A stretch of DNA of 64,000 bases, taken from contig NZ_CP108882.1 of the NCBI RefSeq assembly GCF_036347055.1, forward strand, positions 2,617,001 through 2,681,000. The letters run 5' to 3'. Origin of the DNA: Streptomyces sp. NBC_00820. GTDB taxonomy: Bacteria > Actinomycetota > Actinomycetes > Streptomycetales > Streptomycetaceae. Positions 1 to 64,000 of this stretch are shown here, in pieces. The number at the start of each line of letters is the position of its first letter. Position 1 is the first letter of the stretch. A program made the position numbers and the translations under genes. Below the pieces are notes generated by a model. The model saw only the letters and a program-made list of their open reading frames with translations. It ran no database searches and was not told where the DNA came from.

Positions 1-1
1 C

Positions 2-184
2 CAGCGCAAGGCCCACTCCTCGCGCCGCATCCGAGTCGAGCACGGCATCACGCATCTGAAGAACTGGCGAGCCCTCGCCCGCCATCACGGCCGCCGCGAG
101 TACATGAGCGACACCATCCAAGCCGTGGCCGGCCTGCTCTCTCACCAGCAGACCGTCAGCCTGCCCGCCGGTCCGCGAATGTGA
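2..184 (+). CDS. IS5-type (DDE_Tnp_4) transposase, C-terminal end only
   Basis: The window opens inside a reading frame of 60 residues ending in TGA at 182-184. The stretch VEHGITHLKNWRALARHHG is the characteristic C-terminal end of DDE_Tnp_4/IS5-group transposases, where the last catalytic acidic residue lies in a VEH.I..LKNWR context. The rest of the gene lies left of the window, so I cannot say whether the element is intact. No terminal repeat could be paired because only one end is visible. It sits about 60 bp left of a complete ISAzo13 element, so this is a small nest of mobile DNA. Confidence 0.75.
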   Translation, partial: QRKAHSSRRIRVEHGITHLKNWRALARHHGRREYMSDTIQAVAGLLSHQQTVSLPAGPRM

Positions 185-243
185 ACCCATCATCGAAGCC
201 GCGGTTTCCGACGCGCCACCGCCAACCATGCACGAGCTCGTTA

Positions 244-262
244 GGGCTCGCAGAGAATCAAC
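244..262 (+). repeat. IS left terminal inverted repeat
   Basis: 19-bp GGGCTCGCAGAGAATCAAC, preceded by TTA. It matches the reverse complement of 1997-2015 at every base. If the adjacent A (243) and T (2016) are counted, the match extends to 20 bp and the duplication would instead be 2 bp. Confidence 0.9.
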
Positions 263-297
263 GTGTTGCTTCCCACGGGCGAGCTCGTTCACGTGGT

Positions 298-2001
298 ATG
301 CGCATACCTGACGAGACTCGAGATCAACTCGCCATCAAGTTCGGGGGGTTGTTCCCGCATCTGGACGAGCGGCAGCGGCGGCTGATGCTGGGGGCTGAGG
401 CCCGAATCCTGGGCCACGGCGGTATCCGGGCGGTCGCGCGGGCGGCCCAGGTCAGCGAGACGACGGTTCGCAAGGGGGTGGACGAGTTGGAGGCCGGCGA
501 GGAGTCTTTGGGACGGGTCCGCAGGGCCGGTGGTGGCCGGAAGAAGGCTGTGGACCTTGATCCGGGTCTCCGGCCCGCGCTGCTGGCACTGGTGGAACCT
601 GACGAGCGGGGCGATCCGATGTCGCCATTGCGCTGGACGGTGAAGTCGACCAGGACCCTCGCGGCCACGCTCACCCGCCAGGGGCACAGGGTGTGCGCGG
701 ACACGGTCGGAGACCTGCTGCGTGAGGAGGGCTTCAGCCTGCAGGCCGGCGCCAAGACGCTCGAGGGCAAGCAGCATCCGGACCGTGACGCCCAGTTCCG
801 CTACATCAACGAGCGGGCGACAGAGCACATGGTCGGCGGGCAGCCGGTGATCAGCGTGGACGCGAAGAAGAAGGAACTCGTCGGCGACTACAAGAACGCC
901 GGGCGTCAGTGGCGGCCCGAGGGTGAGCCGGTACAGGTCAAGACGCACCACTTCCCGGACCGGCAGGGACCGGGCAAGGCGATCCCATACGGGATCTACG
1001 ACGTCGCCGCGAACACCGGATGGGTCAGCGTCGGCACTGACCACGACACCGCCGCGTTCGCCGTCGCCTCCATCCAACGCTGGTGGCAGGCCCGTGGCAG
1101 ACACGACTACCCGCAGGCCACCCGTCTGCTGATCACCGCAGACGCAGGTGGCTCCAACGGCTACCGCACCCGCGCCTGGAAGACTGAACTCGCAGCCCTG
1201 GCCGCCGAGACGGGCTTGGACATCACGGTCTGCCACATGCCGCCGGGCACCTCGAAGTGGAACAAGATCGAACACCGGCTGTTCTCCCACATCTCCATGA
1301 ACTGGCGAGGCCGCCCGCTGACCAGCCATGACGTCATCGTGAACAGCATCGCAGCGACCACCACCCACACTGGGCTGAAAGTCCACGCCGAACTCGACCC
1401 GGGCACCTACGACACCGGCATCAAGGTCACCGACAGCGACAGCGACAGCGACAGCGACATCGACGCCCTGCCCATGCACCGGCACCGCTTCCACGGCGAC
1501 TGGAACTACACCCTCCATCCACGACCTCGCGACACCACCAGCGCAGCCAAGAAGCCGCGGCCGGCCGGCGGCCCGTCCCCGCAGCCCTGCGCCTGGCGTC
1601 TGCGCAACCCGGAGCTGACCGGCATGCCCGAACCGATGCTGGACGAACTCATCTGCCAACTGGACGGAAAGCTGGATGAGTTACGTGAGCGAGGACGGCT
1701 TCAGCAGCGAGGAGGTGAACGCATCCGTGCTCGCGGCGCAGGGGCCAAGGACAAGCTGACCACCGCCGACAGAGTCCTGGCCACTTTGCTCTACCTGCGC
1801 AAAATCGGCACCCGAGACCTGCTCGCCCAGCTCTTCGGAGTCAACGGCAGCACACTCACCAGAGCCGTTCACCAAGTCCAGCCCCTCCTGGCCGTGCACG
1901 GCTGCACCATCCCACCCTCGACAGCCCGGTTCCGCACACCCGCCGACATCGCCGCGTTCCTCGCGAACAGCAGCCCCACAGAGATCAAACCCGCATGTTG
2001 A
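298..2001 (+). CDS. ISAzo13-family transposase
   Basis: DDE transposase of 567 aa. I chose the ATG at 298 because it is the first in-frame start inside the inverted repeats; the open frame extends upstream beyond the element. The N-terminal part has an HTH-like segment (RAVARAAQVSETTVRKGVDEL). Catalytic residues appear as D188 (VISVDAKKKE), D282 (LITADAGGSNGY) and E325 (TSKWNKIEHRLFS), the usual ISAzo13 arrangement. A Ser-Asp microsatellite (DSDSDSDSD) follows around residue 380. The last ~110 residues form a second helical module (TTADRVLATLLYLRKIGTRD ... FGVNGSTLTRAV) resembling the N-terminal HTH of IS5/DDE_Tnp_4 transposases. The stop codon overlaps the right inverted repeat. Confidence 0.88.
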   Translation: MRIPDETRDQLAIKFGGLFPHLDERQRRLMLGAEARILGHGGIRAVARAAQVSETTVRKGVDELEAGEESLGRVRRAGGGRKKAVDLDPGLRPALLALVEPDERGDPMSPLRWTVKSTRTLAATLTRQGHRVCADTVGDLLREEGFSLQAGAKTLEGKQHPDRDAQFRYINERATEHMVGGQPVISVDAKKKELVGDYKNAGRQWRPEGEPVQVKTHHFPDRQGPGKAIPYGIYDVAANTGWVSVGTDHDTAAFAVASIQRWWQARGRHDYPQATRLLITADAGGSNGYRTRAWKTELAALAAETGLDITVCHMPPGTSKWNKIEHRLFSHISMNWRGRPLTSHDVIVNSIAATTTHTGLKVHAELDPGTYDTGIKVTDSDSDSDSDIDALPMHRHRFHGDWNYTLHPRPRDTTSAAKKPRPAGGPSPQPCAWRLRNPELTGMPEPMLDELICQLDGKLDELRERGRLQQRGGERIRARGAGAKDKLTTADRVLATLLYLRKIGTRDLLAQLFGVNGSTLTRAVHQVQPLLAVHGCTIPPSTARFRTPADIAAFLANSSPTEIKPAC

Positions 2002-2015
2002 TTCTCTGCGAGCCC
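1997..2015 (-). repeat. IS right terminal inverted repeat
   Basis: 19-bp GTTGATTCTCTGCGAGCCC, followed by TTA at 2016-2018. It contains the last bases of the transposase stop codon. Confidence 0.9.
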
Positions 2016-2058
2016 TTAGGCTCGCCGGGGAGCGTGTCTCTTGATCACGGGGGAAGAA

Positions 2059-4032
2059 GTGCCGGACGAGTCCAAGTTGGCGTCCCGGGCCGCGATGTCC
2101 GTGCTGGAACTGCTCGCCGAGGGGGCACCGGCCGCCCGGTTCGAGGAACTCGCGCGGACCGCGCGGCGTGAGGGCGCTCCCGCCGGCGTCCTCGCGGAAC
2201 TCGACCAGGCGGTACGCCTGGCCACGCGCGTCCACTCCCGGATCGGCCACGACCGGCAGCGGGAGGCGGGTCTCGCCGCGCTCGTCGACACCGCCCACGA
2301 CGTCGCCCTGGTCCACGACCCGGACGCGTTGCTGCACGAGATCACCCGGCGGGCGCGCCGGCTGCTGCATCTCGACATGGCGTACATCGGGCTGCACGAG
2401 CCGGAAGGCGGCTCGCGCGTCCGGGCCGCGGAGGGCGGGACCACGTCGAGCGCCATCGGGCTGCGGACCCGCGACGGTTTCGGCATCGGCGGTCTCGTCC
2501 GGGCGAGCGGGGCACCCGCGTGGACGCCCGACTACCTGGCCGACGCGCACATCCCGCACAGCCCGGACATCGACGCGGTGGTGCGGGCCGAGGGGCTCCA
2601 GGCTGTCCTGGCGGTGCCGCTCGGCCACGGCGGCACGGTATTCGGGACCCTCTACGGCGCCGTCCGGAAGGTGCGCCACTTCTCGCCCGACGAGATCAGC
2701 CTGATGCGCTCGCTGGGCAGCCTCGCCGCGGTCGCCGTCGAACGCACGAGGCTGCTGGAGGAGACGCGGGCCGAGGTCGCCGAACGGGAACGGGACACCT
2801 CCCGCGCCCGGAGCAGCCTGAGCGCGCAGCGTCGCGTCGAGGCCGCGTACATCCGGCTGATCGACCTGGTGCTCGGCGGCGGCGACCCCCGGACCGTGGC
2901 CGAGGCGGCGGCCGCGGAGCTGTCGGGATCACTGGTTCTCAGGGACTGCGTGGGACGCACCGTGGTCGTGACCGGTGAACCGCCGGGGCTCACCGAGGAC
3001 GACCTGCTCCGCTGGACCTACGACGCCCACGCCGCGGGCTGTCCGGTGCCGATGTCCAGAAACGGCTGGATCGCGCCGGTCACCGCCGGCGGCGAGAACC
3101 TCGGTGTCCTCGTGCTGGTCCCCGACGAGCCGCTCACGGACGGTTCCGGGGTGCGCCTGCTCCAGCTCACGGCGCGGGCGGTCGCGCTGATCCTGCTGCT
3201 GCAGCGCACCATGGTCGTCGCGCACGACCAGATCCGTGACGAACTGTTCGAGGAGCTGCTCAGCGACATCCGGCCGCAGCCGCGGCAGCTGACCTCCCGG
3301 GCGCGCAGACTCGGCATCGCCGTCGACGAGCCGCATGTGCTGGTGGTCGCCCGTCCCGAGGGGGGTTCCGAGGGCAGGGCCGCCGCGTGGGCGTCGTCGT
3401 ACGCCCATCGCACGTCCGGGCTGCGGAAGGTGTGCGACGGCTGTGTGACGCTGCTGCTGCCCGGCGAGGACCCGCTCGCCGCGGCGAACGCCGTCTCGGC
3501 GGAGCTCTCGCCGCTCATCGGTCATCCCGTCACGATCGGGGCGGCGGGCCCCGTTTCGGGGCCGGACCATGTGGCCCGGGCCCACCGCGAAGCGCTCGGC
3601 TGCCTGGAGGCCCTCACCGAGCTGGGCGACCTCGGTTCCGTCGCCACCCCGCAGCGCATGGGCTTCCTCGGCGTGCTGCTCTCCGAGACGCACGACGTCG
3701 ACGCCTACGTCAGGTCCGTGCTCGGACCGGTGCTGGACTACGACGCCGAGCGGCTGACCGAACTCATCCGCACGCTCGACGCCTATTTCGTCTCGTCGTC
3801 CAGCCCCACCCGCGCGGCTTCGGCCCTGTACGTGCACCCCAACACCGTCTCCCGGCGGCTGGAGCGCATCACCGAACTCCTGGGAGCCGACTGGCAGGCC
3901 CCGGAGCGCGCACTGGAGATTCAGCTCGCCCTGCGCCTGCACCGCACCCGGGGCACCTTGAGGCACCGGCGGGCGCACGGAGAGACCGGGATCAGGCGGA
4001 AGAAGAAGGGAAGTGGAGAAGTGGGGCCGTGA
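2059..4032 (+). CDS. GAF-domain PucR/CdaR-family transcriptional regulator
   Basis: A 657-aa regulator. GTG at 2059 is chosen because GGGGGAAG lies just upstream; an in-frame TTG at 2041 would add six residues. Layout: N-terminal helical segment, a GAF-like sensor at roughly residues 95-235 (ALVHDPDALLHEITRRARRL ... GTLYGAVRKVRHFSPDE), a coiled-coil linker, a central PucR-type region and a C-terminal HTH_30 motif (TRAASALYVHPNTVSRRLERI) about 60 residues from the end. Proteins of this build usually regulate amino-acid, purine or aromatic catabolism; no target is visible here. The ISAzo13 element ends 44 bp before the start, so native upstream regulation may be disturbed. The gene runs convergently into rnpB, with 17 bp between them. 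Confidence 0.88.
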   Translation: MPDESKLASRAAMSVLELLAEGAPAARFEELARTARREGAPAGVLAELDQAVRLATRVHSRIGHDRQREAGLAALVDTAHDVALVHDPDALLHEITRRARRLLHLDMAYIGLHEPEGGSRVRAAEGGTTSSAIGLRTRDGFGIGGLVRASGAPAWTPDYLADAHIPHSPDIDAVVRAEGLQAVLAVPLGHGGTVFGTLYGAVRKVRHFSPDEISLMRSLGSLAAVAVERTRLLEETRAEVAERERDTSRARSSLSAQRRVEAAYIRLIDLVLGGGDPRTVAEAAAAELSGSLVLRDCVGRTVVVTGEPPGLTEDDLLRWTYDAHAAGCPVPMSRNGWIAPVTAGGENLGVLVLVPDEPLTDGSGVRLLQLTARAVALILLLQRTMVVAHDQIRDELFEELLSDIRPQPRQLTSRARRLGIAVDEPHVLVVARPEGGSEGRAAAWASSYAHRTSGLRKVCDGCVTLLLPGEDPLAAANAVSAELSPLIGHPVTIGAAGPVSGPDHVARAHREALGCLEALTELGDLGSVATPQRMGFLGVLLSETHDVDAYVRSVLGPVLDYDAERLTELIRTLDAYFVSSSSPTRAASALYVHPNTVSRRLERITELLGADWQAPERALEIQLALRLHRTRGTLRHRRAHGETGIRRKKKGSGEVGP

Positions 4033-4049
4033 CCGGCCGGTAGGAGAGA

Positions 4050-4458
4050 GGCAGACGAGTCGGGCTGTACGCCGGGTTCTGTCCCGGAGGTCCTCGCGGG
4101 CCTTCCGGTGACGGCCATCCATCTAGGACCGGCGTTGCCGCCGGTCTCGTGCGGTCTACCCGCGGACTCGGGCGGGCAGCCCTCGATCGTCCGCGCAGAA
4201 ACACCGGGGTGTTTCCTTTTGACCTTGCTCCGGGTGGGGTTTACCTAGCTGCCCAGGTCACCCTGGGCACTGGTGGTCTCTTACACCACCGTTTCACCCT
4301 TACCGAGGGCCGAAGCCCCCGGCGGTCTGTTTTCTGTGGCACTGTCCCGCGGGTCACCCCGGGTGGCCGTTAGCCACCACCTTGCCCTGTGGAGCCCGGA
4401 CGTTCCTCGGGAAGCCCCCTAGGGGGACTCCACGCGGCCGTCCGCCCGGCTCGTCTGC
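4050..4458 (-). ncRNA. rnpB: RNase P RNA (bacterial type A)
   Basis: Read on the minus strand, the 5' end GCAGACGAG pairs with the 3' end CTCGTCTGC to form helix P1. Between them are the conserved cores: GAGGAACGTCCGGGCTCCAC (P4 5' strand and CR-I) near the 5' end, the AGATGGATGGCCGTC region, and ACAGAACCCGGCGTACAG (CR-V/P4 3' strand) near the 3' end. The length of about 409 nt fits Streptomyces type A RNase P RNA, the ribozyme that matures tRNA 5' ends. The 5' 40 nt overlap the end of the EamA permease gene on the same strand. The RNA therefore needs a promoter inside that coding sequence or is processed from a shared transcript. Confidence 0.97.
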
Positions 4459-5390
4459 CGTGTCGACCATGGTACCGGGCGCGCGGGCCGGCGTGGACCG
4501 GCGGCGGTGGCGAGGACCGAGCCGGTGAGGATCAGGGCGAAGGCGGCCAGGATTCCGGGGGTCAGGCGTTCGTGCAGGAAGAGGGCGCCCGCCGCGACCG
4601 CGACGGCCGGGTTGACGTAGGTGATGACCGTGGCCCGGGTCGGACCGGCCTCCTTGATCAGTTCCAGGAAGGCCACGAAGGCGACGGCCGTGCAGATCAC
4701 TCCCAGTCCCGCCAGGGACACGAGGACGGACGCGGAGGGGACGGCGGCGGGGCGGGTGAGGACCGCCGCCGGGGCGTAGACCAGGGCCGCGAGGGTGAGG
4801 CAGGCGGCCGTCAGGTGCAGGGACGGGACCTCCTTGAGGCGGCGGGCGGCTATCAGCGGGGCGGTGGCGTAGCCGACGACCGTCACCAGCACCTCGACGA
4901 GCGAGCGCGCGTCGCCGCCGGTGAGGTGCGGGGCGGTGAGGACCGCCACTCCGCCGAGGCCGAGCGTGAGGCCCGCGAGGCGCCGCGCGCCCAGGCGTTC
5001 TCTCTCTCCCGGCTCCCCCGGCTCCCCCGGCTCCCCCGGCCGTCCCGGCACGAAGAGGCGGGAGGCCAGGACGCCGACGATCGGCACCCCCGCGATGAGC
5101 AGGCCCGCCGTCGAGCTGGACAGGTGCCGTTCAGCGTCGGTCAGGGTGAACCAGGGGCCCATGATCTCCAGCACGGCGAAGGCCAGCATGGGGCGCCAGT
5201 GGGCACGTACGGTCGCGGGCAGGCCGCCCTGGCGCAGGGCGAACGGGAGGAGCAGGACGGCGCCCAGGGCGCAGCGGGTGAACACCACCATGGGTGGGGA
5301 CACCGCGTCCACCGCCACCTTGATCATCAGATAGGGGATGCCCCAGACCACTCCCATCAGGGAGAACAGGAACCAGCCGCGTGCAGTCAT
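4419..5390 (-). CDS. EamA-family (DMT) transporter
   Basis: A 323-aa integral membrane protein with about ten hydrophobic segments arranged as two EamA repeats, starting MTARGWFLFSLMGVVWGIPY. EamA permeases of the drug/metabolite superfamily export amino acids or other small metabolites; the substrate here is unknown. A short cytoplasmic loop carries a PGEPGEPGEPGE repeat encoded by 9-bp tandem repeats near 5011-5040. The final 40 bp of coding sequence are shared with the 5' end of rnpB on the same strand. The next gene upstream on this strand is an AraC regulator 19 bp away, so the two may be cotranscribed and the regulator may control the exporter. Confidence 0.88.
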   Translation of the reverse strand: MTARGWFLFSLMGVVWGIPYLMIKVAVDAVSPPMVVFTRCALGAVLLLPFALRQGGLPATVRAHWRPMLAFAVLEIMGPWFTLTDAERHLSSSTAGLLIAGVPIVGVLASRLFVPGRPGEPGEPGEPGERERLGARRLAGLTLGLGGVAVLTAPHLTGGDARSLVEVLVTVVGYATAPLIAARRLKEVPSLHLTAACLTLAALVYAPAAVLTRPAAVPSASVLVSLAGLGVICTAVAFVAFLELIKEAGPTRATVITYVNPAVAVAAGALFLHERLTPGILAAFALILTGSVLATAAGPRRPARPVPWSTRQTSRADGRVESP

Positions 5391-5409
5391 GGGGCGAGTC
5401 TCGGCCCGT

Positions 5410-6252
5410 TCAGCGGCCGGAGTCTTGAACGCTGTTGCGGTAGGCCGCCGGGGTCACCCCGAGCACGCGGCGGAACCACCGGGTCAGGTGCGCCTGGTCG
5501 GCGAAGCCGACGAGGGTGGCGACCTCTGCGGGGCGCAGTCCGGAGGCGAGCAGCGCGCGGGCCCGGGAGACCCGGTACTGGGCGAGCCAGGCGTAGGGGG
5601 GTATGCCCATCGTCGTACGGAAGGCCCGCAGCAGCTGGTAGCGGGACAGGCCGAGGTCGGCGGCGAGGGCGGCGAGGGCCGGTGGGGCGGTGAGTTCGTC
5701 GGCGAGGCGGTCGCGGGCCGTGCGGGCGATCGCGGCCGCTCCGGGGACGAGTCCGGTCACCGGTCTGGCCGTGGCGTGGCGGTGGGCCAGGGCGGTCAGC
5801 AGCCAGGGCAGGCGGGACTCGGCCTCCAGCGGGTCGGGGCAGACGCTGAGGTCGGCGTGGGCGCGGCTGAGCGCGGCGGCGAGTTCGGGGTCGTGGATGA
5901 GCGGCTCGCGGAAGTGCGGCAGGCCGCCGCCGAGGGTGCCCTCGGCGCGGAGGCCGTCCGCGAGCAGGGCCGGGTCGGCGTACAGGGCGCGGTAGGCGTA
6001 GCCGTCGGTGGGGTTGCCGGGGCCGCCGGTGTGCGTCTCGCCGGGTTCGAGGACGACGATCGTGCCGGGACCGGTGCGGATGTGGCCGCCCCGGTAGTCG
6101 ATGACCTCGGAGCCGCCGACGCAGACGCCGACGGTGTACTCCTCGTGCGCGTGCGGGGCGTAGACGTGCTGCCGGAAACTCGCGGTCAGCAGGTCGAGCG
6201 GTGGCCCGCAGCGGCCCAGTCTCGCCCTGGTCCACAGTGCCTGTTCCGCCAT
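5410..6252 (-). CDS. AraC-family transcriptional regulator
   Basis: A 280-aa protein starting ATG at 6252, with AGGGGG 8-13 nt upstream. The N-terminal half is an AraC-type cupin (YAPHAHEEYTVGVCVGG ... GTIVVLEPGETHTG), which senses a ligand. The last 100 residues hold the double HTH (LAADLGLSRYQLLRAFR and EVATLVGFADQAHLTRWFRR followed by GVTPAAYR). This is the AraC_binding plus HTH_18 class, often neighbouring the exporter it controls. It lies 19 bp upstream of the EamA gene in the same direction, which supports local control of that permease. The 185 bp upstream contain imperfect repeats of GTTGCCTTGCCC. Confidence 0.9.
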   Translation of the reverse strand: MAEQALWTRARLGRCGPPLDLLTASFRQHVYAPHAHEEYTVGVCVGGSEVIDYRGGHIRTGPGTIVVLEPGETHTGGPGNPTDGYAYRALYADPALLADGLRAEGTLGGGLPHFREPLIHDPELAAALSRAHADLSVCPDPLEAESRLPWLLTALAHRHATARPVTGLVPGAAAIARTARDRLADELTAPPALAALAADLGLSRYQLLRAFRTTMGIPPYAWLAQYRVSRARALLASGLRPAEVATLVGFADQAHLTRWFRRVLGVTPAAYRNSVQDSGR

Positions 6253-6437
6253 GGCGGATCCCCCTTGTCGTACCTGTCCCGTTGCCTTGCCCCGTCGCGT
6301 TGCCTTGCCCGGCGCGTTGCCGCACACGGCGCGCTCCGCACCCGTCCCGTTGCCGCACCCGCCGCACTGGCGCACCCGTCTCGTCCGGCTGTGGGGGCAA
6401 CGCCCTCGGGCCCCCTTTCCATGCCGCTTCGGGGGCC

Positions 6438-7871
6438 TCACACCGGGGTGAAGAGGATCTTCGAGGTGCCCGGATCCGCTCCGACGAGGCGCACGCGCAG
6501 CCGTTCGCCGAGCGGCAGGCTTTCGCCCTCGATCCGGCCGATGACGGCCGGGGTGTCCAACTGCACGGTACCGACGGTGGGTTCGTGGTCGGACAGGTCC
6601 ACCACGCAGCCCTCGAAGACCTCTCCGACCCGGTCCTTGAGCAGGGCGGCCTCGATGATGTCGACGCACCCGCGCTCCACCGTGCCGGCGATCCGCGAGC
6701 CGTCGGCCATCTGCCGGGGCAGCGCGTCCAGCGCCGCGAGCACCCAGTCGGGCGTGCCCTGGCCGGCGAGGGCGGCGAGGCAGATCGCGGAGGCGTAGCG
6801 GTCGGCGAGGCGGCGCAGCGGGGCCGTGCAGTGGGTGTAGGGGGCGGCGACGGCGGCGTGCGAGGTGATCGCGGGGAGGGCGCCGTCCCGGAAGACGGTG
6901 TATCCGGCGCCGCGCAGCAGGGTCGTGCACTCCTGGAGGAACGCCGCGTGGTCGGGGCGGTGCGGGTCGAGGGTGCGGATCAGCGCCGCGTACGACATGT
7001 GGTGCGGCCAGTCGATGTGCAGGGCTGTCGCGGTACGGCGCAGCCGGGCCACGGCGCCGTCGGGGGCGGTCGGGAGCGTGCGCAGGATGCCGGTGCCGGC
7101 GGCCAGCATCAGGTCGGCGGCGGCCATTCCGGTGAGCAGGGAGAGCTGGGCGTTCCAGGCGTCGGCGGGCAGGGGCGCGCGATAGGATAGCTCGTAGGTG
7201 TGGTCCCGCGCGGTGATCTCCTGCTCGGGCACGTTGAGGGAGATGCCGCCCCGCTCGACCTCCAGCCGTTCCCGGGCACGGCCGATCTCGGCGAGCAGCG
7301 CGACCGGTTCCTCGGCCGTCCCGTCGTCGATCCGGCGCTGCGCGCCCGCGTAGTCCAGCTTGGCGCGGCTGCGGACCAGCGCGCGGCGGACGTCGGCGAC
7401 CACGGTGCGGCCCTCCGCGTCCAGGTCGATCGTCCACAGCACGGCCGGCCTGGTCCGGTCCGGCAGCAGGCTCGCCGCGCCCTCGCTGAGCACGAAGGGG
7501 TGCAGCGGGACCTTCTCGTCGGGGAAGTACAGCGTGTTCACCCGCCGGTGCGCCTCCGCGTCCAGCGCGGTCCCGGGCGCGACGAACGCGCCGGCGTCGG
7601 CGATGGCGTACCGGACCCGGTACCCGGTCCCCCGCCGGGACAGATGCGTCGCCTGGTCGAGATCGGTGGTGCCCGGTGGGTCGAGCGTGAAGAAGGGGAT
7701 GTCCGTGGCGTCGTACGAGGGCAGCGCCGGTGCCTTCGCCGCCCGCTCCGCCTCCTCCTGGACCTCGGCCGGAAACGCCCCCGGCACACCGAGTTCCGTG
7801 CGGAGCGCGGCGAGCGCGGCGCGGAGGGGGGCCTTGGGGGCGCCGGTCACGCGAATGTGGCGGCGGGGCAT
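6438..7871 (-). CDS. RNB-domain ribonuclease (RNase II/R-like)
   Basis: A 477-aa protein starting ATG at 7871; no strong Shine-Dalgarno is seen, and an in-frame GTG at 7889 is an alternative. The catalytic RNB domain fills the middle: FTLDPPGTTDLDQATHL carries the Asp cluster that binds Mg2+ in RNase II, followed by RYAIADAGAFV and RVNTLYFPDEKVPLHP. The flanking cold-shock and S1 RNA-binding domains of E. coli RNase II/R are absent or reduced, so it is shorter than classical members. It likely degrades single-stranded RNA 3' to 5'. The gene is monocistronic. Confidence 0.88.
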   Translation of the reverse strand: MPRRHIRVTGAPKAPLRAALAALRTELGVPGAFPAEVQEEAERAAKAPALPSYDATDIPFFTLDPPGTTDLDQATHLSRRGTGYRVRYAIADAGAFVAPGTALDAEAHRRVNTLYFPDEKVPLHPFVLSEGAASLLPDRTRPAVLWTIDLDAEGRTVVADVRRALVRSRAKLDYAGAQRRIDDGTAEEPVALLAEIGRARERLEVERGGISLNVPEQEITARDHTYELSYRAPLPADAWNAQLSLLTGMAAADLMLAAGTGILRTLPTAPDGAVARLRRTATALHIDWPHHMSYAALIRTLDPHRPDHAAFLQECTTLLRGAGYTVFRDGALPAITSHAAVAAPYTHCTAPLRRLADRYASAICLAALAGQGTPDWVLAALDALPRQMADGSRIAGTVERGCVDIIEAALLKDRVGEVFEGCVVDLSDHEPTVGTVQLDTPAVIGRIEGESLPLGERLRVRLVGADPGTSKILFTPV

Positions 7872-8112
7872 ACACACGAGCGTAAGCACAAAGGCGCTCG
7901 CGCGGCGGTCGAGCGGGGTGGTCGAGCGGGGTGGTGGGGGCTACGGGGGCGATGAGGAGGGCGGGCGGCCGGGGCTGTGGGGCGGCGGGGTGCGGCGGCG
8001 GGACCCGAGGCCGGGAGGCGCAGGCGGGAGCAAGGGCAGGCGCGCGGGTGCGGGCGGAGTGCGGGCGGCGGTAAGCCGTAGGCTGGCGCCGAAGCGATGA
8101 GAAGGAGTGCCC

Positions 8113-8904
8113 GTGCTTGTGCTGCTGCCGCCCTCGGAAGGGAAGGCGTCCTCGGGACGGGGAGCCCCGCTGAAGCCGGAGGCGTTGTCGCTGCCGGGGC
8201 TGGCCGGGGCGCGGGAGGCGGTGCTCGGGGAGCTGTTCGAGCTGTGCGCCGGGGACCCGGGCCAGAACGAGAAGGCGCGCGAGGTGCTCGGGCTGAGCGA
8301 GGGGCTGCGCGGGGAGATCGCGAAGAACGCCGTGCTGCGCACGGCCGGGGCCCGTCCCGCCGGGGAGATCTACACCGGTGTGCTCTACGACTCCCTGGAC
8401 CTGGCCTCGCTGGACACGGCGGCGAAGAGGCGCGCGGCGCGCTCGCTGCTGGTCTTCTCCGGGCTCTGGGGCGCGGTGCGGGTCACGGACCGGATCCCCT
8501 CCTACCGCTGCTCGATGGGCGTCAAGCTGCCGGGGCTGGGCGCGCTGGCCGGGCACTGGCGCACGCCGATGGCCGAGGTGATGCCCGAGGTGGCCGGTGA
8601 CGGCCTCGTGCTGGACCTGCGCTCGGCGGCCTACGCGGCCGCCTGGAAGCCGAAGGGTGAGATCGCCGGGCGTACCGCGACCGTACGGGTGCTGCACGCG
8701 CCGACGCGGAAGGTCGTCAGCCACTTCAACAAGGCGACGAAGGGCCGGATCGTACGGAGCCTGCTGTCGGCCGGGACCGCGCCGAAGGACCCCGCCGAGC
8801 TGGTCGAGGCGCTGCGGGACCTCGGGTACACCGTGGAGGCCGGGGCACCGGCGGCGGGCGGGAAGGCGTGGTCGCTGGACGTGCTGGTGGACGAGGTCCA
8901 CTGA
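8113..8904 (+). CDS. yaaA: YaaA-family (UPF0246) peroxide-stress protein
   Basis: The start is GTG at 8113 because AAGGAG (8102-8107) then sits 5 nt upstream; the GTG at 8107 overlaps that site. The 263-aa protein begins VLVLLPPSEGK and contains the family block (YTGVLYDSLD, VFSGLWGAVRVTDRIPSYR, KVVSHFNKATKGRIVR). In E. coli YaaA lowers intracellular free iron and protects against peroxide damage; the fold binds DNA. It is followed 82 bp later by the KDPG aldolase gene, separated by an operator-like array. Confidence 0.88.
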   Translation: MLVLLPPSEGKASSGRGAPLKPEALSLPGLAGAREAVLGELFELCAGDPGQNEKAREVLGLSEGLRGEIAKNAVLRTAGARPAGEIYTGVLYDSLDLASLDTAAKRRAARSLLVFSGLWGAVRVTDRIPSYRCSMGVKLPGLGALAGHWRTPMAEVMPEVAGDGLVLDLRSAAYAAAWKPKGEIAGRTATVRVLHAPTRKVVSHFNKATKGRIVRSLLSAGTAPKDPAELVEALRDLGYTVEAGAPAAGGKAWSLDVLVDEVH

Positions 8905-8929
8905 CGGACCACCGGCACATGTCGTGTCG

Positions 8930-8955
8930 TTGCAGCATGTGCAACACCCTTTGCA
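8930..8955 (+). promoter_or_regulatory. Operator-like TTGCA/TGCAA array upstream of KDPG aldolase
   Basis: TTGCA (8930-8934), TGCAA (8940-8944) and TTGCA (8951-8955) alternate in orientation, making two overlapping inverted repeats with 5- and 6-bp spacers, ending 31 bp before the aldolase start. The spacing suits a dimeric repressor of sugar-acid metabolism, but no regulator is identified. Confidence 0.4.
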
Positions 8956-8986
8956 CAGAGTGCGTCTGCTCGGCACGATGAGGGGC

Positions 8987-9649
8987 ATGACCTCGCCGCT
9001 GCCCCCCTCCTCGGCTGCCTCCGTGCTGGATCTCGCGCCCGTCGTGCCCGTGGTCGTCGTGTCCGACGCCGCCGACGCGGCACCGCTGGCGCGGGCGCTG
9101 GTGGCGGGCGGGCTGCCCGCGATCGAGGTGACCCTCAGGACCCCGGCCGCACTGGACGCGATCCGGGCCGTCGCCGAGGAGGTACCGGACGCCGTGGTCG
9201 GGGCGGGCACGGTCATCACGCCGGAGCAGGTACGGGCGTGCGTGGCGGCGGGCGCGCGGTTCCTGGTGAGCCCCGGGTGGACGGACGCGCTGCTGGCCGC
9301 GATGCGCGGGTCGGGGGTGCCGTTCCTGCCGGGGGTGTCGACCACTTCGGAGGTGGTGGCGCTGCTGGAGCGCGGGGTGCGCGAGATGAAGTTCTTCCCG
9401 GCGCAGGCGGCGGGAGGCACCGCGTACCTGAAGTCCCTCGCTGGCCCGCTGCCGCAGGCCCGCTTCTGCCCGACGGGCGGCATCGGGCCCGCGAACGCGC
9501 CCGAGTACCTGTCCCTGCCCAACGTCGGCTGCGTGGGCGGGAGCTGGATGGTCCCGGCCGACGCGGTGGCCGCCCGGGACTGGTCCCGGATCGAGGAGCT
9601 GGCGCGGTCGGCCGCCGGGCTCAGGGACGCAGGTGGGACGTCTCGTTGA
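8987..9649 (+). CDS. eda: 2-dehydro-3-deoxyphosphogluconate (KDPG) aldolase
   Basis: A class I aldolase of 220 aa that cleaves KDPG to pyruvate and glyceraldehyde 3-phosphate, with activity on 4-hydroxy-2-oxoglutarate in many members. ATG at 8987 is preceded by GAGGGG, though the spacing is tight; an in-frame ATG at 8978 exists. Visible family motifs are GLPAIEVTLRTP, VGAGTVITPEQV, the Schiff-base lysine K135 in REMKFFPAQAAGG, and CPTGGIGPANAPEYL. The gene converges on the RNase H/phosphatase gene and their 3' ends overlap by 29 bp. The upstream TTGCA/TGCAA array suggests substrate-responsive control. Confidence 0.93.
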   Translation: MTSPLPPSSAASVLDLAPVVPVVVVSDAADAAPLARALVAGGLPAIEVTLRTPAALDAIRAVAEEVPDAVVGAGTVITPEQVRACVAAGARFLVSPGWTDALLAAMRGSGVPFLPGVSTTSEVVALLERGVREMKFFPAQAAGGTAYLKSLAGPLPQARFCPTGGIGPANAPEYLSLPNVGCVGGSWMVPADAVAARDWSRIEELARSAAGLRDAGGTSR

Positions 9650-11105
9650 ACAGCCGTACGCTCGCGTTGCCGTCCGCGTAGTACGCCACCGCCGAGAGCG
9701 ACGCGGCGGACAGCTCCATGCGGAACAACGACTCGGGCGGGGCACCGAGGGCGAGGCGCAGCAGGGTCTTGATCGGGGTGACGTGCGTGACCAGCAGGAC
9801 CGTACGGCCCGCGTAGGCCGAGACCAGCTTCCGCCGGGTGGCCTCGAGCCGCTCGGCCGTCTCCGCGAAGCTCTCGCCGCCGCCGGTGGGGCGGACCTCC
9901 GGGTCGGTGAGCCAGGCGGTCAGGTCGTCCGGATGGCGCTCGCGGACCTCGCCGAAGGTGAGGCCCTCCCAGGCGCCGAAGTCCGTCTCCCGCAGCCCCT
10001 CCTCGATCGCCACGTCCAGCCCGAGACGGGCGGCGACGATCCCGGCGGTCTCGCGGGTGCGGGCCAGCGGGGAGGCGACGATCTCCTGGATCGTGCCGCG
10101 CCGGGCCAGCGCCTCGGCGACCCGCCGGGCCTGCTCACGGCCGATGTCCGAGATCGAAGGATCGGTTCCGCCGCTGCCGGAGAACCGCTTCTGCGGGGTG
10201 AGGGGGGTCTCGCCGTGGCGGAGGAGGACGAACGTGGCCGGGGCACCCATGTCAGGAGCCGCACTCCAGCCCGGGGCGGAGGGAGCGGAGGCGCGCGAGG
10301 TGTCGGCGGTGGTGGAGGCGCCGGCGGTGCCAGAGGTTGCGGAGGCGTCGGGGGTGGCGACCGTGCGGGCCGCGCGGAGGTCGGCGGCGCGAGCGGGCGC
10401 CTCAGCGGACGCCGCAGCGGGCGCGTGCGCCGCGCCGGCGTCCACCTCGCCCGCCGAGCACGCGGCGGCGGCGGTGTCCGCGTCCCCGGCCGGGTGAGCC
10501 GCGTCGGCGTCCACCTCACCGCCCCGGGACGCGGCGGCGACCGCGGGCCGCGCGGATTCGGTGGTCCGGCCCTGCGCCAGAGCCTCCCGTGCCTTCGCCG
10601 CGCCCGCCGCCGCGTCCCCGGGCGGACCCGAGGGCTCCGGGACGGCGGGCGGGGTGTCCAGGGCGGCCCGGGACCGGGACGCGGACCACTGTTCGCCCTT
10701 GGTGCCCGCGTCCATCGCCTCGTTGGCGAGGCGGTCGGCGTGCTTGTTGCGCTCGCGGGGGATCCACTCGTAGGTGACGTGGCCCGGAGGGTAGACCCGG
10801 CCGGCCTCGGCGGCCAGCGGCTTCATGGCGGGGTGCTTGATCTTCCAGCGGCCCGACATCTGCTCGACGACGAGCTTGGAGTCCATGCGGACGTGGACCG
10901 GCGCGGCGGGGTCCAGGGCGTGCGCGGCACGCAGGCCCGCGAGCAGGCCCCGGTACTCGGCGACGTTGTTGGTGGCGACGCCGATGAACTCGGCCGCCTC
11001 CGCCAGGGTCTCCCCCGTCGCCGCGTCGCTCACCACGGCGCCGTACCCCGCGGGCCCCGGGTTACCCCGTGACCCGCCATCGGCCTCGACGATGAACTCC
11101 CGCAC
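9621..11105 (-). CDS. Bifunctional RNase HI / histidine phosphatase (CobC-like)
   Basis: A 494-aa fusion starting GTG at 11105 with AGGGGG upstream. Residues 1-130 form an RNase HI domain (EADGGSRGNPGPAGYGAVV, ATNNVAEYRGLLAGL, VRMDSKLVVEQMSGRWKIKH, NKHADRLANEAMD) with the D-E-D-D catalytic pattern. A ~160-residue Ala/Pro-rich linker follows, longer than in other members. The C-terminal 200 residues are a phosphoglycerate-mutase-like phosphatase (FVLLRHGETPLT, SPLARTRETA, LLVTHVTPIKTLLR). Actinobacterial homologues (Rv2228c, SCO2299) degrade RNA:DNA hybrids and have acid-phosphatase/alpha-ribazole-phosphatase activity, linking DNA maintenance to cobalamin synthesis. It lies downstream of the zinc-ribbon and NIF3 genes in an apparent operon. 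Confidence 0.95.
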   Translation of the reverse strand: MREFIVEADGGSRGNPGPAGYGAVVSDAATGETLAEAAEFIGVATNNVAEYRGLLAGLRAAHALDPAAPVHVRMDSKLVVEQMSGRWKIKHPAMKPLAAEAGRVYPPGHVTYEWIPRERNKHADRLANEAMDAGTKGEQWSASRSRAALDTPPAVPEPSGPPGDAAAGAAKAREALAQGRTTESARPAVAAASRGGEVDADAAHPAGDADTAAAACSAGEVDAGAAHAPAAASAEAPARAADLRAARTVATPDASATSGTAGASTTADTSRASAPSAPGWSAAPDMGAPATFVLLRHGETPLTPQKRFSGSGGTDPSISDIGREQARRVAEALARRGTIQEIVASPLARTRETAGIVAARLGLDVAIEEGLRETDFGAWEGLTFGEVRERHPDDLTAWLTDPEVRPTGGGESFAETAERLEATRRKLVSAYAGRTVLLVTHVTPIKTLLRLALGAPPESLFRMELSAASLSAVAYYADGNASVRLFNETSHLRP

Positions 11106-11136
11106 GCCCGGACCCCCTGACCGCTCCCCGCGCGTC

Positions 11137-11880
11137 CTACAGGCCCGACTCGGAGGTGCGCACCAGGATGCGGTGGCAGTTCTCGCAGCGCACCACGGTG
11201 TCCGGCGCCGCCTTGCGGATCTCGCTCAGCTCGGTGATCGCCAGCTCCTGGCGGCAGCCCTGGCAGGTGCGGGCGTACAGCTTGGCCGCGCCGACGCCGC
11301 CGCCCTGCTCGCGCAGCTTCTCGTACAGCTTGAGCAGGTCCGCGGGGACGGAGCCGGCGACGACCTGGCGCTCCTTGGTGACGGAGGCGGCCTCGGCGTC
11401 GACCTCGGTGAACGCGGCGTCCCGGCGGGCGGTCGCGGCGTCGATCTTCGCCTGGACGGAGCCGACCCGCTCGGTCAGCTCGCCCACGCGCTCCTGCGCG
11501 GACTCGCGGCGCTCCATGACCTCCAGGACGATCTCCTCGAGATCGCCCTGACGCTTGGCGAGGGAGACGATCTCGTGCTGGAGGCTCTCCAGGTCCTTCG
11601 GGGAGGTGATGGCGCCGGAGTCCAGGCGCTGCTGGTCGCGGGCGGCGCGCTGGCGCACCTGGTCCACGTCCTGCTCGGCCTTGGTCTGCTCGCGGGAGCA
11701 GTCGCTCTCCTCGGTCTGCGCGGCCACCAGCAGGTCGCGCAGCTGCGTGAGGTCCTTGGTCAGCGACTCGATCTCGGCGTGCTCGGGCAGGGACCTCCGC
11801 TTGTGGGCGAGCTGCTGCAGGCGGACGTCGAGGGCCTGGACGTCGAGAAGACGGATCTGGTCGGCGGGCGCGGCGTTCAG
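11137..11880 (-). CDS. C4-type zinc-ribbon coiled-coil protein with CTG start
   Basis: A 247-aa protein. The first two thirds are a long coiled coil (LESLQHEIVSLAKRQGDLEE, VGELTERVGSVQAKI) and the C-terminus is a zinc ribbon with CQGC and CENC pairs. This is the conserved SCO2300-type protein that accompanies RNase H and NIF3; its exact function is unknown, and a nucleic-acid role is inferred from neighbours. The family N-terminus (NAAPADQIRLLDVQALDVRL) is fully present, but no ATG, GTG or TTG lies in frame before it. A CTG at 11878-11880 sits 7 nt after GGGAG and is the only plausible start. An internal GTG at 11727 would delete about 50 conserved residues. Confidence 0.88.
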   Translation of the reverse strand: MNAAPADQIRLLDVQALDVRLQQLAHKRRSLPEHAEIESLTKDLTQLRDLLVAAQTEESDCSREQTKAEQDVDQVRQRAARDQQRLDSGAITSPKDLESLQHEIVSLAKRQGDLEEIVLEVMERRESAQERVGELTERVGSVQAKIDAATARRDAAFTEVDAEAASVTKERQVVAGSVPADLLKLYEKLREQGGGVGAAKLYARTCQGCRQELAITELSEIRKAAPDTVVRCENCHRILVRTSESGL

Positions 11881-11897
11881 TTGGGGGCTCCCATTAG

Positions 11898-12737
11898 CTA
11901 ATTAGTGGTGATGGAGGACGCCGCGTGGGCGGTCCAGGGGTCGGTGACCGTCTTGGAGACGTGGACCCGAAGGCCCCATCCGTGACGGTCGGAGATCTCG
12001 TCGAGCTGGGCTGCGGCCAGCTCGCACCAGGGCCACTCGGTGGCCCAGTGCGCCGCGTCGAGCAGCGCGAGAGGAGTTTGCGCGATGGCGTCGGAGGCCG
12101 GGTGGTGGCGCAGGTCGGCGGTGAGGAAGGCGTCCACGCCCGCCGCCCGGACGTGGTCGAAGAGGCTGTCGCCGGAGCCGCCGCTGACGGCGACCGTACG
12201 GACGACGGCCTCGGGGTCGCCCGCCACCCGGATGCCCTGCGCGGTGGCCGGCAGCCGCTCGGCGGCCCGGGCGGCCAGCTCGCGCACGGTCAGCGGGTGG
12301 TCGAGTTCACAGACGCGGCCGAGGCCCCGGCGGCCCGCCGGATCGGTGGGGTCCGGCACGAGGGGGCGTACGACCCGCAGGTCCAGCGCGCCGGCGAGCG
12401 CGTCGGAGACACCCGGGTCGGCCTTGTCGGCGTTGGTGTGGGCCACGTGCAGGGCGATGTCGTTCTTGATCAGCGTGTGTACGACCCGGCCCTTGAAGGT
12501 GGACGCCGCGACCGTGGTCGTGCCGCGCAGGTAGAGCGGGTGGTGGGTGACCACCAGGTCCGCGCCGAGCTTCACCGCCTCGTCGACGATCTCCTGGACG
12601 GGGTCGACGGCGAACAGGACGCGGGTGACCTCCTGGTCGGGGTCGCCCACGACCGTGCCGACGGCGTCCCAGGACTCGGCCCGCTCGGCGGGCCACAGGG
12701 CGTCCAGCGCGGCGATGACTTCAGACAGACGGGGCAC
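11898..12737 (-). CDS. NIF3-like dinuclear metal-centre protein
   Basis: A 279-aa protein starting GTG at 12737. It carries the NIF3/YbgI metal-binding motifs: DLVVTHHPLYLRG (paired histidines) and a C-terminal HWATEWP segment, with VAHTNADKADPGVSDALAGAL between. Homologues form hexameric rings with a di-metal site and have been called GTP cyclohydrolase I type 2, although the physiological reaction is unsettled. It lies 17 bp upstream of the zinc-ribbon gene on the same strand, a conserved pairing in actinobacteria. Confidence 0.93.
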   Translation of the reverse strand: MPRLSEVIAALDALWPAERAESWDAVGTVVGDPDQEVTRVLFAVDPVQEIVDEAVKLGADLVVTHHPLYLRGTTTVAASTFKGRVVHTLIKNDIALHVAHTNADKADPGVSDALAGALDLRVVRPLVPDPTDPAGRRGLGRVCELDHPLTVRELAARAAERLPATAQGIRVAGDPEAVVRTVAVSGGSGDSLFDHVRAAGVDAFLTADLRHHPASDAIAQTPLALLDAAHWATEWPWCELAAAQLDEISDRHGWGLRVHVSKTVTDPWTAHAASSITTN

Positions 12738-12924
12738 GGGGAAAGGCTACCTGGCTGATCTGCCGGGCCGTACCGCATCCGCTTCACCCGGCCCCGCTCA
12801 GCACATACGCCCCGGTCCCCTCAGAGGAATCGCTTCTGCGCCACCCGTATGTGTGAAGCGATGGCCTGGCGGCCCCCCGCCTGTGCGTACGAAAACTAGC
12901 TTCGTCGCCGGAGGTGACCGAACG

Positions 12925-14406
12925 ATGACGGCCTGTGCGATCGAAACCCCGTCGACCGGGGCGTCCGGCGAGGACGACCCCGAGTCCGGGACCGGGGACG
13001 GACCCGAGCCCGGGACGAGGTGTGCCATCACGGCGGACGGCGCCTACGCGGCCCGCCTCGCGCTGGACGGCGAGTCCTGGTTCCCGGAGCGCTGGACGCT
13101 GGACACACCGGAGTCGTACGCGGTGCCGCTGCCCGGCGACCAGCCGGAGGAGCCCGGCACCCAGGTGCAGCCGATGGGCGACGGGCGGGTGCTGATCCAC
13201 CGCCTGGTGGAACGGCGGCACGCCTTCTCCCTGCTGTACCCGACCGGCCCCGGCACCGGCGAGCTGCCGCTGGGCGCGGTGGAGTGCCCGGAGCCCGGCA
13301 CCCGGCTCACGCTCCTGCCGCCGGCACCGGGCGGCACGCGGGCCTACGCCCTCGCCGTCGGCACCCGGTCCACGGCCGTCTGGCTCGTGGCGGGCGGCGC
13401 CTTCGGGCCCGAGCACCTGGCCGAGGTCCCGGGCCGCTGCTCCGGCGGGGTCTGGCTGGACGGCACCGGACGGATGCTGGCCCTGGACCGGGAGCTGGGC
13501 GGGCCGACGAAGACGGTCGTGGTGGATCTGGAGCGCGCCGGCGAGATCTCGCCCCTGCTCCAGATCGCGGCGGACAGCGACGACAGGCTCCTGCTCGCGG
13601 ACCCCGACAGCGGCCTGCTGGTGATCTCCTCGGACGCACCCTCCCCCGGGCAGGAACGATTGGGCTGGGGCGTCATGGGCAGCACCCTGCCGGTCCGCTT
13701 CCCGGAGTGCCTGCGCCTGCCGGACTGCGTGGTGACGCCCTTCGCGATCCAGCCCGGGCAGGTGCTGATGCCGGAGAACTGCGCGGTGGCCCTGCGCATC
13801 GACGGCCCGTTCGGCAGCTGGATCGGCACCTGGCGCCCGTCCGAACGGCAGGTACGTCATCTCGCCGCGCCCGAGGGCTGGCTGGCGGGAGCCGGGCTGT
13901 GGACCCGGGAGGGGGTGCTGCGGCTGCCCTGCGCCACGGAGGAGAACCCGTGCGGCGTGGCGGAGTTGACGGTGCCCCGGGGGGAGACGGGGGGACCGGA
14001 AGGACCGGGGGAACCGGCTGCTGCCGAGGAGCGGCCGACGGGCACCGGGGAGCCGGGGCGCACGAACGCCATGGGCGGTACCGCCCTCACGGCTTCCGGC
14101 GAGACGGGGGAACCGGGTGGGCCGGAGGGTCCGGAGGGTCCGGAGGGTCCGGAGGGTCCGGAGGGTCCGGAGGGTCCTGGGGACGTCGATCCGCAGGGTC
14201 GAGGGGATGTCGATCCGGAGGGTCGGGGGGACGCCGGGCCGCAGGCTTGGGAGGACGCCGGGCCGGAGTGGCCGGGCTGGGACGGCCCGGCTGCCGGGGG
14301 TGCCGAGGCGCCCGGAGAACCGGCGGAACCAGGCCCTCCGGAGCAGGTGGCGGCACGTCCCGTGCCCTTGCAGCAGGCCCCCCTGGGACGTCTTGTAACG
14401 AAGTAG
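12925..14406 (+). CDS. Hypothetical protein with C-terminal GPE-repeat tail
   Basis: A 493-aa protein starting ATG at 12925 with GGAGGTG 8 nt upstream. Residues 30-350 look like a globular, beta-rich domain with repeated short strand/turn segments (DGRVLIHRLVERRHAFSLLY, TRSTAVWLVAGGAFGPEHL, KTVVVDLERAGEISPLLQIA), possibly a propeller-like fold. The last 140 residues are low-complexity Gly/Pro/Glu, including a GPEGPEGPEG run encoded by 9-bp tandem repeats at 14117-14175. No signal peptide, membrane segment or known catalytic motif is visible. I do not recognise the family; it is likely cytoplasmic. Confidence 0.75.
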   Translation: MTACAIETPSTGASGEDDPESGTGDGPEPGTRCAITADGAYAARLALDGESWFPERWTLDTPESYAVPLPGDQPEEPGTQVQPMGDGRVLIHRLVERRHAFSLLYPTGPGTGELPLGAVECPEPGTRLTLLPPAPGGTRAYALAVGTRSTAVWLVAGGAFGPEHLAEVPGRCSGGVWLDGTGRMLALDRELGGPTKTVVVDLERAGEISPLLQIAADSDDRLLLADPDSGLLVISSDAPSPGQERLGWGVMGSTLPVRFPECLRLPDCVVTPFAIQPGQVLMPENCAVALRIDGPFGSWIGTWRPSERQVRHLAAPEGWLAGAGLWTREGVLRLPCATEENPCGVAELTVPRGETGGPEGPGEPAAAEERPTGTGEPGRTNAMGGTALTASGETGEPGGPEGPEGPEGPEGPEGPEGPGDVDPQGRGDVDPEGRGDAGPQAWEDAGPEWPGWDGPAAGGAEAPGEPAEPGPPEQVAARPVPLQQAPLGRLVTK

Positions 14407-14501
14407 TGCCGGTTGGCGTGTGCGCCTGGATTCGGCCCGTGGTGTGCCGGTTAGACTCGCCCGGCTGTAAGAGATCATGTTTGACGGGGTGAATTCTTCC
14501 G

Positions 14502-14660
14502 ATGAGCGACACCAGCACGACACAGCCGCTGTCTGCCGACTCTCAGGAGGCGGCCGGCCATGGCCGGCATCGGGGCTCGGTAGCGTCCCAGGACGGTGAG
14601 TCCGCTCCGCGCGGGCGTCACCGCAAGCCGGCCGAGGAGACCACCGAAGTGGCTGCCTGA
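14502..14660 (+). CDS. Small Ser/Glu-rich hypothetical protein (52 aa)
   Basis: A 52-aa frame starting ATG at 14502 and ending TGA at 14658. The product is hydrophilic and probably disordered, with an R-G-R-H-R-K-P basic patch near the C-terminus. Third codon positions are G/C-rich and a terminator-like hairpin follows 14 bp after the stop. From memory, similar short proteins occur at this locus in other Streptomyces, but no function is known. No clear Shine-Dalgarno is seen, so the start is uncertain. Confidence 0.55.
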   Translation: MSDTSTTQPLSADSQEAAGHGRHRGSVASQDGESAPRGRHRKPAEETTEVAA

Positions 14661-14674
14661 TTGGCAAAGAACAG

Positions 14675-14711
14675 AAGGGGGTTGTCCGTCGTAACGACGG
14701 GCAGCCCCCTT
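14675..14711. terminator. Hairpin between convergent genes
   Basis: Arms AAGGGGGTTGTCCGTCG and CGACGGGCAGCCCCCTT enclose a TAA loop (two G-U wobbles). It stands between the small 52-aa gene and the convergent MaoC-type gene and could stop transcription both ways. There is no U tail, as is common in Streptomyces. Confidence 0.7.
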
Positions 14712-14719
14712 CCGTCGTC

Positions 14720-15631
14720 TCAGGTGTGCCGCACGGTCGTGTCGGTGAGTACCGGCGCGTCCGACCGCTCGACCGCGCTCACCATGACCCTCACCCGCCC
14801 CTCCCCACGCCACATGCGGATACGCAGCGTCTCCCCCGGGTACACCACTGCGGCGAAGCGCGTGTCGTAGCGGCGGACCCGGGTCACATCGCCGCCCAGC
14901 AGTGTGTCCACGACCGCCTTGAGGGTGATTCCGTAGGTGCACAGTCCGTGCAGGACGGGTCTGTCGAACCCGGCGCGGCGGGCGAACGCGGGGTCGGCGT
15001 GCAGGGGGTTGGAGTCGCCGGAGAGACGGTAGAGCAGGGCCTGGTCGGGCCGGACGGGCCGGACGACGGTCAGGTCGGGCTCTTCGGCGGGCGGCGCGGC
15101 GAGCGGGCCCCCGCCCGGGCCGCGCCGGGAGTGCGCAAGGGCGGAGGGGCCCCGGTCACCGCCCCAGCCGCCTTCGCCGCGCACGAAGATCTGCGCCTCC
15201 TCGCTCCACAACGGACCGTCGGCGTCGGCCACTTCGGTACGCATGACAAGGAGGGCGGCCGTCCCCTTGTCGTACACGGCGGCGATCCGGCCGGTGGCGA
15301 CGGCCGTGCCCTCGGCCGGGATCGGGCGGTGGACGCGCAGACTCTGGCCGCCGTGCAGGACGTCGGCCAGGTCGACGGCGACACCGGGCATGGACAGGCC
15401 GCGGATCACCCCGGGCGGGCCGCCGCCCGCGACGGTGGCGAAGCTCGGCAGGACGTGCAGCCGGGACTCCAGGGTGTAGCGCAGTTCGCCGGGATCGGTG
15501 GCGGGGTTCTCCCGGTCCGGGTTCGTGCCGGCGCCGATGCCGAGGTGGTAGAGCCGGACGTCCTTGGCGGTCCAGCGGATCTCATCGGTCCGGGGCTCGG
15601 CGGCTGCCGCCACGGCTGCGTCGATGGGCAT
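14720..15631 (-). CDS. MaoC-type (R)-specific enoyl-CoA hydratase
   Basis: A 303-aa protein starting ATG at 15631, with AGGAG about 10 nt upstream. It is a double hot-dog hydratase. The C-terminal half carries the hydratase-2 signature (LLYRLSGDSNPLHADPAFA) with catalytic Asp and His, and PVLHGLCTYG after it. The N-terminal half (YHLGIGAG ... VLPSFATVAGG) is the inactive hot-dog copy seen in two-domain MaoC/HTD2 enzymes. It likely hydrates trans-2-enoyl-CoA to (R)-3-hydroxyacyl-CoA in fatty-acid or polyketide-precursor metabolism. It is divergent from the ABC exporter operon. Confidence 0.9.
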   Translation of the reverse strand: MPIDAAVAAAAEPRTDEIRWTAKDVRLYHLGIGAGTNPDRENPATDPGELRYTLESRLHVLPSFATVAGGGPPGVIRGLSMPGVAVDLADVLHGGQSLRVHRPIPAEGTAVATGRIAAVYDKGTAALLVMRTEVADADGPLWSEEAQIFVRGEGGWGGDRGPSALAHSRRGPGGGPLAAPPAEEPDLTVVRPVRPDQALLYRLSGDSNPLHADPAFARRAGFDRPVLHGLCTYGITLKAVVDTLLGGDVTRVRRYDTRFAAVVYPGETLRIRMWRGEGRVRVMVSAVERSDAPVLTDTTVRHT

Positions 15632-15803
15632 GGGATCGAGTCTCCTGACGGATCGTTCGGTGCGCCGACGGACCGGCCCGGCGCCCACCCCACCCGGCGC
15701 CGCCGCACGACCCGGCGCACCCCGGGCCAGGGACACTCGCGGCCTCCCCTCCCTATCCTCCCCCTCCCCTCCCTCTCCGCCCCTGAGTGCGGATCACGGC
15801 GTC

Positions 15804-15839
15804 GGCAGTGACATTTGTACTGCCGGGGTCCGTACTTCC
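15804..15839 (+). promoter_or_regulatory. Candidate response-regulator operator upstream of the ABC operon
   Basis: An inverted repeat GGCAGT-N9-ACTGCC (15804-15809 and 15819-15824) overlaps a 15-bp-spaced direct repeat GTACTgCC/GTACTtCC (15817-15824, 15832-15839). A TAGCCT -10 candidate lies at 15868-15873, 7 nt before the ABC ATPase ATG, which suggests leaderless transcription. Confidence 0.4.
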
Positions 15840-15880
15840 GCACCTGCCGCGAACCGGGCCCGAGTTCTAGCCTCGAAGGC

Positions 15881-16789
15881 ATGACACAGACGCACAGCGC
15901 CGTGTCCTTCACGGGGGCGGTCAAGACGTACGGCGCCGTCCGCGCCGTGGACGGCATCGATCTGGACATCACGAGCGGCGAGACCGTGGCCCTGCTGGGC
16001 CGCAACGGCGCCGGCAAGTCCACCGCACTGGCCCTGCTGCTCGGCCTGCTCCCGCCCGACGCCGGGTCGGTGCACCTGTTCGGTGCCGGGCCGGAGCGGG
16101 CGGTGCGGGCGGGCCGGGTGGGGGCGATGCTGCAGGACGCCCGGCCGGTGCCCCGGGTGACGGTGGGCGAGCTGGTCGGTTTCGTCGCCTCCTGCTATCC
16201 GGCGCCGATGCCGATGGCACGCGCCCTGGAGCTGGCGGGGATCGCCGACCTGGCCGGGCGGCGGGTGGACCGGCTGTCCGGCGGGCAGGTCCAGCGGGTA
16301 CGGTTCGCGGTCGCCCTGGCCGGCGACCCCGACCTGCTGGTGCTGGACGAGCCGACGGCGGCACTGGACGTGGAGGCCCGGCACGCCTTCTGGGACTCGA
16401 TGCGTTCCTACGCGCGGCGCGGGCACACCGTCCTGTTCTCCACCCACTACCTGGAGGAGGCGGACGCGTACGCCGACCGGATCGTGGTCATCGACCGCGG
16501 GCGGATCGTCGCCGACGGCACCGGCGACGATCTGCGCCGCGCGGCCGGCGGCAGTCTCGTCGCCGTCGAACTGGCCGGCCGCGACCCGGAGGGGCTGGCC
16601 CTGCTGCCCGGCGTCCGGTCGGTGGAGGTGCGCGGGAGCCGGGCGCGGCTGCGCACCGACGACTCCGACGCGACGGTGATCGCCCTGGCCGAACTCGGCG
16701 CCGTCCGGGGCCTGGAGGTGGCTCCGGCGTCGCTGGACGACGCCTTCCTCGCCCTCACTTCCCGCGAGCGCGACCTGGAGGTGGCGTGA
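15881..16789 (+). CDS. ABC transporter ATP-binding protein
   Basis: A 302-aa ATPase with Walker A (LLGRNGAGKST), Q-loop (GAMLQDARPVP), signature (LSGGQVQRVRFA), Walker B (LLVLDEPTAALD) and the switch His in FSTHYLEEAD. The C-terminal extension is of the DrrA/CcmA exporter type. The ATG at 15881 follows TAGCCT at -10 spacing, so the message may be leaderless. It overlaps the permease gene (TGATG) and precedes a histidine kinase and response regulator. This is the classic ABC-HK-RR cassette in which an exporter responds to membrane or antibiotic stress. Confidence 0.95.
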   Translation: MTQTHSAVSFTGAVKTYGAVRAVDGIDLDITSGETVALLGRNGAGKSTALALLLGLLPPDAGSVHLFGAGPERAVRAGRVGAMLQDARPVPRVTVGELVGFVASCYPAPMPMARALELAGIADLAGRRVDRLSGGQVQRVRFAVALAGDPDLLVLDEPTAALDVEARHAFWDSMRSYARRGHTVLFSTHYLEEADAYADRIVVIDRGRIVADGTGDDLRRAAGGSLVAVELAGRDPEGLALLPGVRSVEVRGSRARLRTDDSDATVIALAELGAVRGLEVAPASLDDAFLALTSRERDLEVA

Positions 16790-17505
16790 TGCTCGGCTAT
16801 GTGCGTCTGGAGGTCCGTCGTACCCTGCGCGACACGGGCTTCATGATCGGCGGTATCGCGATGCCGGTGATGATGTATCTGCTGTTCACCAACCTCGGCG
16901 AGAACGAAGGCAGTTGGAAGACGCTCTCGATGGTCGGCATGGCCGCCTACGGCGCGGTCGGGTCGGCGCTGAACACCGGTGGCGCCGTCGCCGAGGACCG
17001 GGCGACCGGCTGGCTGCGGCAGCTGCGGGTGACACCGATGACGCCGCGCGAGGTGGTCATCGGGCGGGCGCTGACCGGCGCGGTGACCGTGCTGCCGGCG
17101 ATCGTCGCGGTGCTCGTGGCGGGCGGTCTGGTCAACGGGGTGCGGCTGGCGGCCTGGCAGTGGGCCGCCATCACGCTTGTGCTGTGGCTCGGTTCGCTGC
17201 CCTTCACACTGCTGGGCCTCGGCAACGGCTACCGGCTGACCGGCCCCGCCACGGGCGTGGTCAACATGGTGTGCAACCTCGGACTCGCGGTGCTGGGCGG
17301 ACTGTGGTTCCCCGTCAGTCTGTTCCCGCACTGGCTGCGCACCCTGTCCGGATACACCCCCACCCACCGGTTCGCCCAGCTCGGAACCGCGGTCGCGCAG
17401 GGGCACACACCGGCTCTCGGTGCCATCATCGTGCTGGCCGCCTGGCTGCTGGCATTCGGTGCGTACGCCGTGCTGTCGTACCGCCGCCGGGCGGGGACCG
17501 TCTGA
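16789..17505 (+). CDS. ABC-2 type transporter permease
   Basis: A 238-aa membrane protein with six hydrophobic segments, of the ABC-2 type. The segment LRVTPMTPREVVIGRALTGA is typical of drug-export permeases. Start ATG at 16789 shares TGATG with the ATPase stop; GTG at 16786 is possible. It forms the transmembrane half of the exporter with the preceding ATPase and precedes the sensor kinase by 16 bp. The substrate is not predictable from sequence. Confidence 0.93.
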   Translation: MLGYVRLEVRRTLRDTGFMIGGIAMPVMMYLLFTNLGENEGSWKTLSMVGMAAYGAVGSALNTGGAVAEDRATGWLRQLRVTPMTPREVVIGRALTGAVTVLPAIVAVLVAGGLVNGVRLAAWQWAAITLVLWLGSLPFTLLGLGNGYRLTGPATGVVNMVCNLGLAVLGGLWFPVSLFPHWLRTLSGYTPTHRFAQLGTAVAQGHTPALGAIIVLAAWLLAFGAYAVLSYRRRAGTV

Positions 17506-17521
17506 CCGGGGGAGCAGAGAC

Positions 17522-18880
17522 ATGTGGTGGACCGAGACGAAACGCCGCGCCCAGGCCATACGGCAGGAACGCGCACGCCGGCGGGCGGACGTGCGGCGGT
17601 GCAGGGCGGCGCGGAAGGCCGCCCGGAAGAACGGCGCGGCCTCCGACGCCGGCCACCCGGGCCCGCCGTCCACCGGTTTCACCCTGCTGCCCTGGCTGCT
17701 GATGGGCATGGGGTCGTTCTCCAACCTGCTCCAGGGCCGGACCCCGAACCCGTGGATCGGCGGCCTGGGCCTGCTCATCTTCAACTCCCTGTACATCTAC
17801 GTCACCTTCCGCTCGTTCGTCCGGGAGAAGCGCCGGGCGCTCTCCACGCGGGTGGCACTGCTGCTGATGGGCCTGCTGACCACGGCTCTGGCCCTCGGGT
17901 ACGGCGGCAACTGGCTGATGTTCTTCCCGCTGCTGGGTCTCGCCGCGGGCGCCACCCTGCGCGGCCCGTGGCTGGGCCGTACCGGCGTGCTGCTCGCGGT
18001 GTACGCGGGTGCCATCGCCGTCGTCCACGACGGCTGGGGGGACGCGACGAACATCGGCTACGCGACCTTCATCTCGACCATGGTGACCGCGGCGATCCTC
18101 GGCCTGTCCGAGGCCGTACGGGAGCTGCGCGCCGCCCGGGAGGAACTGGCCCTGCGGGCGGTGGAGAAGGAACGGCTGCGCTTCTCCCGCGATCTGCACG
18201 ACCTGCTCGGCCACACCCTGTCGGTGATCGTGGTGAAGTCCGAGGCGGCCCGGCGGCTGGCACCGCGCGACATGGACGCGGCCCTCGCGCAGATCGGGGA
18301 CATCGAGTCGGTGGGCCGCCAGGCGCTGACCGAGATCCGGGAGGCGGTGACCGGTTACCGCCAGGGCAGCCTGGCCACCGAGCTGACCCGGGCCCGCTCG
18401 GCGCTGTCCGCCGCCGGCATGGAGCCGGTGGTACGCCAGTCCGGGACCCCGCTCGCCCCGCCCACCGAGGCCCTGCTCGGCTGGGTGGTGCGCGAGGCGG
18501 TCACCAACGCCGTCCGGCACAGCGACGCCACCCGCTGCGAGATCACCGTCGACAGCACCGCCGAGCGGGTCAGGCTCACCGTGACCGACAACGGCACCGG
18601 CAAGACCGTCACGCACCCCCGCGAGGGAATCGGCGGCACCGGCCTGACAGGCCTGACCGAGCGCCTCGCGGCGGCGGGCGGCTCCCTCACCGCCGGCCCG
18701 TCAGCACGCCTCGGCTTCACGGTCACCGCCGAACTCCCGCTGGACGTGACGGAGATGACCACGCTCGAGGCGGAGGCAGAGGCGGAAGCGGAGGTCGAGG
18801 TCGAGGCCAAGATCGAGGTCGAGGTCGAGGCCAGGGCCGACTGCCCTCCGGTGGACGCGACCGCACAGGTCTCCCCTTAG
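17522..18880 (+). CDS. DesK-like sensor histidine kinase
   Basis: A 452-aa kinase starting ATG at 17522, with GGGGGAGCAG upstream. A basic N-terminus is followed by about five membrane segments (residues 50-195), then a HisKA_3 dimerisation helix with phospho-acceptor H226 in RFSRDLHDLLGHTLS and a HATPase_c domain (VVREAVTNAVRHSDAT, TVTDNGTGK, GTGLTGLTERLAAAGG). With no large extracellular domain it probably senses membrane state, like DesK. The C-terminal ~50 residues are a low-complexity Glu/Ala/Val tail (EAEAEAEAEVEVEAK) encoded by a degenerate GAGGCGGAGGC/GAGGTC repeat, unusual for the family. The cognate regulator follows after 107 bp. Confidence 0.95.
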   Translation: MWWTETKRRAQAIRQERARRRADVRRCRAARKAARKNGAASDAGHPGPPSTGFTLLPWLLMGMGSFSNLLQGRTPNPWIGGLGLLIFNSLYIYVTFRSFVREKRRALSTRVALLLMGLLTTALALGYGGNWLMFFPLLGLAAGATLRGPWLGRTGVLLAVYAGAIAVVHDGWGDATNIGYATFISTMVTAAILGLSEAVRELRAAREELALRAVEKERLRFSRDLHDLLGHTLSVIVVKSEAARRLAPRDMDAALAQIGDIESVGRQALTEIREAVTGYRQGSLATELTRARSALSAAGMEPVVRQSGTPLAPPTEALLGWVVREAVTNAVRHSDATRCEITVDSTAERVRLTVTDNGTGKTVTHPREGIGGTGLTGLTERLAAAGGSLTAGPSARLGFTVTAELPLDVTEMTTLEAEAEAEAEVEVEAKIEVEVEARADCPPVDATAQVSP

Positions 18881-18987
18881 CCGCGCGGATGGTTCCCGGC
18901 GCTCGGACGAGGCGGGGGGCGCCACCCCCTCGGGTGCGTTCGGGCGCTGTCCGCCCCCGGGCGCAACCCCCCGGCTACGCTTGAGGG

Positions 18988-19599
18988 GTGAACGACATCC
19001 GGGTCCTGCTTGCCGAGGATCAGGGCATGATGCGCGGCGCGCTCGCCCTGTTGCTCGGTATGGAGGACGACATCGAGGTGGTCGCCCAGGTCTCGTCCGG
19101 CGACGCGATCGTGGACGCCGCGCTGCTGCACCGGCCGGACGTGGCCCTGCTGGACATCGAACTCCCGGGCATCAGCGGCCTGGACGCGGCGGCACTGCTG
19201 CGCGAGCAGGCGCCCCGCTGCCGGGTGCTGATCCTGACCACCTTCGGCCGGCCCGGCTATCTGCGCCGGGCCATGGAGGCCGGGGCGGCCGGATTCCTGG
19301 TCAAGGACGGGCCGGTGGAGGAACTGGCCGCGGCGATCCGGCGGGTGCTCACCGGGGAGACGGTGGTCGATCCGGCGCTGGCCGCGGCAGCGCTCAGCGC
19401 CGGCCCGAGTCCGCTGACGGCCCGGGAGTGCGATGTGCTCAAGGCGTCGGCGGACGGGGCCACGGTCGCCGACATCGCGATGCGGCTCCACCTGTCCGAG
19501 TCCACCGTCCGCAACTACCTTTCCTCGGCGATAGGGAAGACGGGGACCCGGAACCGCGCGGAGGCGGTGCGGGAGGCACGGCAGCAAGGGTGGCTGTGA
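18988..19599 (+). CDS. NarL/LuxR-family response regulator
   Basis: A 203-aa protein with an N-terminal receiver domain (VLLAEDQGMM acidic pocket, phospho-acceptor D56 in ALLDIELPGISG, switch residues in LILTTFGRPGYL, lysine in GFLVKDG) and a C-terminal LuxR-type HTH (LTARECDVLKASADGATVAD, MRLHLSESTVRNYLSS). It is the partner of the kinase just upstream. Start GTG at 18988 follows TACGCT (18976-18981) by 6 nt, so it may also be expressed from its own leaderless promoter. Its likely target is the ABC operon promoter at 15.8 kb. Confidence 0.95.
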   Translation: MNDIRVLLAEDQGMMRGALALLLGMEDDIEVVAQVSSGDAIVDAALLHRPDVALLDIELPGISGLDAAALLREQAPRCRVLILTTFGRPGYLRRAMEAGAAGFLVKDGPVEELAAAIRRVLTGETVVDPALAAAALSAGPSPLTARECDVLKASADGATVADIAMRLHLSESTVRNYLSSAIGKTGTRNRAEAVREARQQGWL

Positions 19600-19612
19600 G
19601 CCTCCCGCAGCT

Positions 19613-20431
19613 CTACTTCGTCACCTTCACGTCCGCGGAGTCCGCCCCGGCCGGGCCCACGCACACGAACCAGTTCGCCGCCGGGTAGGAGGGAACCGGG
19701 CGGATCAGCGAGTTGCCGTCCTGGGCGGTGGGCGTCGGTCCGGCCGGCCGGGCCACGGTCGCGCTGCCGTCCTTCCAGTTGCAGGTGACCTCCCGGGCGG
19801 TCTTGGCGACCTGGCCGATCACCAGCTGGTAGGACCCCTTGGCGCCGGCCCCCGGCTCGAGGCTGACGGCGGCATCCGTGAGGTCCGTGCCCGCGAACCG
19901 CTCCTGCTTCTCGACGCTGTTGAACATGACCGTCCGCGACTGGCCGTCGCCGTAGGACTGGATCGCGAAGTACGACATCTTGCCGATCAGCTCGGCGGGC
20001 TTGGTGGCGTCCGCCGGTTCGAGTCCGCTGCTCTTCATCGCGTCGAACTGGCGGTCCGCCTCCCGCTCGTCGCGCGGCGCCCCCCACACCTGGAGGTCGA
20101 CGGTCCACGCCTTTCCGTGATCCGCCCCACGGGCGAGCAGGGTCACCCGCGGCTCGTACACGTGCCGTGCCTCGGGGGACGCCGGCCGCGTCGCCGTCAC
20201 CGCTCCCCCGTCCCCGGGCAGCCCGGCGAGGGCCAGCGTCACGCCCGTCGATCCCGCCAGCACCAGCGCCGTGGCCGCCCCCACGGCCCAGCGGCGTGCC
20301 TTGCGGCGTCGGCCGGCCCTCATGACCGCCTGGACGGGGGCTATACCGATCTCGACCTCGTCCGCGGCGTCCGCGAGGAGGAGGGCGATGTCCGACTGTG
20401 TCATCTCGTGCTTCTTCCGGTCCGCGCTCAT
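19613..20431 (-). CDS. Single-pass membrane protein coupled to ECF sigma factor (putative anti-sigma)
   Basis: A 272-aa protein starting ATG at 20431 within TGATG, sharing the stop codon of the upstream sigma gene. A cytoplasmic N-terminus of ~45 residues is followed by one membrane helix (WAVGAATALVLAGSTGVTLAL) and an extracellular domain of ~200 residues with two cysteines (REVTCNWKDG, NWFVCVGPAG). The topology and tight coupling to the sigma gene suggest a regulator of that sigma factor, but no zinc anti-sigma HxxxCxxC motif is visible. Anti-sigma activity is therefore inference from context. Confidence 0.8.
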   Translation of the reverse strand: MSADRKKHEMTQSDIALLLADAADEVEIGIAPVQAVMRAGRRRKARRWAVGAATALVLAGSTGVTLALAGLPGDGGAVTATRPASPEARHVYEPRVTLLARGADHGKAWTVDLQVWGAPRDEREADRQFDAMKSSGLEPADATKPAELIGKMSYFAIQSYGDGQSRTVMFNSVEKQERFAGTDLTDAAVSLEPGAGAKGSYQLVIGQVAKTAREVTCNWKDGSATVARPAGPTPTAQDGNSLIRPVPSYPAANWFVCVGPAGADSADVKVTK

Positions 20432-20970
20432 CACTGCCGCCCTCCGTGCGTCACCATCTCGGCCAGCCCCGGTATGGCACGCAGTTTCGCGAGCCCCTTG
20501 GCCGCGTTGCTCTTGACCGTGCCGATCGAACAGCCCATCGCCCGGGCCGCCTGCGTCTCCGTCAGGTCCTCCCAGTAGCGCAGGACCACCGCCTCCCGCT
20601 GCCGTGCGGGCAGTTGGGCGAGCGCCTTGAGCAGGGCGCTGCGGTCGTCGGCCTGGGCGATGCGGTCTCCCGTGTCGGGCACCTCGTGCACCAGACCCGA
20701 ATCGTCCCGGGGCGCCAGGAACTCCTTCAGCCTTCTCCTGTGTTTCCGCGCGTGCACGTTGATCATCACGCGCCGTACGTACGCCTCCGGATCGTCGGCC
20801 GTGCCGACCCTGCGCCAGGCCGCGTAGGCCTGTTCGAGGGTCGACTGGACCAGGTCCTCGGCGGCGTGCTGCTCCCCCGTGAGGAGAAATGCCGTACGCA
20901 TCAGCCGCGGCCAGCGGCCGACCATGAAGCTCTGGAACTCCTCGTCGCGAGCCTGCTTCCGATCCCCCAT
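20431..20970 (-). CDS. SigE-family ECF RNA polymerase sigma factor
   Basis: A 179-aa sigma-70-family ECF factor. ATG at 20970 is preceded by AGGAGG, which favours it over GTG at 20976. Region 2 is seen in LMRTAFLLTGEQHAAEDLVQ and DPEAYVRRVMINVHARK. Region 4 is AQLPARQREAVVLRYWEDLT followed by the HTH AARAMGCSIGTVKSNAAKGL. It belongs to the actinobacterial SigE-family group (TIGR02983 type, not the cell-envelope sigma E itself). It is translationally coupled to a single-pass membrane protein that probably controls its activity. Confidence 0.93.
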   Translation of the reverse strand: MGDRKQARDEEFQSFMVGRWPRLMRTAFLLTGEQHAAEDLVQSTLEQAYAAWRRVGTADDPEAYVRRVMINVHARKHRRRLKEFLAPRDDSGLVHEVPDTGDRIAQADDRSALLKALAQLPARQREAVVLRYWEDLTETQAARAMGCSIGTVKSNAAKGLAKLRAIPGLAEMVTHGGRQ

Positions 20971-21037
20971 GGGCACCTCCTAGATGTCAAAAGGAGTCCA
21001 TGAGCCGCCCGATTCGTTGCCTCGCCAGCGAGAAGTC

Positions 21038-21051
21038 CCAGAAATTTCTGG
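21038..21051 (-). promoter_or_regulatory. 14-bp perfect palindrome upstream of sigma factor gene
   Basis: CCAGAAATTTCTGG is a perfect 14-bp palindrome with an unusually A/T-rich core for this genome, 68 bp upstream of the sigma-factor start. Its placement suits an operator. The rest of the 20971-21189 gap holds C-rich CCCACAC-type repeats and no gene. Confidence 0.45.
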
Positions 21052-21189
21052 AAGCGGCCCCGCCCACACGGCCAGCGCCCCGCCCACACAGCCGCCGTCA
21101 GCCCACACGGCCACCGCCGCGCTCACTCCCACGGCAGACGGTTCCCCCCTCCGCGGCCACGCCCCGCTCACCCCACGAGCGCGCCCCGC

Positions 21190-22605
21190 TCACCCCCGCG
21201 GCAGCCACGCCCGCATCAGCAGCGCCCCGCCCAGCAGCAGCGCGGCGCTGGTGCGGAAGGCGAGCGCGTAACCCTCCGTCAGCGCTTCGGCGCCGCCACC
21301 GCCGGCCGTCCCGGCCGCCGCGATCGTCGACATGACGGCGAGCCCGAGCGAACCGCCCATGGTGCGCGAGGTGTTGACGAGTCCCGCCACCAGTCCCGTC
21401 TCCCCCGGCGCCGCGCCGGACGTGGCCAGGGCCGCCAGCGGGGTACCGGCCACGCCCGCGCCCAGCATCATCAGGATGCCCGGGAGCATGATCCCGGTGA
21501 CGTACGGGCCGTGCGCGCTCATCGTCGACTGCCAGCCGAAGCCGGCCGCGGCCAGCAGCGTGCCGCTCGTCGCCACCGTGCGCGCCCCGGCCGCCCGCAT
21601 CAGCCGCGGCGCCAGCTTGGAGCCCGTGACCACCGCCAGCGAGCTGGGCACCAGGGCGAGGCCGGCCGCCAGCGGCGAGTAGCCGAGCACGTTCTGGGCG
21701 TACAGCGTCAGGAAGTACCACATGCAGAACATGGCGGAGCCGGAGACGAACATGGCCGTGTTCGCCGACGCCACGGACCGCAGCCGCAGCAGGCCGAGCG
21801 GCATCAAGGGGGCCGCCGTACGGGCCTCGACCAGCAGGAAGAGGCCGATCAGCGCCACCCCGGCGAGCAACGGCACCAGGGTGGCCGCGGCCGTCCACCC
21901 CCGGGCCTCGGTCTGCACGATGCCGTACGCGAGCGTCGCGAGGCCCGCCGTCACCAGCAGCGCGCCCGGCAGGTCCAGGCGCCGGCGGTCCCCCGCGCGG
22001 CTCTCCGCGAGCCGGAACGCGGAGCCCGCCAGCAGCACCGCGCCGACCGGCACGTTGATCAGCAGTACCCATCGCCAGGACAGCAGGTCCACCAGTACCC
22101 CGCCGACGACGCCGCCCGCCGCTCCCCCGCCGGCGCCCACCGCCGTCCAGGTCGCTATCGCCCGCGCCCGCGCCGCGCCCTCCGGCACCGCGGCCGTCAC
22201 CAGGGTCAGCGTCGAGGGTGCCAGCACCGCCGCGCCCAGCCCCTGCACGGCCCGCGCCAGCAGTAGTTGCCAGCCGTCCTGGGCGAGCCCGCCGCCCAGC
22301 GAGGCCAGCGTGAACAGGCCGAGCCCGACGAGGAACATGCGCTTGCGGCCGTAGAGGTCTCCCGCGCGGCCGCCGAGGAGCATGAAGCCGGCGAAGGCGA
22401 TGGCGTACGCGTTCACCACCCACTGGAGGCCCGGCGCGCTCAGGCCGAGGTCGGTCCGCATGGACGGCAGGGCGACGTTCACCACCGACACGTCGAGCAC
22501 GACCAGGAACTGCCCCGCGCAGGCGAGTGCCACCACGAGCCAGGCGGCGGGCGTGGCGGGGCGGGACACTCGGGAGACGTCGGCGGCTTCGAGCATGGGT
22601 GTCAT
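21190..22605 (-). CDS. MFS drug exporter, DHA2/EmrB-QacA type (14 TM)
   Basis: A 471-aa membrane protein with about 14 hydrophobic segments. DHA2 hallmarks are present: LDVSVVNVALPSM in helix 1, LGGRAGDLYGRKRMFLVGL (motif A), and the antiporter-type Gly-rich motif around LVTAAVPEGAARARAIATW. Family members export toxic compounds in exchange for protons. It starts ATG at 22605. No dedicated regulator is adjacent: the sigma gene lies downstream on the same strand and the gene faces another MFS gene across a repeat-rich 379-bp gap. Confidence 0.92.
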   Translation of the reverse strand: MTPMLEAADVSRVSRPATPAAWLVVALACAGQFLVVLDVSVVNVALPSMRTDLGLSAPGLQWVVNAYAIAFAGFMLLGGRAGDLYGRKRMFLVGLGLFTLASLGGGLAQDGWQLLLARAVQGLGAAVLAPSTLTLVTAAVPEGAARARAIATWTAVGAGGGAAGGVVGGVLVDLLSWRWVLLINVPVGAVLLAGSAFRLAESRAGDRRRLDLPGALLVTAGLATLAYGIVQTEARGWTAAATLVPLLAGVALIGLFLLVEARTAAPLMPLGLLRLRSVASANTAMFVSGSAMFCMWYFLTLYAQNVLGYSPLAAGLALVPSSLAVVTGSKLAPRLMRAAGARTVATSGTLLAAAGFGWQSTMSAHGPYVTGIMLPGILMMLGAGVAGTPLAALATSGAAPGETGLVAGLVNTSRTMGGSLGLAVMSTIAAAGTAGGGGAEALTEGYALAFRTSAALLLGGALLMRAWLPRG

Positions 22606-22984
22606 GTTCTCAACCAGGCGACGGTCCCCGCATCGGCTTTTCGCCCCACGGGGTCTAGGTCGTGCGGCCTACGTCCCGCGCCCCTCTCGCCTGCCCCCGC
22701 CCCGGCCGCCACCACCACCACGACCACCCTCACCGCGACCACCCTCACCCCCGGCCGCCTCCGCCACCACCACCACGACCACCCTCACCCCCGGCCACCC
22801 TCACCCCCGGCCGCCTCCGCCACCACCTCCCCCTCTCCACCACGTCGCCACTCCCGCGGAACCTGACCACGGCTCAGTAACCCATGAAAGGGTCAAGGAT
22901 TCATTAGGGACCCGAAGCAACGGAATAGTTGCCTGCGCATACGAGGTTTCCCTGGCACTTATTCCACGCGGGAGGCCTCACTCA
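22606..22984. repeat. Divergent promoter gap with C/A-rich tandem repeats
   Basis: No gene is seen. From about 22702 to 22835 there are three imperfect copies of a ~50-bp unit built from CCGGCCGCCTCCG and CCACCACCACCACGACCAC blocks. Nearer the right-hand gene, GGAATA (22921-22926) and TATTCC (22959-22964) form the outer arms of a long imperfect inverted repeat about 20 bp before the MFS start, a possible operator or leader hairpin. Each MFS gene should have its promoter here. Confidence 0.5.
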
Positions 22985-24727
22985 ATGACCCACACGACGA
23001 CCGATCAACCCACCTCGAAGGCGGGCGGGGCCGTGGTCCCCGTGCTCGCCTTCGCGGGAATCGTGGTCGCGGTGATGCAGACACTGCTCGTGCCGGTCAT
23101 CAAGGACCTGCCGCAGCTGCTCGGTACCGCGCCCAGCAACGCCACCTGGGTCCTCACCTCGACTCTCCTGTCCGGCGCCGTCGCCACCCCGATCATGGGC
23201 CGGCTCGGCGACCTGTTCGGCAAGCGCCGGATGCTGATCCTCAGCCTCGCGGTGATGGTGGTCGGCGCCCTGGTCAGCGCGCTCACGAGCGATCTGCTCA
23301 CCATGATCGTGGGCCGTGCCCTCCAGGGCTTCGCCATGGGTGCGATACCTCTCGGCATCGGCCTGATGCGGGACATGCTGCCGCGTGAGCGGCTCGGCTC
23401 GGCCATGGCCCTGATGAGCTCCTCCATCGGCGTCGGCGGCGGCCTCGCGCTGCCCGCCGCGGCCATGGTCGCGCAGCACACGAACTGGCACGCCCTGTTC
23501 TACGGCGCCGCCGGCCTCGGCGTGCTCGCCATCGCCCTCACCCTGCTTGTCGTCCCCGAGTCCCCGATGCGCGCCGAGGGCTCCTTCGACCTGGTCGGCG
23601 CGCTCGGCCTGTCGGTCGGTCTGGTGCTGCTCCTGCTGCCCATCACCAAGGGCAGCGACTGGGGCTGGTCGTCCGGCACGACGCTCGGACTGTTCGCCGC
23701 GGCCGTGGCCGTGCTCCTGCTGTGGGGCCTGTACGAGCTGCGCGTCAAGGCGCCGCTGGTCGACCTGCGCACCACCGCCCGCCGCGAGGTGCTGCTCACC
23801 AACCTCGCCTCGATCATGGTCGGCGTCAGCTTCTACGTCGTCTCGCTCGTCCTGCCCCAGCTGCTCCAGCTGCCGAAGGCGACCGGCTACGGCCTCGGCC
23901 AGTCCATGGTCGTCGCGGGCCTGTGCGTGGCCCCGCTGGGTCTGACGATGATGTTCACGGCGCCGGTCTACGCTCGCCTCTCCGCCCGTTACGGCCCGAG
24001 GACCACCCTCATCACCGGCCTGATGATCATCGCCGTCGGCTACGGCGGCGGCCTCGGCCTGATGGACGCGGCCTGGCAGACGATCATCACCTCGGTGATC
24101 CTCGGCGCCGGCATCGGCCTCGCCTACTCCTCGCTGCCCGCGCTGATCGTCGGCGCGGTCCCCGCCTCCGAGACCGGCGCGGCCAACGGCCTCAACACGC
24201 TGATGCGGTCCATCGGCACGTCGGTGTCGAGCGCCGTCATCGGCATGGTGCTGGCCAACACGGCGAACAACGTGGGCGGCCTCGCGATCCCGACCATGCA
24301 CGGCTTCCACATCTCCTTCCTGATCGCCACGGCCGCCGTCGCCGTGGGTCTGCTGCTCGCGGTGTTCCTGCCCAAGGGGGGACGCCCGGCACAGCACACC
24401 CAGCTGCGCGCGAGCAGCGAGGAGGACGCCGCCCTGGAGCGGGCCGAGGAGGTCCTGCGGGGCTTCCGCGGCCGGGTCCTGGACGCCGACGGCGCCCCGG
24501 TCGCCCGCGCCAAGGTCACCCTGATCGACCGCCGGGGCCGCCAGGCGGGCGCCACACTCTCCTCGGAGAACGGCACCTACGCCCTCGCGGTCCCGGCGGA
24601 GGGTCCGTACGTCCTCGCCGCCAAGGCCGCCGGACACGGTCCGCTGGCCTCCTCGGCGACGCACTCCGGGGACGAGCGAGCGGTGGAACTGGACCTCTCG
24701 CTGCCCGCCGGGGCGGTCACCGCGTAA
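22985..24727 (+). CDS. MFS transporter with C-terminal carboxypeptidase-regulatory-like domain
   Basis: A 580-aa protein starting ATG at 22985. Residues 15-470 form a ~14-helix MFS drug-exporter domain (IMGRLGDLFGKRRMLI motif A; ARRLVDLR-type cytoplasmic loop). After the last helix comes a short acidic helix (SEEDAALERAEEVLRGF) and then, from residue ~493 to the end, a compact beta-sandwich of the CarboxypepD_reg type (GRVLDADGAPVARAKVTLID, SENGTYALAVPAEGPYVL). Such domains normally sit outside the cell on secreted proteins, so an in-frame fusion to a transporter is unusual. The frame is continuous. Substrate unknown. Confidence 0.9.
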   Translation: MTHTTTDQPTSKAGGAVVPVLAFAGIVVAVMQTLLVPVIKDLPQLLGTAPSNATWVLTSTLLSGAVATPIMGRLGDLFGKRRMLILSLAVMVVGALVSALTSDLLTMIVGRALQGFAMGAIPLGIGLMRDMLPRERLGSAMALMSSSIGVGGGLALPAAAMVAQHTNWHALFYGAAGLGVLAIALTLLVVPESPMRAEGSFDLVGALGLSVGLVLLLLPITKGSDWGWSSGTTLGLFAAAVAVLLLWGLYELRVKAPLVDLRTTARREVLLTNLASIMVGVSFYVVSLVLPQLLQLPKATGYGLGQSMVVAGLCVAPLGLTMMFTAPVYARLSARYGPRTTLITGLMIIAVGYGGGLGLMDAAWQTIITSVILGAGIGLAYSSLPALIVGAVPASETGAANGLNTLMRSIGTSVSSAVIGMVLANTANNVGGLAIPTMHGFHISFLIATAAVAVGLLLAVFLPKGGRPAQHTQLRASSEEDAALERAEEVLRGFRGRVLDADGAPVARAKVTLIDRRGRQAGATLSSENGTYALAVPAEGPYVLAAKAAGHGPLASSATHSGDERAVELDLSLPAGAVTA

Positions 24728-24774
24728 GCCGTACGGCTCACGGCCCTCCCGCCGCCGGCCCCGCACCCGCACCC

Positions 24775-24811
24775 GCCGCACCCCCTGTCGTCCACCGGCA
24801 GGGGGTGCGGC
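24775..24811 (+). terminator. Intrinsic hairpin after the MFS fusion gene
   Basis: GCCGCACCCCCTG (24775-24787) pairs perfectly with CAGGGGGTGCGGC (24799-24811) around an 11-nt loop, 48 bp after the stop codon. Confidence 0.8.
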
Positions 24812-24871
24812 AGCATGGGGCGGCGAGAGAGCCGTACGACCGTCACGGCCGGCACGACCGAGAGGAACCCC

Positions 24872-25522
24872 ATGCCCGCGGCACCCAAGCCCGAGATCCT
24901 GGCCGCGTTCGAGGCGGCGAAGGGGTTCATGCCCGTGGACGAGGGGCTGGCGCTGTACGCGGCCGCGCTGGAGGCGGCGCGACTGGGGCTGCCGCTGCTG
25001 GAGGTGGGCACGTACTGCGGTCGCTCGACGGTCCTGCTCGCGGACGCGGCCCGCGAGAGCGGCGTCACCGCGCTGACCGTCGACCACCACCGCGGCAGCG
25101 AGGAGCAGCAGCCGGGCTGGGACTACCACGACCCGGAGACGGTCGATCCCGAGATCGGCCTCATGGACACACTGCCGACGTTCCGGCGCACCCTGCACAA
25201 GGCGGGCCTGGAGGACCACGTGGTCGCCCTGGTCGGCCGCTCCCCGCAGATCGCCGCGGTCTGGAACTCCCCCCTCGCCCTCGTCTTCATCGACGGCGGC
25301 CACACCGACGAGCACGCCACCGCCGACTACGAGGGCTGGGCCCCGCACGTCGCCGAGGGCGGGCTGCTCGTCGTCCACGACGTCTTCCCGCACCCCGAGG
25401 ACGAGTTCACCGGCCAGGCGCCGTACCGGGTCTACCTGCGGGCGCTGGAGTCCGGGGCGTTCGAGGAGGAGTCGGTGACGGGATCGCTTCGGGTGCTGCG
25501 GCGGACAGGAGCGGGAGCGTAG
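24872..25522 (+). CDS. Class I SAM-dependent methyltransferase
   Basis: A 216-aa protein starting ATG at 24872 with AGAGGAA upstream. SAM-binding motif I is LPLLEVGTYCGRSTVLLADA and motif II is ALTVDHHRGSEEQ. ALVFIDGGHTDEHATADYEGW closely matches the Methyltransf_24/CmcI-like group, in which an Asp-Gly-Gly-His segment helps bind metal or substrate. Probably a small-molecule O-methyltransferase; substrate unknown. A small membrane protein gene follows after 65 bp. Confidence 0.88.
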   Translation: MPAAPKPEILAAFEAAKGFMPVDEGLALYAAALEAARLGLPLLEVGTYCGRSTVLLADAARESGVTALTVDHHRGSEEQQPGWDYHDPETVDPEIGLMDTLPTFRRTLHKAGLEDHVVALVGRSPQIAAVWNSPLALVFIDGGHTDEHATADYEGWAPHVAEGGLLVVHDVFPHPEDEFTGQAPYRVYLRALESGAFEEESVTGSLRVLRRTGAGA

Positions 25523-25587
25523 TCCTATCATCACCCCGCCGGACCGCCAGGGGGTGGTGGTCCCGGAGGACTTGGGGGGTACGGTCC

Positions 25588-25758
25588 ATGGATTTCCTCA
25601 TCGGCATCATGCTGATCATGTTCGGGGCGCCGCTGGTCGGCGTCGCGGGTCACATCCTGGCGGGAACGGGACGCCGTCGGCTGGGCCGGGTCATCAGCGT
25701 CGGGGGATACCTGTCCGTCATGGCGGTCGCCCTGTGGCTGGTCTTCCGTGACATGTGA
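25588..25758 (+). CDS. Small two-helix membrane protein (56 aa)
   Basis: A 56-aa frame starting ATG at 25588. Two hydrophobic helices (FLIGIMLIMFGAPLVGVAG and GYLSVMAVALWLVF) are separated by a basic loop (GTGRRRLGRV), so both termini are probably outside. Third codon positions are G/C and the frame is uninterrupted, supporting a real gene. I recognise no family. It is cotranscribed or closely follows the methyltransferase. Confidence 0.6.
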   Translation: MDFLIGIMLIMFGAPLVGVAGHILAGTGRRRLGRVISVGGYLSVMAVALWLVFRDM

Positions 25759-25825
25759 AGCGGCGCCCACGCCGTCACCGCGCCGTGCCCCCGTGGACGG
25801 CCCGCCCGACCGCTAGGGTGGCGGC

Positions 25826-26815
25826 GTGTCGTACGTAGGCCCTGACTTCGATCCCCCGCAGCCGCGTCGCCCCCGGCGTGCCCTGCTGACCGTGGCGCTC
25901 GCCGCGCTGGTGCCCGGCGCTCTGCTCGGCTGGGGGGTGTACGCGGCGATGGGCGGCAGTTCCGGAAAGCCGGACGGCACGGGTGCCGCAGGCTCCGCGG
26001 GCTCCGCGTCGACTCTCTCGCGCACCCCGTCGCCGACGTCCTCCCCGCCGGGCTCCTCGGGCGCCTCGGGCGCCCCGCACGACGGCGGCAAGGAGCCGGG
26101 CGGGTCGGCGACGACCTCCGCGGCGGCCGCGTCCGGTCCGCTCAAGGGCAAGGTCGTCGTCATCGACCCGGGACACAACCCGGGGAACTTCGAGCACACG
26201 GCGGAGATCGCCCGCCAGGTGGACATCGGCAACAGTCACAAGGAGTGCGACACCACCGGGACCTCCACCGACGCCGGTTACGCCGAGGCGCGGTTCACCC
26301 TCGATGTCGCCCACCGGCTGCGCGCCCTCCTGGAGAAGCAGGGCGTGACGGTGAAGCTGACCCACGACGGGGACAGTCCGGCCTGGGGCCCGTGCGTCGA
26401 CGAGCGGGCGCGCATCGGCAACACCGCGCGCGCGGACGCGGCGATCTCCATCCACGCCGACGGTTCGGCGCAGGGCAATCGCGGCTTCCACGTCATCCTT
26501 CCGGGAGCGGTGCACGCCGGAGGTACCGACACCCGTCCGATCGTCGGTCCGTCCAGCGACCTCGGGGCGCGCATCGCGGGCGACTTCCTCCGCGTCACGG
26601 GAGAACCGCCCTCCAACTACCTGGGCGAGGGCACCGGTCTCGTCACGCGTACGGACCTGGGTGGTCTCAATCTGTCAACGGTTCCCAAGGTGTTCATCGA
26701 GTGCGGCAACATGCGCGATACCAAGGACTCGGCACGACTGACCAGTGGGGCGTGGCGGCAGAAGGCGGCGCAGGGAATGTCTGAGGGAATCGTGAGTTTC
26801 CTGCACGAGTCGTGA
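25826..26815 (+). CDS. N-acetylmuramoyl-L-alanine amidase (Amidase_3), membrane-anchored
   Basis: A 329-aa cell-wall hydrolase. One N-terminal membrane helix (residues 19-44) is followed by a Ser/Pro/Gly-rich spacer and the Amidase_3 domain from ~105. Zinc-ligand motifs are visible: VVVIDPGHNPGNFE (His), AISIHADGS (His) and the catalytic Glu in VFIECGNMRD. It cleaves the bond between N-acetylmuramic acid and the stem peptide outside the membrane. GTG at 25826 follows TAGGGT (25814-25819) by 6 nt with no Shine-Dalgarno, a typical leaderless start. Confidence 0.94.
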   Translation: MSYVGPDFDPPQPRRPRRALLTVALAALVPGALLGWGVYAAMGGSSGKPDGTGAAGSAGSASTLSRTPSPTSSPPGSSGASGAPHDGGKEPGGSATTSAAAASGPLKGKVVVIDPGHNPGNFEHTAEIARQVDIGNSHKECDTTGTSTDAGYAEARFTLDVAHRLRALLEKQGVTVKLTHDGDSPAWGPCVDERARIGNTARADAAISIHADGSAQGNRGFHVILPGAVHAGGTDTRPIVGPSSDLGARIAGDFLRVTGEPPSNYLGEGTGLVTRTDLGGLNLSTVPKVFIECGNMRDTKDSARLTSGAWRQKAAQGMSEGIVSFLHES

Positions 26816-26898
26816 CCGGCGGACACAACCGACCGGACAGTCGGATCTTACGAACGATACTGTCTTAGCGACGACGAGACGACTACGAAGGACCTGAA

Positions 26899-27723
26899 GT
26901 GAATATCCGCTCCCTCACTAGAGGCGACGGCGTGGTGACCGGGGCAGCGGTATTGCTGTTCATCGCGTCGTTCTTCGACAACTACTCGTACGACGTGGCC
27001 GGAGCCGGCGACCTCGACATGCCGAACCTCTGGGAGAGCGGCCCGGTTCTGCTCGGCGTCGTCCTCGCGGGCGTCATCGGAGCGGCACTCGTCGTCGTCA
27101 GCCGCGCGCTCCCGCAGCCGCGGAAGGTCGCGGGCCTGGACCTCGGCCAGTTCGGCGTGGCCTTCGCGGTGTTCGCCGCGTGGTGCGCCCTCGGCAACAT
27201 CATCGACCCGTCCGGCGGCGCGAACAACGTCGGCAGTGGTTCCAGTGACGGTCCGAGCGCCGGCACCGGTCTGATCCTCGCGCTCGTCGCCACCCTGCTG
27301 ATGGCGGCCGCCGCGATCGCCACCCCGCTGGTCCCGGCCCTGCAGGCCGCACTGCTCCCGGCCCCCAAGCCGGTCGCCCCGCAGCCGTACGGCGCCCAGC
27401 CGCCCCAGGGTTACGGCTACCCGGGCGTCCAGCCGCAGCAGCCCTACGGCGCCCAGCCCCAGCCCGGGCAGCCGTTCGGGCAGCCGGCGGCGCAGGGGGT
27501 CCCGGCGCAGCAGCCGGCCGCCGCGGAGTTCTCGCCGTTCTGGTTCGCCGTACCGATGACCCGCCCGCTGTTCGCGGAGGACGGTGCGCCGAACCCGATC
27601 GCCGAACTGGCGCCCGGCACCTGGTACCTGGCGGTCGAGCAGCGCGGTGCGGCACTGGTGGCCCAGACCCAGGACGGCCGCCGCGGCGTGCTCCAGGACA
27701 CCTCGGGAATCCAGCGCGGCTGA
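26899..27723 (+). CDS. Four-helix membrane protein with Pro/Gln-rich tail (DUF5336-like)
   Basis: A 274-aa protein starting GTG at 26899 with GAAGGAC upstream. Four hydrophobic segments lie in residues 14-155 (GVVTGAAVLLFIASFFDNYS first). A Pro/Gln/Tyr-rich linker with PYGAQPQ-type repeats follows, then a C-terminal ~70-residue globular part (FWFAVPMTRPLFAEDGAPNP, LAPGTWYLAVEQRG). The architecture resembles DUF5336-type actinobacterial membrane proteins; the function is unknown. A strong terminator follows 20 bp after the stop. Confidence 0.85.
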   Translation: MNIRSLTRGDGVVTGAAVLLFIASFFDNYSYDVAGAGDLDMPNLWESGPVLLGVVLAGVIGAALVVVSRALPQPRKVAGLDLGQFGVAFAVFAAWCALGNIIDPSGGANNVGSGSSDGPSAGTGLILALVATLLMAAAAIATPLVPALQAALLPAPKPVAPQPYGAQPPQGYGYPGVQPQQPYGAQPQPGQPFGQPAAQGVPAQQPAAAEFSPFWFAVPMTRPLFAEDGAPNPIAELAPGTWYLAVEQRGAALVAQTQDGRRGVLQDTSGIQRG

Positions 27724-27742
27724 ACCGGCCGAACGCCGGCAG

Positions 27743-27772
27743 CGGCCCCTCGCCCTCACGGGCGGGGGGCCG
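27743..27772. terminator. Terminator hairpin between convergent genes
   Basis: CGGCCCCTCGCCC and GGGCGGGGGGCCG form a 13-bp stem (one G-U) with a TCAC loop. It can serve both the upstream plus-strand gene and the convergent minus-strand gene. Confidence 0.8.
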
Positions 27773-27838
27773 TTGTCGTACAGCCGGTTCACGTCAGGCG
27801 ACTTGACGGTGCGTCAGCTCACGTGACGGGCCGTGATC

Positions 27839-28402
27839 CTAGCCCTTGGCGAGCTGGGAGGCCGAGGGCACCTGGTTCTTGACCGGGGCGCCCGCGCTCT
27901 GACCGGCGTCCTTCACCTGGTTGATGATGTCGTCGAAGGAACCGATCGCGCCCTGGTCGCCCTTGCGCAGCTTGGACGGCAGGTTCTTCAGCGAGTCGAT
28001 ACCCGCGGCGAGCGGTGCGAGGGCCTTGGACAGGAGCGGATCGCCCTGGGCGTTCCGCTGGGCCGCCTTGAGGCGGTTGTAGGCGAAGGCGCCGGCGAGA
28101 CCGGCCTTCACCAGGGCCAGCTTGCGGCCGTGGGCGCCCTTCTTGAACTTGCCGTCCTTCCAGGGCTTCACGATCCACTGATAGGTCGCGCCTGCAGCGA
28201 GACCCGCGTTCGCCACGAACCGGGTCTTGGCGAACTTCTGGCGTTCGGCGGACGTACTCGGACTTGGCGTGGCCGCGTCGGCAGCGACCGCCGCGACCTC
28301 CTTCGTGCTGGTCTTCTCGCTGCTGCCACAGGCCGTGGTGCCGGCCAGCAGGGCGCAGCACAGAGTGAGCGCCACGCACAGGCGCCGTATCGGAACGGGC
28401 AC
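27839..28402 (-). CDS. Secreted protein, possible lipoprotein, unknown function
   Basis: A 187-aa protein starting ATG at 28402. The N-terminus is a signal peptide (PIRRLCVALTLCCALLAGTTA) followed by C-G-S-S. The cysteine after TTA is only a weak lipobox match, so it may be lipidated or simply secreted. The mature part is Lys/Ala-rich and helical (KFAKTRFVANAGLAAGATYQ, RKLALVKAGLAGAFAYNRLK), with no known enzymatic motif. It converges on the preceding gene across the hairpin at 27743-27772. Confidence 0.85.
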   Translation of the reverse strand: MPVPIRRLCVALTLCCALLAGTTACGSSEKTSTKEVAAVAADAATPSPSTSAERQKFAKTRFVANAGLAAGATYQWIVKPWKDGKFKKGAHGRKLALVKAGLAGAFAYNRLKAAQRNAQGDPLLSKALAPLAAGIDSLKNLPSKLRKGDQGAIGSFDDIINQVKDAGQSAGAPVKNQVPSASQLAKG

Positions 28403-28985
28403 GGGGTCCTCCGGACGTGTCTCCCCGAGCGGGTGCTTCCTCCGGCAGACTCACCCAGCCGGGCGCGTTGCGCCACTCGGGCGACATCGCCCGGACGCCC
28501 CGGAACCCGCGCGGACCTGCTGTGACGTGGTGTTTCACCGGCCACGGCGCATGTGCTGCGCGAAGGCCGCGAAAGCCCCGCTCACGGACACCGGGAGCGT
28601 GTCGAGGCGGCTTCCGGGAGGTGTGTCCCGGCGGCCCCGGAAAGCGTGTCCCCGCGACCCCCGGGACGGGCACCCCTCACCGGACCGGAGACGGGCACCT
28701 CCACGGGCCCGGGGACGGCACCTCCACCGACCGGGACGGGCGCCTCCGGGCCGAGGACGGCCGTCCGCGCGGACCGGGGGACGGCCGTCCGTGCGGACCG
28801 GGCACGCCTTCTGGCCGGCCGCGTGCGGGCCGCCCCCACGAGCAGAGCAGGCCGCACGCGGGCCGCCTCACGAGGAGGCATCACGAGGAGGCCCCACCAG
28901 CAGACCCACAAGCCGGCCTCACCAGCCGGTCTCACGAGCAGACCTCGCCAGCAGACCTCGCCGGCCCGCCACTGCCGCCGGACGG
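28403..28985. repeat. 583-bp gene-free, repeat-rich gap
   Basis: No convincing gene: the open frames here are Arg/Pro/Gly-rich, overlap in several frames and match nothing known. The left part should contain the promoter of the secreted-protein gene. The middle holds near-identical direct repeats of GGACGGCCGTCCG followed by YGCGGACCGG (about 28752-28801), and the right holds short CCTCACCAGC/CAGACCTCGC repeats (about 28880-28970). The GGACGGCCGTCC core is itself palindromic. Confidence 0.55.
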
Positions 28986-30056
28986 TCAGCCGCAGCAGTC
29001 CGGGTCGAGTCCGGTCGGCAGGCGTTCGCCACCGAAGACCGCGCACGTGGCGTCGTGGCCGCCCAGGGCCGCGACGGCGAGCAGGAGGGAGCCGGCCGTC
29101 CAGGTGGTGAGTTCGCGGGGCCAGACGGCCTCGTCCTCGAAGACGTAGCCCGTCCAGTACAGGCCGGACTCCGCGTCGCGCAGATGCTGGATGGACTGGA
29201 GAATCTCCAGGGAGCGGTCGGACTCGCCCACCGCCCACAGCGCCAGCGCGAGTTCGCTGGACTCGCCGCCGGTCACCCAGGGGTTGGGCACGACACAGCG
29301 CACGCCCAGTCCGGGTACGACGAAACGGTCCCAGTCCGCCTCTATGCGGGCCTTGGCCTCCGCTCCGGTCAGGGCGCCGCCGAGGACCGGGTAGTACCAG
29401 TCCATCGAGTAGCGGTCCTTGTCGAGGAAGCGCTCGGGGTGCCGGCGGATCGCGTGGCGCAGCGCACCGGCCGCCAACTCCCAGTCCGGCTGGGGCTCTT
29501 CACGCTGCTCGGCGATGGCGAGCGCGCAGCGCAGGGCGTGGTGGACGGAGGAGCTGCCGGTGAGCAGGGCGTCCGTGGCGGGCGTGCCGTCGTCGTCACG
29601 GCGCCAGCCGATCTGACCGCCGGGCTGCTGCAGCCGCAGCACCCATTCGACCGCCGCGTAGACGGTCGGCCACATGCGGTCCAGGAACCTGTCGTTCCCG
29701 GTGGACAGGTAGTGGTGCCAGACGCCGACGGCTATGTAGGCGACGAAGTTGGACTCGCGGGCGCGGTCGGTGACGTCGTCGTGGGCGCCGTCGGCGTAGG
29801 CGGCGTGCCAGGAGCCGTCCTCGTTCTGGTGCGCGGCGAGCCAGGTGTACGCCCGCTCCGCGGCCTCGTGCTCGCCGGCCGCGTCCAGGGCCATGGCGGC
29901 CTCGGTGTGGTCCCACGGGTCGAGGTGGTGCCCGCGGAACCAGGGGATCGCGCCGTCCTCACGCTGATGCGCGAGGATGCCGCTCACGGTCGCGGCGGCC
30001 TCCTCGGCGGTGAGGACCCCGGGCAGGACGAGGTGGTCTGTCCGGGGAGTCGTCAC
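28986..30056 (-). CDS. Alpha/alpha-toroid (terpene-cyclase/six-hairpin-like) protein
   Basis: A 356-aa protein starting GTG at 30056, overlapping the methyltransferase stop by GTGA. Recurrent helical repeats with Q-x-x-D-G-S/A-W motifs (AHQREDGAIPWF, AAHQNEDGSWHAAY, RLQQPGGQIGWRRDDDG) are typical of prenyltransferase/squalene-cyclase and six-hairpin glycosidase barrels. The segment DRYSMDWYYPVLGGAL adds a conserved aromatic patch. No signal peptide, so cytoplasmic. It ends a coupled operon of glycosyltransferase, methyltransferase and this protein, suggesting work on a glycosylated lipid or isoprenoid. The reaction is unknown; such proteins are often called 'prenyltransferase' on weak similarity. 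Confidence 0.82.
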   Translation of the reverse strand: MTTPRTDHLVLPGVLTAEEAAATVSGILAHQREDGAIPWFRGHHLDPWDHTEAAMALDAAGEHEAAERAYTWLAAHQNEDGSWHAAYADGAHDDVTDRARESNFVAYIAVGVWHHYLSTGNDRFLDRMWPTVYAAVEWVLRLQQPGGQIGWRRDDDGTPATDALLTGSSSVHHALRCALAIAEQREEPQPDWELAAGALRHAIRRHPERFLDKDRYSMDWYYPVLGGALTGAEAKARIEADWDRFVVPGLGVRCVVPNPWVTGGESSELALALWAVGESDRSLEILQSIQHLRDAESGLYWTGYVFEDEAVWPRELTTWTAGSLLLAVAALGGHDATCAVFGGERLPTGLDPDCCG

Positions 30057-30847
30057 TTGGCGGCCTCGAAGGCGCCGGAAGCGGCCGACGTCGCGGAAGC
30101 GGTGGGGTCGGCCGGCTCCGCGGCCACGCGCGGCAGATGCGGCTTGGTCGCGTACGCCACGAAGCTCTTGCCGATCAGCGGGTTCAGCGCCTGCTCGGCG
30201 ACCCGGGTCGCGAGCGGCTTCTTCATGATGTCCCAGACCAGGAGCTTGTGGTACGCCCGCACGGGCAGCGCCTTGTCGTTGTCGACACCGAACGCGCACT
30301 TCAGCCACCAGTACGGCGAGTGCAGCGCGTGGGCGTGATGGGTGCCGTACGGCTTCAGGCCCGCGCCGCGGATCTTGGCCAGCAGCTCGTCCGCCTTGTA
30401 GATGCGGATGTGGCCGCCCTCGACCTCGTGGTAGGCGTCGGACAGCGACCAGCAGACCTTCTCGGGGCCGTAGCGGGGCACGGTGATGGCGATGCGGCCG
30501 CCCGGCCTGAGGACGCGGACCATCTCGGCGAGCACGCCCTTGTCGTCGGGGATGTGCTCCATCACCTCGGAGATGATGACGACGTCGAAGGACTCGTCCG
30601 GGAACGGCAGCGCGAGGGCGTCGCCCTCCATGGCGGTGGCGGTGGCGCCCTCCGGGGCCTCCCCGGCCTCCTTCATCGCCGCGAACCACTTGGCGACCTC
30701 GCGGATCTCCTCGGCGTTCTGGTCGAGCGCCACGACCTGCGCGCCACGCCGGTAACACTCGAAGGCGTGCCGGCCGGCCCCGCAGCCGAGGTCCAGCACG
30801 CGGTCGCCCGGGGCGAGCGGGAACCGGGAGAAGTCGACGGTCAGCAC
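30053..30847 (-). CDS. Class I SAM-dependent methyltransferase (UbiE-like fold)
   Basis: A 264-aa protein starting GTG at 30847, overlapping the glycosyltransferase stop by 7 bp. Motif I is VLDLGCGAGRHAFE, the acidic post-I residue is in VVALDQNAEE, and motif IV is FDVVIISEVMEHIPDD followed by VLRPGGRIAITVP. The second half carries conserved aromatic segments (KVCWSLSDAYHEVEGGHIRI, HALHSPYWWLKCAFG) unlike small-molecule O-methyltransferases, pointing to a large or lipid-linked substrate. It is the middle gene of the coupled operon. Confidence 0.92.
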   Translation of the reverse strand: MLTVDFSRFPLAPGDRVLDLGCGAGRHAFECYRRGAQVVALDQNAEEIREVAKWFAAMKEAGEAPEGATATAMEGDALALPFPDESFDVVIISEVMEHIPDDKGVLAEMVRVLRPGGRIAITVPRYGPEKVCWSLSDAYHEVEGGHIRIYKADELLAKIRGAGLKPYGTHHAHALHSPYWWLKCAFGVDNDKALPVRAYHKLLVWDIMKKPLATRVAEQALNPLIGKSFVAYATKPHLPRVAAEPADPTASATSAASGAFEAAK

Positions 30848-32271
30848 GTGGCCCTGCTTTCGGAGGAGATGCCTGCAACACTCGCCGGGGCCGCGGCGCG
30901 GCCGGCGTCACGGGCCGCGGCGGGGGTCCCCCCGTGCGAGCCCGCCGAAGCGGGGGTCCGGGCGATGGCCTCGCGGTAGCGGGCCACGGTGCCCTCCGCG
31001 GCACGGGCCCAGGTGAAGTGCCGCAGCACCCGCTCGCGGCCCGCCGCGCCCAGCCGGGCGCGCAGCTCGCGGTCCCCCAGCAGCCGGTTCAGTCCCTCGG
31101 CCAGTGCCCCCGCGTCGCCGGGCGGTACGGCCAGACAGGTCTCGCCGTCGCGGCCGGCGACCTCGGGGATCGCGCCGCCGGTGGTGGCGACCAGCGGGGT
31201 GGCGGTGGCCATGGCCTCGGCGGCGGGCAGCGAGAAGCCCTCGTACAGCGAGGGCACGCAGGCGACCTCGGCCGAGCGGATCAGGTCCACCAGCTCGGCG
31301 TCGGAGATGCCCTTGACGAAGTCGACGGCGCCTTCGAGGCCGTAGCGCTCGATCGCCTGGGCGACGGGCCCCTCCTCGGGGCGCTTGCCGACCACGACGA
31401 GGTGGGCGTCCGGGCGCTCGGTGCGCACCTTGGCGAGCGCCTCGACGAGGAAGACCAGGCCCTTGAGGGGCACGTCGGCGCTGGAGGTGGTGACGATCCG
31501 GCCGGGCACCTCGGCGACGGCGGGATCCGGCGCGAAGAGGCCGGTGTCGGCGCCGATGTGGACGACGTGGACGCGGTCCTCGCGGACGCCGAGGTGGTCC
31601 ACGATCTCCTGACGGGAACTGCCGGAGACCGTGAGGACGGAGGGCAGGCGGCGGGAGACGCGCTTCTGCATGCGGGTGAACGCGTACCAGCGGCGCACCG
31701 ACCACTGGCGCTGCCTGGTCTCGGCCGCGTCCAGCTCCAGCTGCCGGTCGACGGTGATGGGGTGGTGGATCGTGGTGACCAGGGGGGCGCCGATGTCGCC
31801 GAGCAGGCCGTAGCCGAGGGTCTGGTTGTCGTGCACGACGTCGAACTCGCCGCGCCGGGCGCGCAGATGGCGGCGGGCGCGCAGGGAGAACGTCAGCGGC
31901 TCGGGAAAGCCCCCGGTCCACATGGTCGCCACTTCCAGCGCGTCGACCCAGTCCCGGTACTCGTCCCGCTTCGGGGTGCGGAAGGGGTCGGGCTGGCGGT
32001 AGAGGTCGAGGCTGGGCAGTTCGGTGAGGCTCAGCCGGCCGGTGTGGTCACCGATCCCGTCGGCCGCGTCGAGCACGGGGTAGGGCTGGGAGCCGATGAC
32101 CTCGACCCGGTGGCCGAGGCGGACCAGTTCGCGCGAGAGGTGGCGTACGTAGACACCCTGGCCGCCGCAGAACGGGTTCCCTTTGTAGGTGAGGAGCGCG
32201 ATGTCGAGCGGACGTTCTCCGTCGGCGGCGAGGTCCTGCCGGGGACCCGCCTGACTGGCCTCAGCGGTCAC
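30841..32271 (-). CDS. GT4-family glycosyltransferase
   Basis: A 476-aa GT-B enzyme starting GTG at 32271. The N-terminal half begins with a Rossmann strand and Gly-rich loop (IALLTYKGNPFCGGQGVYVRH). The C-terminal nucleotide-sugar half has the GT4 E-x7-E motif (PSLYEGFSLPAAEAM), VVVGKRPEEGP and HFTWARAAEGT. It likely transfers a sugar from a nucleotide donor to a lipid or polyprenyl acceptor at the membrane. First gene of the operon with the methyltransferase and toroid protein. The divergent intergenic region contains a KstR-type box, so the operon may be repressed by the adjacent TetR protein. Confidence 0.93.
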   Translation of the reverse strand: MTAEASQAGPRQDLAADGERPLDIALLTYKGNPFCGGQGVYVRHLSRELVRLGHRVEVIGSQPYPVLDAADGIGDHTGRLSLTELPSLDLYRQPDPFRTPKRDEYRDWVDALEVATMWTGGFPEPLTFSLRARRHLRARRGEFDVVHDNQTLGYGLLGDIGAPLVTTIHHPITVDRQLELDAAETRQRQWSVRRWYAFTRMQKRVSRRLPSVLTVSGSSRQEIVDHLGVREDRVHVVHIGADTGLFAPDPAVAEVPGRIVTTSSADVPLKGLVFLVEALAKVRTERPDAHLVVVGKRPEEGPVAQAIERYGLEGAVDFVKGISDAELVDLIRSAEVACVPSLYEGFSLPAAEAMATATPLVATTGGAIPEVAGRDGETCLAVPPGDAGALAEGLNRLLGDRELRARLGAAGRERVLRHFTWARAAEGTVARYREAIARTPASAGSHGGTPAAARDAGRAAAPASVAGISSESRATC

Positions 32272-32325
32272 TCCGGGCCCCCTTCTGCCTGCACTGCCCC
32301 GCGACAGTATGCCGGGACGCTAATC

Positions 32326-32355
32326 TAGAACAAGTTTCAGACTTGATCGTTCAAG
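32326..32355. promoter_or_regulatory. KstR-type operator plus second inverted repeat
   Basis: TAGAACAAGTTTCA (32326-32339) fits the KstR consensus TnnAACnnGTTnnA at every fixed position. Two bases later, CTTGA-TCGT-TCAAG (32342-32355) is a second perfect inverted repeat. Both lie in the 220-bp gap between the GT4 operon and a KstR-like TetR gene, so one site could control both promoters. Confidence 0.6.
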
Positions 32356-32491
32356 AGGCTCTGAATCTACCGGCAGGTAAGGGCGGCGCGGGCAAAGGAT
32401 CAGGTGATTCACGCCACGGCTCGGGCCCCCGCCGACCGGTCTGATCACATGCTCCACAGACGCCCTCACCGACTGTCACGGAACGGGACCC

Positions 32492-33145
32492 ATGCCTGCG
32501 CGATCCAAGGCGGAACCCAGTAGCGTCCGGCCCCCTTCGGCGCCCCTCACCGAGCGGCAGGAGGCCCGCCGCCGCCGGATCCTGCACGCGAGCGCGGAAC
32601 TGGCCTGCCGGGGCGGCTTCGACGCCGTGCAGATGCGCGAGGTCGCCGAGTCCTCACAGGTGGCCCTCGGCACGCTGTACCGCTACTTCCCGTCCAAGGT
32701 GCATCTGCTGGTCGCCACCATGCAGGACCAGCTGGAGCACCTGCACGGCACCCTGCGCAGACGGCCCCCCACGGGCGACAGCCCCGCCGAGCGGGTCGCC
32801 GAGACCCTGATGCGCGCCTTCCGCGCCCTGCGGCGCGACCCCCAACTCGCCGACGCCATGGTCCGCGCCCTCACTTTCGCCGACCGCAGCGTCTCCGCCG
32901 AGGTCGACCAGGTCTCGCGCCGGACCACGGCGATCATCCTGGACGCGACGGGCCTGACCGACCCGACCCCCGAGCAGCTCTCGGCGATCCGCGTCATCGA
33001 GCACACCTGGCACGCGGCCCTCATCACCTGGCTCTCGGGGCGCGCGTCGATCGCACAGGTGAAGACCGACATCGAGACGGTGTGCCGGCTGATCGACCTG
33101 ACGGCCCCGGACACCCCGGACCGATCCGGACCGACCCACCGGTGA
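32492..33145 (+). CDS. TetR/AcrR-family regulator, KstR-like
   Basis: A 217-aa repressor starting ATG at 32492. The N-terminal HTH contains the KstR-like stretch VQMREVAESSQVALGTLYRY followed by FPSKVHLLVATM; the helical C-terminal domain would bind the ligand. KstR controls sterol and lipid catabolism in mycobacteria and rhodococci through acyl-CoA-type ligands. Here there are no sterol-degradation genes nearby. The likely targets are its own gene and the divergent GT4-methyltransferase-toroid operon, because a KstR-type box lies between them. Assignment to TetR is firm; to the KstR subgroup is moderate. Confidence 0.92.
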   Translation: MPARSKAEPSSVRPPSAPLTERQEARRRRILHASAELACRGGFDAVQMREVAESSQVALGTLYRYFPSKVHLLVATMQDQLEHLHGTLRRRPPTGDSPAERVAETLMRAFRALRRDPQLADAMVRALTFADRSVSAEVDQVSRRTTAIILDATGLTDPTPEQLSAIRVIEHTWHAALITWLSGRASIAQVKTDIETVCRLIDLTAPDTPDRSGPTHR

Positions 33146-33201
33146 CGGGCTCCCCCACTCCCACTCCAGCGGTCCATCAAGGAGATCCGCCGGGCACCGA
33201 A

Positions 33202-33342
33202 GTGACAGCGAGCATCTCCCTCTCGGAAGGCGACGGGGTCCACGTCGACGTCAGGTCGCCCGAGCTGCACATCGAGGCCGTCTCCGAAACCGCCTGCATC
33301 TCGCAGTTGACCGCATGCGCCACCGCAACCCAGGTGCGGTGA
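33202..33342 (+). CDS. Candidate 46-aa Cys/Thr-rich peptide
   Basis: A small frame starting GTG at 33202 and ending TGA at 33342, between the TetR and SnoaL-like genes on the same strand. The first 30 residues are acidic (SEGDGVHVDVRSPELHIEAV) and the C-terminal 17 are rich in Ser/Thr with two cysteines (SETACISQLTACATATQ), a leader/core layout reminiscent of modified peptides. Third positions are mostly G/C. Against it: GGAG lies 17 nt before the start, which is too far, and no maturation enzyme is nearby. It could be non-coding. Confidence 0.35.
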   Translation: MTASISLSEGDGVHVDVRSPELHIEAVSETACISQLTACATATQVR

Positions 33343-33367
33343 ACGCTTGTTGCTGCTAGACAGCCTC

Positions 33368-33808
33368 ATGGACTCCCTGGAGGAACTTCTCGCCGAGCGT
33401 GCCTGTGAGCGTCTGGTTCTCGGCTTCGTCCATCGGCTGGACCTCGGTGAACCGCCCACCGTGGCCGAGCTGTTCACCGAGGACGGCAGTTGGCGGTGGC
33501 CCGCGGGCAGGCGGACCGTCGAGGGGCGGCCGGCCTTGCGCGACTACTTCGGTTCCCGGCCCGCCGACCGGCTCTCCCGCCGGCTGATGTCCAACGTCCT
33601 CGTCACGGCGACCTCCCCCGACACCGCCCACGCCGTCTCCTACTTCTCGACGTATCGCGTCGACGGTTACGACGGCGGGATGGTCCCGGCGGGGCCGCCC
33701 GTCCAGGTCGGCCACTACGAGGACGCCTTCCGGCGGGTGGACGGCACCTGGCTGCTCGCCTCGCGCACGCTCCATCTCCCCTTCGGCGGCCCGACGCCCG
33801 GGGCGTAG
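33368..33808 (+). CDS. SnoaL/NTF2-like family protein
   Basis: A 146-aa protein starting ATG at 33368. It has the NTF2-like cone pattern: an N-terminal helix (EELLAERACERLVLGFVHRL), the LFTEDGSWRW strand typical of SnoaL_4 members, RPALRDYFG, and the closing strands YEDAFRRVDGTWLLASRTL. Such folds act as small hydratases, isomerases, dehydratases or ligand binders; the reaction cannot be inferred. A TAGACA -10-like element ends 5 nt before the start, so the message may be nearly leaderless. Confidence 0.82.
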   Translation: MDSLEELLAERACERLVLGFVHRLDLGEPPTVAELFTEDGSWRWPAGRRTVEGRPALRDYFGSRPADRLSRRLMSNVLVTATSPDTAHAVSYFSTYRVDGYDGGMVPAGPPVQVGHYEDAFRRVDGTWLLASRTLHLPFGGPTPGA

Positions 33809-33911
33809 ACCGGTTCCGGGGCCCGTGCGCCCGTCTCGCGCGTGACCGCCGTCACTTCACTCCTGTGCCCACGGCCACTCCCCCGCCCCGTGTCGGCTCC
33901 CGGTAAAGTGG

Positions 33912-34030
33912 CCGGGTCGTCATCACACTCGTACGGGGGAAAGCCGGTGCAATTCCGGCGCTGACCCGCAACCGTGAGCCGCTCCCTTCCGGGCGGTGAG
34001 CCGGAATGCCTCGCACAGGACGTTGACCGG
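33912..34030 (+). promoter_or_regulatory. Cobalamin riboswitch
   Basis: The leader contains the canonical core GGGGAAAGCCGGTGC followed by AATTCCGGCGCTGACCCGCA and ACCGTGA (33935-33977), and a B12-box variant GAGCCGGAATGCCTCGC (33998-34014). This is the adenosyl/methyl-cobalamin aptamer class. The remaining leader to 34139 (about 110 nt, GC-rich, ending with a GGAGAGG ribosome site) would be the expression platform. It heads the five-gene ECF transport operon, so that operon should be shut off when cobalamin is abundant. Confidence 0.95.
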
Positions 34031-34139
34031 CTCGCGTGTGCGGCAGCCGCCGCGTACGACACCGTCGAGGTATACGGAGTCGAGCCGCCCGGGTCCTCCC
34101 GTGCGCTGCCGGCTCCCGCAGGAGAGGCAGTCGCCGACC

Positions 34140-35357
34140 ATGAACGTCCGCCGCAGTGCCGCGGCTCTCGCCGCCATAGGCGTGCTGGCCGCCGCCGCAC
34201 CCGCCATGGCCGCCGACCCGTCGTCGTCCACGTCCCCGAAGGTGACGATCCCGGCCGGGCTGTTCGGCAAGACCGACCCGACCTACGACGGCGTGTGGCG
34301 CCAGTCGCTGGCCCTGATCGCCCAGAAGACCGTCGGTGAGCGTCCCGCCGCCTCGGCCGTCGACTGGCTGGCCGGACAGCAGTGCGCCGACGGCGGCTTC
34401 GCCGCGTTCCGCGCGGACCCGGCCAAGGCCTGCGGGGGCAAGGCCGGTGCCCAGCCGGACACCAACAGCACCGCCGCCGCCGTTCAGGCGCTGAAGGCGG
34501 TCGGCTCGCACGACGGCGAGGTCCGCAAGGCCGTCACCTGGCTGAATTCCGCCCAGGACAAGGACGGCGGCTGGGGCTACATGCCGGGCGGCCCGAGCGA
34601 CACCAACTCCACGTCGGTCGTCGTCGGCGCCCTGAACGTCGCCGGTGAGAGCGCCGGCGGACTGCGCGCCAAGGGCAAGACCCCCGGCGACGCCCTGGCC
34701 GCCCTGGCCCTGCCCTGCTCCGCGGTCGGCGGCGGCTCCTTCGCCTACCAGCCGGACAAGAAGGGCAAGCTGGCCGCCAACGCGGACGCGACCGCGGCCG
34801 GCGTGCTCGGCGCCCTCGGCAAGGGCTTCGTCGTGGAGCCCGGCAAGGCCCACGGCAAGGCCCCCGCCTGCGCCTCGGGCAAGGCCACCCCGGCGCGACT
34901 GGCCGACAACGCCTCCGCCTACCTGGCCGGTGCCGTCGCCAAGAACGGCCACCTCATGTCGGTCATGCCCGGCGCCACGGACCAGCCCGACTTCGGCAAC
35001 ACGGCCGACACGGTCGTCGCGCTCGCCGCGGACGGCTGGACCGGGCAGGCGAAGAAGCCGTACGCCTGGCTGAAGAAGAACGCCGTGGCCTGGGCCGCGC
35101 AGAGCGGTCCGGCCGCCTACTCCCAGCTGATCCTCACCGCCCACGCGATGGGCGAGCAGCCGCGTGACTTCGGTGGCACGGACCTCGTGAAGGCGCTCGA
35201 CAAGCTGGGTCCGGCCCCGCAGCAGGCCACCAAGCACGAGGAGAAGGCCGCGAAGAAGGACTCCGGCACCGGCGTGTGGTGGATCGTCGGCGTCGGCCTG
35301 GTCTTCGGCATCGGCATCGGCTTCCTGCTCAGCGGCCGCAAGAAGCGCCGGCCGTGA
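34140..35357 (+). CDS. Membrane-anchored extracellular alpha/alpha-toroid protein (SCO2321-like), putative cobalamin-binding
   Basis: A 405-aa protein starting ATG at 34140 with GGAGAGG upstream. Signal peptide (residues 1-24, cleaved after AMA), then prenyltransferase/squalene-oxidase-type helical repeats (SAVDWLAGQQCADGGFAAF, AVTWLNSAQDKDGGWGYMPG, DTNSTAAAVQALKAV and DTNSTSVVVGALNV), a Lys/Glu stalk, and a C-terminal membrane helix (GVWWIVGVGLVFGIGIGFLL) with a basic end. Displayed outside and anchored. The alpha6/alpha6 toroid is the fold of the main domain of intrinsic factor and transcobalamin. Being the first gene under a cobalamin riboswitch and coupled to an ECF importer, it is best read as a B12-capture protein; binding is inferred. 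Confidence 0.9.
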   Translation: MNVRRSAAALAAIGVLAAAAPAMAADPSSSTSPKVTIPAGLFGKTDPTYDGVWRQSLALIAQKTVGERPAASAVDWLAGQQCADGGFAAFRADPAKACGGKAGAQPDTNSTAAAVQALKAVGSHDGEVRKAVTWLNSAQDKDGGWGYMPGGPSDTNSTSVVVGALNVAGESAGGLRAKGKTPGDALAALALPCSAVGGGSFAYQPDKKGKLAANADATAAGVLGALGKGFVVEPGKAHGKAPACASGKATPARLADNASAYLAGAVAKNGHLMSVMPGATDQPDFGNTADTVVALAADGWTGQAKKPYAWLKKNAVAWAAQSGPAAYSQLILTAHAMGEQPRDFGGTDLVKALDKLGPAPQQATKHEEKAAKKDSGTGVWWIVGVGLVFGIGIGFLLSGRKKRRP

Positions 35358-36034
35358 CCGCCGTCCGCCGTGCCGCGACCGTGCTGGTCGCCGCGTTCGT
35401 CCTCGTGGCCGGCGCCGCCCAGGCGCACGCCACCGGCTACCGCTACTGGTCCTTCTGGGAGCGGACCGGCGGTCACTGGGCCTACGCCACGCAGGGGCCG
35501 TCGACCGACCGTCCCGACGACGGCAGCGTCCAGGGCTTCCGGTTCGCGGTCAGCGAGGACTCCGCGGACGCGACCCGGCCGCGCGGCACGGCGGACTTCA
35601 GCACCATCTGCGCGGACACGTCCGCGAAGCCGGGGACGAAGCGGATCGCCCTGGTCATCGACTTCGGCACCGCGACGGACGCCCCGGCCGGCGAGACCCC
35701 GCCCGGCGGCCGCACGGCCTGCGCCCGCGTCGCTCCCGAGGCGAGCACGGCCGCAGCCCTGGCCACGGTCGCCAAACCGCTGCGCTACGACACCAACGCC
35801 CTGCTCTGCGCCATCTCCGGCTACCCGCACCAGGGCTGCGGGGAGCAGGTGGCGGCGGACGGCGCCCAGAAGGACGCGCACAAGAAGAAGGGGAGCGCTT
35901 CGGCCCGGGAAGCCGCTCAGGGGAAGACGGACACGGACGGCGGTCCTTCGCTGGGCCTGCCGATCGGCGCGGGCGTCGTCGCGCTCCTGGCCGGGGCGGC
36001 CGTGTGGCAGGCCCGGCGGCGCCGGAATGCCTGA
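35354..36034 (+). CDS. SCO2322-family membrane-anchored extracellular protein
   Basis: A 226-aa protein starting GTG at 35354, overlapping the toroid-gene stop (GTGA). A signal peptide (AATVLVAAFVLVAGAAQAHA) precedes a ~130-residue extracellular domain beginning YRYWSFWERTGGHWAYATQG and containing four cysteines (TICADT, TACARV, ALLCAISGYPHQGCG) that could form two disulfides. A Lys-rich stalk and a C-terminal membrane helix with RRRR follow. The layout mirrors the preceding protein. Its invariable place between the toroid protein and the EcfT component suggests the pair act together on cobalamin capture or handover. No enzyme motif is visible. Confidence 0.88.
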   Translation: MTAVRRAATVLVAAFVLVAGAAQAHATGYRYWSFWERTGGHWAYATQGPSTDRPDDGSVQGFRFAVSEDSADATRPRGTADFSTICADTSAKPGTKRIALVIDFGTATDAPAGETPPGGRTACARVAPEASTAAALATVAKPLRYDTNALLCAISGYPHQGCGEQVAADGAQKDAHKKKGSASAREAAQGKTDTDGGPSLGLPIGAGVVALLAGAAVWQARRRRNA

Positions 36035-37436
36035 CCCCGGCGGCGGCCCCGGCCCGGCGTCCCACCCCGGCCCGGCTGAACGCCACCCGGCCGCGAGTGC
36101 CTCGGAGCCGCCCGCGCGGGCCGCGGCACCCCTGGGGAGTCGTACCGCCGTGGAGCGTACGGCCGTGAACCGTACGGCCGTGAACCGTACGGCTGTGGAG
36201 CGTACGGCGGCCGTGGAGCGTGCGGCCGCCCGTACCGCCGGGCCGCCCCGCCCGGACAGGGCCGGCGGCCTCGGCGCGGCCGCGGGGATTCCCGCCGCCC
36301 GCAGGGAGCCTGGCGCGGAAAAGGCACCCCGCGAACGCGGGCCCGTGCCACGCCGGTACCGCGCACCCCTGCACCCCGGCGCCTGGTGGCTGTGGTCGCT
36401 CGGGCTCGGTACGGCCGCCACCCGGACCACCAACCCCCTCCTCCTGGCCCTCCTGATTGCCGTGGCGGGCTATGTGGTGGCCACTCACCGCTCCACCGCC
36501 CCCTGGGCACGCTCCTACACCGCCTTCGCCAAGCTCGCCGTCGCCGTCCTGTTCATCCGGATCGCCTTCACGGTCGTCCTGGGCTCCCCCATTCCGGGCA
36601 CGCACGTCCTGTTCACACTCCCCGAGGTCCCGCTCCCGCAGTGGGCGCAGGGCATCCGCCTGGGCGGCGAGGTCACCGCGGAGGCGCTCCTCTTCTCCGG
36701 CTACAACGGCCTGAAGCTGGCCGCCCTCCTCATCTGCGTCGGCGCCGCCAACGCCCTCGCCTCCCCGGCGCGCCTGCTGAAGTCCCTGCCCGGCGCCCTG
36801 TACGAGGCGGGCGTGGCCGTGGTCGTCGCCCTCACCTTCGCGCCGCATCTCATCGCCGACGTCCAGCGTCTGCGCGCGGCCCGCCGGCTGCGCGGGCGCC
36901 CGGACCGGGGAGTGCGGGGGCTGCTCCAGGTCGGGCTGCCGGTCCTGGAGGGCGCGCTGGAGCGCTCGGTCGCGCTCGCCGCCGCGATGGACGCCCGCGG
37001 GTACGGCCGTACCGCCGATGTCGCCCCCTCCGTGCGCCGTACGACGGCCGCGCTCACCCTCGGCGGGCTGCTCGGGGTGTGCGCCGGGACGTACGGGCTG
37101 CTCACCGCGGAGGGCGGCACGTACGGGATTCCGGTGCTGCTCGCCGGGGTTGCCGCCGCGCTCGCGGGGCTGCGGCTCGGCGGGCGCCGTTCGGCACGCA
37201 CCCGGTACCGGCCGGAGCCGTGGGGGCCGCGGGCGTGGCTGGTGGCGGGCTCGGGCGCCGGGGTGGCCGCGCTGCTCACCCTCGCCTCGGTCCGCGACGC
37301 GGACGCGCTGCACCCCGGGGTGGTCCCGCTGGTCGCCCCCGCCCTTCCGCTCTGGCCGGCCGCGGCCGTGCTGCTCGCCCTGCTGCCCGCCTTCGCCGTC
37401 CGCCAGGACTTCCAGGACTCCAAGGAGCCGTCGTGA
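36027..37436 (+). CDS. ECF transporter T component (EcfT/CbiQ family)
   Basis: A 469-aa membrane protein starting ATG at 36027 inside the end of the previous gene (8-bp overlap). The first ~110 residues are a disordered Ala/Arg/Pro extension containing five RTAVxR-type repeats (36130-36230), absent from typical EcfT. The core has several membrane helices and the coupling-helix motifs RRLRGRPDRGVRG and AAAMDARGYGR, whose X-R-G signatures contact the ATPases. EcfT transmits ATP hydrolysis to the substrate-binding S component. Extra hydrophobic segments follow the canonical domain. Coupled to EcfA downstream. Confidence 0.92.
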   Translation: MPDPGGGPGPASHPGPAERHPAASASEPPARAAAPLGSRTAVERTAVNRTAVNRTAVERTAAVERAAARTAGPPRPDRAGGLGAAAGIPAARREPGAEKAPRERGPVPRRYRAPLHPGAWWLWSLGLGTAATRTTNPLLLALLIAVAGYVVATHRSTAPWARSYTAFAKLAVAVLFIRIAFTVVLGSPIPGTHVLFTLPEVPLPQWAQGIRLGGEVTAEALLFSGYNGLKLAALLICVGAANALASPARLLKSLPGALYEAGVAVVVALTFAPHLIADVQRLRAARRLRGRPDRGVRGLLQVGLPVLEGALERSVALAAAMDARGYGRTADVAPSVRRTTAALTLGGLLGVCAGTYGLLTAEGGTYGIPVLLAGVAAALAGLRLGGRRSARTRYRPEPWGPRAWLVAGSGAGVAALLTLASVRDADALHPGVVPLVAPALPLWPAAAVLLALLPAFAVRQDFQDSKEPS

Positions 37437-39241
37437 TCCGCTTCGAGGAGGTCAGCGTCACCTACGAGGGCGCGGCCGGACCGACCGTCCGGGACGTGGA
37501 CTTCGAGGTGCCCGAGGGTGAGCTGGTGCTGCTCGTCGGGCCGTCCGGGGTGGGCAAGTCGACCGTGCTGGGCGCGGTCAGCGGGCTGGTCCCGCACTTC
37601 ACCGGCGGCACCCTGCGCGGCCGGGTCACGGTGGCGGGCCGGGACACCCGAACGCACAAGCCGCGTGAGCTCGCCGACGTGGTCGGCACGGTGGGGCAGG
37701 ACCCGCTCGCGCACTTCGTGACGGACACGGTGGAGGACGAGCTGGCCTACGGCATGGAGTCGCTGGGGCTCGCCCCGGCGGTGATGCGGCGCCGGGTGGA
37801 GGAGACGCTGGACCTGCTGGGCCTGGCCGACCTGCGCGGCCGCCCGATCGCCACGCTCTCCGGCGGCCAGCGGCAGCGGGTCGCGATCGGCTCGGTCCTC
37901 ACCCCGCACCCTCAGGTGCTGGTGCTGGACGAGCCCACCTCGGCGCTCGACCCGGCCGCGGCGGAGGAGGTCCTGGCCGTCCTGCAGCGCCTCGTCCACG
38001 ACCTCGGTACGACGGTCCTGCTGGCCGAGCACCGCCTGGAACGCGTGATCCAGTACGCCGACCAGGTCGTCCTCCTCCCCGCTCCCGGCGCCGCCCCGCT
38101 CCTCGGCACCCCGTCCGAGGTGATGGCGGTGTCCCCGGTGTGCCCGCCGGTGGTGGAGCTGGGCCGCCTGGCCGGCTGGACCCCGCTCCCGCTGACCGTC
38201 CGCGACGCGCGCCGCCGCGCGGGAGACCTCCGGGACCGGCTGGCCGGGATGCGGGAGGCCCGGGCGGCGGAGGCGACGGAGACGGCGGACGTGACGGACG
38301 CGACGCAGACGGTGCGGGAGCGTCCGGGCGGGCCGGAGTCCGCCGGCGAGCGGCAACGGCCGCCGCGACAGGCTCCCGCCCCCACGAGCCACTCTCACGC
38401 ACCCGCTCCCGCTTCCCCGCCCGCTCCCACTCCCACTCCCCGGCGGCGTCTCTTCCGGCGGGCCACCGCCCCCACGGCCGCCGCTCCCGCACAGGTCGCC
38501 GAGGTCCGCGCCCTGGCCGTCCGGCGGGGGCGGGTGGACGCGCTGCGGTACATCGACCTGACCGTGGCCCCCGGGGAGACCGTCGCGCTGATGGGGCGCA
38601 ACGGTGCCGGGAAGTCCACGCTGCTCGGGTCGCTGGTGGGGCTGGTGGAGCCGACCGCCGGGTCGGTCCGGGTCGGCGGGGCGGTGCCGCACCGCATCTC
38701 GCCGCAGGAGCTCGTCCGCCGGGTCGGCCTCGTCCCGCAGGAGCCGCGCGACCTGCTGTACGCGGACACGGTGGCCGCCGAGTGCGCGGCCGCCGACCGG
38801 GACGCGGGCGCCGCGCCCGGTACCTGCCGCGCCCTGGTGTCGGGGCTGCTGCCGGACATCACGGACGACACGCATCCCCGCGACCTCTCCGAGGGCCAGC
38901 GGCTGGCGCTCGCCCTGGCGGTCGTCCTGACCGCCCGCCCTCCGCTGCTGCTGCTCGACGAGCCGACGCGCGGTCTGGACTACGCGGCGAAGGCCCGCCT
39001 GGTCGGGGTGCTGCGCGAGCTGGCCGGGGAGGGGCACGCGATCGTGCTGGCCACCCATGACGTGGAGCTGGCCGCCGAGATCGCCCACCGGGTGGTGCTG
39101 CTCGCCGACGGCGAGGTGATCGCCGACGGCCCGACGGCCGAGACCGTGGTCTCCTCGCCGTCCTTCGCCCCCCAGGTCACCAAGATCCTGGCCCCGCAGC
39201 CCTGGCTGACGGTGGCGGAGGTCCGGGAGGCCCTGGCATGA
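37433..39241 (+). CDS. Fused double ECF ATPase (EcfA-EcfA')
   Basis: A 602-aa protein with two ATPase domains. Domain 1 (residues 1-240) has LLVGPSGVGKSTVLGA, Q-loop GTVGQDPLAHF, LSGGQRQRVAIGS and VLVLDEPTSALD. A ~115-residue Pro/Ala/His-rich linker follows. Domain 2 (from ~360) has ALMGRNGAGKSTLLGS, GLVPQEPRDLL, a variant signature LSEGQRLALALA and LLLLDEPTRGLD, with the switch His in LATHDVE. In other ECF systems the two ATPases are separate; fusion fixes their pairing. GTG at 37433 overlaps the EcfT stop and has AAGGAG upstream. It energises the cobalamin uptake complex. Confidence 0.95.
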   Translation: MIRFEEVSVTYEGAAGPTVRDVDFEVPEGELVLLVGPSGVGKSTVLGAVSGLVPHFTGGTLRGRVTVAGRDTRTHKPRELADVVGTVGQDPLAHFVTDTVEDELAYGMESLGLAPAVMRRRVEETLDLLGLADLRGRPIATLSGGQRQRVAIGSVLTPHPQVLVLDEPTSALDPAAAEEVLAVLQRLVHDLGTTVLLAEHRLERVIQYADQVVLLPAPGAAPLLGTPSEVMAVSPVCPPVVELGRLAGWTPLPLTVRDARRRAGDLRDRLAGMREARAAEATETADVTDATQTVRERPGGPESAGERQRPPRQAPAPTSHSHAPAPASPPAPTPTPRRRLFRRATAPTAAAPAQVAEVRALAVRRGRVDALRYIDLTVAPGETVALMGRNGAGKSTLLGSLVGLVEPTAGSVRVGGAVPHRISPQELVRRVGLVPQEPRDLLYADTVAAECAAADRDAGAAPGTCRALVSGLLPDITDDTHPRDLSEGQRLALALAVVLTARPPLLLLDEPTRGLDYAAKARLVGVLRELAGEGHAIVLATHDVELAAEIAHRVVLLADGEVIADGPTAETVVSSPSFAPQVTKILAPQPWLTVAEVREALA

Positions 39242-40164
39242 CCACTGACACGAACACGGGCACGGGCGCGGGCGCGGGCCCAGGCACAGACACGGGTACG
39301 ACCCCCGTGCGGACCCCCGTGCGCGCCCGCGAACGGACCCCCGAGCGGCGCCGTCCCGTGCGCGCCGTCCCGCTCGGTCCCCGTTCCCTCGCCGCGCTCG
39401 CGCTGGTGAGTGCCGTCGGTGTGGTCGCCTTCGGGTGGCCCTTCCTCGCTCCGCCCGCGTCCCGGCTGAGCGCGCACGCCGAGGACGCGCCCTGGCTCTT
39501 CGCCGGGCTGCTGGTGCTGCTGGTCGCGGTCGTGACGGCGACGATCTCCGAGTCCGGTCTGGGGCCGAAGGCCGTGGCCATGCTGGGTGTGCTGGCGGCG
39601 ACCGGGGCCGCGCTGCGCCCGATCGGCGCGGGCACCGCCGGGATCGAGCCGATGTTCTTCCTGCTGGTGCTCAGCGGCCGGGTGCTGGGACCGGGCTTCG
39701 GCTTCGTGCTCGGCTCGGTGACGATGTTCGCCTCCGCGCTGCTCACCGGCGGGGTCGGCCCCTGGATGCCGTTCCAGATGCTGGCGATGGGCTGGTTCAC
39801 CATGGGCGCGGGCCTGCTGCCGGGCCAGGGCCGCCTGCGCGGCCGGGGCGAACTGCTGCTGCTGGCCGGCTACGGCTTCCTCGCGGCCTTCGCCTACGGC
39901 ACGATCATGAACCTGGCCGGCTGGCCCTTCATGGGCACCCTGGCCTCGAACATCGCCTTCGACCCGCACGCCGCGGTCCCCGCCAACCTGGCCCGTTTCG
40001 CCGCCTACTGCCTGGCCACCTCCATGGGCTGGGACCTCGGCCGCGCGATCTGCACGGTCGTCCTCACCCTGGCCCTCGGCCCGGCGGTGCTGCGCGCGCT
40101 GCGCCGGGCCACACGCCGGGCCGCTTTCGAGACCGCGGTCACATTCGACGCACCCGGAGCGTGA
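39238..40164 (+). CDS. ECF transporter S component, predicted cobalamin-specific
   Basis: A 308-aa protein starting ATG at 39238, overlapping the EcfA stop by ATGA. After a ~45-residue hydrophilic Thr/Gly/Arg-rich N-terminus come about six membrane helices (SLAALALVSAVGVVAFGWPF, WLFAGLLVLLVAVVTATIS, MFFLLVLSGRVLGPGFGFVL, GPWMPFQMLAMGWFTMGAGL, FAYGTIMNLAGWPFMG). The GPWMPFQMLAMGW segment with conserved aromatic residues is typical of ECF S components that bind the vitamin in the membrane. The riboswitch at the operon head points to cobalamin or a corrinoid precursor rather than another vitamin. Last gene of the operon. Confidence 0.9.
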   Translation: MTTDTNTGTGAGAGPGTDTGTTPVRTPVRARERTPERRRPVRAVPLGPRSLAALALVSAVGVVAFGWPFLAPPASRLSAHAEDAPWLFAGLLVLLVAVVTATISESGLGPKAVAMLGVLAATGAALRPIGAGTAGIEPMFFLLVLSGRVLGPGFGFVLGSVTMFASALLTGGVGPWMPFQMLAMGWFTMGAGLLPGQGRLRGRGELLLLAGYGFLAAFAYGTIMNLAGWPFMGTLASNIAFDPHAAVPANLARFAAYCLATSMGWDLGRAICTVVLTLALGPAVLRALRRATRRAAFETAVTFDAPGA

Positions 40165-40498
40165 GGGGTCGTATCCGCGCGGTCAGGGAAGCGGTGAAGC
40201 ACCCCACATGACCCACGTCACCTACGGCCGGACTTAGTAGTCCCAAATGTCCGATACATCCTTTTTATCACCCCGCTGACCTGCGGTTTGCGACCCAGGT
40301 CACACAGGTTGAAAGAACCACGACTCCGGCCACAACTAGTAAAAGGGGTCATTGCGGACATTCCGGATGGCTGCTTCTCTGGATGAGTCGCCAGGCGCCA
40401 CGAGCCCATACGGGCCGCGGCGCCGACGTATGCACCGGCCGCACGAGTGGCTCGGGCTTACGGGCGAATCAATGTCTCCGAACGCAAAGGGTTTTTTC
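40165..40498 (+). promoter_or_regulatory. Intergenic region with structured leader of the SLT-like gene
   Basis: No gene is seen in these 334 bp. TGACCTG-N12-CAGGTCA (40277-40302) is a perfect inverted repeat that could be an operator. Closer to the gene, CGAGCC (40401-40406) pairs with GGCTCG (40449-40454), enclosing ATACG/CGTAT (40408-40412, 40427-40431) and an inner GGC/GCC pair. This nested hairpin is in the transcribed leader if the promoter lies upstream near 40330. It does not match the ydaO (c-di-AMP) consensus often found before Streptomyces wall hydrolases. Confidence 0.5.
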
Positions 40499-40912
40499 GT
40501 GTCCGTTTCTTTCATCCGCCGCATCGCTTCTCCGAAGAAGGCTCTCGCCTCCGCCGCCGTGGCTGCCGCCGCTGCCGGCCTGGCGATCTCCGCGGCGCCC
40601 GCTCAGGCCGCCACCGGTTCGGCCTCCTCCGCTCAGTCGATCGCGCACCAGATGATCCCGGACGCCGCTCAGTACAACGCGTTCAACAAGATCGTCTCGC
40701 ACGAGAGTGGCTGGAACCCCTCCGCCACCAACAGCTCGTCCGGTGCCTACGGTCTGGTCCAGGCCCTGCCGGGCTCGAAGATGGCCTCGGCCGGCTCCGA
40801 CTGGAAGACCAACCCGGCCACCCAGATCAAGTGGGGCCTCAACTACATGAACTCCCGCTACGGCAGCCCCGTCCAGGCGTGGAACTTCTGGCAGACCAAC
40901 CACTGGTACTAA
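40499..40912 (+). CDS. Small secreted SLT-like lytic transglycosylase
   Basis: A 137-aa protein. GTG at 40499 is preferred because AAAGGG lies 8 nt upstream; an in-frame ATG at 40472 would add nine residues. A signal peptide (KKALASAAVAAAAAGLAISA then APAQA) precedes a single SLT-type domain: FNKIVSHESGWNPSATNSSS contains the catalytic Glu in the E-S-G-W-N motif, followed by SGAYGLVQALPGSKM and QIKWGLNYMNSRYGSPVQAW. It is a minimal soluble lytic transglycosylase-like enzyme that should cut peptidoglycan glycan strands outside the cell. Confidence 0.92.
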   Translation: MSVSFIRRIASPKKALASAAVAAAAAGLAISAAPAQAATGSASSAQSIAHQMIPDAAQYNAFNKIVSHESGWNPSATNSSSGAYGLVQALPGSKMASAGSDWKTNPATQIKWGLNYMNSRYGSPVQAWNFWQTNHWY

Positions 40913-41278
40913 GCCGTCCATCGGTCACACCATCTGGTCACACCGTCTGGTCACACCGTCTGACCACCGGTCCGGACACCGGTCCGGACCAGCCGCCCAG
41001 CGCCCCCACCGGGCGCTGAGACCCCCGGCCGCCCCCTCCGGGGCACCTCGTTGCCGCGCCGAGCGCGCGTCACCTTCAGGTGCCGCCCGGAACGACCCCC
41101 GTGGTCGGCGGCCCGCACCATGCGCACCCTTGCCCCACGCGGCGAGGGTGCTTTCGCATGTCCGGGGACACGTGCCCGGACACACGCCGCGCCGGAACCC
41201 CCGGGAGACGCCCTGAAGATCCCGGGCCCCGTGGTGGACTTGCCCCCGGCCCTGTCCGTCCGGCCGACCGGAGACACC
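40913..41278. repeat. 366-bp gap with 13-bp tandem repeats
   Basis: Three tandem copies of GGTCACACCRTCT lie at 40923-40961, followed by two copies of ACCGGTCCGGAC. Beyond the hairpin at 40998-41018 the sequence to 41278 is GC-rich with no gene, and should contain the promoter of the DUF1275 gene. Confidence 0.55.
40998..41018 (+). terminator. Hairpin after the SLT-like gene
   Basis: CAGCGCCC (40998-41005) pairs with GGGCGCTG (41011-41018) around CCACC, about 85 bp after the stop. Confidence 0.55.
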
Positions 41279-41971
41279 ATGACGACGCCGTCGACCCCGC
41301 CGACACCGGAGCCGGAGCCGCACGGGGTGCGGCTGGTGGCCGTACTCCTGGCGCTGACGGTGGTGAGCGGGCTGATCGACGCGGTCAGCTACCTGGGACT
41401 CGGCCACGTCTTCACGGCCAACATGACGGGCAACGTCGTGGTCCTGGGTTTCGCCGCGGCCGGCGCCCCGGGCTTCTCGGTGCCGCACACGGCGACCTCG
41501 CTGGCCTGCTTCCTGCTGGGCGCGGTGTGCGGCGGACGGCTGGCGGCGCGCTGCCGGCCGGGGTCCCACGGCAGGTGGGCCCGTGCGACGCTGGCGACGG
41601 AGGCGCTCCTGGTCGGCGGGTCGGCGGCGATCGCGTTCGTCTGGCCCGACCGGACGCCCACGCTGTACGCCCTGATCGCGCTCACCGCCTTCGCGATGGG
41701 CCTGCGCAATGCCACCGTCCGCAAACTGGGCGTGCCCGACCTGACCACCACGGTCCTGACCATGACCCTGACCGCCCTGGCCTCCGACTCCCGCCTGGGT
41801 GACGGCAGCGGCCGCCGCTCCCCCCGCCGCACGGCGGCGGTGTGCGCCATGTTCGCGGGCGCCTGCCTGGGCGCCTGGCTCGTCCTCCATCACGGCCTCG
41901 GCCTCCCTCTGCTGATCGCGGCGGTGGCATCGGCGGTACTCGCGGCGGCGGTGGCGTCGGGACGGGGCTGA
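41279..41971 (+). CDS. DUF1275 (YoaK-family) membrane protein
   Basis: A 230-aa protein starting ATG at 41279 with GGAG upstream. It shows the DUF1275 signature at the N-terminus (TVVSGLIDAVSYLGLGHVFT then ANMTGNVVVLGFA) and about six membrane segments, ending LLIAAVASAVLAAAVASG. LGVPDLTTTVLTMTLTALA is the second conserved block. The family is widespread and uncharacterised; it is presumed to transport or sense a small molecule. The 3' end abuts a 29-bp direct duplication shared with the convergent GT87-PAP2 gene. Confidence 0.9.
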   Translation: MTTPSTPPTPEPEPHGVRLVAVLLALTVVSGLIDAVSYLGLGHVFTANMTGNVVVLGFAAAGAPGFSVPHTATSLACFLLGAVCGGRLAARCRPGSHGRWARATLATEALLVGGSAAIAFVWPDRTPTLYALIALTAFAMGLRNATVRKLGVPDLTTTVLTMTLTALASDSRLGDGSGRRSPRRTAAVCAMFAGACLGAWLVLHHGLGLPLLIAAVASAVLAAAVASGRG

Positions 41972-41987
41972 ACCGGCGCTCCGGCCC

Positions 41988-42054
41988 GTCACCCCGGCAG
42001 ACGCGCGCGTTCCGGCGGGCCCGGCGTCACCCCGGCAGGCGCGCGCGTTCCGGC
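41988..42054. repeat. Pair of 29-bp direct repeats at a gene end
   Basis: GTCACCCCGGCAG-R-CGCGCGCGTTCCGGC occurs at 41988-42016 and 42026-42054 with one mismatch. The right copy encodes the C-terminus and stop of the GT87-PAP2 gene (minus strand); the left copy is non-coding, indicating a local tandem duplication. Confidence 0.85.
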
Positions 42055-44102
42055 CGCGGGGTACGGGCATCGGGCAGGTGTCCGGTGAGGGCCACGGCGC
42101 GCGGTGCCGCGCGCGGGCCGGACAGCAGGAAGGTGAGCGCGAAGCCCAGGCCGACCACGGCCGCGCCGCCCACCGCGTCCAGTACCCAGTGGTTGGCGGT
42201 GGCCACGATCGCGGCCACGGTGCACAGCGGGTGCAGCAGGCCCAGGGACTTCGTCCACCACTTCGGGGCGACGACGGCGATCACGACGCCGCACCACAGC
42301 GCCCAGCCGAAGTGCAGGGAGGGCATCGCGGCGTACTGGTTGGTGACCGCGGTCATGACGCCGTAGTCCGGCTTGGAGAAGTCCTGGACGCCGTGCACGG
42401 TGTCGACGAAGCCGAGGCCCGGCATCAGGCGGGGCGGGGCGAGCGGGTAGAGCCAGAAGCCGAGGAGTCCGAGCAGCGTGGCGAAGCCGAGTGCGCCGCG
42501 GGCCCACCGGTAGTCGACCGGACGCCGGGCGTAGAGCACCGCGAGGATGAGCGGCGGCAGCACGAAGTGGAACGTCTCGTAATAAAAGGTGAGGAAGTGC
42601 TCCAGTCGCGGCAGCCCGACCACCGTGTGGTTCACGGCGTGCTCGATTCCGATGTGCAGGGCCCGTTCGACGGAGTGGATCTGCCGGCCGTGCGCCTCGG
42701 CGGTGGCGCGATCGCCCTGGGCGGCGGTGCGCACCGAGGAGTAGGCGGCGTAGGTGACTCGGATCAGCAGCAGTTCCAGCAGCAGGTTCGGGCGGGTGAG
42801 CACCCGGCGCAGGAACGGGACGCGCGGGAACGGGACGAGCGGGACGCGCCGGAAGCGGCCCGCGCCGGGGGCGGCGTACTCGGTGGGGACCGGTGCCCGG
42901 TAGTGGGCGCAGGTGCGGGACAGGAACGGCACCGCGGTGGCGGCGGCGAGCGCGGTCAGCAGGGTGAGGTTCTCGCGCAGCGGGTCCAGCGCCGCCGCGC
43001 CGGGCAGCACCATCCCGGCCGGCAGCGTCATCACGACGACCACGGTGACGGGCCAGACCGGCCGGTCGGCGGCGCGGCAGCCCACCCGGCCGACCGCCGC
43101 GAGCAGCACCCACAGCAGCTGGTGCTGCCAGGCGTTGGGCGACACGGCGATCGCGGCGCAGCCGGTGATCGCGACGGCGAGCAGCAGCTGTCCGTCGCGG
43201 GCGTAGCGCACGGCCCGCCGCAGGCCCAGGACGACGACGGCCACGCCCAGCAGCAGGAACAGGGCGATCTCCGGCGGCCCGGTGAGTCCGGTGCGCAGCA
43301 GGGCGCCGTGCAGGGACTGGTTGCCGAGGGCGTCGGCCCTGCCGCCGAGGCCGGCGCCCGCCATGTGGTGCACCCAGTAGACGGCTGAGTCGCGTGGCAT
43401 CGCGGACCAGGCGAGCGCGGTGCAGGCGGCGAAGGTGGCCGTGGTGGACAGGGCGGCCCTGCGTCGGCCGGTGAGCCACAGCAGGGGCGCGAAGAGCAGC
43501 AGGGCCGGCTGGAGGGCCGCGGCGGCACCCACGCACAGTCCCCCGGCGCGTTCCCCGCGTACGGCGAAGCAGCCGAGCAGGACCAGCAGCACCGGGATGA
43601 CGCTGGCCTGGCCGAGCCACAGCGCGTTGCGGACCGGCAGGGAGAGCATGAGCAGGCTGATGGCGGCCGGCGCGGCGAGCGGCGAGATACGACGGTCGGC
43701 CGGCGCGGCCGGCGGCGAGACGCGGCGGCCGGCCGGCTCGGGCAGTGCGCGGACGGCGATCAGGCCGAGGGCGACGACGAGGAGCAGGGTGCCGAAGGTC
43801 CAGCCCCGGCCGAGGGCGTCCCGCGCCGCCGTGGTGAGCGGCCTGAGGACCAGGCCGGCGAAGGGGGTGCCGGTGAACCGTGCCGAGTCGTACAGCGAGC
43901 CGCCGGCGTGCAGGACGCCTTGGGGGCCGGCCCAGGTCTCCAGGTCGGTGAGGCGTTCGCCGCCCGGGGTGGTGAGGACGGCGGCCGTCTGCCGTGCCGC
44001 GAGGACCGCCGCCACCGCCCAGAGTCCGAGCCGGGCGGCGCGCAGGCGCGCTCCGGCCGCGGTCGTGCTGTGAGCGTCCGCCGGTCGCCCGCTGTGCTCC
44101 AC
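42027..44102 (-). CDS. GT87 mannosyltransferase / PAP2 phosphatase fusion
   Basis: A 691-aa polytopic protein. GTG at 44102 is chosen because GAGGAG lies 8 nt upstream. The N-terminal ~400 residues are a DUF2029/GT87 glycosyltransferase with ~10 membrane helices (NALWLGQASVIPVLLVLLG is the family motif), expected to use a polyprenyl-phosphate-linked sugar on the outer membrane face. The C-terminal ~250 residues form an Aur1/PAP2-type phosphatase with the AMPSLHFGWALW and ANHWVLDAVGGA active-site motifs (catalytic His and Asp). The combination suggests synthesis of a phosphoinositol-mannoside- or lipoglycan-like envelope lipid. Substrate unproven. Confidence 0.9.
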   Translation of the reverse strand: MEHSGRPADAHSTTAAGARLRAARLGLWAVAAVLAARQTAAVLTTPGGERLTDLETWAGPQGVLHAGGSLYDSARFTGTPFAGLVLRPLTTAARDALGRGWTFGTLLLVVALGLIAVRALPEPAGRRVSPPAAPADRRISPLAAPAAISLLMLSLPVRNALWLGQASVIPVLLVLLGCFAVRGERAGGLCVGAAAALQPALLLFAPLLWLTGRRRAALSTTATFAACTALAWSAMPRDSAVYWVHHMAGAGLGGRADALGNQSLHGALLRTGLTGPPEIALFLLLGVAVVVLGLRRAVRYARDGQLLLAVAITGCAAIAVSPNAWQHQLLWVLLAAVGRVGCRAADRPVWPVTVVVVMTLPAGMVLPGAAALDPLRENLTLLTALAAATAVPFLSRTCAHYRAPVPTEYAAPGAGRFRRVPLVPFPRVPFLRRVLTRPNLLLELLLIRVTYAAYSSVRTAAQGDRATAEAHGRQIHSVERALHIGIEHAVNHTVVGLPRLEHFLTFYYETFHFVLPPLILAVLYARRPVDYRWARGALGFATLLGLLGFWLYPLAPPRLMPGLGFVDTVHGVQDFSKPDYGVMTAVTNQYAAMPSLHFGWALWCGVVIAVVAPKWWTKSLGLLHPLCTVAAIVATANHWVLDAVGGAAVVGLGFALTFLLSGPRAAPRAVALTGHLPDARTPRPERARLPG

Positions 44103-44572
44103 GTTCGCCACTCCTCGTCGGCCCCCGCCCCGTTCGTCCCCGGCGCCGCCGCACCGGGCGTCACCACGGGCCCCGCGGGGCTCGCACAGGCCCCGCGGGT
44201 CCCGCGCGAGCCCTGTGAACCCCGCAAACCCCCGGAACCCGGCCGGGCCGCACGACCCCACCACGGGACGAGTCGGGCAAAAACCGATTCACCCGACATC
44301 CGTGTCACGTTTTGTCCGGATGACCATAGTCTGCGAGGGGTGCGGTTGCCCCATCAGAGCGCGAGAAGCATCACAATGCGGGACTGCATCGTCTTGGTTT
44401 CGACGGGCAGACGTACCTGCGTACGGACTGTTTCGATGCACTGTGCATCGATTCGCGTACGGACTGTAAGGGGCCCAAGTCCTCCTATGGTCGCTTTTGG
44501 GCCCGTCGTACGTCACTGCCGCCGTCCGGGTGTCCCGTCCCTGTCCCCGTCGAAAGGCAGGCGAGCCTCGTT
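44103..44572 (+). promoter_or_regulatory. 470-bp gap with long structured leader before the ProP-like gene
   Basis: No credible gene is found; a frame of 84 codons exists but has poor Streptomyces codon bias. From ~44300 the sequence is less GC-rich. A 13-bp direct repeat GCGTACGGACTGT occurs at 44419-44431 and 44455-44467, flanking a perfect hairpin CGATGCA-CTG-TGCATCG (44434-44450). A second stem GGGCCCAA ... TTGGGCCC lies at about 44472-44505. A promoter candidate TAGTCT is near 44327. The layout suggests an attenuator or RNA-based switch controlling the transporter. It matches no riboswitch class I recognise. Confidence 0.5.
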
Positions 44573-45949
44573 TTGGCGACCGCCACCGTCCCCACCGCCC
44601 CTCTGAAGACCCGCCGGGCCGACCAGACCCGCACCGACGTCACCGTCACCGACCCCGCTCTGGTCAAGCGCGCCGTGAAGGCGGCCGCGCTGGGCAACGC
44701 CATGGAGTGGTTCGACTTCGGCGTCTACAGCTACATCGCGGTCACCCTGGGCAAGGTCTTCTTCCCCTCGGGCAACCCGACCGCGCAGCTGCTCTCCACG
44801 TTCGGCGCCTTCGCCGCCGCCTTCCTGGTCCGTCCGCTCGGCGGCATGGTCTTCGGCCCGCTGGGTGACCGCGTGGGCCGCCAGAAGGTCCTCGCCGTCA
44901 CCATGATCATGATGGCGGTGGGTACGTTCGCGATCGGTCTGATCCCGTCGTACGCCACCATCGGCGTCGGCGCGCCGCTGCTCCTGCTGGCCGCCCGCCT
45001 GGTGCAGGGCTTCTCCACCGGCGGCGAGTACGCGGGTGCCTCGACGTTCATCGCCGAGTACGCCCCGGACAAGAAGCGCGGCTTCTTCGGCAGCTGGCTG
45101 GAGTTCGGCACGCTGGCCGGCTACATCGGCGGCGCGGGCCTGGTCACGCTCATGACCGCCCTGCTCTCCACCGACGACCTGCTCTCCTGGGGCTGGCGGA
45201 TCCCGTTCCTGATCGCGGGCCCGATGGGCATCATCGGCCTCTACCTGCGGATGCGCCTGGAGGAGACCCCGGCGTTCGCCGCCGAGGTCGAGAAGGCGGA
45301 GGCCGAGCGGCCCAAGGTCCCGCTGCGCGAGATGGTCGCGGGCCAGTGGAAGGCCCTGCTGCTGTGCATGGGTCTGGTGCTGGTCTTCAACGTCACCGAC
45401 TACATGCTGCTGTCGTACATGCCGAGCTACCTCACCAGTGAGCTGAAGTACGACGAGACGCACGGCCTGCTGGTCGTGCTCGGCGTGATGGCCCTGATGA
45501 TGATCGTCCAGCCGTTCGCGGGCGCCCTGACCGACCGGGTCGGCCGTCGTCCCGTGATCGCCGCGGGCTGCGCGGGCTTCCTGCTGCTGTCGATCCCGGC
45601 CGTGCTGCTGATCCGCCAGGGCAGCCTGCTCGCCGTCGCGCTCGGCATGGGCGCGCTGGGTCTGCTGCTGGTCTGCTTCACGGCGGCCATGCCGGCCGCG
45701 CTGCCCGCCCTCTTCCCCACCCGGGTGCGCTACGGCTCGCTGTCCATCGGCTTCAACGTGTCCGTGTCCCTGTTCGGCGGGACGACTCCGCTCGTCGTCA
45801 CCGCGCTGATCGGTATGACCGGGAACATGATGATGCCCGCGTACTACATGATGGCCGCGGCTGTCATCGGCGGGTTCGCCGTGTGGCGGATGTCCGAGTC
45901 CGCGGGGCGGCCGCTGCCGGGTTCGGCGCCGGCCGTGGAGCGCGCCTAG
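44573..45949 (+). CDS. ProP-like MFS symporter (metabolite:H+ symporter family)
   Basis: A 458-aa 12-helix transporter starting TTG at 44573, an uncommon start with only a weak AAAGGCAGG site upstream. Family motifs are clear: AAALGNAMEWFDFGVYSYIA in helix 1, GGMVFGPLGDRVGRQKVL (motif A), LVQGFSTGGEYAGASTFIAE, and the loop-8 repeat DRVGRRPV. The MHS family imports proline, glycine betaine, citrate, alpha-ketoglutarate or shikimate. Similarity is greatest to proline/betaine transporters, so osmotic or nutrient uptake is likely. The long structured leader upstream suggests post-initiation control. Confidence 0.9.
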   Translation: MATATVPTAPLKTRRADQTRTDVTVTDPALVKRAVKAAALGNAMEWFDFGVYSYIAVTLGKVFFPSGNPTAQLLSTFGAFAAAFLVRPLGGMVFGPLGDRVGRQKVLAVTMIMMAVGTFAIGLIPSYATIGVGAPLLLLAARLVQGFSTGGEYAGASTFIAEYAPDKKRGFFGSWLEFGTLAGYIGGAGLVTLMTALLSTDDLLSWGWRIPFLIAGPMGIIGLYLRMRLEETPAFAAEVEKAEAERPKVPLREMVAGQWKALLLCMGLVLVFNVTDYMLLSYMPSYLTSELKYDETHGLLVVLGVMALMMIVQPFAGALTDRVGRRPVIAAGCAGFLLLSIPAVLLIRQGSLLAVALGMGALGLLLVCFTAAMPAALPALFPTRVRYGSLSIGFNVSVSLFGGTTPLVVTALIGMTGNMMMPAYYMMAAAVIGGFAVWRMSESAGRPLPGSAPAVERA

Positions 45950-46018
45950 CCAGTACGGCGCGGTCCGGCACCGTGCCGTCCGGCACGGTTCGTCCACCGG
46001 ATACGGGTACGGGTGCGT

Positions 46019-46051
46019 GGGGTGCGGTACAGCGACGCTGTACCGCACCCC
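46019..46051 (+). terminator. 16-bp perfect terminator hairpin
   Basis: GGGGTGCGGTACAGCG (46019-46034) and CGCTGTACCGCACCCC (46036-46051) are exact reverse complements around a single A, so the apical pairs must open. A second hairpin CCGTGCC-GTCC-GGCACGG lies at 45971-45988. Both follow the ProP-like gene. Confidence 0.85.
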
Positions 46052-46191
46052 ATTCGCCGTTCGGGTTCGCCGCGTCCGCGCCACTGTGCCGAAACCCCCC
46101 GGGCTGAGCCCTCCGAGCTGAGATCATCCGGTGGAAGCGCCAAGGACTCGGGAAGAGTCTCGAGAAGACACTCGGGAAAGGCAGCACACGC

Positions 46192-46863
46192 ATGAGCGGG
46201 TCGCAGCTCTGGGACGACGTCGACTTCTACTTCAGCAGCCACCTCACGCCGGACGACGAGGCGCTCCAGGCGGCGCTGCGCGAGAGCGAGGCGGCCGGGC
46301 TGCCGCACATCGCCGTCTCGGCCCCCCAGGGCAAGTTCCTCCAGCTGCTCGCCGAGATCCAGGGCGCCCGCACCATCCTGGAGATCGGCACGCTGGGCGG
46401 CTACAGCACCATCTGGCTGGCCCGCGCTCTCCCGGACGACGGCAGGCTGGTCTCGCTGGAGTACAACGCCCGGCACGCCGAGGTGGCCACCCGCAACATC
46501 GCCCGCGCCGGCCTGGACCGGATCGTGGACGTGCGGGTGGGGCCGGCCCTGGAGTCGCTGCCCAAGCTCGCCGACGAGAACCCGGCCCCCTTCGACCTGG
46601 TCTTCATCGACGCCGACAAGGCGAACAACGCCCACTACGTGGAGTGGGCGCTCAAGCTGACCCGCGCGGGCAGCCTGATCGTCGTGGACAACGTGGTGCG
46701 CGGCGGCCGCGTCGTCGACTCCGAGAGCACCGAACCGGACGTCGTCGGCACCCGCGCCGCCATCGAGATGATCTCCGCCCACCCCCGCCTGAGCGGCACG
46801 GCGGTCCAGACCGTGGGCAGCAAGGGCTACGACGGCTTCGCCCTGGCCCGAGTCCTGGGCTGA
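46192..46863 (+). CDS. O-methyltransferase (Methyltransf_3, CCoAOMT-like)
   Basis: A 223-aa protein starting ATG at 46192. SAM-binding motif I is TILEIGTLGGYSTIWLARAL, the acidic residue after beta2 is in LVSLEYNARHAEVA, and the metal-binding block is FDLVFIDADKANNAHYVEWA and IVVDNVVRGGRVVD. This is the bacterial caffeoyl-CoA-O-methyltransferase-like family, which needs a divalent cation. Substrate is probably a catechol-type small molecule. Monocistronic, between the terminator at 46.0 kb and a convergent FHA-like gene. Confidence 0.93.
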   Translation: MSGSQLWDDVDFYFSSHLTPDDEALQAALRESEAAGLPHIAVSAPQGKFLQLLAEIQGARTILEIGTLGGYSTIWLARALPDDGRLVSLEYNARHAEVATRNIARAGLDRIVDVRVGPALESLPKLADENPAPFDLVFIDADKANNAHYVEWALKLTRAGSLIVVDNVVRGGRVVDSESTEPDVVGTRAAIEMISAHPRLSGTAVQTVGSKGYDGFALARVLG

Positions 46864-46925
46864 ACCCTCCACGATCAAGGCCGCGCGGGCCACGCGGAGC
46901 CGGTCGGGTCCGCGCCCCGCGCGGT

Positions 46926-47318
46926 TCACTCCTCGTGGAAGAAACCCACGTTGACGCTGCGCGGCGCGGTGCGGTCCTGGATGACGACCTCACCGGCGGC
47001 GCCCCGCGGCAGGGCGACCACCTCGCCGTAGGCCAGCGGCTGGTCGTACACGCCGACCGTCACCCGTACCGCGGAGGACGGGTCGGCCTGCGAGCCGCGC
47101 AGCCAGGCCAGCTGCCAGCCGCCGTCGGGGCCGCACAGGAACTCCAGGTGGACCCGGGAGACGAACAGCCAGTCGTCGGGGGTGACCAGCCGGCACACGC
47201 TCGCGTCCCGGCCCACGCGCAGCGCGGCGCCCGGCTCGCTGGGCGCGTCCGCCATGGTCATGCCGGCCGTGGCGCCCGCGTCCTCTCCGGAGACGGAGGC
47301 CATGGTGAGTTCGAGCAC
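46926..47318 (-). CDS. Minimal FHA-domain protein
   Basis: A 130-aa protein starting GTG at 47318 with AGGGGG 7 nt upstream. After a ~30-residue N-terminus it shows an FHA core: ALRVGRDASVCRLV (G-R motif), then DDWLFVSRVHLEFLCGPDGG (S-x-x-H) and YDQPLAYGEVVALPRG. FHA domains bind phosphothreonine on kinase substrates. The protein has no other domain and no adjacent Ser/Thr kinase or secretion gene in the window, so its partner is unknown. The loop normally carrying the final Asn is hard to place, so phosphopeptide binding is likely but not certain. Confidence 0.75.
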   Translation of the reverse strand: MLELTMASVSGEDAGATAGMTMADAPSEPGAALRVGRDASVCRLVTPDDWLFVSRVHLEFLCGPDGGWQLAWLRGSQADPSSAVRVTVGVYDQPLAYGEVVALPRGAAGEVVIQDRTAPRSVNVGFFHEE

Positions 47319-47417
47319 GTGCGTTCCCCCTGAAACGTCGTTGCGCGAGGGCCGGTTCCCCGCACCGCCGCCGCATGATAGAACGCCCGGCCGGGCCGCG
47401 TCCGGCACAATGGGTAC

Positions 47418-47840
47418 ATGACCGAACGCAAGCCACCGGGTGTTCCGTTCGAGTCCTGGGTCGACAAGCAGATCCGTGACGCGCAGGGCCGCGGCGACTT
47501 CGACCGGCTGCCGGGCACGGGCGAGCCGCTGCCCACCGGACTGGAGTCGTCGTACGACGAACTGTGGTGGATCAAAAGGAAGATGGCCCGCGAGGGGCTG
47601 GCCGTGCTGCCGCCGGCGCTGGCGCTGCGCAAGGAGGCCGAGGACGCGCTCGAGGCGGCCTACGCGGCGCCCTCGGAGCGGAGCGTCCGGCAGATCGTCA
47701 CCACCGTCAACGCGAAGATCCGCGACATGATGTTCAAGCCGCCGCCCGGCCCGCCGCTGGGCAAGAAGCCGTACGACGTCGAGGAGGTCGTGCGCGAGTG
47801 GCGGCGACGCCGGGAGACCGGCCCGGGCGGCACCCCCTGA
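47418..47840 (+). CDS. DUF1992 (DnaJ-homologue subfamily C-like) protein
   Basis: A 140-aa hydrophilic helical protein. It shows the DUF1992 block: FESWVDKQIRDAQGRGDFDR, LPGTGEPLP, and VNAKIRDMMFKPPPGPPLG. It resembles the DnaJC28 conserved region without a J domain; function is unknown. ATG at 47418 follows CACAAT (47406-47411) by 6 nt without a Shine-Dalgarno, so translation is probably leaderless. It is divergent from the FHA gene and followed by a GNAT gene. Confidence 0.92.
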   Translation: MTERKPPGVPFESWVDKQIRDAQGRGDFDRLPGTGEPLPTGLESSYDELWWIKRKMAREGLAVLPPALALRKEAEDALEAAYAAPSERSVRQIVTTVNAKIRDMMFKPPPGPPLGKKPYDVEEVVREWRRRRETGPGGTP

Positions 47841-47915
47841 CCCGGCCCGCGCCCAGCCCGGATCCCGCGTAATCCGCTTGCCCGGGGACGGTTGCCGCAG
47901 GCGAGAATGACCGGC

Positions 47916-50541
<2,626 letters not shown>

Positions 50542-50669
50542 TCACCGGTTACGGCCTGTCGAACCGTCCGGGGGGCGGGGGCGGGCGGGTCCGGTTTTCC
50601 TCCGGTCGGCCCGGCGGATGTGAAGGGCGTATGCCTAAACTCGGGAGTTCCCGAGGGGAGGGGGCGCGA

Positions 50670-51632
50670 GTGACGGAACCGACGGGCCACACCTGCCCGG
50701 AGTGCGGGGCGCCGAGGGGGCCGGACCACACCCCGTCCTGCGACTGCACCCGGCGGACGGCCGAGGCGGTGCACGAGGCGCGGACGGCCGAGGCGGCAGC
50801 GGCGGAGGACTTCGACCCCCTGCGGATACGGCCTTACGTCGAGGTGGGGAGCGGCGCCGGGGCTGGTGCCGGTGCCGGGTCCGGGGCGGACACCGGTACC
50901 GAGGGCGACGGCGAGGAGGGCCGGGCGGTCCCGGCCGTCGAGGCCACGCTGCCCCTGAGACCGACGCCCGGTACGGGCACCCCCGGCCCGCGGCTCCCGG
51001 AGCCGTACCCGGACCCGGGTACCGGCGAGGGCCCGCCGGAGGAGCCGCGGCGCCGTTCGCGCCGTACGGTCCTGCTGTCCGTCACGGGTGCGGGGGTCGC
51101 GGTGGTGGCGGCGGCCGGTCTGGGCAGCGGGCTGTTCACCTACCACGCACCCGCGCGGGACCGGGCCCAGGAGGTACGGCAGCGGGTACCGGAGGTGACG
51201 ACGGCACCGGGCACCTCGTCGCCGCCGTCCTCGCCCGCCCGGCGCCGCCCGGCCGCCGCGCCCCGCTCCCCGTCGGCCGCCCCGAGCACCTCGGCCGGCG
51301 TCACGTCCGCTCCCCCGGCGCAGACCCGGTCGGCCGGCCCGCCGGATCCGTCCTCCCCGCCCCCCTCGGCGACGGCCACCCGCCTCCCGAGCACGCCTCC
51401 CGCCACACCCCCCGTGCTCCAGCACGGCGACCAGGGCCCGGAGGTCACCGAACTCCAGCTCCGCCTGAAGCAGTTGAATCTGTACGTCCAGAAGACCGAC
51501 GGCGTGTTCACCCAGGCCGTCGAGAACGCCCTGGACACCTACCAACTGGCCCGGGGCATCAGCGGCGACGACCTCGGCGTGTACGGCCCGGCGACACGGA
51601 CGAGCCTGGAGTCGGAGACGACGGAACCCTGA
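50670..51632 (+). CDS. Membrane-anchored peptidoglycan-binding protein with zinc-ribbon-like N-terminus
   Basis: A 320-aa protein starting GTG at 50670 behind GAGGGGAGGGGG. A short cytoplasmic CPECG ... CDC cluster (residues 9-25) resembles a zinc ribbon. Then come a disordered Gly/Pro/Thr region, one membrane helix (TVLLSVTGAGVAVVAAAGLG), an extracellular Pro/Ser-rich spacer and a C-terminal PG_binding_1 domain (LQHGDQGPEVTELQLRLKQL, GVFTQAVENALDTYQLARGI). It therefore links a cytoplasmic metal site to the cell wall. Many Streptomyces encode such proteins of unknown role. Confidence 0.85.
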   Translation: MTEPTGHTCPECGAPRGPDHTPSCDCTRRTAEAVHEARTAEAAAAEDFDPLRIRPYVEVGSGAGAGAGAGSGADTGTEGDGEEGRAVPAVEATLPLRPTPGTGTPGPRLPEPYPDPGTGEGPPEEPRRRSRRTVLLSVTGAGVAVVAAAGLGSGLFTYHAPARDRAQEVRQRVPEVTTAPGTSSPPSSPARRRPAAAPRSPSAAPSTSAGVTSAPPAQTRSAGPPDPSSPPPSATATRLPSTPPATPPVLQHGDQGPEVTELQLRLKQLNLYVQKTDGVFTQAVENALDTYQLARGISGDDLGVYGPATRTSLESETTEP

Positions 51633-51658
51633 GCGAGCCTGCGGCGGCCGGGAGCACG

Positions 51659-51823
51659 GAGCCGTGGGCCACAGAGCCGTGGGCCACAGAGCCGTGGTCA
51701 CGGAGCCGTGGGGAGGGCCGGGCGGGCGTGGTGGAGGTACGGCCGAGGTACGGCCGAGGTACGGGCGGCCCGACAGCCGACGGGTGGCCCGGTCGCCCTG
51801 GCGCCCAGTCGCCCTGGCGCCCC
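51659..51823. repeat. Three short tandem-repeat families between convergent genes
   Basis: GAGCCGTGGGCCACA repeats (15-bp unit, two exact and one degraded copy from 51659), then GGTACGGCCGA copies near 51736-51765, then two copies of GTCGCCCTGGCGCCC ending at 51823. No gene is seen. Confidence 0.7.
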
Positions 51824-51825
51824 GC

Positions 51826-52512
51826 TCAGCCGATGGTGAGCCGGATGGTGCCGTCGGCCAGCGGCTCGACCTTCACCTGCGTGAGGTCGCGCACCACCAC
51901 GTCGGGACCGTGGAGGCCGGCCCGGGGGCCGATGCCCACGACGCGCATCCCGGCGGCCCGGCCCGCGGCGATGCCGGCGCCAGAGTCCTCGAAGACGACG
52001 CAGTCCGCGGGGTCGACGCCCAGCTCGGCGGCCCCCTTCAGGAACCCCTCGGGGTCGGGCTTGCTCGCGCCGACGGCCTCGGCCGTGACGCGCACCTCGG
52101 GCAGCGGGAGACCGGCGGCGGCCATGCGGGCGGTGGCCAGGGGGGCGTCCGCGGAGGTCACCAGAGCGTGCGGCAGGCCGCGCAGGGAGGCGAGGAAGGC
52201 GGTGGCCCCGGGGATCTCGACGACGCCGTCCATGTCGGCGGTCTCCTCCGCCAGCATGCGGGCGTTGTCGGCGAGGTTCCGCTCCATGGGCCGGTCGGGC
52301 AGCAGTACCGCCATCGAGGCGTGGCCCTGCCGGCCGTGGACGACCTCCATCACCTCGTCGCCGTCCAGTCCGTGCCGCTCGGCCCAGCTCCGCCAGATGC
52401 GCTCGACCACGGCGTCCGAGTTGACGAGGGTGCCGTCCATGTCGAGCAGGAGGGCACGGGCCGTGAGGACGGCCGGCGTGGCGGCGGACGGGGCGGGCGT
52501 GGCTGCAGGCAT
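51826..52512 (-). CDS. HAD-superfamily sugar-phosphatase-like hydrolase
   Basis: A 228-aa protein starting ATG at 52512. HAD motif I is LLLDMDGTLVNSDAVVERIW (nucleophile Asp and acid/base Asp), motif II is HALVTSADAPLATARM, motif III/IV is VGASKPDPEGFL then DCVVFEDSGAGIAAGRAAGM. The subfamily is HAD-IA/beta-phosphoglucomutase-like, with an alpha-helical cap between motifs I and II. It likely dephosphorylates sugar phosphates; 2-deoxyglucose-6-phosphatase-type activity is common in relatives. Confidence 0.92.
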   Translation of the reverse strand: MPAATPAPSAATPAVLTARALLLDMDGTLVNSDAVVERIWRSWAERHGLDGDEVMEVVHGRQGHASMAVLLPDRPMERNLADNARMLAEETADMDGVVEIPGATAFLASLRGLPHALVTSADAPLATARMAAAGLPLPEVRVTAEAVGASKPDPEGFLKGAAELGVDPADCVVFEDSGAGIAAGRAAGMRVVGIGPRAGLHGPDVVVRDLTQVKVEPLADGTIRLTIG

Positions 52513-52676
52513 GGGCAGAGCTCCAGAGCGGTGGGAGACAAGGCGGCCCCGCCCGCCGGTCAGGGGTAGCGGACGGGAGCCACTTTGTTTCCCCACGGTA
52601 CAAAACCGGTCGGCTTCCCGCCACCTCGCGCCGTGAGGATTCACCGGCTGTTCAGCTCCCGCCGTCCGGCCGCGGC

Positions 52677-53258
52677 TCAGCCGCGCACTGCCTCGTACAG
52701 GCTCCACACGCCGAGACCCAGCATCAGCAGCGCCGCGATCTGGGTGATGAGCCGCAGCGGAACCCGCTTCATCAGGGCCTTGCCGCCGACGATGCCGAGT
52801 CCGGCCACCGCCCACAGACCGAGGACGGCACCGAGGCCGACGGAGATCGGGTCGTCGTAGCGGGCCGCGAGGTTGGCGGTCATGATCTGGGTGAGATCGC
52901 CGAACTCGGCGACGAAGATGAGCATGAATCCGGTACCCGCGACCTTCCAGAAGGACTGGTCGGCGGGCCTGCGGACCTCCTCCTCGTCCTCGCCCTTCTT
53001 CAGCAACAGCACCGCCGCGCCTGCGAGGAAGAGCACGCCGGTGATGGCGTGGACGAGTCGCTGGGGCAGCAGGGTCAGCACGCTGCCGGCCGCGACGGCG
53101 ATCACGACGTGCAGCAGGAAGGCGGCGGCGACACCCGCGAAGACGTACGAGGCGCGGTAGCGGGTGCCGAGGACGAGACCGGCGAGCGCGGTCTTGTCCG
53201 GCAGCTCGGCCAGGAAGATGACGCCGAAGACGAGCGCCGTCACGGTGATGCTGATCAA
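52677..53258 (-). CDS. GDT1/TMEM165-family manganese transporter
   Basis: A 193-aa membrane protein with two homologous halves, each with the E-x-G/P-D-K/L-T motif: VIFLAELPDKTALAGLVLG and LIFVAEFGDLTQIMTANLA, whose acidic residues bind the cation. UPF0016/GDT1 members move Mn2+ or Ca2+ across membranes, and bacterial ones act in Mn2+ export. A charged loop (KKGEDEEEVRR) separates the halves. ATG at 53258. The upstream leader contains a yybP-ykoY Mn2+ riboswitch, which supports a manganese role. Confidence 0.95.
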   Translation of the reverse strand: MISITVTALVFGVIFLAELPDKTALAGLVLGTRYRASYVFAGVAAAFLLHVVIAVAAGSVLTLLPQRLVHAITGVLFLAGAAVLLLKKGEDEEEVRRPADQSFWKVAGTGFMLIFVAEFGDLTQIMTANLAARYDDPISVGLGAVLGLWAVAGLGIVGGKALMKRVPLRLITQIAALLMLGLGVWSLYEAVRG

Positions 53259-53336
53259 GGTTCCTCAATCGGTCGGACTGCCCCGCCGAGAGTGCTGCAC
53301 GTCTGGGAAGACACCTCGGCACGGCAGCACACTCGG

Positions 53337-53360
53337 CGCCCGTGCCGTGGAGCACGGGCG
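53337..53360 (-). terminator. Expression-platform hairpin of the Mn2+ riboswitch
   Basis: CGCCCGTGC (53337-53345) pairs with GCACGGGCG (53352-53360) around a 6-nt loop. It lies between the riboswitch aptamer and the GDT1 gene and could act as the regulated terminator. The remaining leader down to 53259 is GC-rich with further hairpin potential. Confidence 0.55.
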
Positions 53361-53365
53361 TGCAC

Positions 53366-53475
53366 TGCTTGCCGAAGGTCTCGCTGGCGGTCCTGTCGGG
53401 ATCCGCCTCCGGGCGCCGGCTCAGACGTGCTGAGCAGTATGTCGACGGTCCGGCGAAGAGCTACTCCCCTTCTGC
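53366..53475 (-). promoter_or_regulatory. yybP-ykoY manganese riboswitch
   Basis: On the minus strand the leader reads AGGGGAGTAGCTCTTCG, then GACATACTGCTCAGCAC, and later GCGAGACCTTCGGC. These match the conserved yybP-ykoY signature: GGGGAGUAGC opening strand, the CAUACU internal loop, and the GCGAGACCUU-GGC closing strand that builds the Mn2+ site. It lies 110-220 nt upstream of a GDT1-family transporter, one of the families most often controlled by this riboswitch. Mn2+ should favour expression. Confidence 0.88.
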
Positions 53476-53632
53476 TCCATCCATGCTACGTGACGAAGAA
53501 GTTCCGCCGTAAATCTTGTTCTGTCATGAGCGTGTCATTAGTTTCTTACCGAGCGCTCATCCCCCCGCAATACGGCGTCGCGAGCATTCCCTCGCTCGCG
53601 CCCCAAAACCCCCACCCCTCAAGGGAGTTCGC

Positions 53633-54277
53633 ATGCCGAAGTTCTACGCGCGTCGACGGGTGAGCATACTCGCCGCCCTCACCGGGCTCATAGCCTCCGC
53701 CGCGCTCCTCAACTCCCCGAGCGCCTCCGCCGCACTGCCGACGCCGGTCAGCGGTGCCACCGCCCGCAGCTACCTCTCCCAGCTCACCGTGGCCTCCGAG
53801 AACCGCACCGGCTACAGCCGGGACCTGTTCCCGACCTGGATCACCATCAGCGGCACCTGCAACACGCGCGAGTACATCCTCAAGCGGGACGGCTCCAACG
53901 TCGTCACCGACTCCGCGTGCGTCTCCCAGAGCGGCAGCTGGTACTCCCCGTACGACGGCGCGACCTGGAGCTCCCCCTCCGACGTCGACATCGACCACCT
54001 CGTCCCGCTCGCCGAGGCCTGGGACTCCGGCGCGAGCCAGTGGACCACCGCCCAGCGCCAGGCCTTCGCCAACGACGTGACCCGCCCCCAGCTCCTCGCC
54101 GTCACGGACAACGTCAACCAGTCCAAGGGCGACCAGGACCCGGCGACCTGGATGCCGGCGCTCACGTCGTACCGCTGCACCTACGTCCGCGCCTGGGTCC
54201 AGGTGAAGTACTACTACAACCTCTCCGTCGACTCCGCGGAGAAGAGCGCGCTGCAGAGCGACCTGGCCGGCTGCTGA
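53633..54277 (+). CDS. Secreted HNH endonuclease (GmrSD/DUF1524-like)
   Basis: A 214-aa protein starting ATG at 53633 with AAGGGAG upstream. A signal peptide (RRRVSILAALTGLIASAALL, cleavage after SASA) precedes a nuclease domain: GYSRDLFPTWITISGTCNTR, the catalytic DIDHLVPLAEAWDSGAS (D-x-D-H-x-V), and TDNVNQSKGDQDPATWMP (N...K-G-D) as metal/DNA ligands. Four cysteines could form disulfides. Such extracellular nucleases scavenge DNA or RNA in Streptomyces. A strong terminator follows. Confidence 0.93.
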   Translation: MPKFYARRRVSILAALTGLIASAALLNSPSASAALPTPVSGATARSYLSQLTVASENRTGYSRDLFPTWITISGTCNTREYILKRDGSNVVTDSACVSQSGSWYSPYDGATWSSPSDVDIDHLVPLAEAWDSGASQWTTAQRQAFANDVTRPQLLAVTDNVNQSKGDQDPATWMPALTSYRCTYVRAWVQVKYYYNLSVDSAEKSALQSDLAGC

Positions 54278-54346
54278 CCCGGCCACGACCCCACCCCGCA
54301 CCGGCACACCCGCCCGGTCCGGCGCCCGCCCACTCGGCGCGGGCGC

Positions 54347-54394
54347 GCCGACGGCCCGCCCCCTGCCCTCTCCGGCAGGCGGCGGGCCGTCGGC
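54347..54394 (+). terminator. Two-tier terminator after the HNH nuclease gene
   Basis: GCCGACGGCCCGCC (54347-54360) pairs with GGCGGGCCGTCGGC (54381-54394), and inside it CCTGCC pairs with GGCAGG. About 20 bp of stem in total. The remainder of the gap to 54622 holds no gene but carries the DoxX promoter elements. Confidence 0.88.
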
Positions 54395-54491
54395 GTTCCA
54401 CCCGCCTCCCGCCACCCCCTCACTCCCACCCCCTCGCCCTCCGCCGGAGTCCCGGCCGGCGGCCGAGAGACGCCCGAATGCCAAATGTTGA

Positions 54492-54525
54492 ACTTGCAAG
54501 TACAACTTAGGTACGCCTAACCTTT
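54492..54525 (+). promoter_or_regulatory. Palindrome and DmdR/IdeR-like iron box upstream of doxX
   Basis: ACTTGCAAGT (54492-54501) is a perfect 10-bp palindrome of the kind bound by MarR/HxlR-type redox regulators. Six bases on, TTAGGTACGCCTAACCTTT (54507-54525) matches the DtxR/DmdR iron-box consensus TTAGGTTAGCCTAACCTAA at 15 of 19 positions. Both lie in the only A/T-rich stretch before the DoxX gene, about 100 bp upstream of its start, where the promoter must be. Confidence 0.55.
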
Positions 54526-54622
54526 CCTCTCGTTCGGTACCCCCGTCCCCCACGACGGGCCGGTATCCCCGTCCGGCGGCGCCGGACCACCGGCCCCGAC
54601 CGACACCGAAGAGGAGACCCCC

Positions 54623-55111
54623 ATGCCCGCCCTGTCCGCCCTGTCCGCCCGCCTCGACTCCGCTCAGCCGTACGTCGTCGGGCTCTTCCGCATCGTGATC
54701 GGCCTGCTGTTCGCCATTCACGGCGGGGCCTCGCTGTTCGGCGTCCTCGGCGGCGCCGTGGGCACCCACGGCGGCACCATCGCGGCCGGCACCTGGCCGG
54801 GCTGGTACGCGGCCGTGATCCAGCTGGTCGCCGGCGGCCTCGTCCTGCTCGGCCTCGGCACCCGGGGTGCGGCACTGATCGCCTCGGGCTCGATGGCGTA
54901 CGCCTACTTCGACGTCCACCAGCAGGCCGCCCTGTGGCCCATCCAGAACGGCGGCGAGCCGTCCGTCCTCTTCTGCTGGGCCTTCTTCCTGATCGTCTTC
55001 ACCGGTTCCGGCGCCTTCGGCCTGGACCGTCTCTTCGCCGGCCGCACCACGGCGACCACCGGCGAGACGGCCGCCGCGCAGAGCGCGGAGCAGGCCCCGA
55101 TAGCCGCCTGA
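54623..55111 (+). CDS. DoxX-family membrane protein
   Basis: A 162-aa protein starting ATG at 54623 with GAGGAG upstream. Four membrane helices and the DoxX signature are visible: GLFRIVIGLLFAIHGGASLF, AAVIQLVAGGLVLLGLGTRG, and ALIASGSMAYAYFDVHQQAA. DoxX proteins work with redox partners (in mycobacteria with SodA and SseA) or as thiosulfate:quinone oxidoreductase subunits. The exact role is open, but the upstream iron-box-like and redox-type palindromes suggest control by iron or oxidative stress. Confidence 0.93.
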   Translation: MPALSALSARLDSAQPYVVGLFRIVIGLLFAIHGGASLFGVLGGAVGTHGGTIAAGTWPGWYAAVIQLVAGGLVLLGLGTRGAALIASGSMAYAYFDVHQQAALWPIQNGGEPSVLFCWAFFLIVFTGSGAFGLDRLFAGRTTATTGETAAAQSAEQAPIAA

Positions 55112-55173
55112 CCGGCGCCCGCGCGCACCCCCGCACCTCCCGCGTCACCCGCACCCCGTACCCGCGCCACGGC

Positions 55174-55206
55174 GGCGCCCTCCCCCGCACCCCGGGGCAG
55201 GGCGCC
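55174..55206. terminator. Bidirectional hairpin between doxX and the SOD-like gene
   Basis: GGCGCCCT (55174-55181) pairs with AGGGCGCC (55199-55206), with an inner CCCC/GGGG stretch. It sits between convergent genes. Confidence 0.65.
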
Positions 55207-55270
55207 GTACCGCGCGCCCGCCCCTCGCTCCGGGCCGCTCAGGGCAGCCCGGCCTCGACGGACGGTGCGG

Positions 55271-55840
55271 TCACGACAGCCCGGTCACCCAGCCGAACGG
55301 CACCGTGAAGCAGGCCACGCGGACGCCCTCGGCGCCCGGCCGGTCCTGGATCACCACGGAGGCGGCCTCGCCCTGCCGGAAGCCCCAGTCGTGCCGGACG
55401 TCCGCACGACCCGCGCCCTTCGCGTCGGCCGTGAAGTCGAGCCGGACCTCGTTGTCCGGGCCGGCCTGGGCGGTGTCGGCGCCGGGCCGGTTCTGATAGC
55501 GGCCGCCCGCGTCGGCCGGAGAGGCGCCGCACGGCCGCTGGTGCACGTAGGCGCCGTAGCTCTGTCCCGGCCGGAACCCGGTCACGCTCAGGTCGACCGT
55601 CGTGACACCGCCCGGCCCGGTCCGCTGCCGCACCCGGATCCAGGAGGCCGCCGGCACGAGCTTCTGGTCGTACGTCACCGCCGCCGACGGGATGAAGGCG
55701 GTGGGCGGCGCGAACCGCCCCTCGGCCGCGACGGTGTAGCCGTCGGTCGCGGCGGTCCCGGCCCCTGCCCCCACCCCCGCCCCCGCCCCCGCCCCGAACA
55801 CGACCGCGGCGACGGCGCCCGCACACAGGGCTCCCACCAT
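55271..55840 (-). CDS. Secreted Cu/Zn-superoxide-dismutase-like protein, metal ligands largely lost
   Basis: A 189-aa protein. ATG at 55840 is chosen because GAGG lies 8 nt upstream; GTG at 55849 overlaps that site. The N-terminus is a Gly/Ala-rich signal peptide. The mature part follows the SodC pattern: VDLSVTGFRPGQSYGAYVHQ, RPCGASPADAGGRYQNRPG, NEVRLDFTADAKGAGRADVR, SVVIQDRPG. Where active enzymes have H-x-H it reads Y-V-H; the bridging His in GPHF is R in GGRY; the late Cu ligand in VVH is Q in VIQ. Only one canonical Cu His remains. It is probably not a dismutase and may have a structural or binding role. Confidence 0.8.
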   Translation of the reverse strand: MVGALCAGAVAAVVFGAGAGAGVGAGAGTAATDGYTVAAEGRFAPPTAFIPSAAVTYDQKLVPAASWIRVRQRTGPGGVTTVDLSVTGFRPGQSYGAYVHQRPCGASPADAGGRYQNRPGADTAQAGPDNEVRLDFTADAKGAGRADVRHDWGFRQGEAASVVIQDRPGAEGVRVACFTVPFGWVTGLS

Positions 55841-56133
55841 GATGTCCACCTCGTTCCGGCTTGCTCCGGATCTCTCCGGATCTCCCGCTCGTTCGGGTCG
55901 TTCCGCACGGTGGCCCGGACGGCCGCCCGGAGACCCCCTCCGTTCCTACGGGACCCCGGCCGGTCCCGCCGTACGGGACGCGCCACCCGGGTGAACACGG
56001 GGCGGCCGCGCCCGCCCGGACCCGGGTGACGATGTGTACGGACCGTGTCGATCACTCGTACCCCCCGTGAAACTCCCGTCACACCTTCGGCGTACGCTGT
56101 ATGGCTGTCATCGGGGGAGTAACGGGGAGTCTC

Positions 56134-56751
56134 GTGTTGGAGAGCGTGGGGTCGCTGACGGCCGGACCATGGATCTACGCCATGGTGGCCGTGTCCGTCC
56201 TGCTCGACGTGTTCGTGCCGGTGCTGCCGAGCGGGGTGCTCGTCATCACGGCGGCCACGGCGGCGGCAGCGGGCTCGGGCGCCACGTCGGGCCGGGTCCC
56301 GCACGACGTGCCGGACATCGTCGCCCTGACCCTCTCCGCGGCGACCGCCTCCGTCCTCGGCGACCTGGTGGCCTACCGGCTGGCCTGGCGGGGCGGCGAA
56401 CGCCTGGACCGCGCGATCGCCCGGTCGCGGCGCCTCACCCACGCGCAGGAACGTCTCGGCGAGGCCGTGTCCCGGGGCGGCGGCGCCCTGGTGATCCTGG
56501 CCCGCTTCGCCCCCGCGGGCCGCTCGGTCGTCTCCTTCTGCGCCGGCGCCGCCCACCGCCGCGTCCGCGACTTCCTGCCCTGGTCCGCCGCCGCCGGCCT
56601 CTCCTGGGCCGTCTACAGCGTGGCCCTCGGCTACTACGGCGCCCGCTGGCTGGGCGCGACCTGGCTGGCCACCGGGGTGTCGGTGGCGGCCCTGTTCGGC
56701 GCGGGAGCGGCAGCGGCGTTCCTCATGCGCCGCCGGCCCGCGGAAGGCTGA
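56134..56751 (+). CDS. DedA-family membrane protein
   Basis: A 205-aa protein. GTG at 56134 is preferred because GGGGAG lies 4 nt upstream and TACGCT (56093-56098) would place the transcription start after the in-frame ATG at 56101. DedA/SNARE-associated features: WIYAMVAVSVLLDVFVPVLP then S (the E/D-x-x-x-P-x-x-P-S motif), a GD pair in SVLGDLVAYRLAWRGG, and LVILARFAPAGRSVVSFCAG with the conserved R-F-x-P-x-x-R. DedA proteins are proton-coupled flippases for undecaprenyl phosphate or phospholipids. Divergent from the SOD-like gene across ~290 bp. Confidence 0.9.
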   Translation: MLESVGSLTAGPWIYAMVAVSVLLDVFVPVLPSGVLVITAATAAAAGSGATSGRVPHDVPDIVALTLSAATASVLGDLVAYRLAWRGGERLDRAIARSRRLTHAQERLGEAVSRGGGALVILARFAPAGRSVVSFCAGAAHRRVRDFLPWSAAAGLSWAVYSVALGYYGARWLGATWLATGVSVAALFGAGAAAAFLMRRRPAEG

Positions 56752-56876
56752 GCCCCCGGGGGCACGGCCTGCGGGGCGCGGCTTGGCCTGGCGAGGCTTG
56801 GCGTGGCGAGGCAGCGACCGCAGCCTCGGCCCGACGACCGATGACCGATAGCCGATAACCGCTCAGCGAACGGCGG

Positions 56877-57113
56877 CTAGCCCGCCGTCCCCCGCACGGG
56901 CTGCTGCCCCCGTACCTCCAGCCCGTCCATCAGCTCCGCCGTGGCCGCGGCCACGGCCTCCACGGCCCGTTCGAACGCCTCGCGGTTGTGGGCGGCGGGC
57001 GCCCGGAACCCCGAGACCTTGCGCACGTACTGCAGCGCGGCGGCGTGGATGTCGTCCTCGGTGGCCTCACCGGGCAGCACGGGCGGACGCAGCGTCTTGA
57101 TACTCCGGCACAT
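56877..57113 (-). CDS. DUF2277 protein
   Basis: A 78-aa protein starting ATG at 57113. The sequence MCRSIKTLRPP at the N-terminus and EDDIHAAALQYVRKVSGFRA are the hallmarks of DUF2277, a small conserved bacterial family of unknown function. The invariant Cys at position 2 with the following Arg suggests a conserved site. It is divergent from the PanE-like reductase gene, about 100 bp away. Confidence 0.93.
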   Translation of the reverse strand: MCRSIKTLRPPVLPGEATEDDIHAAALQYVRKVSGFRAPAAHNREAFERAVEAVAAATAELMDGLEVRGQQPVRGTAG

Positions 57114-57218
57114 GTCCCCAGTCTTACGCACGGTCTTACGCACGGGGCGCTTCGCTGGAATGATCATCTCGAAGGCGGCCACCGATCACCGGGGCCGACC
57201 CGACGAGAGGACACCCTC

Positions 57219-58208
57219 ATGACGCTCACCACGAGCAAGCCCACCGTGGCCATCCTGGGTCCCGGCGGCATCGGCGGCCTGCTGGCCGCCCTCCTGTCCC
57301 GTTCCGGTCACCGTGTCATCTGCGTGGCCCGGGAGACCACGGCACGCACCCTGCGCGAGCGCGGGATCGAGGTCCGCAGCGGTCAGTTCGGCGACTTCAC
57401 GGCGGCCGTGGAGGCGGACACCGAGCTGCGCGAGCCCGTCGACGCCTGCCTGATCGCCGTCAAGCACACCACCCTGGACGCCGCTCTCACCCGCGTCCCT
57501 CCGGCGGCCCTCGGCGACGCGCTCGTCGTCCCCCTCCTGAACGGCGTCGAGCACCCCGCAGCCCTGCGAGCCCGCTACGGCCCCGACCGGGTCGCCCCCG
57601 GGGTGATCCGCGTGGAGGCCACCCGGCTCGCCCCCCGGACCACGGAACCCGGGACGACCGGGACGGCCGGGACGACCGCGGCACCCGGGACGACCGCCCG
57701 GACATCCACCGGGCCCGTCGTGATCGAACACGGCAGCCCGTTCACCGAGATCGACCTGGCCGCCGGCACGGCATCCCGCCCCCGCCTCGACGCCCTCGCG
57801 GCCGCCCTCTCCACCGCGGGCACGACGGCGCGCGTGCTGGAGGACGAGACCACGGCCCTGTGGGCGAAGATGGCGTTCCTCGCCCCCTTCGCCCTGCTCA
57901 CCACCCGGTACGGCCTCCCCCTCGGCGAGGTACGGACCCGCCACCGCGAGGAGCTGGAGTCGCTGGTCGCCGAGACCGCCGAGGTCAGCCGCGCCTGCGG
58001 CGCCCCCGCGGACCCGGCCCGTGCGCTGGCCCGGTACGACGCCTTCCCGCCCGCCGCCAAGTCCTCCATGCAGCGCGACGCGGAGGCGGGCCGCCCGCTC
58101 GAACTCGACGCCATCGGCGGCGCGTTGCTGCGCGCGGCCGACCGGCACGACGTACGGGTGCCGGTGACGGCCCGCCTGGTGCGGGAGATCCGCGCCGCCG
58201 GCCACTGA
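57219..58208 (+). CDS. 2-dehydropantoate 2-reductase (ApbA/PanE family)
   Basis: A 329-aa NADP-dependent reductase starting ATG at 57219. The Rossmann motif is VAILGPGGIGGLLAALLSRS; CLIAVKHTTLDAALTRV, PLLNGVEHPAALRARYG and the C-terminal ALWAKMAFLAPFALLTTRYG with the active-site Lys are family blocks. It would reduce ketopantoate to pantoate for CoA synthesis, though many paralogues act on other 2-oxo acids. A low-complexity Thr/Gly/Ala insert (TTEPGTTGTAGTTAAPGTTA) near residue 150 is encoded by CCGGGACGAC-type repeats and is unusual. Confidence 0.9.
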   Translation: MTLTTSKPTVAILGPGGIGGLLAALLSRSGHRVICVARETTARTLRERGIEVRSGQFGDFTAAVEADTELREPVDACLIAVKHTTLDAALTRVPPAALGDALVVPLLNGVEHPAALRARYGPDRVAPGVIRVEATRLAPRTTEPGTTGTAGTTAAPGTTARTSTGPVVIEHGSPFTEIDLAAGTASRPRLDALAAALSTAGTTARVLEDETTALWAKMAFLAPFALLTTRYGLPLGEVRTRHREELESLVAETAEVSRACGAPADPARALARYDAFPPAAKSSMQRDAEAGRPLELDAIGGALLRAADRHDVRVPVTARLVREIRAAGH

Positions 58209-58325
58209 GCCACCCGGGGCCGACGGGTGACCACCCGCCGGCCCCGGACCGCCACCGCCGGCCGCCCCTCGGATTCCGGACCACTCGTTCGACTGAACCT
58301 CACGAGTCGAACCCGCCTCTGAAAT

Positions 58326-58341
58326 TCGAACAGGCGTACCA
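58326..58341 (+). promoter_or_regulatory. LexA/SOS-box-like site overlapping a -10 element
   Basis: TCGAACAGGCGTACCA keeps the full left arm TCGAAC and 4 of 6 right-arm bases of the actinobacterial SOS consensus TCGAAC-N4-GTTCGA. It overlaps the candidate -10 TACCAT (58337-58342), where repressor binding would block transcription. A further inverted repeat GTTCGAC-N12-GTCGAAC lies at 58287-58312. Confidence 0.5.
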
Positions 58342-58348
58342 TTGCCAC

Positions 58349-58693
58349 GTGGCTACGACCCCTGAATTCCCCAGTGACCTCCTCGCCGGCCAGGAGGAGC
58401 TGCACCAGGTCCGGGCCGAGCTGTCGGCCCTGCTCAAGCGGCTGCCCTGGTCGGTCGAGCCGATGGACGGATTCCACGACGACAACGGCTGGCGCAAGGT
58501 GGAACGCCCCGCGTCCCCCGGCTGGTCCCCCGACGAACAGGCCGAGGTGGAGAAGCTCCGGCGCCGGGAACACGAACTCGCGGTCTTCGTCAGCGGCCAC
58601 CGCTTCTGGGCCGAGGTCGCGGCAGCCGACCGCGTGGAAGCCCGCACCACACTGAAGCACGTCCGCGAGGAACCCGCACCGGAGAACAAATGA
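58349..58693 (+). CDS. Small helical hypothetical protein (114 aa)
   Basis: A 114-aa hydrophilic, mostly helical protein starting GTG at 58349, 6 nt after TACCAT, so probably leaderless. Features: an N-terminal helix (GQEELHQVRAELSALLKRLP), a W-x-x-V-E / GWRKVERPASPGWSPDE segment with conserved tryptophans, and a charged helix (QAEVEKLRRREHELAVFVSG). No known domain. The LexA-like box over its promoter hints at DNA-damage control. A 17-bp perfect terminator follows 2 bp after the stop. Confidence 0.8.
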   Translation: MATTPEFPSDLLAGQEELHQVRAELSALLKRLPWSVEPMDGFHDDNGWRKVERPASPGWSPDEQAEVEKLRRREHELAVFVSGHRFWAEVAAADRVEARTTLKHVREEPAPENK

Positions 58694-58695
58694 AC

Positions 58696-58733
58696 GAAGA
58701 AGCCCCCGGCCGCGTTCGGCCGGGGGCTTCTTC
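58696..58733. terminator. 17-bp perfect terminator between gene and tRNA
   Basis: GAAGAAGCCCCCGGCCG (58696-58712) and CGGCCGGGGGCTTCTTC (58717-58733) are exact reverse complements around CGTT. With A/T ends on both sides, it can terminate the upstream gene and the convergent tRNA transcript. Confidence 0.93.
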
Positions 58734-58738
58734 CCGTG

Positions 58739-58810
<72 letters not shown>

Positions 58811-58990
58811 GGACCCTGAGTCATGCGCTCAGGACAGATCGACAGCCTACATCGCCCAGGGGGCGGTGCCGCAAACCGCGTGCGGGCGGCTCCCGGCTGC
58901 TCCTGCTCTCCCCAGCCCCCCTGCTCCTCCCCCCGTTTCCCCCTGTTCCCCCTGCGCGGGTCGCGTCAGCCGCGTCCCCGGCACGGCGGG

Positions 58991-59326
58991 TCATTCCGGA
59001 TGAGCCACCGCCTCCTTCTGCAGGCCCACCGCCTCCGCCAGGCCCAGCCGCGGCTCCGCCTTCCGCAGCGCCTTCAGCGCCGCGATGGAGGCGATGTCTC
59101 CCGCGAAGCCGACGGCGGCCAGCCGCGAGCGAACCCAGCGGGCGCGCAGCTGGGTCTCGGTGGTGGCGGCGGCGGAGGCGACGAGCGCGAGGGCGTGTTC
59201 CAGGCCCGGACGGTTCTCGGGCGACGCCTCGTCCAGCGCCCGGCGCAGCGCCTCGGCGATCACGTCGGCGTCCCGGATGAGCAGTGTGTGCGCGTGTTTC
59301 CCGTTCGGTGCCCCGATACCTGTCAT
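58991..59326 (-). CDS. Conserved hypothetical helical protein (111 aa)
   Basis: A 111-aa protein starting ATG at 59326 (an in-frame ATG 9 nt upstream is possible). It is mostly alpha-helical with Ala/Leu/Arg repeats (DVIAEALRRALDEASPENRP, LRARWVRSRLAAVGFAGDIA, SIAALKALRKAEPRLGLAEA). No membrane segment or signal peptide. I do not recognise the family. It is divergent from the coiled-coil protein gene, with about 200 bp between. Confidence 0.7.
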   Translation of the reverse strand: MTGIGAPNGKHAHTLLIRDADVIAEALRRALDEASPENRPGLEHALALVASAAATTETQLRARWVRSRLAAVGFAGDIASIAALKALRKAEPRLGLAEAVGLQKEAVAHPE

Positions 59327-59525
59327 GCGGATCATCGTGGCCGCCGTGCGCCACGCCGCCAAGCGACTTGAGGAGTTCCTGAGGCACGGCCGGCCCGGCA
59401 CTTCCGGATCACGCCCCGGAGGGGGAAAGTGGTGGCACGAAAGGCGAACTGACCGACCCGTGTGTTCGTCTTCAACGGGTGGGAGAATGACACCACCCAG
59501 GGCGACCACAGCACGGGAGAGGGAT

Positions 59526-60932
59526 GTGACGGCGACACCGGGCACGCCACGTTCGCAGCCGTACCCATCGTCGACCGCACGAGCCCCGCACCGGCGTGGG
59601 TCCTCGGCGCTGCGCGACACGCTGACCCTGATGAGCCTGCCGGTGCTGGCCGCTCTCGCGGTGCCGGCGGCGTTCGCGGGCGGGGGCACCCGGCGCTGGT
59701 TCGGCGGGCGGGCGGAGAGCCAGCGGGCCGAGGCGCAGGCGGCGAAGGACGCGGCGGCGGCCGCGTTCTACGAACTCGACACCGCGCAGCGGGACCTGAG
59801 GATCTCCGTCGAGACCATCACGGCCGTGGACGACTCCCCCGCCGCCCGTCGCGCGGTCGCCGACTTCGCGGCGCTGGGCGGGCGCATCGACGAGGCCAGC
59901 CGGCGGTACATCCAGGCCGTCGACGCCCACGACCTCGACCGGGACGACCTCGACGCCTCGGCCGCCGTCCGCGCCCGTACCGAGCTGACCGCCGCCAAGG
60001 CCGAACTGGCCGGCGTCAAGGAGGAGCTGGACCGGTACGGCAGTTCGCTCGGCCCGCTGCTGGGCAAGGCCGAGACCCAGCTGGCCCGGCTCGCCCCGGC
60101 CGTGGAACGGGCCCGGCAGGCGCTGCTGGGCGCGAGCAACGCCCTGGACGCCGTACGCGCGAAGAACCTTCGGGCCGACGACCTCGCCGCCCGGCTCGCC
60201 GCCCTCTCCCCCGAGCTGACGAAGCTGAACCAGGGTGCCGGGCAGCACGGGGTGGCGCAGACGCTGGAGCGTGCCGAGCGGGTGCAGCGGGAGGCCGGCG
60301 CGATCCGGGCGGAGGCCGAGCGGCTGCCGGAGAAGGCCGCCGAGATCGACCACCGGCTGGTGAGCCTGCGCACCCGTGCCCAGGCGCTGACGACCCGGGC
60401 CGGGCAGGTCGACCCCGTGCTGAGCGAGCTGCGGCGGCGCTTCGCGGCGGCCTGCTGGCAGGACCTGCAGCAGGTGCCCGCGCAGGCCGCGGAGAACGTC
60501 CGGCAGGCCGAGCTGAAGCTGCGCGAGGCGCAGACCGCGCGGGACGCCCAGCGCTGGCCGGACGCCACCTCGCTGCTGTCGACCGTACGGGCCCTGCTGA
60601 ACACCACCGACGAGGCCGTCTCGGCCGCCGGCGACCGGCTGACCAGGCTGAACGCCGTCCAGAAGGACCCGCAGGCTGAGATCCAGCGGGCCCGGTTCGC
60701 GATCCGGGACGCCCAGCGGCTGGCCATGACGGGCCGTACGACGCCGGATCCGCGGCACGCCCGGCCGCTGGACGACGCGGTGGCGCGGCTGGAGCGGGCG
60801 ATCGGCACGCTGGAGGGCGGCCGGCACCCGGACTACTGGCACTTCCTCACCGAGACGGAGGCGGTGCGGCAGACGGTGTCCCGGGTGGTGTCGCAGATCC
60901 GTGAGGAGCGCGGGAGCGTCACGGGCCACTGA
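59526..60932 (+). CDS. Membrane-anchored coiled-coil protein
   Basis: A 468-aa protein. GTG at 59526 has GGGAGAGGG upstream; an ATG at 59487 is too close to its purine run. One N-terminal hydrophobic helix (LMSLPVLAALAVPAAFAGGG) is followed by a very long Ala/Arg/Glu-rich coiled-coil region (AAFYELDTAQRDLRISVETI, LTAAKAELAGVKEELDRYGS, AERVQREAGAIRAEAERLPE). There are no catalytic motifs. The form is that of a scaffold or envelope-tethered filament, similar to TPM-neighbouring proteins of Streptomyces. Function unknown. Confidence 0.85.
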   Translation: MTATPGTPRSQPYPSSTARAPHRRGSSALRDTLTLMSLPVLAALAVPAAFAGGGTRRWFGGRAESQRAEAQAAKDAAAAAFYELDTAQRDLRISVETITAVDDSPAARRAVADFAALGGRIDEASRRYIQAVDAHDLDRDDLDASAAVRARTELTAAKAELAGVKEELDRYGSSLGPLLGKAETQLARLAPAVERARQALLGASNALDAVRAKNLRADDLAARLAALSPELTKLNQGAGQHGVAQTLERAERVQREAGAIRAEAERLPEKAAEIDHRLVSLRTRAQALTTRAGQVDPVLSELRRRFAAACWQDLQQVPAQAAENVRQAELKLREAQTARDAQRWPDATSLLSTVRALLNTTDEAVSAAGDRLTRLNAVQKDPQAEIQRARFAIRDAQRLAMTGRTTPDPRHARPLDDAVARLERAIGTLEGGRHPDYWHFLTETEAVRQTVSRVVSQIREERGSVTGH

Positions 60933-60941
60933 GGCGCCCGC

Positions 60942-61069
60942 GCCGTCGGACGTGCGGGCCGTCGGACGTGCGGGCCGTCGGGCGTGTGGGCCGTCGGACG
61001 CGCGGGCCGTCGGGCGTGTGGGCCGTCGGGCGTGTGGGCCGTCGGGCGTGTGGGCCGTCGGGCGTGTGG
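60942..61069. repeat. Tandem array of eight 16-bp repeats
   Basis: Unit GCCGTCGG-R-CGTG-Y-GG, eight contiguous copies with a degenerate ninth to ~61085. The four right-hand copies are identical. It begins 9 bp after the coiled-coil gene stop and has no spacers. The rest of the gap to 61200 holds no gene. Confidence 0.9.
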
Positions 61070-61200
61070 GCCACCGGACGGGCACGGGCTGTGGCCGGCG
61101 GGGCCGTGCCCTGAGCTGCGCGTGTTGCCGGTGGGTGCGGGCGGGCCGATATTGGGAGGGACGGCTGATCTCCGCACGCCGACGCCCGAGGGAGGCGGAT

Positions 61201-61764
61201 ATGGCCACACACGCAGTGCACAGGCGATCCGAGCGCCCCGCACGGGGACGCATCCGATTCGACGAGCACCTGCCCGTCGATCACCGCCTGAACACGGTCT
61301 ACCGGATCGGCGCGGGTGTCATCGGCCTGTTCCTGCTCGTCTTCGGCATCCTCGGCCTGGTCGACGAGATCGGGTTCTTCAACACCGGTGGCGACACGGT
61401 GGCGGGCCTGAACACCAACGGCGCACTGAGCGTGCTGTCGATCGTCGTCGGGGTGCTGCTCCTGGTGGGGATGGTGATCGGCGGGAACCTCGCGTCCACG
61501 CTGAACATGGTCTTCGGCATCCTGTTCATCCTGAGCGGGTTCGTGAACCTGGGCCTGCTGGACACCGACAGCAACATCCTGGCGTTCAAGATCCAGAACG
61601 TGTTCTTCACCTTCGTCGTCGGCGTGCTGCTGATGGCGTTCGGGATGTACGGCCGCGTCGGCTCGACGCTGCCGCACGACAACCCGTACTGGCGTTCCCG
61701 CCACCCCGAGTCGGCCGACGAACGGCAGGAGCCCACGCGACCGGCGGTCTCACCAGGACCCTGA
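61201..61764 (+). CDS. DUF4383 membrane protein
   Basis: A 187-aa protein starting ATG at 61201 behind GGGAGGC. The DUF4383 pattern is clear: RLNTVYRIGAGVIGLFLLVF, GLNTNGALSVLSIVVGVLLL, and STLNMVFGILFILSGFVNLG, with four membrane helices and hydrophilic ends. The family is common in actinobacteria and uncharacterised. Confidence 0.92.
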   Translation: MATHAVHRRSERPARGRIRFDEHLPVDHRLNTVYRIGAGVIGLFLLVFGILGLVDEIGFFNTGGDTVAGLNTNGALSVLSIVVGVLLLVGMVIGGNLASTLNMVFGILFILSGFVNLGLLDTDSNILAFKIQNVFFTFVVGVLLMAFGMYGRVGSTLPHDNPYWRSRHPESADERQEPTRPAVSPGP

Positions 61765-61833
61765 GGAAGCCGGATGGGTCGCGCCCCTGACCGACCCGGT
61801 CCGCTCGCGGCGGACGGCGGCTAATGTGTGCGC

Positions 61834-62052
61834 ATGCCTCGCTACGAGTACCGCTGCCGGACCTGCGGCGACACCTTCGAACTCAGCCGCCCCATGGCGG
61901 AGTCCGCCGCCCCCGCGGCCTGCCCCGCCGGCCATGACGACACGGTCAAGCTGCTGTCGACGGTCGCCGTGGGCGGCACGTCCAGCGCCCCGGCCCCCGC
62001 ACCCCGCTCGGGCGGTGGCGGCGGCTGCTGCGGCGGGGGTTGCTGCGGCTGA
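61834..62052 (+). CDS. FmdB-family zinc-ribbon protein
   Basis: A 72-aa protein starting ATG at 61834. MPRYEYRCRTCGDTFELSRP is the FmdB/CxxC_CxxC_SSSS signature, although the second pair is reduced to a single Cys in AACPAGHDD. The C-terminus is an extra Gly/Cys tail (GGGGGCCGGGCCG) that could bind metal. TAATGT (61822-61827) lies 6 nt before the ATG, so it is probably leaderless. Role: putative regulatory zinc-ribbon protein. Confidence 0.9.
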   Translation: MPRYEYRCRTCGDTFELSRPMAESAAPAACPAGHDDTVKLLSTVAVGGTSSAPAPAPRSGGGGGCCGGGCCG

Positions 62053-62068
62053 ATCGACGTGGGCGTCA

Positions 62069-62179
62069 ACGCTTGTGGGCCCACGCCCGTAGTCCACGCC
62101 TGTGGGCCCACACTCGTAGGCCCACGCCTGTAGGCCCACGCCTGTGGGCCCATACGCGTTGGCCTACGAGTGTTGGCCC
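62069..62179. repeat. Tandem array of eight ~14-bp repeats overlapping a gene end
   Basis: Copies of ACGCCTGTGGGCCC-type units (14 bp, one of 13) run from 62069 to 62179 with point differences. The last copies overlap the final 16 bp of the minus-strand HAD gene, including its stop codon. The unit contains GGGCCC, so the array has strong hairpin potential between convergent genes. Confidence 0.9.
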
Positions 62180-62997
62180 GTCGCCGCCGACGCACCCCGG
62201 GCCGCCTGCAGGAACTCACGGGTGATCCGCTCCCCCGCCAGCACCCCCCGCTCCGGCAGGGCGATGATCGCCGCGGCGGTCCAGTCGGCGTCGGCCAGCT
62301 CGCCGTGGCCGGGGCGCCAGCCCCGGTCGGCGGCCAGCAGCAGGTCGGCGTCCAGGAGGGAGTCCCCGGCCGTCAGCGTCAGCTTCGCTCCCGTGCGGCG
62401 GGCGACCTCGCGGACGGCCGCGCTCTTGGTGAGCGGCTTGGGGACGGCGTAGATCTTCCGGCCCTGGAGGGACACCGTCCAGCCCCGGTCCTCCGCCCAC
62501 GCCGCCAGCTCCTTCACCCACTCCTCGGGCAGCAGCTCGCGCTCGACGACGAGGTAGGCGAACAGGTCCTCCGCGACCCGGTGCTTGCGCACCCACGCGG
62601 GATCGGCGGACAGGTCCAGGCGGGCACTGATCTCCTCCAGCGGAGCGCACTCGTCGGCGAGCCGCGCCAGCACCCCGGCGTGCCAGTCCTGGTCGGTGAC
62701 CCCGTCCACCAGGAGATGGCCGCCGTTGGCGCAGATGGCGAACTTCGGCTGCGGTCCGGGCAGGTTGACGCGCTGGTACTGCTTGCGGGTGCGGGTCGTG
62801 GTGGGCACGAACACGGCCGCGTCGCCCAGGTCGGTCAGCAGCCGGGCCGCCGTCTCCGTCATGTACGACAGCGGCTTGTTCTCGTGGACCTCCACGCACA
62901 GCAGCCGGGGTGCGCGCGCGTCGGGCATCGTCAGGGCCAGGGCGGCCGAGGAGTAGATCAGCGTGCGGTCGAGGTCACTCGCCACCAGTACGGCCAT
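62164..62997 (-). CDS. HAD-family hydrolase of the ter-associated biosynthetic module
   Basis: A 277-aa protein starting ATG at 62997, sharing TGATG with the upstream phosphoribosyltransferase stop. HAD motif I is LVASDLDRTLIYSS, motif II is FVPTTTRTRKQY, a conserved Lys lies in KPLTKSAAVREVARR, and motif IV is TLTAGDSLLDADLLLAA; this is the Cof/sucrose-phosphatase-like cap class. In ter (tellurium/stress) loci an equivalent HAD protein is coupled to a phosphoribosyltransferase and ATP-grasp enzymes that are thought to make a nucleoside-like compound. The C-terminus is formed by the adjacent repeat array. Confidence 0.9.
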   Translation of the reverse strand: MAVLVASDLDRTLIYSSAALALTMPDARAPRLLCVEVHENKPLSYMTETAARLLTDLGDAAVFVPTTTRTRKQYQRVNLPGPQPKFAICANGGHLLVDGVTDQDWHAGVLARLADECAPLEEISARLDLSADPAWVRKHRVAEDLFAYLVVERELLPEEWVKELAAWAEDRGWTVSLQGRKIYAVPKPLTKSAAVREVARRTGAKLTLTAGDSLLDADLLLAADRGWRPGHGELADADWTAAAIIALPERGVLAGERITREFLQAARGASAATGQHS

Positions 62998-64000
62998 CAG
63001 AGGTTCACCGCCTTGCCGTCGGCACCGGTCGCGCCCCGAGTGTACTTGGGGTGGATCAACCCCACGCAGGTGTAAGGAAGTTCGCCGACCTCCTCGACCG
63101 GTACCCCGCGCTGCTCCGCGAGCAGGCGGACGTGGTCGAGGTCGGCTCCGGCGCCGGCCTTGGCGAGGATCTTCCAGGGCACCCGGCGCAGCAGCACACG
63201 GGTGGTCTCGCCGACGCCGGGCTTGACGAGGTTGACGTCGTGGATGCCGTACTCCTCGCTGATCCGCTCGACGGCCCGCCAGCCGTCCCAGGTCGGGGTG
63301 CGGTCCTGGGCCATCAGCTCCTTGACCGCCGCGTCGACGGTCTCGGTGACCTCGGGGAAGCGGGCGGACACGGCGTCGAGGAAGTCCACGGAGACGTCGG
63401 CACCGGCGAGTTCGCGGTAGAACTTGGCGCCGTGGAAGTCGTCCGGGCCGACGAGGTCGGCGCGCAGGACGGTGCGCGATATCAGGCCGGAGACGGTCGA
63501 GTTGAGGCAGGCGGAGGGTATGAGGAAGTCCTCGCGGGTGCCGTAGGTGCGCACGCAGGAGCCGGGGTCGGCGAGTACGGCGATCTCCGGGTTGAAGCCG
63601 GTGACACCCTCCCGCTTCTCGAACTCCTCGATGGCCTGGGTGAGTTCGCGGGTGATGGCGCCCTTGCCGGTCCAGCCGTCGACGAAGACGACGTCGCGGG
63701 GGTCGTGGTGGGCGGCGAGCCAGCGCAGCGCGTTGGCGTCGATGCCGCGGCCGCGGACGATGGAGACGGCGTAGTGCGGGAGCCGGTAGCCGTAGCGGTG
63801 CTGGGCCCAGCGGCGCATCAGCACGCCCACGGGGGTGCCGGCGCGGGCCAGGGAGACCAGCACCGGGCGGGGGGCGGGGGTGCCGGCGTCCGGGCGGGGC
63901 CGGGAGTGGGCGAGCTCGGCGATCACCGTTTCGGTGACCACGCCGACGGCCTGGGCGAGGCGGGCGGCCGAGGCGTCCAGGGCGGTGTGGAACAGCTCCT
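62997..64000 (-). CDS. Phosphoribosyltransferase / StiP-type protein of ter module (5' end beyond window)
   Basis: A partial reading frame of at least 334 residues; the start lies right of the window. Visible motifs: PVLVSLARAGTPVGVLMRRW, RGRGIDANALRWLAAHHDPR, VVFVDGWTGKGAITRELTQA (PRPP-loop-like, as in type I phosphoribosyltransferases), then VLADPGSCVRTYGTREDFLI and a C-terminal part ending near CVGLIHPKYTRGATG. This matches the PRTase/StiP (PF11202-type) proteins of ter operons. Coupling to the HAD gene (TGATG) supports the same pathway. Further ter genes are expected to the right. Confidence 0.88.
   Translation of the reverse strand, partial: ELFHTALDASAARLAQAVGVVTETVIAELAHSRPRPDAGTPAPRPVLVSLARAGTPVGVLMRRWAQHRYGYRLPHYAVSIVRGRGIDANALRWLAAHHDPRDVVFVDGWTGKGAITRELTQAIEEFEKREGVTGFNPEIAVLADPGSCVRTYGTREDFLIPSACLNSTVSGLISRTVLRADLVGPDDFHGAKFYRELAGADVSVDFLDAVSARFPEVTETVDAAVKELMAQDRTPTWDGWRAVERISEEYGIHDVNLVKPGVGETTRVLLRRVPWKILAKAGAGADLDHVRLLAEQRGVPVEEVGELPYTCVGLIHPKYTRGATGADGKAVNL

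Follow-up and report, generated by a model that had tools for sequence, protein, structure and literature searches.

Transcobalamin, intrinsic factor and haptocorrin sandwich B12 between two domains. As far as we are aware, ECF transporters are held as a class to need no extracellular substrate-binding device. In the animal carriers (PDB 2pmv, 8ixt and 4kki), the two domains are an alpha/alpha toroid and a small beta-grasp domain, the same pairing that is found in a fused actinobacterial homologue described below. The window, the whole 64,000-nucleotide stretch of DNA analyzed here, differs from the animal carriers in encoding two separate anchored proteins, of the SCO2321 and SCO2322 families and known here from sequence, with a permuted beta domain and probably a permuted toroid.

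The SLBB superfamily was defined by Burroughs et al. (2007; main text of PMC1796856), who also predicted a role in B12 scavenging for its transcobalamin-like members from bacteria, which are often accompanied by a toroid and by CbiO/CbiQ genes. The transcobalamin-like clade is listed there in animals, low-GC Gram-positives, planctomycetes and euryarchaea, its bacterial members being placed in the low-GC Gram-positives and planctomycetes. Like the locus in the window, this clade combines a secreted, anchored beta-grasp protein and a toroid with a CbiO-like ATPase and a CbiQ-like membrane protein in an operon, and paralogous surface proteins likewise occur within one operon. Because of that prediction, the general kind of system is already known. 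The same main text mentions neither riboswitches nor permutation (or "circular") nor Streptomyces, and the word "actinobacteria" is used a single time, in connection with ComEA; Mycobacterium sp. is named in a figure legend, in a passage that does not give the clade. What is new here is the split, anchored actinobacterial pair with its permutations, its link to a riboswitch and a role proposed for the two unassigned families SCO2321 and SCO2322. We found no description of the pair in the open-access papers searched, among which SCO2321 brought up one paper, on a transdermal peptide, and SCO2322 none; subscription papers may hold an earlier mention.

ECF-CbrT of Lactobacillus delbrueckii resembles the importer encoded in the window in being of the ECF type with a dedicated S component. 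Its ligand is cobalamin and, according to the cited passages of PMC5997447, it needs no extracellular binding protein to function in proteoliposomes, unlike the scheme proposed here. BtuG and BtuJ of Bacteroides are surface-linked and capture B12 with high affinity ahead of a transporter, as we propose for the window, but they have beta-propeller and jelly-roll folds (excerpts of PMC6143338 and PMC12751083).

The five-gene operon and its leader

The operon lies in an 8.1-Mb, single-contig genome whose closest relatives in sequence searches are Streptomyces. As the preliminary description had it, a cobalamin riboswitch (RF00174 match) is followed by five genes, each overlapping the next, for a toroid protein (NF053823), an SCO2322-family protein (NF040672), EcfT, a double EcfA and an S component (Table 1). 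Gene starts were corrected from the sequence; the SCO2322 gene begins with GTG and overlaps the toroid stop.

Table 1. Features of the operon and its leader, with positions in the window
Feature	Position	Strand	Match or remark
Cobalamin riboswitch aptamer, RF00174	33877..34028	+	29 bits; E 1.6e-5 for 601-base stretch
-10-like hexamer TAAAGT	33904..33909	+	possible promoter
B12-box core GCCGGTGCAATTCCGGCGCTGACCCGCAACCGT	33943..33975	+	from sequence; common to 30 aligned leaders
SCO2321-family alpha/alpha toroid, 405 aa, predicted secreted with C-terminal membrane anchor	34140..35357	+	NF053823, 584 bits
Toroid module T2, residues 33-240	34236..34859	+	first here, second in most homologues tested
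Toroid module T1, residues 243-360	34866..35219	+	second here, first in most homologues tested
SCO2322-family protein, 226 aa	35354..36034	+	NF040672, 229 bits
Beta half B2 (YRYWSFW...GFRF)	35438..35545	+	C-terminal in unpermuted homologues
Beta half B1 (KRIALVIDFG...LLCAISGYPHQGCGE)	35639..35845	+	N-terminal in unpermuted homologues
EcfT transmembrane subunit	36027..37436	+	PF02361 CbiQ, 30.9 bits (cut-off 25)
Double EcfA ATPase, two ABC domains in a single chain	37433..39241	+	two ABC_tran stretches
S component	39238..40164	+	PF12822, 31.3 bits (cut-off 30.7)

The last three genes supply the parts of an ECF transporter, namely EcfT (PF02361), two ATPase domains (two ABC_tran stretches) and an S component (PF12822). 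The double EcfA scores 290 bits against TIGR04521, under the cut-off of 330, and also matches TIGR01166 (cbiO). Together, the CbiQ and cbiO matches would suit an importer of cobalt or nickel whose accessory surface proteins bind a metal chelate. In S. lividans, two cobalamin riboswitches are listed, before cobalt transport and cobalamin biosynthesis genes, and one of the two controls genes for cobalt transport (excerpts of PMC8079986). We nevertheless regard a metal importer as very unlikely, since the family matched by the S component, PF12822, is a general one and no role would be expected in metal-ion import for a transcobalamin-type beta domain.

Corrinoid uptake is the function that we favor, and the S component adjoins the toroid-SCO2322 pair in distant genomes too. 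Sequence comparison of the window's S component with solved chains gave no credible relative. CbiC is encoded in the genome as well, so the operon may serve salvage in a B12 producer. These two observations leave room for an incomplete corrinoid or a B12 building block such as cobinamide as the ligand, with a surface pair that binds corrinoids of other specificity: B12 may be made in this genome and precursors be usable, and CbrT takes cobinamide too (cited passages of PMC5997447). Such a system, which we think unlikely, would differ from cobalamin uptake in the detail of the ligand only, and the riboswitch family as well as the transcobalamin, intrinsic factor and haptocorrin matches of the fused homologue fit complete corrinoids at least equally well.

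The leader of the operon combines a B12-box core with a significant covariance-model match to RF00174 (E 5.2e-5 genome-wide; Table 1) and with compensatory base pairs. Its score of 29 bits misses the RF00174 gathering score of 31.5, and an ordinary Rfam scan of the window does not list it; orthologous leaders scored 40.9 (G161) and 31.6 (G246) in a scan of relatives whose stricter filters lose weak matches. Five RF00174 matches at E ≤ 0.001 were found in the genome, the operon leader among them. According to a passage of PMC4991794, Borovok et al. (2006) found nine genes or gene clusters of S. coelicolor to be preceded by B12 riboswitches, and the leader of this operon may already be among those nine.

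We aligned 30 Streptomyces leaders, out of 46 found by the B12-box core pattern. Two-sided compensatory change was seen in 10 of the 49 predicted pairs, and the leaders share a downstream element; the conservation of the core in all 30 is partly by construction, because leaders were selected by the core pattern. Among close relatives (the best 80 of 535 Streptomyces loci), the core was kept by a strict pattern in 45 and not found in 15, while 20 were scored as degenerate by a looser pattern with up to 7 mismatches, at which chance matches are possible. From these counts, and since some Streptomyces leaders are visibly decayed, the switch appears to be widespread and fading in part of the genus. 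The hexamer TAAAGT, which resembles the -10 consensus, is a possible part of a promoter; TAAAGT, TAGAGT or TACAGT occupies this site in most of the Streptomyces leaders listed.

Toroid and putative beta-grasp domains of the surface proteins

Both surface proteins had been described as secreted and anchored, and their hydropathy agrees: each has an N-terminal hydrophobic segment, a putative signal in SCO2322, and a C-terminal hydrophobic segment followed by a basic tail. In SCO2322 the permuted beta domain lies between the two, and the match to GPS-CTERM reaches 25.6 bits, under the cut-off of 28.

The toroid matches PF13243, PF00432 and PF13249. These Pfam matches assign it the alpha/alpha toroid of an intrinsic factor- or transcobalamin-type binder, the fold itself being shown only for a fused homologue. 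A sequence-profile search among solved structures places squalene-hopene cyclases closest to it, and cyclases also lead the fold matches of the fused homologue when the toroid of the latter is taken alone. On an enzymatic reading, the toroid would be of a terpene cyclase or glycosidase type, with SCO2322 as a wall protein unrelated to it. Class II terpene cyclases of the squalene-hopene type carry the catalytic motif DxDD, which is absent from the toroid sequence; the toroid has two DTNST motifs, and in the profile alignment its DTNS faces the cyclase DVDD. On these grounds the toroid was rejected as a class II terpene cyclase. An enzyme is also hard to reconcile with a protein that by hydropathy is secreted and membrane-anchored, that keeps its tie to the B12 riboswitch where it stands away from the ECF genes and that is fused to a beta domain in five frames, and we give this explanation next to no credence. 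Protein prenyltransferase beta subunits, which have zinc ligands and an alpha-subunit partner, match the toroid weakly (E 9.9e-5). A better fit to prenyltransferases or cyclases with an Asp cluster, named beforehand as evidence that would count against a B12 binder, was not seen, the two comparisons led by cyclases notwithstanding: DxDD is missing and the fused homologue as a whole matches transcobalamin best.

Within the toroid, two modules stand in an order opposite to that of most homologues tested. Among 51 homologous toroids, the window's own left out, the order by best match is T1-T2 in 34, T2-T1 as in the window in 10 (eight Streptomyces, L149 and a doubtful L225) and unclear in 7. The window toroid is probably a circular permutant. 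The permutation of SCO2322 is the firmer of the two, because the toroid is a repeat protein and T1 often matches weakly (7 to 43 bits outside Streptomyces).

SCO2322 bears the four cysteines claimed for it, at residues 87, 124, 153 and 163 (numbered from 35351). A Pfam search with SCO2322 gave no match, PF14478 included; in a protein database, SCO2322 and some of the fused relatives bear the label PF28005. In distant relatives within the phylum the domain is unpermuted, and an iterated profile of this form spans the whole domain in distant genomes; 35 of 38 distinct unpermuted domains were aligned. On the nine Streptomyces orthologues shown, and in one other genome (L095/L162), the same profile finds the C-terminal half first and then the N-terminal half, and both halves of the SCO2322 profile match in swapped order in two distant genomes (G134 and G284). 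Aligned with hhalign, SCO2322 and the unpermuted profile match over the B2 half with an E of 7.3e-12. Of 37 unpermuted domains, 34 have three internal cysteines and one or more just ahead of the first strand, an arrangement that SCO2322 matches across the permutation. By these profile alignments, Streptomyces SCO2322 is a circular permutant of what is probably a transcobalamin-type beta-grasp domain.

Profile-profile comparison of the unpermuted domain with bacterial DUF4430 gave an E of 1.3e-4 and a probability of 54. The DUF4430 score is 30.8; none of 100 column shuffles exceeded 16.8, and the toroid alignment (A1) reached 21.7 and the S-component alignment (A7) 12.6. Among the unpermuted relatives, one of 35 has a Pfam match to DUF4430 (E 0.12). 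Membership of SCO2322 in DUF4430 (PF14478) was rejected for want of a match at the Pfam cut-off; the profile scores make the two distant relatives. The C-terminal region of transcobalamin is a DUF4430 domain, according to a passage of PMC4350170, and the DUF4430 profile, searched against the PDB at E up to 10, returned 3u7z (0.006), transcobalamin-1 (0.031), a SUI1 protein (0.32) and transcobalamin-2 (0.56).

Toroid and beta domain are joined in a single chain in five homologous open frames with the same operon context, whereas the window has two overlapping genes instead. The predicted structure of the window's SCO2322 is of low confidence (pLDDT 55) and gave no useful match; one of the fused homologues has a confident predicted fold (pLDDT 92.6). 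When the latter was compared by Foldseek with 350,542 PDB chains, the top 10 matches were all chains of transcobalamin entries, and its alignments with intrinsic factor and haptocorrin run from the toroid into the unpermuted beta domain. An rmsd near 21 over both domains shows that their relative placement differs from that in the animal carriers. The locus had been called a split bacterial analogue of intrinsic factor: the split into two chains and the transcobalamin-like fold of the fused homologue bear this out, while analogy is too weak a term, the resemblance looking like homology of both domains.

Proposed capture mechanism and gene linkage across genomes

We consider it likely that the operon serves corrinoid scavenging, with cobalamin the most likely ligand and the surface pair delivering it to the ECF importer. 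B12 would probably be trapped outside the cell by a two-piece clamp before import. At low intracellular adenosylcobalamin the leader riboswitch, presumably an off-switch, would leave expression on, and plentiful cofactor would lead to repression. Toroid and SCO2322 would be exported and held on the outer side of the membrane by their C-terminal anchors, the toroid as a cup and the SCO2322 beta domain as a lid, separate and permuted versions of the domains of the animal B12 carriers. We infer that the two chains assemble, close on the corrinoid and hand it over to the S component, with EcfT and the double ATPase driving uptake. That this anchored Streptomyces clamp, with toroid and beta-grasp domain both permuted, binds substrate outside the cell on behalf of an ECF importer is a more specific claim, towards which we lean on balance.

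If this is true, the SCO2321 and SCO2322 families gain a function and ECF import gains an extracellular capture stage. The two-domain fold of the animal B12 carriers would have a relative, rearranged and open to testing, in a soil genus that can be cultivated, and the 2007 prediction of bacterial transcobalamin-like scavengers would be directly testable. Fused, split and permuted forms within one phylum would reveal how the clamp was cut and rewired.

The SCO2322 profile matched in 51 of the 61 genomes of the window genome's family (47 above the curated cut-off) and, at E ≤ 0.001, in 44 of 296 genomes of the phylum (10 above the cut-off). Of these 44, 38 have an RF00174 match no more than 6 kb upstream and on the same strand, a count for which split matches in G134 and G284 were merged (49 rows to 47) and all others kept. 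As for the remaining six, the leaders of G107, G193 and G023 are decayed, the operon reaches the contig end in G242 and G002, and G225 has no RF00174 match anywhere in its genome. We also compared 60 loci, chosen by toroid or beta matches and so showing linkage and not frequency. The beta domain is present in 49, accompanied by ECF genes in 44 (all except L150, L201, L204, L212 and L227) and by a toroid in 39, ten having none. Homologues mostly lacking B12 riboswitches or ECF genes, which would have spoken against a B12 function, are not what these counts describe. In four genomes (G134, G102, G166 and G284), the toroid stands away from the ECF operon and has its own B12 box.

Additional copies of the beta or toroid gene, with B12 boxes of their own, occur in several genomes. 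Such copies, together with the ability of ECF-CbrT to bind and transport cobalamin without an extracellular partner (cited passages of PMC5997447), would fit surface proteins that bind corrinoids to store them, to control their sharing or to deny them to competitors, with an ECF importer that acts independently. We assign this very little probability, given that the genes overlap in one operon, that the proteins are predicted to be membrane-anchored and that the full gene set is present in 65 of the 66 close Streptomyces loci whose downstream sequence is long enough. Delivery to the importer is the reading that we retain. In five loci without an SCO2322-like domain, a DUF4430 protein adjoins the toroid and ECF ATPase genes.

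Conserved leader between the aptamer and the toroid gene

Comparison of the interval from the cobalamin aptamer to the start codon of the toroid gene, in the window (33914-34142) and in the leaders of close Streptomyces loci (L006-L085), revealed a conserved element, CACCGTCGAGG...GGAGCCGAGCC. Its GAGCCG motif could pair with the aptamer-closing CCGGCTC, and this pairing would be a possible expression platform. By pattern search, the leader was degenerate or not found at 35 of these 80 loci (the best 80 of 535).

Additional beta-domain and toroid genes

Additional copies of the beta domain or of the toroid were observed in other Streptomycetaceae, at loci L259, L260, L262 and L263, and several of them are preceded by B12 boxes of their own. 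At L262, the beta domain and the toroid are united in a single 1036-residue frame, and a 1373-residue frame at L259 encodes a beta domain followed by a stretch that, read by eye, is toroid-like.

Within the genus Streptomyces, a second system, in which the beta domain is unpermuted, was observed at locus L148 of genome G171. The arrangement at L261 resembles it. At five loci of distant genomes (L225, L226, L228, L229 and L230), a DUF4430 protein is encoded with ECF ATPase genes and a toroid, without an SCO2322-like domain.

Neighbors of the operon

A SnoaL-like gene lies downstream of the TetR-type regulator gene listed below.

Coordinates of the additional loci and of other window features
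Feature	Location	Strand	Remarks
Additional beta/toroid copy	L259, 8650-12768		
Unpermuted system	L148, 5963-13134		A B12 box precedes the unpermuted beta gene; EcfT-A-S comes next, followed by the toroid and a secreted stand-alone DUF4430 protein
Small secreted protein	Window, 40352-40912		Directly after the operon; C-terminal segment lytic-transglycosylase-like, read by eye
TetR-type regulator	Window, 32492-33145		Resembles KstR, the cholesterol regulator; 196 bits, below the cut-off of 280
RNase P RNA, bacterial class A	Window, 4052-4453	Minus	296 bits
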